Below are positions 1-44,819 of a stretch of 44,819 bases of DNA, piece after piece. The notes beneath the pieces are model-generated. The model searched no databases. It had not been told where the DNA came from and saw only the letters and a list, made by a program, of their open reading frames with translations. Position numbers and translations under genes: made by a program. Source of the DNA: Actinomyces sp. (GTDB taxonomy: Bacteria > Actinomycetota > Actinomycetes > Actinomycetales > Actinomycetaceae); the NCBI RefSeq assembly GCF_030524025.1, contig NZ_JAUNHI010000020.1, positions 1 to 44,819 on the forward strand, written 5' to 3'. Within the stretch, counting starts at the first letter, position 1; every line of letters starts with the position of its first letter.

Positions 1-30
1 CGCCACCCTGGGAACCTGGGAGTAACACAC

Positions 31-198
31 ATGAGAATCGTCGTCGCCCTGGGCGCAAACGCCCGGGACGGCGCGGTTCCGCCGGGATCCCGGCCGGGGC
101 GCGGGGCGCCCGTCGCTGCGGCGGCGGACGCCCCGCGTCGCCTACCCCACAGCCCTTGGCTCCTCCCTGACCCCGACCCCGGCCGTCTGGGACGTTAG
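31..198 (+). pseudogene. possible carbamate kinase 5' remnant
   Basis: A 55-codon reading frame starts MRIVVALGANARDG, close to the usual carbamate kinase N-terminus (MRIVVALGGNAL, the first strand of the nucleotide-binding fold). A GGGAG ribosome site lies just upstream. After about 14 residues the similarity stops and the frame runs through proline/arginine-rich sequence to a TAG. Carbamate kinases are about 310 residues, so this would be only a scrap left after deletion. A small hairpin (CTGGGCG, loop CAAA, CGCCCGG) lies in the same bases. The match is short and may be chance. Confidence 0.3.
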
Positions 199-201
199 AC
201 T
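196..201 (+). promoter_or_regulatory. -10 box before the terC riboswitch
   Basis: TAGACT has the same form as the -10 boxes before other genes in this window. It would start transcription near base 208, just before the riboswitch-like leader. No convincing -35 box is seen at 16-18 bases. Confidence 0.45.
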
Positions 202-214
202 CACGACGTCAACA

Positions 215-370
215 GACCACACGGAGGGGAGTACTCCCACCAACAGCGACGTCGTCATCACGGCGGACCGCGGCCACGGCCCGGCCCCCGGCGTCGCAGG
301 CCCCCGGACCGGGACAGCCCGGGCCCGTCGGGCGGGAGGAGACCTCCGGTACCAGACCCGTACCGGAGGT
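215..370 (+). promoter_or_regulatory. probable yybP-ykoY (manganese) riboswitch with RBS-sequestering hairpin
   Basis: The leader holds GGGGAGTA followed by CTCCC (bases 225-237) and GTCATCACGG (254-263), which resemble the two conserved loop segments of yybP-ykoY riboswitches. These sense manganese and often precede TerC/Alx and MntP genes. GCGACG (246-251) can pair with CGTCGC (292-297). The output part is clear: ACCTCCGGTAC (342-352) pairs perfectly with GTACCGGAGGT (360-370), which contains the GGAGGT ribosome site. An alternative helix, GGAGG (335-339) with CCTCC (343-347), would free that site. Seen: the pairings. Known: the class and its usual partner genes. Inferred: manganese opens the ribosome site. 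Confidence 0.6.
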
Positions 371-377
371 ACACGCA

Positions 378-1385
378 GTGGACGTCCACGCCCTGGGATG
401 GATCGCCCTGGCGGCGATCATCCTGACCATGATCACCATTGACATCGTGGGCCATGTGCGCACGCCGCACGAGCCCACCATGAAGGAGGCCGCCTGGTGG
501 TCGGTGGCCTACATCGCTATGGCGATCGTCTTCGGCATCATCGTGTGGAGGGTGTGGGGCCACGTCTACGGCCAGGAGTACTTCGCGGGCTATATCACCG
601 AGAAGGCGCTGAGCATCGACAACCTCTTCGTCTTCGTCATCATCATCTCCACCTTCCGGGTGCCCCGCAGCTACCAGCAGGAGGTCCTGCTGGCCGGCAT
701 CGTCATCGCCCTGGTCCTGCGCCTCGTGTTCATCCTTGTGGGGGCCTACTTCATCGAGACCTTCTCCTGGATCTTCTACTTCTTCGGCGCCTGGCTGCTG
801 TGGACCGCCTTCTCCCAAGCGCGTGAGGGCGTCGAGGAGCCCGATGCCCACGAGAGCGAGGAGTACCAGCCCACGGGACTGGTCAAGCTCGTCTCGCGGG
901 TCGTGCCCATGACCGAGGGCTTCGTCGGCGGTAAGCTCGTCCACCGCCACGGCGGTCGGACGATGATCACCCCGATGCTCCTGTGCATCGTCGCCATCGG
1001 CACCGCCGACGTCATGTTCGCCGTCGACTCGATCCCCGCCATCTACTCCCTGACCAGGGAGCCCTACCTCGTCTTCGCGGCCAATGCCTTCTCCCTGCTG
1101 GGCCTGCGCCAGCTGTACTTCCTCATCGACGGCCTGCTCGACCGTCTCATCTACCTCCACTACGGCCTGGCGGCTATCCTGGGCTTCATCGGGCTCAAGC
1201 TGATCAACCACGCCCTGCACGAGAACGAGGTGCCCTTCATCAATGGCGGCGATCACGTCAATCTTGTCCCCGAGCCCTCGATCCAGGTCTCACTCGGCTT
1301 CATCGTCGTCACCATCACGATCACCGTCATCGCCTCGGTCCTCAAGTCGCGCGCCGACCGCCGCAAGGAGGAGGCCGCCGTCTGA
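378..1385 (+). CDS. TerC/Alx-family membrane protein, probable manganese exporter
   Basis: The 335-residue polytopic membrane protein belongs to the TerC/Alx family, whose bacterial members act in manganese efflux or tellurium resistance. Two family signatures are visible: EKALSIDNLFVF near residues 75-86 and DVMFAVDSIPA near residues 211-221, whose acidic residues are thought to bind metal. A charged cytoplasmic loop (about 148-165) lies between membrane segments. The start is the GTG at 378 because GGAGGT sits 7 bases upstream and is held in the leader hairpin. The riboswitch-like leader supports a manganese role. A P-type cation ATPase gene follows 26 bases later on the same strand, perhaps in the same transcript. 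Which metal is moved cannot be told from sequence. Confidence 0.85.
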   Translation: MDVHALGWIALAAIILTMITIDIVGHVRTPHEPTMKEAAWWSVAYIAMAIVFGIIVWRVWGHVYGQEYFAGYITEKALSIDNLFVFVIIISTFRVPRSYQQEVLLAGIVIALVLRLVFILVGAYFIETFSWIFYFFGAWLLWTAFSQAREGVEEPDAHESEEYQPTGLVKLVSRVVPMTEGFVGGKLVHRHGGRTMITPMLLCIVAIGTADVMFAVDSIPAIYSLTREPYLVFAANAFSLLGLRQLYFLIDGLLDRLIYLHYGLAAILGFIGLKLINHALHENEVPFINGGDHVNLVPEPSIQVSLGFIVVTITITVIASVLKSRADRRKEEAAV

Positions 1386-1411
1386 GGTCTCGGCCCGGGG
1401 AGGGAGGCGAC

Positions 1412-3973
1412 GTGCCACCGGCGACCAATAGGCTCCCGGCCGTGACGACCACGGAGAAGACGCTGACCGGGCTGAGCGCGGCGCAGGTCGAGCAGCGCGT
1501 CCAACAGGGCCTGACCAACGCCTATGAGGAGAAGACCTCCCGCAGCGCCGTGCAGATCCTGCGCGCCAACGTTCTGACGATCTTCAACGGGATCCTGGGC
1601 AGCGCCCTCGTGCTCATCCTCATCGTCGGGCACTGGGCGGACGCGCTGTTCGGTTTCGTCCTGCTGCTCAACACCGCCACCGGCACCATTGCCGAGATCC
1701 GTGCCAAGCGGGCGCTGGACCGGCTCGCGGTCCTCGAGACCCCCCGGGCGCTCGTCCTGCGCGAGGGCAGACGCCAGGAGGTGGAGGTCGGGCAGGTGGT
1801 TCTCGACGACGTCGTGCACCTGAGCACCGGCCAACAGGTCCCGGCCGACGGCGAGGTGCTCGTCAGCAACGGCCTGGAGATCGACGAGTCGATCCTGACC
1901 GGGGAGTCCCGGCCGGTGCGGCCCGGCCCAGCCGACCGGGTCCTGTCGGGCACCACCGTGACCGCGGGCAGCGGTCTGTTCCGCACCACGGCCGTCGGCG
2001 CCGATGCCTACGCCCACCGCCTGGCCCGAGAGGCCCGCCGGTACTCCCTCGTGGTCAGCGAGCTCCAGGCAGGCACCAACCGGGTCCTGCACTGGATCTC
2101 CTGGGCCATCGTTCCTGTGGCTCTGCTCCTTGTGTGGTCCCAGCTGCGGCAGGCCGGCGGGATCGACCAGGCCCTGGACTCGGGCGCCTGGCGCGTGGCC
2201 CTCGTTGCCGGCATCGCCGGGGTCGTGGGCATGGTCCCCCAGGGACTGGTGCTGCTGACCTCGGTCAATTTCGCGACGGCGGCCCTGAGCCTGGCGCGCA
2301 GCAAGGTCCTTGTCCAAGAGCTGCCGGCCGTCGAGGTCCTGGCCCGCGTCGACGTCCTGTGCCTGGACAAGACCGGGACGATCACCACCGGCCGCATCCG
2401 GCTGGGGGAGGTCCAGGCGCCCACCGGCCCGGCGGACCGCCGGCCCGACCCCCAGGCCATCACCGCGCTGGCCGTGCTCACCGGGGGACCGGAGCCCAAC
2501 CCGACCGCTCAGGCCATCGCCGATGGTCTGAGCGAGCTGGCGCAGGCCGGCCCGGGCGAGTTCCGCCGGGCCCTGGACAACCGCCCCGGACAGGGCGTGA
2601 CCGCTGTGCCCTTCTCCTCACGCCGCAAGTGGTCGGCGGTGCGCTTCGAGGGGCGCACCTGGGTGCTGGGCGCCCCCGAGATCGTGCTGGCGGCGGCCGA
2701 GGACGGCCGCCCGGTCCTCGAGCGGGTCCAGGCGCTGGCCGCTCAAGGGGTGCGGGTGCTGGCACTGGCCTGTTCGCCCCGGCCCTGGCAGGAGGGCGGT
2801 CAGGACGGGGGTGACGACACGGGCGAGGACCCGGACGGGAGCGCGCGCGGGGCCCGTGACCACGTGCTTCCCCCCGGCCTGGAGGTGGCCGCCCTGGTCA
2901 CCCTGGCCGAGGAAGTGCGGCCCGACGCGGCCCAGACCCTGGCCTACTTCCGTGAGCAGGGCGTCGAGGCCAAGGTCATCTCCGGGGACAACCCGGCCAC
3001 CGTGGCCACCGTGGCCCGGCGCGCCGGTGTGCGGGCCCCCGATGGCGGCGAGCTCGTGGCCCTGGACGCGCGTGAGCTGCCCACCCAGGCTGATGATCCC
3101 GAGGACCTCGAGCGCCTCGCCCGCGCCCTCGAGGGCGCCAGCGTCCTGGGCAGGGTGACGCCGGAGCAGAAGCGGGCCCTCGTACGCGCCCTGCGCTCGC
3201 GCGGACACGTCGTGGCGATGACCGGCGACGGCGTCAACGACGCCCTGGCGCTCAAGGACGCCGATCTGGGCATCGCCATGGGCAATGGCGCCCCGGCCAC
3301 GAAGGCCGTGGCGCGCCTAGTGCTGCTCAGCGGGGAGTTCGCCGCGCTCCCGGGGGTCGTGGCCCAGGGCAGGCGGGTCATGGCCAACACCGAGCGCGTT
3401 GCGTCCCTGTTTCTGGCCAAGACCGTCTACGCCACGCTTATCGCCGTCGTCGTGGCCGCCACCGCGATCTCCTACCCCTTCTTGCCGCGGCAGCTGACGA
3501 TCGTGTCCTCCCTGACCATCGGCATCCCCGCCTTCATCCTGGCCCTGGCACCCAGCAGTCGCCGCTACCGGGCGGGGTTCTTGCGGCGAGTCCTGCTCAT
3601 GGCGGTGCCCGCGGGCATCGTGGCCGGGGTGGCGACCCTGGCCGTGCACACCTGGTTGACGGCCGTCGGCGCCCACGATGAGCAGGTGACCACCGGGGCG
3701 ACCCTGGTTCTGGTTGCCGCCGGCCTGTGGCTGCTGACCCTGACGGCGCGTCCCCTGCTGGGGTGGCGGCTCGGGCTCGTCCTGGCCATGGCCGGCGCCG
3801 CCGTGCTGGGCGTGGTGGTTCCGGCGGTGCGCTCCTTCTTCCTCCTGGCCTGGCCCACGCCCGGGGTGTGGTGGATCATCCTCATTGTCGCGGCCTCGGC
3901 GGTCGGCGGGATCGAGATCGTCCACCTCCTGCGCGGGCGCCTGGTCGCTGGCGGCTCTACTGAGCGGCACTGA
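1412..3973 (+). CDS. ctpE: P-type cation-transporting ATPase, CtpE-like
   Basis: The 853-residue P-type ATPase pumps cations with ATP. Motifs in order: TGES near 163-166 (actuator domain), PQGL in the core membrane helix, DKTGT near 318-322 with the phosphorylated Asp, and GDGVND near 604-610 (hinge). C-terminal membrane helices follow. The opening after GLSAAQVEQRV, the line EIRAKRALDRLA and the run KVLVQELPAVEVLARVDVL strongly resemble CtpE of mycobacteria, a calcium-linked pump. No N-terminal heavy-metal domain and no CPC motif are present, which argues against a copper/zinc pump. The GTG at 1412 was chosen for its AGGGAGG site; GTG 1442 is an alternative. A low-complexity charged insert (about 460-485) lies in the nucleotide-binding part. 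The 3' end overlaps the converging YciI-like gene by 17 bases. Confidence 0.85.
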   Translation: MPPATNRLPAVTTTEKTLTGLSAAQVEQRVQQGLTNAYEEKTSRSAVQILRANVLTIFNGILGSALVLILIVGHWADALFGFVLLLNTATGTIAEIRAKRALDRLAVLETPRALVLREGRRQEVEVGQVVLDDVVHLSTGQQVPADGEVLVSNGLEIDESILTGESRPVRPGPADRVLSGTTVTAGSGLFRTTAVGADAYAHRLAREARRYSLVVSELQAGTNRVLHWISWAIVPVALLLVWSQLRQAGGIDQALDSGAWRVALVAGIAGVVGMVPQGLVLLTSVNFATAALSLARSKVLVQELPAVEVLARVDVLCLDKTGTITTGRIRLGEVQAPTGPADRRPDPQAITALAVLTGGPEPNPTAQAIADGLSELAQAGPGEFRRALDNRPGQGVTAVPFSSRRKWSAVRFEGRTWVLGAPEIVLAAAEDGRPVLERVQALAAQGVRVLALACSPRPWQEGGQDGGDDTGEDPDGSARGARDHVLPPGLEVAALVTLAEEVRPDAAQTLAYFREQGVEAKVISGDNPATVATVARRAGVRAPDGGELVALDARELPTQADDPEDLERLARALEGASVLGRVTPEQKRALVRALRSRGHVVAMTGDGVNDALALKDADLGIAMGNGAPATKAVARLVLLSGEFAALPGVVAQGRRVMANTERVASLFLAKTVYATLIAVVVAATAISYPFLPRQLTIVSSLTIGIPAFILALAPSSRRYRAGFLRRVLLMAVPAGIVAGVATLAVHTWLTAVGAHDEQVTTGATLVLVAAGLWLLTLTARPLLGWRLGLVLAMAGAAVLGVVVPAVRSFFLLAWPTPGVWWIILIVAASAVGGIEIVHLLRGRLVAGGSTERH

Positions 3974-4250
3974 GCACGCCGATGACCGGGTTCCACTCCC
4001 GGGGCAGGCGCTCGGCGATGAGCCCCGCCTGCTGGAAGGGGTCGTCGGCCAGGAGTGCCAGGGCGTCGGCGGCGTCCTCGGCGCGCACGATGATGAGGGC
4101 GTCGTGGGTTCCCACATAGGGGCCGGCCGCCAGAAGCCGGCCACGGTCGGCCAGTGCGGCGTTGAAGGCCCGGTGGGCCGGGCGCACCCGGTCCAGCTCC
4201 TCATCTTGGTCGGTGACGTAGCGGTACTCCACGGCGTAGATCGTGCTCAT
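3957..4250 (-). CDS. YciI-like protein
   Basis: The 97-residue protein has the length and pattern of YciI/DGPF-type proteins, a ferredoxin-like alpha-beta fold: an opening IYAVEYRYV strand, [15 protein letters not shown] with a conserved-type His, then [17 protein letters not shown] and a final strand ending in NPVIGVL. Family members are small dimeric proteins, and most have no proven reaction. It is read opposite to uvrA from a TAGGCT box exactly 6 bases from its ATG, so it is probably leaderless. Its end overlaps the end of the ATPase gene. Confidence 0.75.
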
Positions 4251-4256
4251 GGCGCC

Positions 4257-4262
4257 AGCCTA
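4257..4262 (-). promoter_or_regulatory. -10 box, leaderless promoter of the YciI-like gene
   Basis: TAGGCT on the minus strand followed by 6 bases and ATG. Transcription would start at or next to the start codon; no ribosome site is present. Confidence 0.55.
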
Positions 4263-4330
4263 CGGGAGCGCCCGTTTCCCCGGGGCGCTCGGAGTGGTCA
4301 ACGCCTCCCCGACGCATGTCGAACAGGTGT

Positions 4331-4358
4331 TTGAAGGCGCCCCCGCCGCGCCTAGACT
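4331..4358 (+). promoter_or_regulatory. uvrA promoter
   Basis: TTGAAG (4331-4336), a 16-base spacer and TAGACT (4353-4358) stand 8 bases before the uvrA GTG. The spacing implies a leaderless or nearly leaderless message. Confidence 0.6.
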
Positions 4359-4366
4359 CATACCCC

Positions 4367-7207
<2,841 letters not shown>

Positions 7208-7246
7208 GGGGGCGAGGTTGCTCGACCGGCGGGCCGGTCGGCTTCG

Positions 7247-9772
7247 TCACCTCCGCTCGTCGGGCGGGGCGAAGCGCGACTCCTCGGGTACCGGACCGGC
7301 GGTGGGGGTGCCCGGACCGGCGGTGGGATGCTGCGGGACGATGAAGCCGTAGGCGCTCGAGGTGGTTGAGGCGCCCGGGGTACCCGGGGTGCTCGGTGCT
7401 GTCTTCTTGGCGGGCGAGGCCTCCATGCCCGCGGCGGTGTCGGCCGCCTTGTTGTAGGCCAGGGACAGCAGGAAGCACACCACTCCGGCCAGGGCCAGGG
7501 CCAGGACACGGGTGATCGAGTTCTGCGAGCCGATGTCGAGGGTTGCCAGCTTGAGGACCGCGACCATGACGAGCGTCAGGCCGTAGTGGCGCAGGGCCGT
7601 GGCCCGGAGTCTGAAGCCGCTGACGATGCACAGTGCCCCGGTGCTCAGCACGACAATGGTCATGAGCACCGAGCCGGAGTCCAGGCCGGACAGCGCGATG
7701 ACCGACCACCATACGAGCACGGTCGGCAGCCCGGCGATGGCCAGTGCCGCCGGCCCCTGACGGATCCAGGGCATGAGGAGCCTGGAGGCCAGGACGCCCA
7801 GCGCCAGGGCGACGACGGTCAGCAGCGCCGTCCACTCCTTCGACCACGCCCCGTCGGCGCGGGCCATGACGTACAGGGAGCAGGTGCCTGCCAGCACCCA
7901 TCCGACCCAGGCCCGGGCCTCGTCGGGCTCGGGATGCCCGGGGCCGACGGCGGGCGGGCCTCCGGTGAGCCGGCCGGTCAGGAGACCGCGCACCGTCAGA
8001 TCCGGTGCGAGCAGCCCCAGCAGGAGCAGGATGGCGACGATCACGCCGCTGGCCAGGGCGTGCATCTCCGCGGCGGTGCTCGACGGGACGAGGGCGGCCA
8101 GCAGCGGTGGCACGACGAAGATGAGGTCGGCCATGAGCAGCCAGGCCGGGGCACGCATGAGGCCGGGGTCGGCCGGCTGTCCATGGCGCAGGGCCAGCGT
8201 CTCCAGGCCGACCGTCGCCGCAACGAGCACGACGAGGCCGACCAGGCCCCACGCGACCTGGACCGCGGTCCCCTCCACGGTCGCCAGGGCGACCATCCCG
8301 GCCCCGGAGGTCACCGTCATCGCCAGGACGCGCCCCTCGAAAACGGCGGGGGCGGCTGCCAGCGCGAGCAGGGCGATCGCCTGCGCGAACAGCCCGGGGT
8401 CGACCAGCACAGCGATGAGGCCCAGGGCCGCGGTGGTGCCCAGTGCCATGACGGCGGTGCGCCTCCGCCAGCCCTGCGGCCCGGGGGACACGAGGAGGGC
8501 CAGGGGCGGGAGCGCGGTCAGGGACAGGCAGGCGGCGGCGGTACCGGTGCCTTGCCCGGCCGGCCCGACGGTGTCGAGGACGATGATGGCGGTCAGCACA
8601 AGGACGGCTCCGACCGCCACCCAGTCGGCTCCGGCCCATGACTGGAAGCCCGAGGCCCACAGGATCCGGCTGGAGTGGAGGAGCTGGACGATCAGGAGCA
8701 GCTCGAGGCCGAGCACGAGGCCGATGGCCAGGTAGGTCGAGCTTTCCGTCAGCGGCCCGACGGGAGTGAGCAGGACGGCCATGCCGGTCACCACCATGGA
8801 GGTGGCCGGGTACCAGGCGGCCAGAGGCGCCGTCTTGTCGGGCCGGCTCAGTGCCGCGGCAATGGCGGCCAGCGCTGCCACGTAGGCGCAGGTCAAGAGC
8901 CACGTGCGGGGAGCGGCCGCGGGGTCCTGGGCCTGCCAGGCGGCGAAGGACACGGTGACCAGCGCGCCGATGGTCGAGATGACGGCGGTGAAGATCTGGG
9001 CGGTCACGCGCGACAGGACCAGGAGGGCGGCCGCCCACAGCGCCATGAGGGCGAAGGCGGGCGCGACCGGGATGAGTCCGTCGAGCAGGACGGCGCCGAT
9101 GATCGCCACGAAGCCCAGGGCCCCGCCGGTGCCGGTCAGGGTTGCCGCGGCGACGCGGAGGGAGGGCCGCGACACCGAGAGCAGTGCCCCCGAGCCGACC
9201 AGGAGCAGCGCAGCCAGCCCCAGTGTGCCGATCTTGACGGCGTCGGGGATGGAGTCCCACACGAGGGCGATCAAGCTGACCCCGGCCAGCACGACCAGGA
9301 GCGCAGCCGCCCCTGACAGCAGGAAGCGTGCGACGGAGCCGTCCACGGTCCGAGCGGGTCCTTGCTGCGGCGCCGGTCCGGGCAGGGGCGGTCCTCCGGG
9401 TGCCCGCCCCTGCCCCACCTGTCCGACGGGCGGTGCCCCCGCCGCCGGTTGGGCGCGTTGTGCCGCATGGGCTGTGGGGGAGGTGGGCCGGGGGTCCCGT
9501 TCAACCGAGGGCCGGTCCGGCTGGGGGTCCTGCACCACCTGGGGCGGGGCCGCCTGGGAGCCCCCTTTGGCCGGAGGCCGGGCCGGCGCCGCCGGCGCTG
9601 TGGCGGAGGCGGGACGGTGTGCCGAGGGTGTGGCAGCGGGCCGCTGCCCGCTGGAGGGGACGGCGCCAGGCGCGACCCGCCTGGCGATCCAGTCGATCTT
9701 GCGCTCGAGAAGGTCGAGCCGGGCCAGCACCTCGGCGGTGCCGTGCGGGTCGCGGAGATCGGTCGGGGACAT
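7247..9772 (-). CDS. DUF2339-type polytopic membrane protein
   Basis: The 841-residue protein has a short N-terminal helix (LARLDLLERKIDWIARRV, coiled-coil like), then about 100 residues rich in proline and alanine, then roughly twenty or more hydrophobic segments to the C-terminus. This layout, a coiled coil, a disordered linker and many membrane spans, is that of the DUF2339 family, whose function is unknown. The last spans (IVVLSTGALCIVSGFRLR and following) match the family's end. A GGAGG site 4 bases before the ATG at 9772 favours that start; a GTG at 9805 has none. The gene converges on uvrA with about 40 bases between stops. Confidence 0.65.
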   Translation of the reverse strand: MSPTDLRDPHGTAEVLARLDLLERKIDWIARRVAPGAVPSSGQRPAATPSAHRPASATAPAAPARPPAKGGSQAAPPQVVQDPQPDRPSVERDPRPTSPTAHAAQRAQPAAGAPPVGQVGQGRAPGGPPLPGPAPQQGPARTVDGSVARFLLSGAAALLVVLAGVSLIALVWDSIPDAVKIGTLGLAALLLVGSGALLSVSRPSLRVAAATLTGTGGALGFVAIIGAVLLDGLIPVAPAFALMALWAAALLVLSRVTAQIFTAVISTIGALVTVSFAAWQAQDPAAAPRTWLLTCAYVAALAAIAAALSRPDKTAPLAAWYPATSMVVTGMAVLLTPVGPLTESSTYLAIGLVLGLELLLIVQLLHSSRILWASGFQSWAGADWVAVGAVLVLTAIIVLDTVGPAGQGTGTAAACLSLTALPPLALLVSPGPQGWRRRTAVMALGTTAALGLIAVLVDPGLFAQAIALLALAAAPAVFEGRVLAMTVTSGAGMVALATVEGTAVQVAWGLVGLVVLVAATVGLETLALRHGQPADPGLMRAPAWLLMADLIFVVPPLLAALVPSSTAAEMHALASGVIVAILLLLGLLAPDLTVRGLLTGRLTGGPPAVGPGHPEPDEARAWVGWVLAGTCSLYVMARADGAWSKEWTALLTVVALALGVLASRLLMPWIRQGPAALAIAGLPTVLVWWSVIALSGLDSGSVLMTIVVLSTGALCIVSGFRLRATALRHYGLTLVMVAVLKLATLDIGSQNSITRVLALALAGVVCFLLSLAYNKAADTAAGMEASPAKKTAPSTPGTPGASTTSSAYGFIVPQHPTAGPGTPTAGPVPEESRFAPPDERR

Positions 9773-9939
9773 GGCGCCTCCATCCTGCGAACGGAATCTG
9801 CTCACACATCATCTCAGATGCTGGAGCGCCATGCATGGGTAGTAGTCCCATGTGGATAAGTCAGGAGGCGACACCCCGAGAAGTCAAACAGAAACGAACA
9901 GAGAACGAACAAAATAGGACATTTACGCCCATCGTCGGT

Positions 9940-9945
9940 TAGCCT
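9940..9945 (+). promoter_or_regulatory. -10 box, leaderless promoter of the UDP-glucose pyrophosphorylase gene
   Basis: TAGCCT lies 6 bases before ATG 9952, with no ribosome site between. The 100 bases upstream are AT-richer than the surroundings, as expected of a promoter zone. Confidence 0.5.
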
Positions 9946-9951
9946 CGTGCC

Positions 9952-11328
9952 ATGAGCGACAACGGACTGAGCGCCGCCCGGGACAAGATGCGTCGGGCGG
10001 GTGTAACCCCTGAGGCCATCGAGGTCTTCACCCACTACTACAGGTCCCTCGAGGCCGGTGCCACCGGCCTGATCCCGGAGGAGACGATCGAGCCGCTGAC
10101 CGACATCCCCTCCATCGAGGACGTCGAGGCCGACCAGGCCCGGGATCGCGAGGCACTGGCCCGGACCGTCCTCATCAAGCTCAACGGCGGGCTGGGGACC
10201 TCGATGGGCATGGACCGGGCCAAGTCCCTCCTGCCGGTGCGTGACGGCCGGAGCTTCCTCGACCTCCTCGTCCAGCAGGTGCGTGCCGCTCGCGCCGCCC
10301 ACGGAGTCAGCCTGCCGCTGGTGTTCATGAACTCCTTCCGCACCCGCCGCGACACCCTCGAAGCGTTGGCCGCCTACCCCGACATCGAGGTTGACGGCCT
10401 GCCCCTGGACTTCCTGCAGAACCGCGAGCCCAAGCTCCGCGCCGACGACCTGACGCCAGTGACCTGGCAGGCCGACCCCGAGCTCGAGTGGTGCCCGCCG
10501 GGGCATGGGGACATCTACACCGCCCTCGTGGCCTCCGGGGTGTTGGACGCCCTCATCGAGCGGGGGTACCGCTACGCGATGACCTCGAACTCCGACAACC
10601 TCGGTGCGGCGCCCTCGGCGCGGATCGCCGGGTGGTTCGCCGCCTCGGGGGCCCCGTACGCCCCGGAGATGTGCCGTCGCACTCCCGCGGATGTCAAGGG
10701 TGGTCACCTGGCAGTGCGCAAGTCCGACGGACGGATCATCCTGCGGGACACCGCGCAGACACCGCAGGACCAGATGCACTACTTCACCGACCAGTTCCGC
10801 CACCCCTACTTCCACACCAACAACCTCTGGTTCGACCTCGAGGTCCTACGCCGGACCCTGACCGAGCGCGGCGGCATCCTCGGCCTGCCCCTCATCAGGA
10901 ACCTCAAGACCGTCGACCCCGCCGACCGCGACTCCACCCCGGTCATCCAGATGGAGACGGCCATGGGTGCAGCCGTCGAGGCCTTCGAGGGAGCCACGGC
11001 CATCGAGGTCCCGCGCAGCCGCTTCCTGCCGGTCAAGACGACCAACGACCTGCTACTCGTGCGCTCCGACCTGTATGAGGTGGGTGAGGACGGGCTGCTG
11101 CGGATGGTGGGCGACCAGGCCTGCACGGTCGACCTCGACCGGCGCTACTACGCGACCGTCAAGGACTTCGAGGCGCGCTTCGCCCAGGGGGTGCCCTCCA
11201 TCCGGGCCGCGAGGACGCTGACGGTCCGAGGGGACTGGAGCTTCGGCGCCGACGTCGAGGCCACCGGTGACGCCCAGGTGGGTCCCGACGGCGCGCCCGG
11301 CCGCGTGCCCGACGGGGCTCGGATCTGA
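9952..11328 (+). CDS. UTP-glucose-1-phosphate uridylyltransferase, eukaryotic type
   Basis: This 458-residue enzyme would make UDP-glucose from UTP and glucose-1-phosphate for glycans and the Leloir pathway. It belongs to the UDPGP family (the eukaryotic/Bifidobacterium type), not the GalU family found in most bacteria. Evidence: the nucleotide-binding loop KLNGGLGTSMGMDRAKSLL near residues 76-94, VFMNSFRT, CPPGHGDIYTAL and SNSDNLGAAP for the sugar-nucleotide site, and NNLWFDL and KTTNDLLLVRSDLY in the later part. A strong hairpin follows the stop. It stands alone, with no galactose genes nearby. Confidence 0.9.
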   Translation: MSDNGLSAARDKMRRAGVTPEAIEVFTHYYRSLEAGATGLIPEETIEPLTDIPSIEDVEADQARDREALARTVLIKLNGGLGTSMGMDRAKSLLPVRDGRSFLDLLVQQVRAARAAHGVSLPLVFMNSFRTRRDTLEALAAYPDIEVDGLPLDFLQNREPKLRADDLTPVTWQADPELEWCPPGHGDIYTALVASGVLDALIERGYRYAMTSNSDNLGAAPSARIAGWFAASGAPYAPEMCRRTPADVKGGHLAVRKSDGRIILRDTAQTPQDQMHYFTDQFRHPYFHTNNLWFDLEVLRRTLTERGGILGLPLIRNLKTVDPADRDSTPVIQMETAMGAAVEAFEGATAIEVPRSRFLPVKTTNDLLLVRSDLYEVGEDGLLRMVGDQACTVDLDRRYYATVKDFEARFAQGVPSIRAARTLTVRGDWSFGADVEATGDAQVGPDGAPGRVPDGARI

Positions 11329-11390
11329 GGAGCCGGCTCCTCGCTCGCCCCGGAACGGGGCGACAGCGCAGGAGGCGAGGCGGACGGCAG

Positions 11391-11419
11391 CGGGCCCGGA
11401 CCATTGTGGTCCGGGCCCG
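11391..11419. terminator. GC hairpin between the pyrophosphorylase gene and tRNA-Val
   Basis: CGGGCCCGGACCA and TGGTCCGGGCCCG form a perfect 13-base stem with loop TTG. It could end transcripts from both sides, since tRNA-Val(CAC) converges from the right. There is no T run, as is common in actinobacteria. A separate 16-base palindrome, GAGGAGCC/GGCTCCTC, lies at 11327-11342 over the stop codon region. Confidence 0.7.
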
Positions 11420-11429
11420 CGCACGCTGT

Positions 11430-11501
11430 GGGCGATACTGGAATCGAACCAGTGACCTCCTCGGTGTGAACGAGGCGCTCTAACCCCTGAGCCAATCGCC
11501 C
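11430..11501 (-). tRNA. tRNA-Val (anticodon CAC)
   Basis: On the minus strand the 72-base cloverleaf has acceptor GGGCGAT/ATCGCCC, anticodon stem CCTCG/CGAGG with loop TTCACAC, and a GGTTCGATTCC T-arm. Anticodon CAC reads GUG (Val). No CCA is encoded. Confidence 0.95.
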
Positions 11502-11578
11502 GGCGTGGGGACAGGCTAACCAGGCGGGGGTGCGCGCGGCAAATGCCGCTCCGGTGAGGTGGATCACCGCGGTGTCAT

Positions 11579-11609
11579 TTGCCAGGGCGGCGGTGGGCGG
11601 TGTTATGGT
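11579..11609 (+). promoter_or_regulatory. promoter of the Gly-Cys-Val tRNA cluster
   Basis: TTGCCA (11579-11584) and TATGGT (11604-11609) are separated by 19 bases and stand about 80 bases before tRNA-Gly. Between them and the tRNA is a dyad, TGAGAG-N8-CTCTCA, at 11641-11660. Confidence 0.5.
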
Positions 11610-11691
11610 TTCCCAGCACCGACCAGGTCCATGGTTCTCATGAGAGTTCTCGAGCTCTCAGGCAGCGCCGTGGAGCGATGGTCATCATCAT

Positions 11692-11764
11692 GCGGATGTG
11701 GCTCAGTTGGTAGAGCATCACCTTGCCAAGGTGAGGGTCGCGGGTTCGAGTCCCGTCATCCGCT
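11692..11764 (+). tRNA. tRNA-Gly (anticodon GCC)
   Basis: The 73-base cloverleaf has acceptor GCGGATG/CATCCGC, anticodon stem TCACC/GGTGA with loop TTGCCAA, and a GGGTTCGAGTCCC T-arm. Anticodon GCC reads glycine GGC. It is first of three tRNAs on this strand. Confidence 0.95.
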
Positions 11765-11797
11765 CCGAGGAGCCGGGAGCAGCCCCAGCATCTCACT

Positions 11798-11868
11798 GGT
11801 GGGTTGGCCGAGAGGTTAGGCACCGGCCTGCAAAGCCGTTGACACCGGTTCGAATCCGGTACCCACCT
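11798..11868 (+). tRNA. tRNA-Cys (anticodon GCA)
   Basis: The 71-base cloverleaf has acceptor GGTGGGT/ACCCACC and anticodon loop CTGCAAA. Anticodon GCA reads cysteine. The T-arm is CCGGTTCGAATCCGG. Confidence 0.95.
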
Positions 11869-11869
11869 C

Positions 11870-11941
11870 GGGCGATTGGCGCAGCGGTAGCGCGCTTCCC
11901 TGACACGGAAGAGGTCACTGGTTCGATCCCAGTATCGCCCA
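11870..11941 (+). tRNA. tRNA-Val (anticodon GAC)
   Basis: The cloverleaf has acceptor GGGCGAT/ATCGCCC, anticodon stem CTTCC/GGAAG with loop CTGACAC, and T-arm CTGGTTCGATCCCAG. Anticodon GAC reads valine GUC. It starts one base after tRNA-Cys, so the two are co-transcribed. The bases ACCA follow the acceptor stem (discriminator A and an encoded CCA). Confidence 0.95.
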
Positions 11942-11983
11942 CCAGCGCGGGTGTGCCCGCGCCACCTCCCCGGGCCTCGGCCC

Positions 11984-12853
11984 TTAGCGCTGGGCCGGGT
12001 CGATCAGCCCCAGACGCCCGAAGGCCATAGCCAGGCCGTCGTCCTCTACCGCACCGGTCACGAAGTCGGCCGCCGCCTTGACCTCGGCCGAGGCGTTGCC
12101 CATCGCCACACCGACCCCACTGCGGCGCAGCATGCCGATGTCGACCGCCGCGTCCCCCAGGCAGACCGTGTCCTCCAGCCCGGTCCCCAGGTGAGCGGCG
12201 AGCACCTCCAGGGCGTGCTCCTTGGACACCCCGGGCACGCCGACGTCGCCGAACAGCGCCTCGTGCCCCCGTCCGCCCCACGACCCGTGGCGCAGGTGGG
12301 GGAAGGCCTCCCGGGCAGCCTCCAGGTCCGCCGGCCCCGAGAACGCATAGCTGATCTTGTTGACGTCCGTACGCACAAGGTCATCGGTGTCGATCAGCCC
12401 GTGGAGGACCGTGTCGACGTCCTGCGGCCCCAGGTCGGGCGCGACGCCGTCGCCCCCGGCCATGTAGGCCCTGATGGCGGGAAGCGCCGCCCGCCGGAAG
12501 CCGGGGGAGGGGTACAGCCCCGAGTTGGCCTCGAGGTAGAAGGCCAGCCCCCGGCCTGTCAGCCAGTCCACAAGCGCGGCGCAGTCCTGTGCGCCCAGGC
12601 TCCGGTGCATGACGACGGCGCCCTCGTGCTCGACATAGGCGCCGTTGGCGCAGACCATGCCGTCGAAGCCGATACCGGCGATCGACTGCGGCATCTCGGC
12701 CTTCGAGCGTCCCGTGGCGGGGTAGACCCGGTGGCCCCGACGGCGCGCGGCATGGATGGCGGTGACGGCGGAGTCGGGCAGCTCGTTGGTGTAGGTGACC
12801 AGAGTGCCGTCGACGTCGACCAGGACGACTCGAGGACGCGAGACGGGACTCAT
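11984..12853 (-). CDS. HAD-superfamily phosphatase, Cof type
   Basis: The 289-residue protein is a Cof-like haloacid dehalogenase hydrolase; such enzymes remove phosphate from sugar phosphates or cofactors. Motif I is DVDGTLV near residue 13, with the nucleophile Asp. Motif II is the ATGRS stretch. Motif III is a Lys before the end (VSKEHALEVL), and motif IV is GDAAVDIGML, with the usual GDSxND in the variant form GDAAVD. A C2-type cap lies between motifs II and III. The substrate cannot be told. It converges on the tRNA cluster and is read away from uvrC from its own leaderless promoter. Confidence 0.85.
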   Translation of the reverse strand: MSPVSRPRVVLVDVDGTLVTYTNELPDSAVTAIHAARRRGHRVYPATGRSKAEMPQSIAGIGFDGMVCANGAYVEHEGAVVMHRSLGAQDCAALVDWLTGRGLAFYLEANSGLYPSPGFRRAALPAIRAYMAGGDGVAPDLGPQDVDTVLHGLIDTDDLVRTDVNKISYAFSGPADLEAAREAFPHLRHGSWGGRGHEALFGDVGVPGVSKEHALEVLAAHLGTGLEDTVCLGDAAVDIGMLRRSGVGVAMGNASAEVKAAADFVTGAVEDDGLAMAFGRLGLIDPAQR

Positions 12854-12859
12854 GGGACG

Positions 12860-12865
12860 ACCCTA
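12860..12865 (-). promoter_or_regulatory. -10 box, leaderless promoter of the HAD gene
   Basis: TAGGGT on the minus strand, then 6 bases and the ATG, with no ribosome site. Confidence 0.45.
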
Positions 12866-13003
12866 GATGACTCAGTCCCAGGGGTGGGGGACACGGGCCG
12901 GGGTCACCAGTCCAGGACCCTCCCCCTCGGCCAGGGGACGGGGCTGGGGCGCGGACTCGCCCACCGATCCCGGGACCCACCGGCTCTCTTGGGATCGATT
13001 ATC

Positions 13004-13009
13004 TAGGCT
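13004..13009 (+). promoter_or_regulatory. -10 box, leaderless promoter of uvrC
   Basis: TAGGCT followed by 7 bases and ATG 13017. The start codon is near the probable first base of the message; no ribosome site is present. Confidence 0.55.
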
Positions 13010-13016
13010 GTCGCCC

Positions 13017-15173
13017 ATGGCCGACCCCTCGACGTACCGCCCCGCCCCCGGCGAGATCCCGACGTCTCCCGGGGTCTACCGCTTCTTGGACCCCGAGGGC
13101 CGGGTCATCTACGTCGGCAAGGCCAAGAACCTGCGCGCCCGCCTGTCGTCCTACTTCCAGGACGTCGCCGCGCTGCACCCCCGCACCCAGACGATGGTGA
13201 CGACCGCCTGCGCCGTGGAGTGGACGGTCGTGTCCACCGAGGTCGAGTCCCTGGCGCTCGAGTACTCCTGGATCAAGGAGTTCAACCCCCGCTTCAACGT
13301 CATGTACAAGGACGACAAGTCCTACCCCTACCTGGCGGTCACCATGGGGGAGGAGTTCCCGCGCGCCCAGGTGGTGCGCGGGGCCCGCAGGCCCGGCACC
13401 CGCTACTTCGGCCCCTTCGTCCAGGCGTGGTCGATCCGCGAGACCCTCGACCACCTGCTGCGCGTCTTCCCCATCCGCTCCTGCTCCCCGGGTGTCTTCC
13501 GGCGGGCCGCCGCCTCGGGCAGACCCTGCCTGCTGGGCTACATCGACAAGTGCTCGGCGCCCTGCGTGGGCCGGATCGACCGGGCCGCCCACCGCGAGCT
13601 GGCCGAGGACTTCTGCGCCTTCATGGCCGGGCGCACCGGCCCCTACCTGCATGACCTGGAGACCCGGATGCAGGCGGCCTCCCAGCAGCTGGAGTTCGAA
13701 CGCGCCGCCCGCTTGCGTGACGACGCCGAGGCGCTGCGCAAGGTCATCGAGCGCAACGCCGTCGTCCTGCCCGACGCCACCGACGCCGACGTCTTCGCCC
13801 TGGCCTGGGACGAGCTGACGGCAGCCGTCCAGGTCTTCCACGTCCGCGGAGGCAGGGTGCGCGGCCAGCGGGGGTGGGTCATCGACCTCATCGAGGACGC
13901 CACCCAGGCCGAGCTCATCGAGCGGCTCCTCCACCAGGTCTACGCCGAGCTGCCCGACCCCGCCGACGACCACCGGACCGCCGGAGGCCACGACGCCCCC
14001 CGCTCTGGCCCGACCACGTCCCTGGGCGTGGGCGGGCGCGCGCCATCCAGCCCGGCCCAACGCTCCGGTCCCAGCGGGGCCCGGTTGCCGCGCGAGGGCG
14101 AGACCGGGGCCACCAGCGTCGACGACGTCGTCCATACCGCCACGACGGCGGTGCCCCGCGAAGTCCTCGTGCCGGTCCTGCCCGAGGACGCGGCGGCCGT
14201 CCAGGACTGGCTGACCGGGCTGCGCGGGGCGCGCGTCGAGCTGCGGGTCCCGCGGCGCGGCGACAAGGCCGCGCTCATGGACACGGTGCGCCGCAATGCC
14301 GAGGAGGCGCTGCGCCTGCACCGCACGCGCCGGGCGAGCGACCTCACCCAACGCTCGGCGGCACTCGAGGAGTTGGCCGAGGCGCTCGATCTGCCTGAGC
14401 CCCCCTTGCGCCTGGAGTGCTTCGACATCTCCCACACCCAGGGCGCCCACCAGGTCGGCTCCATGGTCGTCTTCGAGGACGGAGCCCCGCGCAAGTCGGA
14501 CTACCGCCACTTCGTCGTGCGTGGCCCGCAGGGTACGGGCGCCGCCGACGACACCGCCGCCATGCGTGAGGTCCTCCAACGGCGCCTCCGACGGCTCCCG
14601 GCCGATCCGGGGGCGGCCGCCGGCGCGGATGCCGGGACCGAGGGCGCCCAGGAGGAGGTGGGCCAGGAGGACCTCATCGTCTCGGGGCCGGTCGACCCGG
14701 CCACCGGCAGGGCTCGTCGCTTCGCCTACGCCCCCGGCCTCATCGTCGTCGACGGCGGCCTGCCCCAGGTGGGCGTCGCCCGCTCGGTCATGGACGAGCT
14801 GGGAATAGACATCCCGGTGGTGGGGCTAGCCAAACGGCTGGAAGAGGTGTGGGTCCCCGGCGAGGAGTTCCCCGTCGTGCTGCCCCGGGGCTCGGCGGCC
14901 CTCTACCTCCTCCAGCACCTGCGTGACGAGTCCCACCGCTTCGCCATCTCCCACCACCGGTCCCGCCGCTCCAAGGGCATGACCCGCTCGGCCCTCGACG
15001 ACGTCCCCGGGCTGGGGCCCGCGCGCCAGGCGGCGCTGCTCAAGGCCTTCGGCTCGGTCAAGCGCCTGCGCGCCGCCACCGTCGAGGAGATCGCGACCGT
15101 CAAGGGGATCGGCCCGGCCCTCGCCGCGACCGTCGTCGCACACCTCAGCCCGGGCGCCGACCCGCCCGCCTGA
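13017..15173 (+). CDS. uvrC: excinuclease ABC subunit C
   Basis: UvrC makes both incisions around a lesion during nucleotide excision repair. In the 718-residue protein one sees the GIY-YIG nuclease ([21 protein letters not shown], about 19-40), a UVR helix pair ([18 protein letters not shown]) that meets UvrB, the RNase H-like nuclease with CFDISHTQG, and C-terminal helix-hairpin-helix pairs ([17 protein letters not shown] and [12 protein letters not shown]). A low-complexity insert of about 60 residues lies near 320-380, and a second acidic one near 535-560; both are absent from compact UvrC proteins. The ATG at 13017 follows the leaderless promoter; longer frames upstream are not UvrC-like. 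Confidence 0.96.
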
Positions 15174-15220
15174 GCCCGCAGCCCGTGGGCCAACGGCGCC
15201 CGGCCAGGCAGCTGGGGTGT

Positions 15221-15226
15221 CACAAT
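15221..15226 (+). promoter_or_regulatory. -10 box before the antiterminator gene
   Basis: CACAAT, 6 bases before GTG 15233. It has the same spacing as the other [16 protein letters not shown] but a weaker box. Confidence 0.35.
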
Positions 15227-15232
15227 CGGCCA

Positions 15233-16075
15233 GTGACGATCCTGCGGGTGTTCAACAACAACGTGGTGCTGGCGCGCGATGAGCTGGGCCGTGAGGCGGT
15301 CCTGACCGGCAGGGGCATCGGCTTCGGTGCCCGCCCCGGGCAGCGCGTCGACACCGCGCTGATCGCCCGCCGCTACGTTCTGGCCCAGCAGGCCGAGAGC
15401 CTGGGCGAGGTGCTGGCCGGCATCCCCCTGGCGCGCATCGCGCTGATCGAACGGGTCTTCCTGGCCGCGGCCCGCGAGCTGGGAGGGCGCGTCCCCGCCT
15501 CGACGATCGTCGCGGTCATCGACCACGTCAGCCAGGCCATGGAGCGGGTGAGCCAGGGGGCGAACATGGATTACCCCCTGCGGGCGGAGGTCGCCCACCT
15601 CCACCCCGAGGAGCTGGTCCTGGCCGAGCGCATGGTCGACGAGCTCAACGCTGCCCAGGACATCCAGCTTCCTGCGGGGGAGGCCTACGCCTTGGCCCTC
15701 CACCTGTTCACCGCCGCCGTGGGGGCCGCCTCGACCCGCGAGGCGGTGGCTCAGTCCCGGCTCATCCGCCAGGTCATGGAGCTGCTGTCCTCGGCCTACG
15801 GGCCGGGCTTCGACACCGGCTCGGTCAACGCGGCGCGCTTCGCCACCCACCTGCGCTACTTCCTGGCCCGGGCCCGCACCGCCCAGGTCGAGGACGGCAC
15901 CGCATCGGTCATCGCCGGGGCGCTGCGCGAGGACCGGCCGCACGCCTACCAGGTGGCGCTGCGTGTCAAGGGCCTGCTCGAGCTGCGCCTGGGCATCTCG
16001 GTGTCCGACGACGAGCTGGCCTACCTGACCATGCACGTCGCCAGGCTCGAGGCCGGCATCGGCGCGGGAGACTGA
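15233..16075 (+). CDS. BglG/LicT-family transcriptional antiterminator
   Basis: The 280-residue protein matches PTS-controlled RNA-binding antiterminators. The N-terminal CAT domain (about 1-55) has RVFNNNVVLARDE. Two PRD domains follow. PRD1 has IDHVSQAMERV and HPEELVLAERMV. PRD2 has EAYALALHLFTA, THLRYFLARAR and DELAYLTMHVARLE, which include the usual regulatory histidine positions. Such proteins bind a ribonucleic antiterminator hairpin in the leader of sugar-PTS genes and are set by PTS phosphorylation. No PTS gene lies near it; it sits between uvrC and rapZ, so the target must be elsewhere. The GTG at 15233 gives the canonical CAT-domain start. Confidence 0.9.
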   Translation: MTILRVFNNNVVLARDELGREAVLTGRGIGFGARPGQRVDTALIARRYVLAQQAESLGEVLAGIPLARIALIERVFLAAARELGGRVPASTIVAVIDHVSQAMERVSQGANMDYPLRAEVAHLHPEELVLAERMVDELNAAQDIQLPAGEAYALALHLFTAAVGAASTREAVAQSRLIRQVMELLSSAYGPGFDTGSVNAARFATHLRYFLARARTAQVEDGTASVIAGALREDRPHAYQVALRVKGLLELRLGISVSDDELAYLTMHVARLEAGIGAGD

Positions 16076-16139
16076 TGCCGAGCCGCGCCACGGCGCGAGA
16101 TACGCCTGCGGGAGGCCCGGTGCATGCGATGCTTGGCAC

Positions 16140-17120
16140 ATGGACGCTCAGGACAGCCCGCACGACTCCCGGCGCGAGCGCACGCGCATCGCCCTGGAGG
16201 ACACGGTGCCCGAGGGCATCCCGGCCATCGACGAGGCCGCCCCGCAGGTGCCCCCTGCCCAGCGTCCGGAGATGATCATCGTCACCGGCATGTCGGGCGC
16301 CGGCCGGTCTCGGGCGGCGATGGCCCTGGAGGACCTCGACTGGTATGTCGTGGACAACCTGCCCCCGCAGCTGCTGCCCGCGCTGGCCGGCATGATGACG
16401 ACCGTCGGCGCCGGCGTCCACCGCCTGGCCGCGGTCGTGGACGTGCGCAGCCGGGACTTCTTCGCCAGCTTCATGAAGTACCTCGGCGAGTTGCGGGAGA
16501 CCGGCGTGACCGTGCGCGTGATCTTCCTGGACTCCTCGGACGCCTCGCTCATCCGGCGCTTCGAGTCCTCCCGGCGCCCTCACCCCCTGCAGGGCACCGG
16601 CTCGATCCTCGACGGCATCCAGCACGAGCGCACGCTGCTGGCCGGCCTCAAGGCCTCGGCGGACGACGTCATCACGACGACCGACTACTCGGTCCACGAC
16701 CTGGCCCGCCGGGTGCGCGAGCTCGTGGCCACCGAGTCCGACCTCGCCCTGCGCGTGACCGTCATGTCCTTCGGCTTCAAGTACGGCCTGCCCCTGGACG
16801 CCGACCACGTCGTCGACGTGCGCTTCATCCCCAACCCCTACTGGGTCTCCGAGCTGCGCCACCTGACCGGGCGCGACGCCCCCGTGGCCGACTACGTCTT
16901 CCGCCAGGACGGGGCGACGGCCTTCATCGACGGCTACGCCGACCTCATGATCCCGGCGCTGCCGAGCTATGTCGACGAGCTCAAGCCCTATGTCACGATC
17001 GCCGTGGGCTGCACAGGCGGCAAGCACCGGTCGGTGGCCTCCGCCGAGCGCATCTCGGCGCACCTGCGCGCCGCGGGCTTCAAGGTCTCCACCCAGCACC
17101 GGGACCTGGGCCGGGAGTGA
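16140..17120 (+). CDS. rapZ: RapZ/YvcJ-family nucleotide-binding protein
   Basis: The 326-residue protein carries a P-loop (VTGMSGAGRSRAAMALED, about 44-61), LDWYVVDNLPP, and the C-terminal signature GCTGGKHRSVASAERI. RapZ proteins bind nucleotides and, in enterobacteria, control glucosamine-6-phosphate synthase through small RNAs; in Gram-positive species the neighbour YvcK is linked to the same carbon/peptidoglycan control. The ATG at 16140 lies 64 bases after the antiterminator. It is followed by yvcK and whiA in the order conserved in many actinobacteria and firmicutes, so the three are probably one transcript. Confidence 0.95.
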   Translation: MDAQDSPHDSRRERTRIALEDTVPEGIPAIDEAAPQVPPAQRPEMIIVTGMSGAGRSRAAMALEDLDWYVVDNLPPQLLPALAGMMTTVGAGVHRLAAVVDVRSRDFFASFMKYLGELRETGVTVRVIFLDSSDASLIRRFESSRRPHPLQGTGSILDGIQHERTLLAGLKASADDVITTTDYSVHDLARRVRELVATESDLALRVTVMSFGFKYGLPLDADHVVDVRFIPNPYWVSELRHLTGRDAPVADYVFRQDGATAFIDGYADLMIPALPSYVDELKPYVTIAVGCTGGKHRSVASAERISAHLRAAGFKVSTQHRDLGRE

Positions 17121-17167
17121 GGCGCCATGGCACGGGCGAAGAACGAACGACGGAGGGCGATGCACCG

Positions 17168-18199
17168 ATGAGCAACCACGCCACCATCGACTCCTCGGGC
17201 TGGCCGCGTCGCGGGGCGGAGGGTCCCGCCGTCGTCGCCCTCGGAGGGGGGCACGGCCTGTCGGCGACGCTGCGGGCGCTGCGTCACGTCTCCCACCGGT
17301 TGACCGCCGTGGTCACCGTCGCCGACGACGGCGGCTCCTCGGGCCGGTTGCGCGACGAGTTCGGCTGTCTGCCCCCCGGTGACCTGCGCATGGCCCTGGC
17401 CGCGCTGACCGACGACTCCGAGTGGGGTCTGACCTGGCGCGATGTTCTTCAGCACCGCTTCGCCGGTGCCGGGGAGCTCGATAACCACGCCCTGGGCAAC
17501 CTGCTCATCCTGGCGCTGTGGCAGCTGCTCGACGACGAGGTCGCCGGGCTGGCCTGGGTCGGGCGGCTGCTGGGCATCCACGGACGGGTCGTGCCGATGA
17601 GCGCCTCCCCGCTGGTCATCGAGGCCGATATCGTCAACGGCACGGACCGTCGGCGCGTGTCGGGCCAAGTCGCCGTGGCCACGACCCGGGGCAGGATGGA
17701 GAACGTGGGCGTGGTCCCCGCTGACGCCGACGCCCACCCCGAGGCGGTGCGGGCCATCGACGAGGCCGACTGGGTGGTCCTGGGGCCTGGCTCCTGGTAC
17801 ACCTCCGTCCTGCCGCACCTCATCCTGCCGGCGATGCACCGCTCGCTGGTCAGCACCCCCGCCCGCAAGGCGGTCGTGCTCAACCTGTCCGAGCAGACCG
17901 GTGAGACCGAGGGGATGAGCGCCGCCGACCACCTGCGGGTTCTGGCCGAGTACGCTCCGGACCTGCGCCTGGACGTCGTCATCGCCGATCCCTCGGCGGT
18001 GGAGGACATCGAGGACCTCCAGGGGGTCGCCCAGGGCCTGGGCGCCGTGCTCGTCCTGCGCCAGGTGCGCACGAGCGAGACCCTGTGCCACCACGACCCC
18101 CTGCGCCTGGCGGCCGCCTTCCGCGACGCCTTCGACGGGGCCGTCGGCGATGTCGGGGACACCCGGCCCGCACACGACGAGCACCCCGCCCGACCCTGA
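17168..18199 (+). CDS. yvcK: YvcK/GlmR-family (CofD-like) protein
   Basis: The 343-residue protein opens with the CofD-like fold: [17 protein letters not shown], then [18 protein letters not shown] and [12 protein letters not shown]. The later part has [17 protein letters not shown]. In the family it binds UDP-GlcNAc and helps to balance central carbon flow against cell-wall synthesis. GGAGGG at 17152-17157 marks the ATG at 17168. It lies between rapZ (47 bases) and whiA (25 bases). An UDP-glucose enzyme is encoded 6 kb upstream, but a direct link is not shown by sequence. Confidence 0.93.
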
Positions 18200-18224
18200 C
18201 CGACCCAACCCAGGAGCATCTGCC

Positions 18225-19205
18225 ATGTCGCTGACGGTGACCGTCAAGGACGAGCTCGCGCGCGTGACCTCCGACAACGCCGCCCAGAGGCGTGCCGAGG
18301 TCGCCTCCCTGCTGCGCTTCGCCGGAGGCCTCCACATCGTCTCCGGCCGCATCGTCGTCGAGGCCGAGCTCGACCACGGGGGGACGGTTCGCCGCCTCCA
18401 CCGCGACCTCAAGGAGCTGTACAACATGGACCCAGAGGTCCTCGTCGTCCAGGCGGGGTCCCTGCACCGGGGCAGCCGCTACGTCCTGCGCGTGGTCGAC
18501 CGGGGCAAGGACCTGGCCCGCCTGACCGGCCTGGTCGACGGCCGCGGGCGCCCGGTGCGCGGCATGCCCGTGGCGGTGGTCCAGGGCGGACGCAACGCCG
18601 CCGCGGCCGCCTGGCGGGGCGCCTTCCTGGCCCGCGGCTCCCTGACCGAGCCCGGGCGGTCCTCGGCGCTGGAGGTCACCTGCCCCGGATCGGAGGCGGC
18701 CCTGGCCCTGGTCGGAGCCGCCCGCCGCTTCGACGTCTCAGCCAAGGCGCGCGAGGTCCGCGGGGCCGACCGCGTCGTCGTGCGCGACGGCGAGGCCATC
18801 GGGGTGCTGCTCCACCGCATGGGCGCCCTCGAGGCCTTCGCCGCCTGGGGGGAGCGGCGCTCGCGCCGCGAGACCCGGGGAACGGCCAACCGCCTGGCCA
18901 ACTTCGACGACGCCAACCTGCGCCGCTCTGCCCGTGCGGCCGTCGCCAGCGGGGCCAGGGTCGAGCGCGCCTTCGAGATCCTGGGCGACGACGTCCCCGA
19001 CCACCTCGTCCAGGCCGGACGCCTGCGTGTGGAGCACAAGCAGGCCTCCCTCGAGGAGCTTGGCCAGCTCTCCGACCCCCAGCTGACCAAGGACGCCGTG
19101 GCCGGACGCATCCGCCGCCTGCTGGCTATGGCCGACAAGCGCGCCCACGAGCTGGGTGTGCCCGACACCGAGTCGGTCCTCACCCAGGACATGCTTGACC
19201 TGTGA
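18225..19205 (+). CDS. whiA: sporulation/cell-division regulator WhiA
   Basis: The 326-residue protein starts [14 protein letters not shown], then has a LAGLIDADG-like homing-endonuclease fold without its catalytic residues (GAFLARGSL, where active nucleases have the acidic motif). The end is a helix-turn-helix: [29 protein letters not shown]. WhiA controls cell division and sporulation genes in Streptomyces and is also present in non-sporulating actinobacteria. AGGAG lies 8 bases before the ATG. It follows yvcK closely and ends the rapZ-yvcK-whiA set; gap has its own promoter. Confidence 0.96.
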
Positions 19206-19336
19206 GCCCCTGGGCATGGGACGAGGGTCCCGGGCCGGTGTGAAAACGTGCGTCATACACCATCGACGGCCTCACCGGGGCCGGATGTGTTCGCCGCTGG
19301 CGTGCCCGGCCCTCGCATGTGACCGTCGCGTGAGGC

Positions 19337-20455
<1,119 letters not shown>

Positions 20456-20486
20456 GCCGGCTCCCGAGCACGATGCTCCCATGACG

Positions 20487-20522
20487 CTGCGCCCGCGCAC
20501 GCCCCGGCGTGCGCGGGCGCAG
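20487..20522 (+). terminator. strong hairpin between gap and pgk
   Basis: A 17-base perfect stem, CTGCGCCCGCGCACGCC with its complement, is separated by only CC. There is no T run. It may end part of the gap transcripts or protect the gap 3' end, so that gap is made in excess over pgk and tpiA. Confidence 0.65.
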
Positions 20523-20620
20523 TCCGTCAGAGGCGTCGGCCGGCAGCCGCCGCCACCAGCCGGTGCCCGCGCCGGCACGTCCCACCCAGCCACCACCCCC
20601 GACCGATAAGAGGCATTCGT

Positions 20621-21814
20621 ATGAAGACCATCGAGTCCCTGGGCGACCTCAAGGGCAAGCGCGTCCTGGTCCGCTCCGACTTCAACGTCCCGCTGGACGC
20701 CGACAAGAACATCACCGACGACGGCCGCATCCAGGCGGCCCTCCCGACCCTGCGCACCCTGCTCGACGCGGGCGCCAAGGTCGTCATCGTCGCCCACCTG
20801 GGTCGTCCCAAGGGCGAGGTCAACCCCGACTACTCCCTGGCCCCGGTCGCCTCCCGCCTGGCGGAGGTCGCCGGTGTCAGCGTCACGCTGGCCGAGGACA
20901 CCGTCGGCGAGTCCGCCAAGGCCGCCGTGGCGGCCATGGGCGACGGCGAGATCGTCCTGCTGGAGAACGTGCGCTTCAACGCCGCCGAGACCTCCAAGGA
21001 CGACGCCGAGCGCGAGGCCTTCGCCGCCGAGCTGGCCGCCCTGGCCGACGTGTTCGTCTCCGACGGCTTCGGTGTGGTCCACCGCAAGCAGGCCTCGGTC
21101 TACGACGTCGCCAAGATCCTGCCCTCGGCCGCCGGCCTGCTCGTGCTCAAGGAGATCGAGTCCCTGGGCCGGGCCATCTCCGACCCCGAGCGCCCCTACA
21201 CCGTCGTGCTGGGCGGCTCAAAGGTCTCCGACAAGCTCGGCGTCATCGCCAACCTCCTGTCCAAGGCCGACCGCCTCATCGTCGGCGGCGGCATGGCCTA
21301 CACCTTCCTCGTGGCCCAGGGCCACGAGGTGGGCACCTCCCTGCTCGAGGCCGACCAGGTCGAGACGGTCAAGGGCTACATCGCCACCGCCAAGGACAAC
21401 GGCGTCGAGCTGCTCCTGCCGGTGGACACCGTCGTCGCCCCCTACTTCGGCGCTGACGCCCCGGCCACGGTCGTGGCCTCCTCGGCCATCCCGGCCGACC
21501 AGATGGGCCTGGACATCGGCCCCGAGACCCGCGAGATCTTCGCCAAGGCGATCGCCGACTCCAAGACGGTCGTGTGGAACGGTCCCGTGGGCGTGTTCGA
21601 GTTCGAGGCCTTCGCCGAGGGCACCAAGGCGGTGGCCAAGGCGATCTCGGAGTCCGACGCGTTCTCCGTCATCGGCGGCGGCGACTCCGCGGCCGCCGTG
21701 CGCACGCTGGGCTTCGACGAGTCCACGTTCTCTCACATCTCCACCGGTGGCGGCGCCTCCCTCGAGCTCCTCGAGGGCAAGGTCCTGCCCGGCATCGCTG
21801 TCCTGGAAGGCTGA
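20621..21814 (+). CDS. pgk: phosphoglycerate kinase
   Basis: Phosphoglycerate kinase makes ATP from 1,3-bisphosphoglycerate. The 397-residue protein has [10 protein letters not shown] near residue 18, [19 protein letters not shown], the hinge region, [12 protein letters not shown], and the nucleotide-binding end [11 protein letters not shown] followed by [17 protein letters not shown] stands upstream of ATG 20621. tpiA follows 7 bases after its stop, so the two are co-transcribed. Confidence 0.97.
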
Positions 21815-21821
21815 CACACTC

Positions 21822-22601
21822 ATGACCAACCGCATCCCGCTCATGGCGGGCAACTGGAAGATGAACCTCGACCACCTCGAGGCCAACCACCTCGTCCAGG
21901 GCCTGGCCCTGGCGCTCAACGACGCGGGGCACGACTACACCAAGTGCGAGGTCGTCGTTATCCCGCCCTTCACCGACATCCGCACCGTCCAGACGATCGT
22001 CGACGCCGACAACCTCGGCATCAAGTACGGCGCCCAGGACGTCTCGGTCCACGACAACGGCGCCTACACCGGTGAGATCTCCACGGCGATGCTCACCAAG
22101 CTCGGCGTCACCCACGTCGTCATGGGCCACTCCGAGCGCCGCGAGTACCACGGCGAGTCCGACGCCCTCGTGGGGGCCAAGGCCCGCAAGGTCCTCGACG
22201 CCGGCATGACGCCGATCCTGTGCTGCGGCGAGGCCCTCGAGGTCCGCAAGGCCGGCACGCACGTCGAGTTCGTCCTGGCCCAGGTCCGGGCCGCCCTGGA
22301 GGGATGGACCGGCGAGGACGTGGCCAAGATCGTCATCGCCTACGAGCCGATCTGGGCCATCGGCACCGGTGAGACGGCCACCGCCGAGGACGCCCAGGAG
22401 GTCTGCGGTGCGATCCGCGAGGCGCTGCGCGCCGACTACGGCGACGCGACCGCCGACGCGGTCCGGGTCCTGTACGGCGGCTCGGCCAAGCCCGACAACA
22501 TCAAGGAGCTCATGGCTCAGCCCGATGTCGACGGTGCCCTGATCGGCGGGGCCTCCCTCAAGGCGGAGTCCTTCGCCGCGATGGCGGGCTTCTACGCCTG
22601 A
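21822..22601 (+). CDS. tpiA: triosephosphate isomerase
   Basis: Triosephosphate isomerase interconverts dihydroxyacetone phosphate and glyceraldehyde-3-phosphate. The 259-residue barrel shows AGNWKMN with the catalytic Lys, [13 protein letters not shown] with the catalytic His, [15 protein letters not shown] with the catalytic Glu, and the phosphate loop [11 protein letters not shown]. The ATG at 21822 lies just after pgk, with GGAAGG inside the pgk end. A strong terminator follows. Confidence 0.97.
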
Positions 22602-22642
22602 GCCGGCGCACCCGCGCCCTCGGCGCTGCGACGTGATCGAGA

Positions 22643-22684
22643 CCGGGGCCCGGCCACCTCACACAGGAGGCGGCCGGGCCCCGG
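22643..22684 (+). terminator. terminator after tpiA
   Basis: CCGGGGCCCGGCC and GGCCGGGCCCCGG form a 13-base perfect stem; inside it CCTC and GAGG extend the pairing around a 6-base loop. It ends the glycolytic transcript before the secG promoter. Confidence 0.7.
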
Positions 22685-22697
22685 GGCGTTCATCGGG

Positions 22698-22703
22698 TAG
22701 AGT
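22698..22703 (+). promoter_or_regulatory. -10 box before secG
   Basis: TAGAGT, about 87 bases before secG and directly after the tpiA terminator. No clear -35 box. Confidence 0.3.
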
Positions 22704-22789
22704 CCGGGGCGGACGGGGCGCCAGGTCGCCCCATGCCTGACCCCGGGGCGGCCCGGCCGGGGCCGTACGACGACGAAGGGAACGACGGC

Positions 22790-23032
22790 ATGGACGTGCT
22801 GCGCATCATCCTCCAGGTGCTCCTGGTCCTGACGAGCTTCTTCCTCATCATGTCGGTGCTCCTGCACAAGGGCAAGGGAGGCGGGCTGTCGGACATGTTC
22901 GGTGGTGGCATCTCCTCCTCGGCGGGCACCTCCGGTGTTGCCGAGCGCAACCTCGACCGGATCACGGTGGGGGTCGCTCTCGTGTGGACCGCCACCATCA
23001 TCGGGCTCGGTCTTCTTGCCAAGCTCGTCTGA
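22790..23032 (+). CDS. secG: protein-export membrane protein SecG
   Basis: SecG is the small non-essential subunit of the SecYEG translocon. The 80-residue protein has two membrane segments (about 4-22 and 58-78) joined by [15 protein letters not shown], the typical Gly-rich SecG loop. The ATG at 22790 has GAAGGG 9 bases upstream; an ATG at 22733 would add proline-rich sequence unlike SecG. Its place after tpiA matches other actinobacteria. Confidence 0.95.
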
Positions 23033-23051
23033 GCAGCCCCTTCCGGCGAGC

Positions 23052-24002
23052 TTGGACCCGCGGGGCGGTGCGGCCGAGCGGGCCCTGAGCAGTTACCTCG
23101 CCCACCTGCGGGTCGAGCGGGGGCTGAGCCCCAACACACTGGCCGCCTACGAGCGCGACCTGACCCGCTACCTCGCCTTTCTCACCGCGCGCGGGATCAC
23201 CGACCCGGCCGGCGTGGGGGAGCAGGACGTGGCCGCCTTCCTCGAGGCGCTGCGCACCGGGGCCGACGGGGGGCGCCCCCTGGCCCCGGCTTCTGCCTCG
23301 CGCACGGTCACGGCCGTGCGCGGGTGGCACCGTTTCCTCCACGAGGAGGGGGCCACGGCGCTGGACCCCTCCGCCCAGGTGCGCCCGCCCCAGGTCGGGC
23401 GCCGCCTGCCCAAGGCCCTGACCGTCGAGGAGGTGAGCCGGCTCCTGGAGTCGGTCGGCCACGAGGACACCCCCGAGGCCCTGCGCGACCGCGCCCTGCT
23501 CGAGGTCCTCTACGCCACCGGGGCGCGCATCACCGAGGCGGTCTCCCTGGCCGTCGACGACCTCGACCCCGAGGCCGGCTGCCTGCGGCTGTTCGGCAAG
23601 GGCCGCAAGGAGCGGCTCGTGCCCGTGGGCCAGTACGCCTGGAAGGCGCTCGATGCCTACCTCGTGCGCGGCCGCCCTGTGCTGGCCGCCAGGGGGACGG
23701 GATGCGCCGAGGTCTTCCTCAACACCCGCGGACGCCCCCTGTCCCGCCAGTCCGCCTGGATGGTGCTGCAGCGGGCCGCGGCCGGCGCGGGCCTGGACGA
23801 CCCCTCGGGGCAGCGGCGGGTCTCGCCCCACACCCTGCGCCACTCCTTCGCCACCCACCTGCTGTCGGGCGGGGCCGACGTGCGCGTCGTCCAGGAGATG
23901 CTCGGGCACGCCTCGGTGACGACCACCCAGATCTACACGCGCGTGACCGTCGACCACCTGCGCGAGGTCTACGCCACGAGCCACCCGCGCGCCCAGGGCT
24001 GA
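23052..24002 (+). CDS. xerD: tyrosine recombinase XerD
   Basis: XerD with XerC resolves chromosome dimers at dif. The 316-residue protein has the N-terminal SAM-like domain ([19 protein letters not shown] and following) and the catalytic domain: the first Arg in [14 protein letters not shown], the Lys region [40 protein letters not shown] with the nucleophilic Tyr, and the usual C-terminal tail. No ATG or GTG fits the start. TTG 23052 gives [19 protein letters not shown] 23016, which overlaps the end of secG, is the alternative. The start is therefore uncertain by 12 codons. It heads a chromosome-segregation block (parA, scpA, scpB). Confidence 0.9.
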
Positions 24003-24059
24003 GGCCCCGGACTGGCCCGTCCCGGCGTCGACATCCGGGTCGAGTGAGGCGTTGTCGAT

Positions 24060-24065
24060 TAGGCT
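24060..24065 (+). promoter_or_regulatory. -10 box, leaderless promoter of parA
   Basis: TAGGCT followed by 6 bases and GTG 24072. It is one of the clearest examples of the motif. Confidence 0.55.
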
Positions 24066-24071
24066 GCCCGC

Positions 24072-24941
24072 GTGAACGACTCCAACCAGCCCGGCATGAT
24101 CGACCTCCCCGACATCGTCGTCGAGGACAAGGTGTTCCCTGAACCCGCGCCGCTGGAGTCCCATGGTCCGGCGCGCGTCATCTCCATGTGCAACCAGAAG
24201 GGCGGGGTCGGCAAGACGACGACCACCATCAACCTGGGCGCCGCCCTGGCCGAGTACGGGCGCAAGGTGCTTGTCGTCGACTTCGACCCCCAGGGCGCGG
24301 CCAGCGCCGGACTGGGGATCAACGCCAACGAGCTCGACACCACCATCTACGACCTGCTCGTGGCCTCCCGCCCCGACGTGCGCACCGTCATCCTGCCCAC
24401 CGGCGTGCCGGACCTGGACATCGTCCCGGCCAACATCGACCTGTCGGCCGCCGAGGTCCAGCTCGTCAACGAGGTGGCCCGCGAGCAGGCCCTCACCCGG
24501 GTGCTGCGCCCCGTGCTGGACGACTACGACATCATCCTGGTTGACTGCCAGCCCTCGCTCGGCCTGCTGACCATCAACGCGCTGACCGCCTCGCACGGGG
24601 TCATCATCCCCTTGGAGACCGAGTTCTTCGCCCTGCGCGGGGTCGCCCTGCTCGTCGAGACCGTCGACCGCGTGCGCGACCGTCTCAACCCCCGCCTGCA
24701 GATCGACGGGATCCTGGCCACGATGGTCGACCAGCGCACTCTGCACTCCCGGGAGGTGCTCGAGCGGCTCGAGGACGCCTTCGCTGAGCAGCTCTTCGAC
24801 ACTCGCATCCGGCGCACCATCAAGTTCCCCGACGCCTCGGTGGCCAGCGAGCCCATCACCTCCTACGCCCCGGGGCACGCCGGCGCCGAGGCCTACCGGC
24901 GCCTGGCGCGGGAGATTATCGCCCGCGGTGATGTCGCCTGA
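24072..24941 (+). CDS. ParA/Soj-family ATPase
   Basis: The 289-residue protein is a ParA-type ATPase with a deviant Walker A, CNQKGGVGKTTTTINLG (about 38-54), VLVVDFDPQGAASAGLG, and DCQPSLGLLTINAL as Walker B. No ParB gene follows; instead scpA overlaps its end. This is the second ParA-like gene that actinobacteria keep beside scpAB (in M. tuberculosis Rv1708, Rv1709, Rv1710), separate from the parAB pair near the origin. Its exact job is not settled; a link to chromosome handling with the condensin subunits is inferred from place. About 37 residues precede the Walker A. Confidence 0.92.
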   Translation: MNDSNQPGMIDLPDIVVEDKVFPEPAPLESHGPARVISMCNQKGGVGKTTTTINLGAALAEYGRKVLVVDFDPQGAASAGLGINANELDTTIYDLLVASRPDVRTVILPTGVPDLDIVPANIDLSAAEVQLVNEVAREQALTRVLRPVLDDYDIILVDCQPSLGLLTINALTASHGVIIPLETEFFALRGVALLVETVDRVRDRLNPRLQIDGILATMVDQRTLHSREVLERLEDAFAEQLFDTRIRRTIKFPDASVASEPITSYAPGHAGAEAYRRLAREIIARGDVA

Positions 24942-25770
24942 GATGACGCTGGCGCCGGCCCTCGACAGCTCGCCTGACACCGTCGACGGCCCCCAGCGGG
25001 TGCCCGGCTTCTCGGTGAGCCTGCCCCAGTTCGAGGGGCCTTTCGACCTGCTGCTCGCCCTCATCGCCCGTCGGCGCCTCGATGTCACCGAGCTCGCCCT
25101 GGCGGAGGTGACCGATGACTTCATCGCCCACATGCGGGCCGACTGGGACCTGGAGCACGCCAGCGAGTTCGTCGTGGTCGCCTCTACCCTCCTGGCGCTC
25201 AAGGCCCACCGGCTCCTGCCCCACGACCCGCAGGAGGAGGACGAAGACATGGAGCTGCTCGAGGCGCGTGACCTGCTCTTCGCGCGCCTGCTGCAGTACC
25301 GGGCCTACAAGGAGGCGGCGGCCGCGCTGGCCCGAAGGGCCGCGACCGCCTCGCGCAGCCACCCGCGTGCCGTGGCGCCCCCTGCCGAGCTCGCCGCTCT
25401 CCTGCCCCGGCTCATCGCCACCATCGGGCCCCAGGACCTGGCCCGGTTGGCCGCCGGGGCGCTGACCCGCCCGCGGGACCCCGGCGTCCAGACCGTCCAT
25501 CTCCACGAGCGAGTGCCCGTGGGGGAGCAGGTCGGCCTCCTGGCCGAGCGGCTCCGGCGCCACGGGACCCTCAGCTTCGCCGAGCTGACCGCCGACGCGG
25601 GGCGCACCGCCGTCGTCGTCGCCCGCTTCCTGGCCCTGCTCCTCCTGCACCGCCAGGGCGAGGTCGACCTCAGCCAGGAGGAGGCCATGGGGGAGATCAC
25701 CGTGACCTGGTGCGGCGGCCAGGAGCCGACCGCACTGGTCGGGGCCGACCTGGAGGAGGAGTTCGCATGA
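24931..25770 (+). CDS. scpA: segregation and condensation protein A
   Basis: ScpA is the kleisin that bridges SMC dimers in bacterial condensin. The protein (about 279 residues) has the kleisin N-terminal block FEGPFDLLLALIARRRLDVTELALAEVTDDF, the helix ASEFVVVASTLLALKAHRLLP, an acidic linker (QEEDEDMELLE), and a C-terminal winged helix (LSFAELTADAGRTAVVVARFLALLLLHRQGEV). Start codons GTG 24928, ATG 24931 and ATG 24943 are possible; all overlap or touch the parA stop. The last, with GGTGAT upstream, is a fair alternative. Its stop overlaps the scpB start as ATGA. Confidence 0.93.
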   Translation: MSPEMTLAPALDSSPDTVDGPQRVPGFSVSLPQFEGPFDLLLALIARRRLDVTELALAEVTDDFIAHMRADWDLEHASEFVVVASTLLALKAHRLLPHDPQEEDEDMELLEARDLLFARLLQYRAYKEAAAALARRAATASRSHPRAVAPPAELAALLPRLIATIGPQDLARLAAGALTRPRDPGVQTVHLHERVPVGEQVGLLAERLRRHGTLSFAELTADAGRTAVVVARFLALLLLHRQGEVDLSQEEAMGEITVTWCGGQEPTALVGADLEEEFA

Positions 25771-26375
25771 GCACCCGTGGAGGATCGGGGGGCGCCGACG
25801 GCCCGGAGCGGCTGCGCGCCGCCGTCGAGGCGGTGCTCATCGTCTCCGACGAGCCGGTCACGCCCGCCGCCCTGGGCGAGGCCCTCGGGGTCGGGGCACC
25901 GCAGGCCGAGGAGCTCCTGGAGTCCCTGGCCCGGGAGTACGCCGGCCAGGACGGCGGGCGGCCGAGCGGCTTCGTGCTGCGGCGCGCCGCCGGGGGGTGG
26001 CGGCTGGCCTCGTCCCCGGAGTTCTCCGACCTCGTCGAGCGCTTCGTCATCGGCGGGGCGACCGCCCGGCTCTCCCAGGCGGCCCTGGAGACCTTGGCGG
26101 TCATCGCCTACCGCCAGCCGGTCACCCGGGGGCGGGTGGCCGCTATCCGGGGGGTCAATGTCGACGGCGTCGTGCGCACCCTCCACGCCCGGGGGCTGAT
26201 CGAGGAGACCGGCACCGAGCCCAGCGGCGCCATCCTGTACCGCACGACCGCCGAGTTCCTCGAGTACCTGGGCATCGACTCCCTGGGCGAGCTGCCGCCC
26301 CTGGCGCCCTACCTGCCCGACACCTCGGTCCTGGGGGACATCGAGGAGGAGATGACTGGAAGGACCCCGCGATGA
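25767..26375 (+). CDS. scpB: segregation and condensation protein B
   Basis: ScpB binds the ScpA kleisin in the SMC complex. The 202-residue protein has two winged-helix units: the first from ERLRAAVEAVLIVSDEPVT, the second with LSQAALETLAVIAYRQPVTRG and VRTLHARGLIEETG, and the conserved ending YRTTAEFLEYLGIDSLGELP. ATG 25767 overlaps the scpA stop by ATGA, which suggests translational coupling. The stop overlaps the rluB start in the same way. Confidence 0.95.
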   Translation: MSTRGGSGGADGPERLRAAVEAVLIVSDEPVTPAALGEALGVGAPQAEELLESLAREYAGQDGGRPSGFVLRRAAGGWRLASSPEFSDLVERFVIGGATARLSQAALETLAVIAYRQPVTRGRVAAIRGVNVDGVVRTLHARGLIEETGTEPSGAILYRTTAEFLEYLGIDSLGELPPLAPYLPDTSVLGDIEEEMTGRTPR

Positions 26376-27325
26376 GCACCGGACGCCTGGACTTCGGAAC
26401 CGAGGAGTTCTACGACGAGGACGACCTCATCGAGCTCGACGAGACCGCCGACGCCCGCACCCTGGCCGACTTCGACGCCCAGGCCCTCGACGAGGACGCC
26501 GAGGCCCTGGCCATCGCCGAGCGCCTGCGGGCGGCGCGCGGCGGGGCGGATGACCCCCATGTCGAGGGCGGTGTGCGCCTCCAGAAGGTCCTCGCCCGGG
26601 CCGGGGTGGGCTCGCGGCGGGCCTGCGAGGGCCTCATCAACGCCGGCAGGGTGAGCGTCGACGGGGTCACCGTCGCCGAGCCCGGGGTGCGCGTGGACCC
26701 CCGTTCCCAGGAGATCAGGGTCGACGGCTCACGCGTCCTGGCCAACCCCGACCTCATCACCGTGGTGCTCCACAAGCCCGCCGGGGTGGTCACGACGATG
26801 GACGACCCCGAGGGGCGGCCCACGGTCGCCGAGATCGGCAGGCGCTGGGTGGCCGAGCACGCCGAGGAGCTGGCCGATCCCGGCTCAGTGCGTCTCGTGC
26901 ACGTCGGGCGCCTCGACACCGACACCGAGGGGCTGCTGCTGCTGTCCAACGACGGGGAGCTGTCCCACCGCCTCATGCACCCCTCCTACGAGATCTCCAA
27001 GACCTATGTCGCGATCGTCGAGGGGGCGGTCGAGCCATGGGTGCCCCGCAAGCTCAAGCGCGGCATCGAGCTCGATGACGGGATGGCCAGCGCCGACCGG
27101 GTGGTGGTCAAAGACTCCGGTCCCGGCGGCTCGATCGTCGAGCTCACCCTGCACTCGGGCCGCAACCGGATCGTGCGACGCATGCTGGCGGCCGTCGGCC
27201 ACCCGGTCGTGCGCCTGTCACGCACCCGGATCGGGCCGCTGGGCATCGGCTCCCTGCGGCCCGGGCAGGTCCGGGCGCTGACGGGCCAGGAGATCCGCGC
27301 CCTCCAGGCCGAGGTGGGGCTGTGA
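26372..27325 (+). CDS. rluB: 23S rRNA pseudouridine synthase, RluB type
   Basis: The 317-residue protein would convert a uridine of 23S rRNA (helix 89 in the family) to pseudouridine. After an acidic 65-residue N-terminal extension comes an S4 RNA-binding domain (VRLQKVLARAGVGSRRACEGLINAGRVSVDG), then the catalytic domain with HVGRLDTDTEGLLLLSNDGEL, which holds the catalytic Asp, and LHSGRNRIVRRMLAAVGHPV. The start overlaps the scpB stop (ATGA) and the stop overlaps the tyrA start (GTGA). This order is conserved in actinobacteria. Confidence 0.93.
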   Translation: MSTGRLDFGTEEFYDEDDLIELDETADARTLADFDAQALDEDAEALAIAERLRAARGGADDPHVEGGVRLQKVLARAGVGSRRACEGLINAGRVSVDGVTVAEPGVRVDPRSQEIRVDGSRVLANPDLITVVLHKPAGVVTTMDDPEGRPTVAEIGRRWVAEHAEELADPGSVRLVHVGRLDTDTEGLLLLSNDGELSHRLMHPSYEISKTYVAIVEGAVEPWVPRKLKRGIELDDGMASADRVVVKDSGPGGSIVELTLHSGRNRIVRRMLAAVGHPVVRLSRTRIGPLGIGSLRPGQVRALTGQEIRALQAEVGL

Positions 27326-28521
27326 GCGCCCCGGGCCCCGGGCCCGGAGCCGGCCACGGCCGGCCACCGACCAACCCCTCGGCCACGGTGTCCACCGCCG
27401 GCCCTGTCCTCGTCGTGGGCTCGGGCCTGCTGGGCACCTCCTTGGCGCTGGCACTGTCCTCCGCCGGTATCGAGGTCCAGCTGGAGGACACCTCGCCGAC
27501 CTCCCTGGCCCTGGCCCGGGACATGGGCGCAGGCATGCCGCGGGCGCCGCGGGACGAGGAGCCGCGGCTCGTTGTCGTGGCCACGCCCCCGGACGTGACC
27601 GCCGTCGTCGTTCTCGACCAGCTCGCCGCTCACCCCGAGGCGGTGGTCACCGACGTCGCCTCGGTCAAGGAGCGGGTGGCCGCCGAGGTCCGTGCCCACG
27701 CCGGGCGGCAGGCACGCCGCTACGTCGGCAGCCACCCGATGGCCGGCCGGGAGCGCTCGGGGGCCGGGTCGGCCGACGCCGACCTGTTCGTCGGGCGGCC
27801 CTGGGTGGTCGTGGCCGATGGCTCCGCCCCGGAGGCCGAGCTGGCCGTGCGCAACCTCGCCGTGGACGTCGGGGCCACACCGGTGCGCATGGGCGCGGCG
27901 GAGCACGACGCCGCGGTGGCGGCCGTCTCCCACGTGCCCCAGCTCGTGTCCTCCCTCCTGGCGGCCCGTCTCGAGGTCCTGCCCGAAAGCGCTCTGGCCC
28001 TGGCCGGCCAGGGCCTGCGGGACACGACGAGGATCGCGGCCTCCGACCCGCGCCTGTGGTCGGCGATCGTCGTGGGCAACGCCGGCCCGGTGGCCGCGAT
28101 CCTGCGCGAGCTGCGCGAGGACCTCGACCGCCTCATCGAGGGCGTGTCGGCGGCCGCCGTGGCTCCGGGCAGCCCCGAGCTCGCGGCACCCGGACGCGCC
28201 GGGGTCCTCGCCCCGGGTGCGGTGGGAGCCGTCACCGACGTGATGACCCGCGGCGGCACCGGGCGCGCGCGCATTCCCGGTAAGCACGGGGGAGCGCCGC
28301 GCCGTTACGCCGAGGTGCAGGTTCTCGTGCCCGACTCGGCAGGCTCCCTGGGCCGGCTGTTCGGCGACATCGGCGAGGCGGGGATCAATATCGAGGACTT
28401 CGGCCTGGAGCACTCGGCGGGCCAGTCGGTGGGCATCGCGACCCTCTCGGTGCTGCCCAGCGCCGCCCAGCCCCTCGAGGCGGCCCTGGACCAGCGGGGC
28501 TGGCGCGTCGTCGTGTCCTGA
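27322..28521 (+). CDS. tyrA: prephenate dehydrogenase
   Basis: Prephenate dehydrogenase makes 4-hydroxyphenylpyruvate on the way to tyrosine. The 399-residue protein has a Rossmann start [17 protein letters not shown] (about 35-51), [22 protein letters not shown] with the catalytic His, and a C-terminal ACT domain ([20 protein letters not shown] and following), which usually gives feedback control by tyrosine. The GTG start overlaps the rluB stop. The first about 33 residues are proline/glycine-rich and may be disordered; a later start cannot be excluded. Confidence 0.92.
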
Positions 28522-28673
28522 GCCGCTGGCAGTGCAGTGCCGCGGTCTGCCGAATAGTTCGCCTTCTCGGAGGTGGGCGCGGGACTGTGCGCGGATTCAT
28601 CGGCACGGCCGGGCCGCGGAGGTGTTTCGGTGTGGGACCCTTGGGCGAGTTGACCGAAGGGCTGGAGGAGCAT

Positions 28674-30839
28674 ATGGGAGTCGTCGTCGCCATCGACGGG
28701 CCGAGCGGGTCGGGCAAGTCGACCGTCTCGCGGCGGGTGGCCGCCGAGCTCGGCCTGGCCTATCTTGACACCGGTGCCATGTACCGTGCCGCCGCCTGGT
28801 GGTGCGAGCACTGCGGCATCGCGCTGGACAATGCCGCGGCGGTCACCCGCGCGGTCGAGACGATGCCCCTGGTCATGGGCATGGACCCCGAGGACCCCGG
28901 CGTGGAGTGCGACGGCGTCGACATCGCCGAGGCCATCCGTGATCCGCACATCTCCCAGGTGGTCTCGAAGGTGGCCACGAACCTGGAGGTGCGCGCCGAG
29001 CTGGCCCGTCTTCAGCGTGAGATCATCCACGCCGAGGCGGTGGGGCTGCGCGGCTCCTTCTCCCAGGGGGCCGGGGTGGTCGCCGAGGGGCGTGACACGA
29101 CGACCGTCGTGGCCCCGCAGGCCGATGTCCGCCTTCTGCTGACCGCCTCGGAGGAGGCCCGGCTGCACCGCCGGGCCGCCGACCTCGACGCCGCCGGCAA
29201 GTCGGTGGATGCTGCCGCGTTGCGGGACCAGGTCGTGCGCCGCGACCGGGACGACGCCACGGTCTCCCAGTTCCTCACCGCTCCTGAGGGCGTCACGGTT
29301 GTCGACACCTCGCAGATGGACCTGGCCGAGAGTGTCGAGCACGTCATCTCCCTCATCGAGGCGGCCCTGGACGAGGCGGCCGAGCGCGACGCCGAGGCGG
29401 TGCGGCACGCCGAGGCCCTGCGCGCCGGGCTGGAGGACTACGAGCTCGACGAGGAGGATCTGGCGCTGCTGTCCGGCGAGGAGATCCCCACCGGACAGGA
29501 CGGCCTGGAGGCCGGGCTGCCGGTCCTGGCGGTGGTCGGACGCCCGAACGTCGGCAAGTCGACGCTGGTCAACCGGGTCCTGGGTCGCCGGGTCGCGGTG
29601 GTCCAGGACACCCCGGGCGTGACTCGCGACCGCGTCTCCTACCCGGCCGAGTGGGCCGGGCGGCGTTTCACCATCGTCGACACCGGCGGCTGGGAGGTCG
29701 ACGTCGAGGGCCTGGACGCCGCCGTCGCCACCCAGGCGGAGGTGGCTGTCGAGCTGGCCGATGCCGTCCTGCTCGTTGTCGACGCCCAGGTGGGGATCAC
29801 CGACACGGACGCATCGATCGTCAAGATGCTGCGTCGCAGCAGCAAGCCGGTGATCCTGGCGGCCAACAAGGTCGACTCCTCGGCGCAGGAGGGGGACGCC
29901 GCCGCCCTGTGGAACTTGGGCCTGGGGGAGCCTTACGCGGTCTCGGCCCTCCATGGGCGCGGTTCGGGGGAGGTCCTCGACGCCGCGCTGGCGGTGCTGC
30001 CAGAGGTCTCGGCGGTGGCCGGTCCGGTGCCGGACGGCGACCTGCACCGGGTGGCACTCGTGGGCCGGCCCAATGTCGGCAAGTCGAGCCTGCTCAACTC
30101 GATCGCCGGCGCCCAGCGGGTGGTCGTCAACGAGGTGGCCGGAACGACCCGTGACCCCGTCGACGAGGTCGTCGAGCTCGATGGGCGCCAGTGGATGTTC
30201 GTCGACACCGCCGGGATCCGCCGCCGGGTGCGCCAGACGCGGGGTGCAGACTACTACGCGGTGCTGCGCACCCAGGGCGCCATCGAGAAGGCGGAGGTGG
30301 CCGTTGTGCTGCTTGACGCCTCCGAGCCGGTCAGTGAGCAGGACGTGCGGGTCATCCAGCAGGTGGTCGACGCCGGCCGGGCCCTCGTGCTGGTCAACAA
30401 CAAGTGGGATCTTGTCGATGAGGAGCGTCAGAAGATGCTCGCCTGGGAGACCGAGCACGACCTGGGTCACGTCTCCTGGGCGCCGCACATCAACGTGGCT
30501 GCCCGCACGGGTTGGCACACCAACCGGCTCGTGCGCGCCCTGGACGCCGCCCTGGAGGGGTGGACCACCCGGGTGCCCACCGGGAGGCTCAATGCCTTCC
30601 TCGGCCAGCTGCAGTCGGCCACGCCCCACCCCCTGCGCGGTGGCAAGCAGCCGCGGATCCTGTTCGCCACCCAGGCGCAGACCGCCCCGCCGCGCATTGT
30701 CATCTTCACCACCGGCTTCCTGGACGCCGGCTACCGGCGCTTCATCGAGCGCCGCCTGCGCGAGGAGTTCGGTTTTGTGGGCACCCCGATCCAGATCGGG
30801 GTGCGCGTGCGCGAGAAGCGGGACCGTCGCCGCAGGTGA
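28674..30839 (+). CDS. cmk-der: cytidylate kinase fused to GTPase Der
   Basis: One 721-residue protein joins two enzymes. Residues about 1-230 are cytidylate kinase, which phosphorylates CMP and dCMP: P-loop [15 protein letters not shown] and [11 protein letters not shown] are clear. An acidic linker follows ([14 protein letters not shown]). Residues about 280-721 are Der/EngA, a ribosome-assembly GTPase with two G domains: [14 protein letters not shown] with DTGGWE and ANKVD, then [14 protein letters not shown] with DTAGIRR and NNKWD, and a KH-like end with [14 protein letters not shown]. The fusion is known in Actinomyces and Bifidobacterium; in mycobacteria the two are separate neighbours. 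ATG 28674 has GGAGGAG upstream; 152 bases separate it from tyrA. Confidence 0.96.
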
Positions 30840-30996
30840 GCGGTCCCGGGCGGCATCCCGGGGAGGAAGTCTTCCGCGCGAGACCTCACACGCCGAGGAC
30901 CATGAGCACCGTGGAGGCCATGAACAGCAGGAGGAGCAGAACCTCAGCGATGAGTACCCGTCGGAGATCGTTCGGCTCGCCCGGGGTCCCTCGATG

Positions 30997-31203
30997 TCAC
31001 CAGGCCCGGACAAGCAGACAGGCGACGACGGCGAGGGCCGGCACACTCAGCAGTGCGGTCAGTCCCGCAGCGACGGAACCGACGCCGTCGAGCCATTCAC
31101 CGGTCACGCGCAGCACCAGCTGAGCGGTGACGGCCCAGTTGGCGACGACCACGAGGGTGATGAGCCAGCGGATGAGCCTTGCCCTGTCCGGGGCCGGTTT
31201 CAT
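30997..31203 (-). CDS. small two-span membrane protein of unknown function
   Basis: The 68-residue reading frame (starting MKPAPDRARLI) has two hydrophobic segments (about 10-28 and 42-64) separated by RVTGEWLDGVG. Such small membrane proteins are common beside transporters, and the composition is far from random for this GC content. No ribosome site is seen before ATG 31203; GTG 31224 would add 7 residues. The family is not recognised. It lies between cmk-der and a damaged DUF421 gene and converges on cmk-der. Confidence 0.4.
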   Translation of the reverse strand: MKPAPDRARLIRWLITLVVVANWAVTAQLVLRVTGEWLDGVGSVAAGLTALLSVPALAVVACLLVRAW

Positions 31204-31344
31204 GGGGGTGGGGCGCGTGTCCACGCATCGACGCTGTCAATCGTCGGGAGCACGGCGGTGGGGGGCTGGCTGCGCTGCTCCGCCACCCCGCATGCCCGGG
31301 CCGGGGTGGAGGCGCGGGTGAGGACATGCTGGGAGGATGGCCGC

Positions 31345-31918
31345 ATGTGGAGCGACCTGTTCGTCATGACCGTCCCTGTGGCCGACAAGGTGCTGCGTAC
31401 CGTGGTCGTCTATCTCGCCATCGCGGTGCTGCTGCGCGTGGCGGGCAAGCGTCTCATGGCGCAGATGAATAGCCTGGACCTCGTCGTGGTCCTGCTGTTG
31501 AGCAACGTCGTTCAAAACGCGATCATCGGCCCGGACAACTCGCTGCTCGGCGGTCTGCTGGGGGCGGTCGTCCTCATCGTGGTCAACGTCGCGGCGGACA
31601 GGTGGGCCCAGCGCCTGCCACGAGTGCGGTGGGCCCCGGGAGGGACAGGGCACGGTGGTCGTGCGCAACGGGCTCATCGACCGGCGGGCGCTCAGGCGCC
31701 TGGGCACCTCTGAGCGGGAGCTGGCCGGCGCCCTGCGCAGGCAGGGCGCCAATGACATCACCGACGTTGACATCGCGGTCATCGAGCCGGGCGGCGACAT
31801 CGATGTGCATCTGCGGCCTGCGGAGCAGGCCGTGACCAGGGCCGAGCTCGATGCGGCGGTCGCTGGGCTCAAGGCGGCGATCGCCGCGGGCCCGCAGCCG
31901 CCGAACGGGGATCGGTGA
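31345..31918 (+). pseudogene. frameshifted DUF421 (YetF-like) membrane protein
   Basis: The first frame (31345 to about 31630) encodes the membrane half of a DUF421 protein: VVVYLAIAVLLRVAGKRLMAQMNSLDLVVVLLLSNVVQNAIIG, the family signature in pieces. The second half, EGQGTVVVRNGLIDRRALRRLGTSERELAGALR and onward, is in the +1-shifted frame to base 31918. Both halves lie end to end with nothing missing, so one base was gained or lost near 31621-31645, inside a G/C run (GGGCCCCGGGAGGG). It is either a pseudogene or a sequencing error. GGGAGGA marks ATG 31345. DUF421 proteins are membrane proteins with a cytosolic domain; their role is poorly known. Confidence 0.75.
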
Positions 31919-31980
31919 CGTGGCCGGCTGCCTATCGGACGGCCCTCGTGCGACTACGCGGAGGCCGGACGGCGGACCTG

Positions 31981-32325
31981 TCAGTCCTGGGCACTGCCTG
32001 CCTGGGCGGCCCAGGCGGCGATGCGGCGGGCGCTCTCGGCCTCGGAGACGTCCTCGACCCGGGTCATGACCGTCCAGCGCACACCGAAGGGGTCGCGCCG
32101 GGAGGCGTAGCGGTAACGGTCCCCGGAGACGAAGGTAGTGGCCGGCTCCCGGATCACGGCGCCGGTCTGCCGGGCGGCCTCGACGACAGCGTCGACGTCG
32201 GGGCAGTACAGGCCCATCGAGTAGCAGACCTCCTCACCCTCAGGTGGGGGCACGAGGCCGAAGTCGGCCAGGGGAGCGCCGAGCTGGAGCTCGCCGTTGC
32301 CGAAGTCGAACTCGGCGCTGGCGGC
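31981..32325 (-). pseudogene. 5'-truncated VOC (glyoxalase/bleomycin-resistance) family gene
   Basis: About 115 C-terminal residues of a VOC-fold protein remain: EFDFGNGELQLG, a Met-containing strand SMGLYCPDVDAVVEAARQTGA, and RRDPFGVRWTVMTRVEDV near the end, which match the PhnB-like/glyoxalase pattern. The first about 40 residues of the fold are missing; upstream bases are the antisense of an AraC-family fragment. The reading frame runs on by chance to 32463, so a hybrid protein could be made, but the VOC part has no proper start. Confidence 0.75.
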
Positions 32326-32326
32326 C

Positions 32327-32641
32327 AATGACCTGGAGGAAATCATCGCTTCTGATCGCGCGATGGTGCGGGTCGAGCAGCTGGCCGGGCGCCTGGTGAT
32401 GTCGGTGCGCAGCGTCCAACGATTGGCCGAGCGATACATCGGGCTGCCGCCGCTGGCTGTCATCCGCCGCTACCGTCTTCAGGAGGCGGCTCAGCGTCTG
32501 CGTGAGAAGCCGGGGCTATCCATCGGAGAGGTCGCCGCCGACCTCGGCTACGCCGATCAGGCGCACCTGGCCGCCGACTTCCGCACCGTGCTCGGCCTGG
32601 CCCCCAGCGGCTACCGCAGCCGGCACGAGAGCACTCGGTGA
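32327..32641 (+). pseudogene. 5'-truncated AraC-family regulator gene (DNA-binding domain only)
   Basis: The remaining about 104 residues are the double helix-turn-helix domain of an AraC-type regulator: RVEQLAGRLVMSVRSVQRL, YIGLPPLAVIRRYRLQEAAQRL and VAADLGYADQAHLAADFRTVLGLAPSGYRS. The sensor domain, normally about 150 residues, is missing. The codons before residue DLEEII come from the antisense of the VOC gene. An ATG at 32297 would start a hybrid peptide of 114 residues. The two truncated genes were probably divergent neighbours before a deletion. Confidence 0.8.
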
Positions 32642-32697
32642 ACCCGACGGCCACTCGCCGACCGATCGACTGCCACAGTCCGGGCGCGATAGACTCA

Positions 32698-33837
32698 TTA
32701 TCCTAACCGCAGATAAGTGAGCACAGCCGCATCGCGATGCGCCCGTCGCTTTTGGTTGTTCGATGCCTCCATATCGTCACCCAATTCCCCGCGGATATGG
32801 CTCTCCGCTAAACGTAGTCGTCCTGGATATTTATGGGGAGTATCGTAGAATCTGGCATCTTGAAGCAGTTTCTCGGCAGTGCGAGAGCTGACGCCTATCG
32901 TTCTGCCGACCTCAGCCACCGACATGCCTGATAACCGTAGCGACAAAGCCTCACGGCATCGTTCGACGACCCGAGGGGCATCAATAGGGTTTCCCGTACT
33001 CTTAATTCCATGCCTTTTCGCTATACTTGAAATAGTTGTAGGACTGACACCCAGACTCCTGGCGACAGCAGCATAACTCATTCCTGAGCGAACTTTTTCT
33101 AAAGCAATGGCTTCGAGCTGCTGTCGCTTTAATGCGCGCTTGTTGGCTTTTTCTTGATAGAACGCTGTTCGAATTTCTGCGAGCGCCCAATCGACAACCA
33201 GCGGAGAAGGTCCTGCCGCCGCTCCCTCTAAAGGTACGTGCGGAACTAGTTGATGATTGTCGAGCAGATGACGACGGACCTTGGAAGACAGGTGAAAGCG
33301 CGATGCTTCTAGGTCATCTCGTATGTCTTGAGGTGCAATTTTCCACCACGAAGCGAGTTCTCGTATAATAAGGTCAACCGGTATGTGGTTCTTGACTTCT
33401 TGTATCGTGGGAAGTGCCACCCAGGAACTTACGCTAAACTCATCGCGATCTTTATAGGTGTCGAGCCAAATCGCCCCGGGAAGCGCGCATTTCCAGCCCT
33501 GGAGTTCCCAATAGCGCGCTATAGAGTATATCCTTGGGGACGCACTCGCATTAACATATCCGGCCTTTTTTCCATCGAGGTCGAGGCGGACCGCGCAAGG
33601 ATCCCATGGATTGGCGGGCTCCGGGACCGCTTCGAAGGCGGTGGAAATTTGAGCGTGAGTTACAGTACCTCTTCGTGAGTCAAATAGTGGTATATAGGAC
33701 TCTCTACAATACCCTGCACCCGCTACGCGTCGCCAATAGTGGGAGATCGAATTATAGTCGGGCTCTTCTTCGGTCAATAAAAAAGGGACAGTTAGATCGA
33801 TCGGACAATAGTATAGGTCAGGGTCTAGTTTATTCAT
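32698..33837 (-). CDS. HIRAN-like domain fused to two helix-turn-helix units, unknown function
   Basis: I do not recognise a named family for this 379-residue protein. Residues about 55-125 look like a HIRAN domain, which in other proteins binds damaged or stalled DNA ends: EPANPWDPCAVRLDLDG then KKAGYVNAS fit the NPxDPxAV...GYL pattern. Residues about 248-277 (GMSYAAVARSLGVSPTTISSI) and 298-327 (GMSVAEVGRTIGVSSRTAEKL) are two helix-turn-helix units of the resolvase/transposase tail kind. No nuclease, helicase or recombinase core is seen. GC is near 47% against about 70% around, with AT-rich codons, so it was acquired. GAGGAG before ATG 33837 is a good ribosome site. It stands alone. Confidence 0.7.
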   Translation of the reverse strand: MNKLDPDLYYCPIDLTVPFLLTEEEPDYNSISHYWRRVAGAGYCRESYIPLFDSRRGTVTHAQISTAFEAVPEPANPWDPCAVRLDLDGKKAGYVNASASPRIYSIARYWELQGWKCALPGAIWLDTYKDRDEFSVSSWVALPTIQEVKNHIPVDLIIRELASWWKIAPQDIRDDLEASRFHLSSKVRRHLLDNHQLVPHVPLEGAAAGPSPLVVDWALAEIRTAFYQEKANKRALKRQQLEAIALEKVRSGMSYAAVARSLGVSPTTISSIAKRHGIKSTGNPIDAPRVVERCREALSLRLSGMSVAEVGRTIGVSSRTAEKLLQDARFYDTPHKYPGRLRLAESHIRGELGDDMEASNNQKRRAHRDAAVLTYLRLG

Positions 33838-34363
33838 TGCTCCTCATCGCATTCTTGTGAACTGTGGGACGAAAATATCGGCGAGCGTGTATTTCATTCG
33901 GGAGCATCATCCATTCTGGAGGGACGATCAAGGGGTGCTGCCACCATTTCTGTCGAACTCAAGGCGAGATCTCACCGTGTGGCGCAATCGCATTTCCTAT
34001 CCGTTGGCCGCTGATATTGGCGAGCGGCGCATCGGCCACGTGAAGCTGAGGGTTGCAAGTCCCAGTGCAGCACCAGTTAGCTAGCCACTGGGACGACCGG
34101 AGTGCCCGTCACCCCACGGTGCCCTGGAGGCCAGAAGTGCAAGCACGACCCAGCCAGGGAAGACCCTAAGATGAGGCCACTGTCCCAACCGGTCCCTGCA
34201 CGCACACCCTGTAGGTACCCCGCCCGCATCATCGTCCTCGCCATTTCGGGCCCCTTCCACCCTGCTCGCCACCGACGGAGACATGCTATCGAGCAGCGCC
34301 GCTGTCCAGCGGCTGCTGTGGCGGGCCGTGACCGTTCCGTGGCCGGACGCCGCCCAGCGCTCC
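33838..34363. other. 526-base gap, right part of the AT-rich islet
   Basis: No convincing gene is seen. AT-rich DNA continues to about base 34080, then normal GC returns. At the change lies an inverted repeat, GTCCCAGT (34059-34066) and ACTGGGAC (34087-34094), a possible terminator or islet boundary. A 75-codon frame at 33857-34084 has no ribosome site and no recognisable motif. The remaining GC-rich 270 bases hold nothing I can name. Confidence 0.5.
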
Positions 34364-35221
34364 TCAGCGCTGAGGGTGCCGTGGCAGCGCCAAGTACGCC
34401 GCCCGCGCCTCAGGGTCGAGGCGTTCGATGGCGTAGCGCAGCATCGTGCGCGGCATGCGGTACCCGTAGGTATCGAGGAAGGAGCGCAGCGTCTGCTCGT
34501 CGACCCGTTTCCCGGCCTCGCGCAGCATCCAGCCGACCGCCTTGTGGATGAGATCCTCGGGGTCGTCGAGCAGTAGCGCGGCCACTGCATAGGTCGGCCA
34601 GTCGGTTCCCGTGCGGGTCGTGGCGAAGGTGGCCAGGACCGCCACCCGCCGCTCCCACAGGCTGTGGCTGCTCAATAGCCGCTCGATCTCGGCGGGCAGC
34701 GGGGGAGAGGCCGAGTGCCCCGCCGCTCCCACGTTCCGCGCCGCCAGGGGCTCCAGCAGCCAGGGGCCGACGAGGTGCTCGGCCGAGGCGTCGACAAGGT
34801 CCCAGTTGTTAACGCGCCCGCACCGCACCCACTCCAGGTACATGCCGCCCAGCTCCGCCTGCCGCACCTGTGCGGCCTCGATCCTCGTCGTCGGCGCCAC
34901 CCGGCCCGCCTCAGCCGCCCGCCACCGGGCCAGCAGCCGGTTGAGCGGCAGCGCCTGGCCGACTGCGACCAGGAGTGCGGCCATGCGGTCCTCGTGCCAA
35001 GGGCTCGCAACGAGCAGCTTGAGCTGGCCGTCGTCGAGCACGGCGCGCTTGGCGACCGCGCGCATGCGGGGCATCGTCAGCCCTCGGAAGCGGTCGCCCT
35101 CCCCGTAGCCCCCGGGCACGGCCCGCAGGTAACGGGCCATCTGCTCGGCCTTGGCAGGCGAGGCCAGGGCCGCCAGTGCCTGGGCGACGGCCTCGGCAGT
35201 GGTCAGAGGTTCGGTACTCAT
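34364..35221 (-). CDS. AlkD-like DNA alkylation repair protein
   Basis: The 285-residue all-helical protein resembles the AlkD/AlkC DNA-glycosylase family, built of HEAT-like repeats that remove N3- and N7-alkylated bases. Supporting motifs: GDRFRGLTMPRMRAVAKR, HEDRMAALLVAV, NNWDLVDASAEHLVG, SLWERRVAVLATFA, and DDPEDLIHKAVGWMLREAGKRV with the family Asp/Trp residues. ATG 35221 follows an AAAGG-type site; longer frames upstream are not family-like. It is divergent from pgi, with 79 bases between starts. Confidence 0.88.
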   Translation of the reverse strand: MSTEPLTTAEAVAQALAALASPAKAEQMARYLRAVPGGYGEGDRFRGLTMPRMRAVAKRAVLDDGQLKLLVASPWHEDRMAALLVAVGQALPLNRLLARWRAAEAGRVAPTTRIEAAQVRQAELGGMYLEWVRCGRVNNWDLVDASAEHLVGPWLLEPLAARNVGAAGHSASPPLPAEIERLLSSHSLWERRVAVLATFATTRTGTDWPTYAVAALLLDDPEDLIHKAVGWMLREAGKRVDEQTLRSFLDTYGYRMPRTMLRYAIERLDPEARAAYLALPRHPQR

Positions 35222-35288
35222 CGGACGCCTTTCGCGCACAACAGTGGATCCGGGACGGCGGTCATGGGTCGACTGCCCACCGCACCGA

Positions 35289-35294
35289 TAGGCT
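35289..35294 (+). promoter_or_regulatory. -10 box, leaderless promoter of pgi
   Basis: TAGGCT, 6 bases before ATG 35301, with no ribosome site between. Confidence 0.55.
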
Positions 35295-35300
35295 AACGAC

Positions 35301-36956
<1,656 letters not shown>

Positions 36957-36975
36957 CCCCCTGAGCGGCTCCGGT

Positions 36976-37144
36976 CCGGCGGGGGGCCGCCGCCGGGCGG
37001 GGGGGGGCGGGGGCCCCCCCCGCGGGGGGCCCCCCCCCCCCCCCCCGGGCCGGCGGGCCCCCCCCGCCCGGGCCCGGGCGCCGGGGCCCCCCCGCCGCCC
37101 GCCGGCCCCGGGGTGCCCCCCCCGGGGCCGGCGGGCGCCGGCCC
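36976..37144. repeat. 169-base tract of almost pure G and C with long homopolymers
   Basis: Between bases 36976 and 37144 only one base (T37114) is not G or C. It holds a run of 17 C (37030-37046), a run of 9 G, and many short G/C blocks that can pair with one another. Its composition is unlike the coding DNA on both sides. It may be a base-calling or assembly artefact, or a real structured tract after pgi. It contains no gene; the open frames through it are products of composition. Confidence 0.8.
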
Positions 37145-37221
37145 ACCGCCGCGTCTGAGGCCCTCCAGCCCACGACGGAGCAGGGCGAGCCCCGGCCGAT
37201 CGGGCAACGCACGACCAGCAC

Positions 37222-37292
37222 GCATAGTGGGCTATGCATAGCCGATCCCGCATCGTGGGGATGCGTCGTGTGGTACGCATAGTTCGCTACGC
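37222..37292. promoter_or_regulatory. three evenly spaced dyads before the MerR-type gene (probable operators)
   Basis: GCATAG-TGGG-CTATGC (37222-37237), GCATC-GTGGG-GATGC (37250-37264) and GCATAG-TTCG-CTACGC (37277-37292) begin 28 and 27 bases apart. The shared half-site is GCATMG-like. They lie 62-132 bases before the promoter box of the regulator gene, which suggests control by that regulator. Confidence 0.55.
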
Positions 37293-37353
37293 ACGCGCTC
37301 GCTGCGGCTCGATGAGCCCGCCCAAGAAGCGCCCCGCCCGCGGCCGATGCCTC

Positions 37354-37359
37354 TAGGCT
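37354..37359 (+). promoter_or_regulatory. -10 box of the MerR-type gene
   Basis: TAGGCT with a short leader that holds a GGAGG site; this gene is leadered, unlike others with the same box. Confidence 0.45.
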
Positions 37360-37377
37360 TGGTGCGGAGGTCCGCCG

Positions 37378-38100
37378 ATGAAGATGGCTCAGCTGAGCGC
37401 CCGCTCCGGCGTCGGGGCGCCGACGATCCGCTACTACATCCGCGAGGGCCTTGTGCCCGCAGGCGAGCTGACAAGCCCCAACCAGGCGGTCTACGACGAG
37501 ACGCACCTGCAGGCGCTGCGGCTGGTGCGCGCCCTCATCGACGTTGGCGGACTGTCCGTGCCGGGCGCCCGCTCCGTCCTGGAGCACCTGAGAGCGCAGG
37601 ACCCTGCGGGCGAGGTCCCGGCGGGGGGTGAAGAGGTTGTCTCCGCGGTCCAGTACGCCCTGACGCCGACGGACCACTCCGGGGCGCCGGCGCCAGACGA
37701 GGCGCTGGTCAGGGTCGAGACCTTGATCGCCGGTCGGTGGTGGACCGTGTCGGCGAACAACCCGGCGCGGGCCACGCTGGCGCGCACGCTCGTGGCTCTG
37801 GAGGAGCTCGGCGCCCACGAGGTCGTTGATCTCTTGGACCAGTATGCCGCCGCAGCCGAAGAGCTGGCCGAGCAGGAGGCCGAGATCCTCCGCCGGGTGA
37901 AGGGTGCCGAGAACGCCGTGGTCAGCCTCGTCGCGTTGAACGTGCTCGGGGACCGGATGCTGTCGGCACTGCGACGCCTGGCCCAGGAGGACGCCATGGC
38001 CGCACCGGCACCGGCCGACCCTCCGGGCCGAGCCGTGGGCGACAGCGAGGCGCCTGCGGGACGTGAGGCACCGGACGGCCCGGAGGACAGCCTGTGGTGA
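37378..38100 (+). CDS. MerR-family transcriptional regulator
   Basis: The 240-residue protein begins with a MerR winged helix: MAQLSARSGVGAPTIRYYIREGLVPAGE and LQALRLVRALIDVGGLSVPGARSVL. The rest (about 80-210) is helical, with no clear metal-binding cysteines, and is not a known effector domain to me; a helical stretch near 155-175 (AAAEELAEQEAEILRRV) may be the dimer coiled coil. The tail is proline-rich. GGAGG lies 7 bases before ATG 37378. Three dyads upstream suggest self-control. Such regulators often govern a neighbouring efflux gene, but none is adjacent here; the mobile element starts just after. Confidence 0.85.
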   Translation: MKMAQLSARSGVGAPTIRYYIREGLVPAGELTSPNQAVYDETHLQALRLVRALIDVGGLSVPGARSVLEHLRAQDPAGEVPAGGEEVVSAVQYALTPTDHSGAPAPDEALVRVETLIAGRWWTVSANNPARATLARTLVALEELGAHEVVDLLDQYAAAAEELAEQEAEILRRVKGAENAVVSLVALNVLGDRMLSALRRLAQEDAMAAPAPADPPGRAVGDSEAPAGREAPDGPEDSLW

Positions 38101-38187
38101 TGGTCGTCACCGGGCGATGATTTCGGCTCGGACGCGATCGTGGGCTAAGGTTCTACTCGTCCCGCTCGCCAGCCGGTCGCGGGGCCA

Positions 38188-38261
<74 letters not shown>

Positions 38262-38265
38262 CGAA

Positions 38266-38300
38266 AAGCCCGGAATCTCAACGATTGAGGTTCCGGGCTT
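38266..38300 (+). terminator. terminator after tRNA-Pro
   Basis: AAGCCCGGAATCTCAA and TTGAGGTTCCGGGCTT pair over 16 bases (one G-T wobble) around loop CGA; GACG/CGTC can extend it past a two-A bulge. It is followed by GTGTTTCC. Confidence 0.75.
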
Positions 38301-38315
38301 CGTCGTGTTTCCCTC

Positions 38316-38362
38316 AATCTCATCTTGAAACTCATCTTGAGATTCAGAGCCGCGAGCGGCTC
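38316..38362. repeat. direct and inverted repeats beside tRNA-Pro
   Basis: CTCATCTTGA occurs twice, at 38319-38328 and 38331-38340, 12 bases apart. AATCTCA (38316-38322) and TGAGATT (38338-38344) frame them as an inverted pair. A hairpin GAGCCGC-GA-GCGGCTC follows (38347-38362). These may be arm-type sites for the missing integrase; this is inference. Confidence 0.45.
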
Positions 38363-38453
38363 CGGGAGACCTCCTGGAGGTCGTCCTGCATGTGAGCGCC
38401 GTGCCCGAGAATCGGCTGCCCAGGGCGACCTCCACCTACTCGGGAGGTTTCCA

Positions 38454-38999
38454 ATGTCCTGTTCATGCTCAACTGTTGCCGTCGTTCGTCCCCGTGTCTG
38501 GGTGGGCTGCCTCGGGTGCTACAACGCCGGTCGCCTCGTGGGGAGGTGGGTCGATGCCGAGAGTGCCGCCAGCCTCACGTCTGAGGAAGTCCACGGCTAC
38601 CCCAGTGCTCACGACGAACTGTGGTGCCTGGATACCGAGGGCTTCCCTTACGGGACCGGGGAAGTCTCCCCGTCCGTCGCCTCGAAGTGGGGTGAACTCT
38701 ATGGCGAGGTGGGGGAGACCCTCTGGCCTGCGCTGGTGTCGTGGGTCGAGAGCGGCTGCTACGTCGTTGATGCTGATGAGTTGCCGTGCGTGTCCGACTT
38801 CGAGGAGCGGTTTTGCGGCTGCTGGGAGTCGGAGACTGACTACGCCAACCAACTCGCCGAGGAGATGGGCGTGTGGGATGAGGTGCCCGAGCACCTGCAC
38901 TCGTACGTGGACGTGCAGAAGTGGTGGCGGGACGAGCGGCTCGACTACAGCATCACCGAAGCGCCCAACGGCGCCGTGTACATCTTCCGGTGCTGCTGA
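38454..38999 (+). CDS. ardA: ArdA-family antirestriction protein
   Basis: ArdA proteins mimic the shape and charge of B-form DNA and block type I restriction enzymes, which helps an incoming element to survive. The 181-residue protein is strongly acidic. It shows the family start PRVWVGCLGCYNAGRLVGRWVDA, then DELWCLDTEGFPYGTGE, an acidic central part, FEERFCGCWESETDYANQLAEE, VPEHLHSYVDVQKWWRDER and an ending strand. The Cys-containing CLGCYN in place of the common LAAYN and a Cys-rich tail (CSCS, CC) are variations. ATG 38454 has GGGAGG 6-7 bases upstream; an in-frame extension to 38325 covers the repeat region and is unlikely. It is the first gene of the element. Confidence 0.85.
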   Translation: MSCSCSTVAVVRPRVWVGCLGCYNAGRLVGRWVDAESAASLTSEEVHGYPSAHDELWCLDTEGFPYGTGEVSPSVASKWGELYGEVGETLWPALVSWVESGCYVVDADELPCVSDFEERFCGCWESETDYANQLAEEMGVWDEVPEHLHSYVDVQKWWRDERLDYSITEAPNGAVYIFRCC

Positions 39000-39027
39000 C
39001 CCTCGTGCCTGCCGCGCATAGGTATCG

Positions 39028-39264
39028 CTACCGTCGCGCCAGTAGAGAGTGGGGATCCATGTCGAGCTGCTCTGCGAGGGCCTCGATGGAGTCGAGGGTC
39101 AGGTTGCGCTCGCCGCGCTCGATGCCTGCCAGGTACCGGGGTGTGACCCCGAGTCGCTCAGCCAAGCCCTCCTGAGTGAGCCCCCGACGAAGACGCTCGG
39201 CACGCACGTTCGCGCCGAGCGCCGACCTGAGAACCCTTGTCGATCCGCCACTCACCTGATCCAT
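39028..39264 (-). CDS. XRE-family helix-turn-helix regulator
   Basis: The 78-residue protein is little more than a Cro/cI-type DNA-binding domain: GANVRAERLRRGLTQEGLAERLGVTPRYLAGIERGERNLTLDSIEALAEQL, given here as the fold from about 17 to 67 (helices 2-3 at QEGLAERLGVTPRYLAGIE). It converges on ardA and is divergent from the lipoprotein gene. A palindrome GCATAC-CA-GTATGC lies between the two and may be its operator. It is probably a regulator of the element's own genes. Confidence 0.85.
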   Translation of the reverse strand: MDQVSGGSTRVLRSALGANVRAERLRRGLTQEGLAERLGVTPRYLAGIERGERNLTLDSIEALAEQLDMDPHSLLARR

Positions 39265-39320
39265 CGTCAGTGCCGGTAGTCACCAGTTCCAGGTACTGAT
39301 AACTTCTACAGGAACCGATC

Positions 39321-39334
39321 GCATACCAGTATGC
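39321..39334. promoter_or_regulatory. palindromic operator candidate overlapping the lipoprotein promoter
   Basis: GCATAC-CA-GTATGC is a perfect dyad. It overlaps TATGCT (39330-39335), a possible -10 box for the lipoprotein gene 50 bases downstream, so a bound repressor would block it. Confidence 0.45.
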
Positions 39335-39384
39335 TGGGGTGGGCAAGCGGTTCCCCTCATGATTCAAGCCAAAAGGAGACACCT

Positions 39385-40149
39385 ATGAATCTGCGCTCGT
39401 GTGCGCTCTCCCTACCGTCCCTCCTCCTTGTCGGTGCCCTGGCCCTAGCTGGCTGCGGCTCCGGCGCATCCTCAGGCTCCGGCTCGGCGCCCGCCAGCGA
39501 CCGTGCGGTCTTCGACTTCGCCTCCGCCCCGGACAGTGCTCCAGGCGGTGAGGTCACCGTTCAGCTGCCCGACGGCCTGGTCGAGGCCCTCAAGATCGAC
39601 GGCGTGACCGTCCCCGTGAAGTCGGTGACCCTGCGATCACAGGAGGTGACCTCCACGAGCCTGTGTGCCGTCGAGGGTCACGTGGAGTTCAACGAGGGCG
39701 GTGAGGCGGTGGTGACCAAGCCGGTACCGCCGAAGACGAACATCAATGAGAAGACTGGTGAGGTGATCCCCGAGGAGGGCGACCGGTCGATCATGGGGTC
39801 GGCGAACTGGGCGGCCCGCTACTACGGCGTAGCGACGGATGCCCCCTACGGGAGCGAGATCCTTCCCATGTCGCAGTTCGATGCGAACAAGCCCGAGGAA
39901 GGTGTGTACATGGATTCGCCGGACTCCTTCGTCGAGGTCCTGCCCTGCGCAACGTCGGTGGACGACCTCGCCACCACGAGGATCACGGGATTCGACTTCC
40001 AGCGGATTGACAGCAAGAGCGAGTCAGGGTCTGACCGCTTCGCCTACGTGACCGTAGGTGTCATGCGAGATGGCACGATCACGATCCCCCAGGCGGGTGT
40101 CGATGGCTACGCGCGAGACAGCAGCGGAAGTTGGGTTCAGGGCAACTGA
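39385..40149 (+). CDS. lipoprotein of unknown function carried by the element
   Basis: The 254-residue protein has a lipoprotein signal: basic start, hydrophobic run LLLVGALALAGC with the lipidated Cys at about 24, then a Gly/Ser linker (GSGASSGSGSAPASD). The mature part is a beta-rich domain of about 210 residues with one cysteine pair (SLCAVEGHVEF near residue 91 and LPCATSVDD near 190) that could form a disulfide. I do not recognise the family. An AAAAGGAGA site precedes ATG 39385. Anchored outside the cell, it might act in mating-pair entry exclusion or phage defence; this is only suggested by its place on a mobile element. A strong terminator follows. Confidence 0.8.
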   Translation: MNLRSCALSLPSLLLVGALALAGCGSGASSGSGSAPASDRAVFDFASAPDSAPGGEVTVQLPDGLVEALKIDGVTVPVKSVTLRSQEVTSTSLCAVEGHVEFNEGGEAVVTKPVPPKTNINEKTGEVIPEEGDRSIMGSANWAARYYGVATDAPYGSEILPMSQFDANKPEEGVYMDSPDSFVEVLPCATSVDDLATTRITGFDFQRIDSKSESGSDRFAYVTVGVMRDGTITIPQAGVDGYARDSSGSWVQGN

Positions 40150-40181
40150 CCCTTGATCGTGAAGATCGACCTGTGAATGAG

Positions 40182-40213
40182 AGAACCCCCTGGCCTCGCG
40201 GCCAGGGGGTTCT
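40182..40213. terminator. bidirectional terminator between lipoprotein and relaxase operon
   Basis: AGAACCCCCTGGCC and its exact complement form a 14-base stem around loop TCGC, then TTGTCT. It can end both the lipoprotein message and, from the other side, the minus-strand relaxase operon. Confidence 0.8.
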
Positions 40214-40217
40214 TGTC

Positions 40218-40412
40218 TCACGCCTCCGGTTCATGGTCGGGCTCGCTGCCCCAGTTGAGGCTGCCGATCTGCCCGAGGACGCGACGCTGGTAATCGGCGA
40301 CGCTCTCACCCTCACGGGTGCGGGCGTCGAGCCGTTCAGAGCGCTTGACGCGCTGCTCCAGGACACGCGGCTTTCCGAGTGTGATGCCCTTGCCAATCTG
40401 CGGTTCGATCAT
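40218..40412 (-). CDS. small charged protein after the relaxase gene
   Basis: The 64-residue protein (MIEPQIGKGITLGKPRVLEQRVKR in its first part, acidic DHEPEA at the end) has no known match. A strong AGGAGG site lies 8 bases before ATG 40412 and just after the relaxase stop codon, so it is a real member of the same operon. An upstream GTG at 40421 would overlap that site. Size and place suggest an accessory factor of mobilisation, but nothing in the sequence proves it. Confidence 0.65.
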   Translation of the reverse strand: MIEPQIGKGITLGKPRVLEQRVKRSERLDARTREGESVADYQRRVLGQIGSLNWGSEPDHEPEA

Positions 40413-40427
40413 CTCTCTCACCTCCTC

Positions 40428-41882
40428 TCACATCTCGTAGCCGTCGTTCTTGGGCTGCTCGGCGGCGGCTGCACTCAAGGCCTTCTCAGCGTCCTGGACG
40501 CGGCGGTCGAGGCGCTGCTGGGCGCTCTCGCTGCGCTGCTGGACGCGCGAGCGGGTCTCCTGCCGGATCATGGAGACGCCCTTCGCGTAGTCGGCGAACC
40601 CCTCGGAGTCGGCAAAGGTGACGTAGGCACTCTTCGCCGACTCGATCATGCGCTGGACGGCGGGGTCGGCGGCCTTCTTCGAGATGCTCTCGGCAAGAGC
40701 GCGAACACCATCAGCAAAGAACGCCCGAGCCTGCTCACCCGAAAGCGGCTTGGAGGTCTTGACCGAGGCGAGATGCTGCGCGGCCTCGCTCGCCAGGGCA
40801 CTGGCCCGGGTGAGTTCCTCGCGTGCGGTCTCAAGCTCGCTCTTGGCCTCGGCGCGCCCCTCGGCGAGGCCCGCCTTCCTACCCTCGTCGCGTGCGGCCT
40901 TGCGCTCCTGCTCGACCTCCTTGCGGGCTAGGCGAACCTCGGCGAAGCCCTCATCGAGTCGCTTGTGTTCCTCGGCGAGCGCCTCCTCAGCAAGCTGCTC
41001 GAACTCCCCTCGAACCTGCTCGACGCGTTCCTCAAACTCGCGTCGCTCGTCCTTCAACGCGCCGTAGGTCGCCTTGGTCTCGGTCTTGTCGTGTCGAAGG
41101 GGATCGACTTCGCGCTCGACCTCCCATCCGTGTTCGACCATCCAGTCCTTGAGGTCGGCGTGGTACTTGCGGAACTTCGTCTGCCCGCTCATCTGCCTGC
41201 CGTGCTCGTCGCGGACGGCACGGTGCGAGCCGTAGGCGCGGGAGAAGTCGCAGCGCAGGCTGCCCTCATGACCGGGCCGCGTGTCAGGCGCGAACGTGTC
41301 CGCGAGGACCTGGATGTGCGGCGTGGTCTCGGAGAACTGGATGTCCGCTCCGAGTACCGCATCCCAGCCCCCAGGGATCACCTGCGAGGCCATGAACTCC
41401 ATCGCGTCCTCGAAGTACCGCAGCGCCTCGTCACGGTCTCGCGCGACCCATCGCGAGCGGCGTCCCACCTCCTTACCCTCCTTGTTCAGGACGGGGTAAA
41501 AGCCCGGCACCTCACGGCACATGCTCTTGGGCAGGTGGAGAACGAACATCGAGGTCGTCCACGTTCCGCCCTTGGTCTTCTTCGTCACCGGATCGACCTT
41601 GCCCTCACGCACCGGCGAGGACAGCCTCGCGAGGCGCTGCGCGCCGTACGCGAGGACCTGCTTCGGGTCCGTGCAGGGGACCAGATCACCATCCCCGCCG
41701 TTCACGAGGGCGATGTCCAGGTGCTCGTCCTCGATGACGATGCTCGGGTTGCGCTTGGCCCATCTGGCGATGGACTCCTCGCTCAACTCTCGCATCATCT
41801 CGTCAATGATCGCGCCGCGTTCCCCGACGCTCTTCGTATGCGTCACGTGGAATCCCGTGCGGCCAACTTCGTTGCCCATCAT
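40428..41882 (-). CDS. relaxase-like mobilisation protein with a long coiled coil
   Basis: The protein (484 residues from ATG 41882) resembles plasmid Mob proteins. Residues about 1-265 form the nicking-type domain: GFHVTHTKSVGERG at the start and SETTPHIQVLADTFAP near 183-198, in place and context of the metal-binding histidines of the HUH fold. Here the motif is His-Ile-Gln rather than His-x-His. Then RCDFSRAYGSHRAVRDEHGRQM follows. Residues about 265-375 are a long charged coiled coil (EFEERVEQVRGEFEQLAEEALAEEH is representative in part). GAGGAG lies 3 bases before ATG 41882 and 6 bases before the next ATG (41879), so either may be used. Role: nicking at oriT for mobilisation by a helper conjugative system. 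Confidence is lower for the exact family. Confidence 0.7.
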   Translation of the reverse strand: MMGNEVGRTGFHVTHTKSVGERGAIIDEMMRELSEESIARWAKRNPSIVIEDEHLDIALVNGGDGDLVPCTDPKQVLAYGAQRLARLSSPVREGKVDPVTKKTKGGTWTTSMFVLHLPKSMCREVPGFYPVLNKEGKEVGRRSRWVARDRDEALRYFEDAMEFMASQVIPGGWDAVLGADIQFSETTPHIQVLADTFAPDTRPGHEGSLRCDFSRAYGSHRAVRDEHGRQMSGQTKFRKYHADLKDWMVEHGWEVEREVDPLRHDKTETKATYGALKDERREFEERVEQVRGEFEQLAEEALAEEHKRLDEGFAEVRLARKEVEQERKAARDEGRKAGLAEGRAEAKSELETAREELTRASALASEAAQHLASVKTSKPLSGEQARAFFADGVRALAESISKKAADPAVQRMIESAKSAYVTFADSEGFADYAKGVSMIRQETRSRVQQRSESAQQRLDRRVQDAEKALSAAAAEQPKNDGYEM

Positions 41883-41989
41883 TCTCTCCTCACTCACTCA
41901 CTTCGTTCGTTCACTCGTCGGCGCCCCGTGTCCGCGAGTGGGGCCCCTGCTCACTGCGTTCGCTGCCCCTTGTCGCGCCCCCGTGGCAT

Positions 41990-42208
41990 CACCGGAACGT
42001 TCCTTTAGGACCCTCGCTCCGCTACCCAAAGGAACCCTCCGGTGACAAAGCCACATGTCTTGCCGGGACCCTCGCTCCGCTACCCGTCAACACATGTGTC
42101 TTTAACCCCGTAAAGACACCTACGCTTCGCTCCGGTGTCACGGGGCTGCTCCGCAGGGGCGGGGACAGAGGTCGAACCTGCGCTCGCTCGGTTCTTCCCC
42201 CTGTCCCC
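41990..42208. repeat. array of stem-loops with shared loop sequence (oriT or replication-origin candidate)
   Basis: The 333-base gap between the relaxase gene and the next gene is filled with hairpins. A: CACCGGA/TCCGGTG plus GTTCCTTT/AAAGGAAC (41990-42044), loop ACCCTCGCTCCGCTA. B: CACATGT/ACATGTG plus CGGG/CCCG (42052-42098), the same 15-base loop. C: GTGTCTTTA/TAAAGACAC (42096-42119). D: GACACC/GGTGTC (42115-42139), loop with CGCTTCGCTCC, sharing bases with C. E: CTGC-TCC-GCAG (42146-42156). F: GGGGACAG/CTGTCCCC with inner GAACC/GGTTC (42161-42208), loop TGCGCTCGCTC. Stems differ fully while loops keep CGCTnCGCT. Confidence 0.8.
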
Positions 42209-42215
42209 AAGGCCG

Positions 42216-42560
42216 TCACCACTGCGCCGTTGGCACATCGGTGTCGGCCTGCTCGTCGCCTCCGTCAGAGCCCCACCGAGGCTCTTCCTCCGGCTCCTCG
42301 GGTGCGCTGTTCTCGGTGCTGTTCGCACCGAGAACACGACGCACTTGGTCGGCGATTGAGGGGTCATCAAGGTTCTCGATGACTGCTCTCATCGCCTCTG
42401 GGCTTTCCGCAAAAACCACACGGGAGAGTGCCTCTCCCAGGGCAGTTTTTGCGGAAAGGAGTTCCTCTGCGCGGGCACGCTTGAGGTGATTGCGCAGGGT
42501 GCGTGCGCGGGCGTTCGCCTGCTCCAGTTCCCTCTCGATCTCGGCTGCGGTCTTGGTCAT
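42216..42560 (-). CDS. small coiled-coil protein of unknown function
   Basis: The 114-residue protein starts MTKTAAEIERELEQANARART, a charged coiled coil, continues with LGEALSRVVFAESPEAMRAVIENLDD, and ends in an acidic tail (NSAPEEPEEEPRWG). AAAGGA lies 8 bases before ATG 42560. A longer in-frame start (42773) overlaps the rep 3' end and is not protein-like. It lies between rep and the relaxase gene on the same strand, so a copy-number or accessory mobilisation role is possible. A long perfect hairpin lies inside the gene. Confidence 0.65.
   Translation of the reverse strand: MTKTAAEIERELEQANARARTLRNHLKRARAEELLSAKTALGEALSRVVFAESPEAMRAVIENLDDPSIADQVRRVLGANSTENSAPEEPEEEPRWGSDGGDEQADTDVPTAQW
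42403..42458. repeat. long nested perfect hairpin inside a coding sequence
   Basis: CTTTCCGCAAAAAC (42403-42416) and GTTTTTGCGGAAAG (42445-42458) are perfect 14-base inverted arms. Within the 28-base centre, GGGAGAG and CTCTCCC (42422-42428, 42432-42438) pair around TGC. Two perfect stems in 56 bases of protein-coding DNA are far beyond chance. Candidates are a Rep or relaxase nick site, a single-strand origin, or a terminator/attenuator. Confidence 0.85.
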
Positions 42561-42628
42561 GATGTTGTCCTTTCGGGGGTGTAGTTGGTGCCGGTGCCCA
42601 AGCGGCGATGAGGGCGGTCTATGGGGGG

Positions 42629-44155
42629 TCAGATGGTCCAGAGGGAGGGCTCGGTGTAAGGCTCTTGAACCTGCATCTCGGCTGCCCTTGCTGCGAGTGC
42701 CCGCCGTTCCTCGGCCTCTCTCTCGGCCTGCCGATCCCGCTCCGACTGGACGAGCTGTTGCGTCGTAGTCCAATCGTCCGAACCCGATAGCACGATGTCT
42801 GGTGAGGCTGCGTCGAGTTGCTCCAAGAGGGAACCGATCGCACCGGCTGACGAGTGCTCGACTGCGCTGAGTTCGCCAAACTTCATCGGGATGTACCGTT
42901 GGCCGTAGTGCTGTTTGCCGTCGATAGTGACCGTTGTCGGAAACGAGACCGTTCGCTCCTCCTCCAGACGGCCCACAGGTGCGACCGTAAACGTGCGCTC
43001 CCCATCGACACGCTGGACATTGACGGTCGCGGCGAGACGCCTGATGAACTGGTCGAGTGCCTCGTCCACGTTGCCCTTGTTGCGGGTGTAGTAGAAGTAC
43101 TGGTCGGGCGGGATGGTTGCTGTCAGGACGATCAGCCGGGGTGCGACCTCCTGCTTGTTCGAGTAGCGGGCACGAGCCGGGGAGGCGTTGTACGGGTCAA
43201 GCAGCAGCAGCCAGTCGTTCGCCTCCATCGCGGACCCGCGCAGGTCGTCTAGGAAGATGACCTCTTCTCCGTGCCAGTCGTCGAGCGGGTTCGCCGTCGC
43301 GGCCCGGTAGACGCGCCACGTCTCGCCGCGTTCCTTGGCGAGACCCAGAGCGCGGGCCATGAACTCCCGAGCGAAGTAGGTCTTTCCCGCCCCTGACTCT
43401 CCCCAGATGAACACGACCGTCGTGTGAAAGTCGCCTTGGCGCAGTTTCGCGGCGGCCTGGTAGGCGCGACGCTGACCGTAGGCACCGAAGGCCTCGTCCA
43501 TCATCGTCTTGTGCCGGGAGTAGATCGTGAAGAGGTCATCGGTCAGCATGACCTGCTCCTTCGAGACGAGGCCCTCCAGGATCAGGTCGCGCAGATAATC
43601 CGCCGACTCGTTCGCGTTCTTGGTCTTGATCGTCGCCGCACCGCGAGCCCAGACCTCCCGCCTCTCGGCGTGGATGTCCATGTAGTTCTTCCCCCGAAGA
43701 GTGGCGACCTCCTCCGCCGGGTACTGGTACTTGTCCCGGTACTTGGCGTGGACGAGGTAGGCGAGCATGTTGTCGAACGCGTAGCGTCCGGCTTTCGGCT
43801 TCTCGACGTACTGCGGCTCCACGCCGAGGAACCCGGCGAGCTGCTCCACGGACGCGGAGGACTTGCGGTCGGCAAACCGGAAGACGGCGTGGACGTGCCT
43901 CTCTTTCGGAACGCGGTCGTACTGGTGCGTGACCTCGTTCCACTGGTCCTGCTCGTCCTTGTCGTGGATGATCGCGTACGCGGCCTCGACCTTGCAGCCG
44001 ACGGCTTCCAGTCGCTCCACCAGGTAGGTCCCCAGACTGAGCGCGTCGCAGTCCAGTGCGGTCGCGTTGTGGGGGTCATCGGCCCAGGTCCACAGGTCCG
44101 ACTTCAACTGCTGCGTGAGGCCGATCAAGGTCGGGTTGTTCGACTGCTTGCTCAT
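42629..44155 (-). CDS. replication protein: HUH endonuclease fused to superfamily 3 helicase
   Basis: The 508-residue Rep has both halves of a rolling-circle initiator of the CRESS type. N-terminal nickase: IIHDKD (62-67, motif 1), ERHVHAVFRF with the metal-binding H-V-H (87-89, motif 2), and YLVHAKYRDKYQY (133-145, motif 3) with the nucleophilic Tyr and Lys; this resembles Rep_2-type plasmid Reps. C-terminal helicase: Walker A GESGAGKT (252-259), Walker B EVIFLDD (298-304), motif C LIVLTAT (341-347). A charged tail ends it. GGGAGGTGA stands before ATG 44155, which overlaps the previous stop (ATGA). It would start replication at a hairpin origin. All catalytic residues are present. Confidence 0.88.
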   Translation of the reverse strand: MSKQSNNPTLIGLTQQLKSDLWTWADDPHNATALDCDALSLGTYLVERLEAVGCKVEAAYAIIHDKDEQDQWNEVTHQYDRVPKERHVHAVFRFADRKSSASVEQLAGFLGVEPQYVEKPKAGRYAFDNMLAYLVHAKYRDKYQYPAEEVATLRGKNYMDIHAERREVWARGAATIKTKNANESADYLRDLILEGLVSKEQVMLTDDLFTIYSRHKTMMDEAFGAYGQRRAYQAAAKLRQGDFHTTVVFIWGESGAGKTYFAREFMARALGLAKERGETWRVYRAATANPLDDWHGEEVIFLDDLRGSAMEANDWLLLLDPYNASPARARYSNKQEVAPRLIVLTATIPPDQYFYYTRNKGNVDEALDQFIRRLAATVNVQRVDGERTFTVAPVGRLEEERTVSFPTTVTIDGKQHYGQRYIPMKFGELSAVEHSSAGAIGSLLEQLDAASPDIVLSGSDDWTTTQQLVQSERDRQAEREAEERRALAARAAEMQVQEPYTEPSLWTI

Positions 44156-44619
44156 CGCCGGTCACCTCCCGACTGATTCGCAGTGTGGTGACGAGGACCG
44201 AGGCAGGGGTGCGCCTGGCGACCTCTGTCGAGGCACCGGAGCCTGACCGGTGCCTCGACGAAGGCCGCCGCACCGGGCGCAAGACGGCCTCCGAGGGGGT
44301 CACGTAAGTTAATTGACCCCCAATTGACCCCTAATTGACGACCTAATTGACCCCCTGAAAACAGGCGGAAGCGCGTCTCGTTCGAGGTGGTGTCGAGGAT
44401 GAGTTTTGCCTGGTGTTCCAGCCGATTGTTGGGGTGCGCGGCAGTCGACAAGCCCATGCCGCGCGCGCGTAGGGAGCAATTAGACCCGTTTTGGCCAGAA
44501 AACTCTTGAGGAGGCTCCAAGGGCAGGTTTTCACACGAGGGCGTGCCCGCGTCGCGGGCAAGCCTCGGGGCCTTCGGCCCCTCGCTCGCGGGGGAGAAGG
44601 TGGTGATGGTGGGGTTCAT
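44152..44619 (-). CDS. reading frame coupled to both neighbours and containing the iterons
   Basis: A 155-codon frame starts in an ATGA overlap with the stop of the upstream helix-turn-helix gene and ends in an ATGA overlap with the rep start. Both couplings together suggest it is translated. The product is not recognised: low-complexity, with iteron-encoded repeats (GGQLGRQLGVNWGSIN) and a tail rich in Arg/Ala. The first 50 codons hold two hairpins (GCCCGCG/CGCGGGC and GGGGCC/GGCCCC with loop TTC). It may be a leader whose translation feeds ribosomes into rep, or chance. Confidence is low as a functional protein. Confidence 0.4.
   Translation of the reverse strand: MNPTITTFSPASEGPKAPRLARDAGTPSCENLPLEPPQEFSGQNGSNCSLRARGMGLSTAAHPNNRLEHQAKLILDTTSNETRFRLFSGGQLGRQLGVNWGSINLRDPLGGRLAPGAAAFVEAPVRLRCLDRGRQAHPCLGPRHHTANQSGGDRR
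44295..44355. repeat. iteron array upstream of rep
   Basis: AATTGACCCC-type units start at 44311, 44322, 44333 and 44345, so they are 11, 11 and 12 bases apart, one helical turn each, on the same face of the DNA. The third reads AATTGACGACC. GGGGGTCA (44295-44302) is an inverted half unit that pairs with TGACCCCC (44314-44321). Iterons are usually Rep-binding sites that set initiation and copy number. They lie about 140-200 bases before rep, inside another reading frame. Confidence 0.8.
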
Positions 44620-44819
44620 CGGGCACCCCCGGTGACGGTCCGGTGATCCTGCATGAAGGAGCGCAGGTCGCGGACCTGGTAGGCGACGGAGCCACGACGA
44701 CGGCCCTGGCCGTCAAGGGCGCCACCGAGGTCGTACTTGAGGTAGGACGGCCCCTTGCCCAGGCTGCGCCAGTTGGTGAGGGTCTTGGTGGAGACGCCGA
44801 GGAACTCGGCGGCCTCAGC
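44616..44819 (-). CDS. helix-turn-helix (excisionase/AlpA-like) protein, N-terminus outside window
   Basis: The last 67 codons of a gene cut by the window edge read AEAAEFLGVSTKTLTNWRSLGKGP, a MerR/excisionase-type helix-turn-helix, then SYLKYDLGGALDGQGRRRGSVAYQVRDLRSFMQDH and a short tail. Such small proteins (about 70-90 residues) are recombination directionality factors or activators in integrated elements, normally beside the integrase. Its stop overlaps the next ATG (ATGA). The integrase is therefore expected to lie just past the window or further along. Confidence 0.75.
   Translation of the reverse strand, partial: AEAAEFLGVSTKTLTNWRSLGKGPSYLKYDLGGALDGQGRRRGSVAYQVRDLRSFMQDHRTVTGGAR

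What the first reader, a model, noticed from the sequence alone, without database searches (positions are those of the whole stretch)
41990..42208. Array of stem-loops with changing stems but a constant loop (CGCTnCGCT)
Two neighbouring hairpins share the identical 15-base loop ACCCTCGCTCCGCTA while their stems have no sequence in common but stay perfectly paired; further hairpins carry CGCTTCGCTCC or TGCGCTCGCTC loops. Free stem sequence with fixed loop is the mark of selection on structure plus a loop-binding protein or RNA. Hairpins C and D share bases, so they are mutually exclusive. Position beside the relaxase gene fits oriT, a single-strand origin, or a structured leader of the relaxase message. 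I know of no named family with this pattern.
Basis: seen in the sequence. Interest (0 to 1): 0.75.

Follow-up and report, generated by a model that had tools for sequence, protein, structure and literature searches.

The report
Mobile element's DNA-transfer origin hairpin array
The hairpin cluster is most likely the place where a small mobile element's DNA is cut and sent to another cell, and its unchanging 'loops' look like tiny, unusually stable single-stranded DNA caps that recur at transfer origins of the same type in very different bacteria.

Summary
The array is real and conserved, with compensatory stem changes, upstream of related relaxases in seven other actinobacterial loci; a structure model then found it beside two more relaxases. 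On the relaxase-coding (minus) strand CGCTnCGCT reads AGCGNAGCG, containing GC-GNA-GC, the sequence of a known, extraordinarily stable DNA mini-hairpin. The core hairpin (42106-42145) matches the pMV158 (MOBV) transfer origin in layout, not sequence: 12-bp stem, 3-nt right-arm bulge, inner hairpin 9 nt before a candidate nick GGGG/TTA, and an alternative hairpin sharing an arm. A GNA or GNNA mini-hairpin abuts this module in the window and in 14 of 24 MOBV plasmids examined (13 Firmicute, one Citrobacter); the passages I read do not mention it. The element is an 8.2-kb tRNA-Pro island with integrase, Rep and a divergent MobV-like relaxase. Best explanation: oriT of a MOBV-like relaxase, built as single-stranded DNA structure and extended by extra GNA-capped hairpins. 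Inferred, not shown: nick position, ssDNA folding, role of the extra hairpins. Against: nick consensus and relaxase motifs differ from MOBV1, the alternative hairpin is weak in three of eight loci, and a sister relaxase branch lacks the array.

The parts
42106..42145 (-). H2 = IR1/IR3-like core oriT hairpin: 12-bp stem, 3-nt right-arm bulge TTT, internal loop GGA..GTA, cap GC-GAA-GC
42105..42106 (-). candidate nick, 5'-ACGGGG/TTAAAG-3' (predicted by analogy, not shown)
   Evidence: position equals pMV158 TGTG/TTATAC in the same layout
42146..42156 (-). H0: CTGC-GGA-GCAG mini-hairpin abutting the outer stem of H2
42096..42119 (-). IR2-like alternative hairpin GTGTCTTTA / TAAAGACAC enclosing the candidate nick, excludes H2
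42047..42103 (-). H3: hairpin with GNA cap (GGGTA-GC-GGA-GC-GAGGGTCC)
41989..42045 (-). H4: hairpin with GNA cap; shares a 20-nt apex with H3, different stem
41940..41969 (-). H5: GGGGC-A-GC-GA-AC-GCA-GT-GA-GC-AGG-GGCCCC (my reading of the cap)
   Evidence: the energy model folds it otherwise
42161..42208 (-). H1: hairpin with GAGCGAGCGCA apex (not a GNA triloop)
40428..41882 (-). divergent MobV-like relaxase (484 aa)
   Evidence: hhalign to a MobV alignment probability 97.9, E 4.5e-13; below the NCBIfam cut-off, no Mob_Pre match in Pfam
42216..42560 (-). small gene of unknown function upstream of the array; similar ORF at the same place in L013 (by eye)
42629..44155 (-). Rep (Rep_OBD + RNA_helicase)
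38227..38262 (+). 3' end of tRNA-Pro = left att; second exact 36-nt copy at contig position 46436, outside the window, beside a Phage_integrase gene at 45030-46304

Best explanation
The array is the origin of transfer (oriT) of an integrative mobilizable element. On the relaxase-coding strand, which would be the transferred strand, hairpin H2 plays the part of IR1/IR3 of MOBV origins: the relaxase recognises it, shifts it, and nicks just 3' of its right arm (GGGG/TTA). The alternative hairpin around the nick is the IR2-like form. H0, H2, H3, H4 and H5 carry C-GNA-G mini-hairpin caps, a motif that folds very stably in single-stranded DNA, so the apex is fixed by DNA chemistry while stems may drift as long as they pair. 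H3-H5 lie 3' of the nick and would enter the recipient first; H1, H0 and H2 last, where H2 would serve strand closure. Shown: conservation, compensation, strand asymmetry, layout match, association with MobV-like relaxases rather than with one Rep type. Inferred: nick position, ssDNA folding in vivo, the order of transfer, the role of the extra hairpins (compaction and nuclease protection of the strand, docking of relaxosome proteins).
For: Compensatory stems: 132 of 132 cells paired, 35 with both sides changed, 0 of 500 shuffles (8 loci, hand-padded alignment). Model R1 found two unseen loci (G085, G028), each directly 5' of a relaxase missed by the protein search; that of G085 is Pfam Mob_Pre, 66 bits. 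R2 hit only own and G028 in 396 order genomes and only own in 366 phylum genomes (E up to 0.02). H2 layout equals pMV158 IR3/IR1+8/IR2 (PMC5863519). A descriptor without fixed stem sequence matches 22 of 32 MOBV-upstream regions on the coding strand (one of these, L044, spuriously), 0 of 32 on the other strand and 7 of 1280 shuffles, and lands on the pMV158-type nick GTGTG/TTATAC. With the loop class left free, triloops abutting the best module are GNA in 14 of 16 cases. GNA hairpins of at least 2 bp: coding 42, non-coding 10 over seven loci. Rep differs among array-bearing loci (Rep_OBD; D5_N/DUF5906 in Schaalia; helicase only in G085).
Against: Nick consensus GTGTG/TT is not met (CGGGG/TT; G/C instead of G/T in three of eight loci). 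IR2-like pairing is at least 8 bp in five of eight loci only. The window relaxase carries none of the MOBV1 motifs HxxR, NY(D/E)L, HxDExxPHUH. Six same-family relaxase homologues and Brachybacterium lack the array. With stems of at least 3 bp, GNA hairpins exceed shuffles clearly in only two of seven loci. The energy model does not close the GNA cap in own H3, H4 and H5. The descriptor was written after looking at several of its targets, and its best hit in the window is not this site but one near rep (16.8 against 16.0).
Confidence: 0.82

Rival explanations
1. Single-strand origin (sso/ssi): the hairpins of the displaced or transferred strand recruit RNA polymerase or primase to start the complementary strand. 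It could be the job of H3-H5 next to an oriT at H2.
For: Structure is stronger on the strand that would be single-stranded; extra hairpins lie beyond the minimal oriT. Some apices in relatives read TAGCGA, which resembles the ssoA CS-6 motif as I recall it.
Against: H2 has the oriT layout and abuts a nick-like site. In IMESag-rpsI the putative ssoA lies downstream of mob, not upstream (PMC5090054). Own H3 and H4 read TAGCGG.
Confidence: 0.12
2. Structured RNA leader or attenuator of the relaxase message, with the shared arm as a switch.
For: The coding strand is the structured one and would be transcribed; G.T pairs 24 versus A.C mismatches 1 in 38 folded hairpins, though G.T is also the milder mismatch in DNA.
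Against: 1x1 mismatches are 26 of 31 purine-purine, and G.T makes 24 of 564 pairs, few for an RNA in my experience of such families (recalled). Coding-strand caps with at least 2 bp: GNA 42, GNNA 9 of which GNRA 4, TNCG 1. No Rfam family besides tRNA at gathering score. The same module occurs in plasmids with the pMV158-type oriT.
Confidence: 0.05
3. Double-strand replication origin (dso) for Rep.
For: Rep is a nicking-type protein (Rep_OBD) encoded on the same strand.
Against: The array stays with the relaxase while Rep type changes. AATTGACC repeats (44311, 44322, 44345) and a second descriptor hit lie upstream of rep.
Confidence: 0.03
4. Ordinary terminators or chance palindromes of GC-rich DNA.
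For: GC-rich hairpins are common; the 9-mer is not enriched in the whole window.
Against: Folding z -8.2, compensatory changes, conserved order, model specificity.
Confidence: 0.01

Closest known systems
oriT of pMV158 and other MOBV1 elements (PMC5863519; IMESag-rpsI, PMC5090054; passages)
   Same: Upstream of and on the coding strand of the relaxase; IR3 of 12 bp with a 3-nt right-arm bulge; IR1 8 nt (own 9) before the nick; IR2 sharing an arm; mutually exclusive hairpins; direct repeat of the left arm.
   Different: No shared sequence that I could see beyond G/TTA; GC-rich; IR1 cap is GGA-GC-GAA-GC-GTA, not GAAT; three further GNA-capped hairpins (H3-H5); divergent relaxase.
pBBR1-type MOBV2 oriT (PMC3632715, passages) and small enterobacterial MobV plasmids (L048, L059, L060)
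   Same: PMC3632715 describes 8-bp inverted repeats with a 3-bp spacer; in L048 the repeat is 8 bp around GAA, in L059 and L060 5 bp around GTA and GAA. AGCGNAGCG elements also occur in these three upstream regions.
   Different: L059 and L060 do not match the full descriptor; other hosts.
Streptomyces telomere 3' overhangs (PMC7205883, PMC4513846; passages)
   Same: Tightly packed palindromes with variable stems and constant GCA/GGA/GNA loops closed by a sheared G-A pair, on single-stranded DNA.
   Different: Internal, beside a relaxase, not at a replicon end; Tap/Tpg not looked for.
d(GCGNAGC) mini-hairpin (PMC4686876, passages, and papers it cites)
   Same: Exact cap sequence with free N; the GNNA variant also occurs (GC-GTTA-GC in H2 of the Actinomycetaceae MAG and Schaalia).
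   Different: Known as a chemical object; no role at oriT in the passages I read.

Membership tests
MOBV-type oriT | lies upstream of the relaxase gene, structure on its coding strand | tested here: met
MOBV-type oriT | IR3: 12-bp stem with a 3-nt bulge in the right arm, nick at its 3' end | tested here: met
   own 12 bp and 3 nt; 2-4 nt right-arm bulge in 7 of 8 loci, 3/3 internal loop in G085; the nick itself not tested
MOBV-type oriT | IR1 about 8 nt upstream of the nick | tested here: met
   8-9 nt to the candidate nick in 8 of 8 loci, counted by hand on the sequences
MOBV-type oriT | IR2 encloses the nick and shares an arm with IR1 | tested here: inconclusive
   own 9 bp; at least 8 bp in 5 of 8; 3-5 bp in Acul, Bsan, Mhel; permutation 104 of 40320
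MOBV-type oriT | nick sequence consensus GTGTG/TT | tested here: not met
   CGGGG/TT; so called MOBV-like by layout, not filed as a MOBV1 oriT
MOBV-type oriT | is cleaved by its relaxase | not testable with these tools
   needs a nicking assay
MOBV relaxase | profile match | tested here: inconclusive
   hhalign 97.9% to a MobV alignment; NCBIfam MobV 15.8 bits against a cut-off of 100; Pfam Mob_Pre not found
MOBV relaxase | motifs HxxR, NY(D/E)L, HxDExxPHUH (as given in PMC5090054) | tested here: not met
   none of the three in the window protein; it reads QFSETTPHIQ at motif III; relative L005 reads QYSENTPHMH
Streptomyces-type telomere | located at the end of a linear replicon | tested here: not met
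   internal to an integrated element with att repeats on both sides
Streptomyces-type telomere | hairpins with GNA loops and variable stems | tested here: met
ssoA lagging-strand origin | RS-B and CS-6 motifs (recalled) | tested here: inconclusive
   TAGCGA in some relatives' apices, TAGCGG in own, by eye; RS-B not searched
Rfam RNA families | gathering-score match | tested here: not met
   only tRNAs

The most novel reading that the evidence does not exclude
A C-GNA-G single-stranded-DNA mini-hairpin directly 5' of IR3 is an unrecognised conserved part of MOBV transfer origins across Firmicutes, Proteobacteria and Actinobacteria, and in GC-rich elements it has been multiplied into a telomere-like array that guards, compacts or primes the transferred strand: a DNA structure code read from shape, with the stems free to diverge.
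Probability: 0.4. Interest if true: 0.78.

Novelty: new variant of a known kind. Interest (0 to 1): 0.62.

Why it matters
It suggests a way to find transfer origins of MOBV-type elements by layout when their sequence has diverged; the mobility of many small plasmids and integrated elements is unresolved for want of a recognisable oriT. It links two fields, conjugation origins and Streptomyces telomeres, through one DNA cap, and makes testable whether constant loops in such arrays are protein sites or self-folding single-stranded DNA.

Tried and rejected
Plasmid blastn with the array and tblastn with four of the actinobacterial relaxases (window, L005, L020, L016): no match. Viral contigs: no relaxase relatives; pattern CTTWACGGGGTTAAWGAC gave four loci, all without the array by reading. 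Rfam at permissive E-value over 41850-42300 gave only four matches far below gathering score. RNA leader, dso and chance were considered and set aside for the reasons given. A G.T versus A.C test for RNA against DNA did not decide. A whole-region no-GU fold gave messy caps and was replaced by hairpin-by-hairpin folds. MAFFT alignments A3 and A4 of the core were partly misaligned and replaced by hand-padded A5/A6.

Descriptor caveats: the L044 hit is not the oriT module. Over longer DNA it is not specific by itself: 5 hits in the window, the best near rep; 6 in L014, whose two best are elsewhere. In one search, 13 of the 28 best modules are, by my reading, not the oriT hairpin (two of the 16 abutting triloops are second readings of a site that also reads GNA); in the other 15 the abutting hairpin is GNA in 14 and GNNA in one.

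In the 22-row, 18-distinct table all 216 cells pair by construction, because rows were chosen for pairing (Mhel, which the descriptor had missed, added by hand; L044 left out); only the spread of pair types (81 compensatory cells, shuffle mean 22.6) is informative.

Full report
OBSERVATION. The hairpins exist at the stated place and beyond it. Two share a 20-nt identical stretch (42008-42027, 42066-42085). As single-stranded DNA the minus strand of 41985-42215 folds at -66.1 kcal/mol (z -8.2), the plus strand at -53.9 (z -5.5); none of 200 shuffles of either folds as well. The 9-mer CGCTNCGCT is not enriched in the window as a whole, but three of its five copies lie in 117 bases.

CONTEXT. The array lies between a small gene (42216-42560) and a 484-aa relaxase-like gene (40428-41882), all on the minus strand, with a Rep (Rep_OBD plus helicase) upstream. 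An exact 36-nt direct repeat of the tRNA-Pro 3' end at 38227 and at contig position 46436 frames about 8.2 kb; a Phage_integrase gene (33.9 bits, cut-off 27.1) lies at 45030-46304, just beyond the window. A run of N follows the window end.

RELATIVES. Relaxase search: 10 of 213 family genomes including own, 1 of 394 class genomes (own), 2 of 396 order genomes (own and one more), and 8 named genome loci. The array is upstream in own and in 7 of the 8 named loci (Pseudoglutamicibacter cumminsii, Actinomyces culturomici, Brevibacterium sandarakinum, Actinomycetaceae MAG, Schaalia vaccimaxillae, Microbacterium helvum, Leucobacter MAG); three of these are also three of the family hits. It is absent in Brachybacterium, where a sequence that I read as a transposase gene lies directly upstream (the extra order genome reads the same), and in the six other family genomes, whose relaxases align only from about residue 104 and have a different, hairpin-dense upstream region.

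COVARIATION. Stems H0, H2-outer, H2-inner and the cap over eight loci: 132 of 132 cells paired, 10 of 17 pairs changed on both sides, 35 compensatory cells against 10.3 in shuffles; sliding the partner by one base drops pairing to 37-39%. With G085 added, 99.3% of 148 cells. The alignment is hand-padded for this structure, so the percentage leans towards it; the compensatory count is the sturdier figure. AMAG and Schaalia are close to each other.

STRUCTURE-ONLY SEARCH. Model R1 found 6 of 213 family genomes: own, three that trained it, and two new ones, G085 and G028, at E about 1e-4. In both the array sits directly 5' of a relaxase that the protein search had missed; that of G085 belongs to Pfam Mob_Pre (66 bits). 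The two elements are nearly identical, so they count as one independent finding. R2 hit own and G028 among 396 order genomes, and only own among 366 phylum genomes (E up to 0.02). Rep types differ among array-bearing elements (Rep_OBD; D5_N/DUF5906 in Schaalia; helicase only in G085; no family for the Leucobacter gene). Thus the array goes with the relaxase.

WHAT THE LOOP IS. On the coding strand CGCTnCGCT is AGCGNAGCG, which contains GC-GNA-GC. GNA or GNNA mini-hairpins with at least two G-C pairs, such as d(GCGAAGC), are extraordinarily stable and nuclease-resistant (PMC4686876, passages). All four N occur. In AMAG and Schaalia the H2 cap is GC-GTTA-GC, a GNNA. GNA triloops with at least 2 bp: coding 42, non-coding 10 over seven loci, each locus above its shuffles (0-46 of 1000 as high). 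With at least 3 bp only Bsan (4 of 1000) and Mhel (20 of 1000) stand out; the other five do not (101-443 of 1000). Of 38 hairpins that I delimited by eye in seven loci, 30 carry a central GNA and 1 a GNNA; the exceptions are five H1 and two long H3. In 1x1 mismatches 26 of 31 are purine-purine, pointing to the coding strand. The internal loop GGA/GGA or GGA/GTA around the cap resembles (GNA)2 motifs of DNA that I recall from Chou and colleagues. The energy model closes the cap in all seven H2 and in six of seven H0 (AMAG H0 does not fold on its own), but not in own H3, H4 and H5.

THE oriT MATCH. Passages of PMC5863519 describe pMV158: IR3 with a 12-bp stem, 4-nt loop and 3-nt bulge in the right arm, nick at its 3' end; IR1 ending 8 nt before the nick; IR2 enclosing the nick and overlapping IR1's right arm; a direct repeat; the coding strand is transferred; MobM shifts IR3 to IR1, while an IR2 hairpin was not detected on supercoiled DNA. 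Own H2 is CCCCGT-GACACC-[13 nt]-GGTGTC-TTT-ACGGGG/TTAAAGACAC: 12 bp, a 3-nt right-arm bulge, inner hairpin 9 nt before the candidate nick, alternative 9-bp hairpin, GACAC repeated. Right-arm bulges of 2-4 nt occur in 7 of 8 loci; G085 has a 3/3 internal loop. Alternative pairing is 8-10 bp in own, AMAG, Pcum, Leuc and G085, but 3-5 bp in Acul, Bsan and Mhel; permuting the downstream arms reaches the observed sum in 104 of 40320 cases.

OTHER MOBV PLASMIDS. I fetched 25 MobV plasmid stretches; 24 had an upstream region (L038 starts at the gene). Many pMV158-type regions read CTC-GCA-GAG directly followed by the outer stem. A descriptor (GNA/GNNA hairpin, abutting outer stem, inner hairpin, 2-4 nt right bulge) hits 22 of 32 regions (7 of 8 actinobacterial, 15 of 24 plasmids), 0 of 32 complementary strands and 7 of 1280 shuffles. 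It was written after seeing several of these, many plasmids are related, and the L044 hit is spurious, leaving 14 plasmids. With the loop class left free, 28 of 32 regions give a best module; abutting triloops are GNA in 14 of 16, abutting tetraloops GNNA in 2 of 4; 13 of the 28 modules are other hairpins. GNA hairpins of at least 3 bp in the 24 regions: coding 40, non-coding 6 (summed); most single Firmicute regions are not above their shuffles. IR1 caps by eye: GNA 9, GNNA 3, GAAT/GGAT 3, other 7, IR1 not found 2, of 24. L059, L060 and the Citrobacter plasmid L048 also carry AGCGNAGCG elements; of the three only L048 fits the full descriptor. Over the whole window the descriptor gives five hits, of which this site (16.0) is second to one near rep (16.8).

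THE RELAXASE. The window protein aligns to a MobV alignment at 97.9% probability, including the HUH region, but it falls short of the NCBIfam MobV cut-off and Pfam Mob_Pre does not appear. The MOBV1 motifs listed in PMC5090054 (passages) are not met. I therefore call it MobV-like, a divergent branch, and the site MOBV-like by layout.

LITERATURE. Passages, not whole texts, of PMC5863519, PMC4686876, PMC7205883, PMC4513846, PMC5714925, PMC5704250, PMC3632715 and PMC5090054 were seen; other papers only as search listings. Searches with oriT and sheared, mini-hairpin, GNA-loop or triloop terms listed no paper that I could see describing GNA hairpins at oriT; PMC5863519 holds neither 'mini-hairpin' nor 'sheared'. 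Subscription papers are largely missing from the library, so novelty is provisional. A MobV IME of the actinobacterium Trueperella pyogenes (ATE-1) is known (PMC5704250), and 3-bp spacers in MOBV2 oriTs are noted in the passage seen without comment on GNA (PMC3632715).

VERDICT. An oriT of MOBV-like design is the best-supported reading (0.82). What may be new is the recurrent GNA single-stranded-DNA cap and its multiplication into an array; that reading is plausible but unproven (0.4).

Noticed in passing
window 44580 downward, minus strand; L014 from 7135: A second, higher-scoring descriptor hit (16.8) between the HTH gene and rep: GGGCC-GAA-GGCCC followed by outer stem CGAGG and an inner hairpin; could be the rep dso or a terminator.
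   Followed up: no
window 42403-42458: Perfect 14-bp inverted repeat CTTTCCGCAAAAAC/GTTTTTGCGGAAAG inside the small gene, with an inner hairpin; similar repeats by eye in L005, L006 and L013.
   Followed up: partly
L007-L012, about 1 kb upstream of the relaxase: A sister relaxase branch has a different hairpin-dense region; in L007 GNA/GNNA hairpins of at least 3 bp number 10 on the coding and 1 on the non-coding strand; its relaxases align only from about residue 104.
   Followed up: partly
window 44311-44352: Three AATTGACC repeats upstream of rep, perhaps iterons.
   Followed up: no
L034 and L035: Nearly identical elements in two genera; in L034 the DNA just downstream of the relaxase is close to stretches with ArsR-family regulator genes on actinobacterial plasmids.
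   Followed up: no
window 38325-38999: ArdA antirestriction gene in the element.
   Followed up: no
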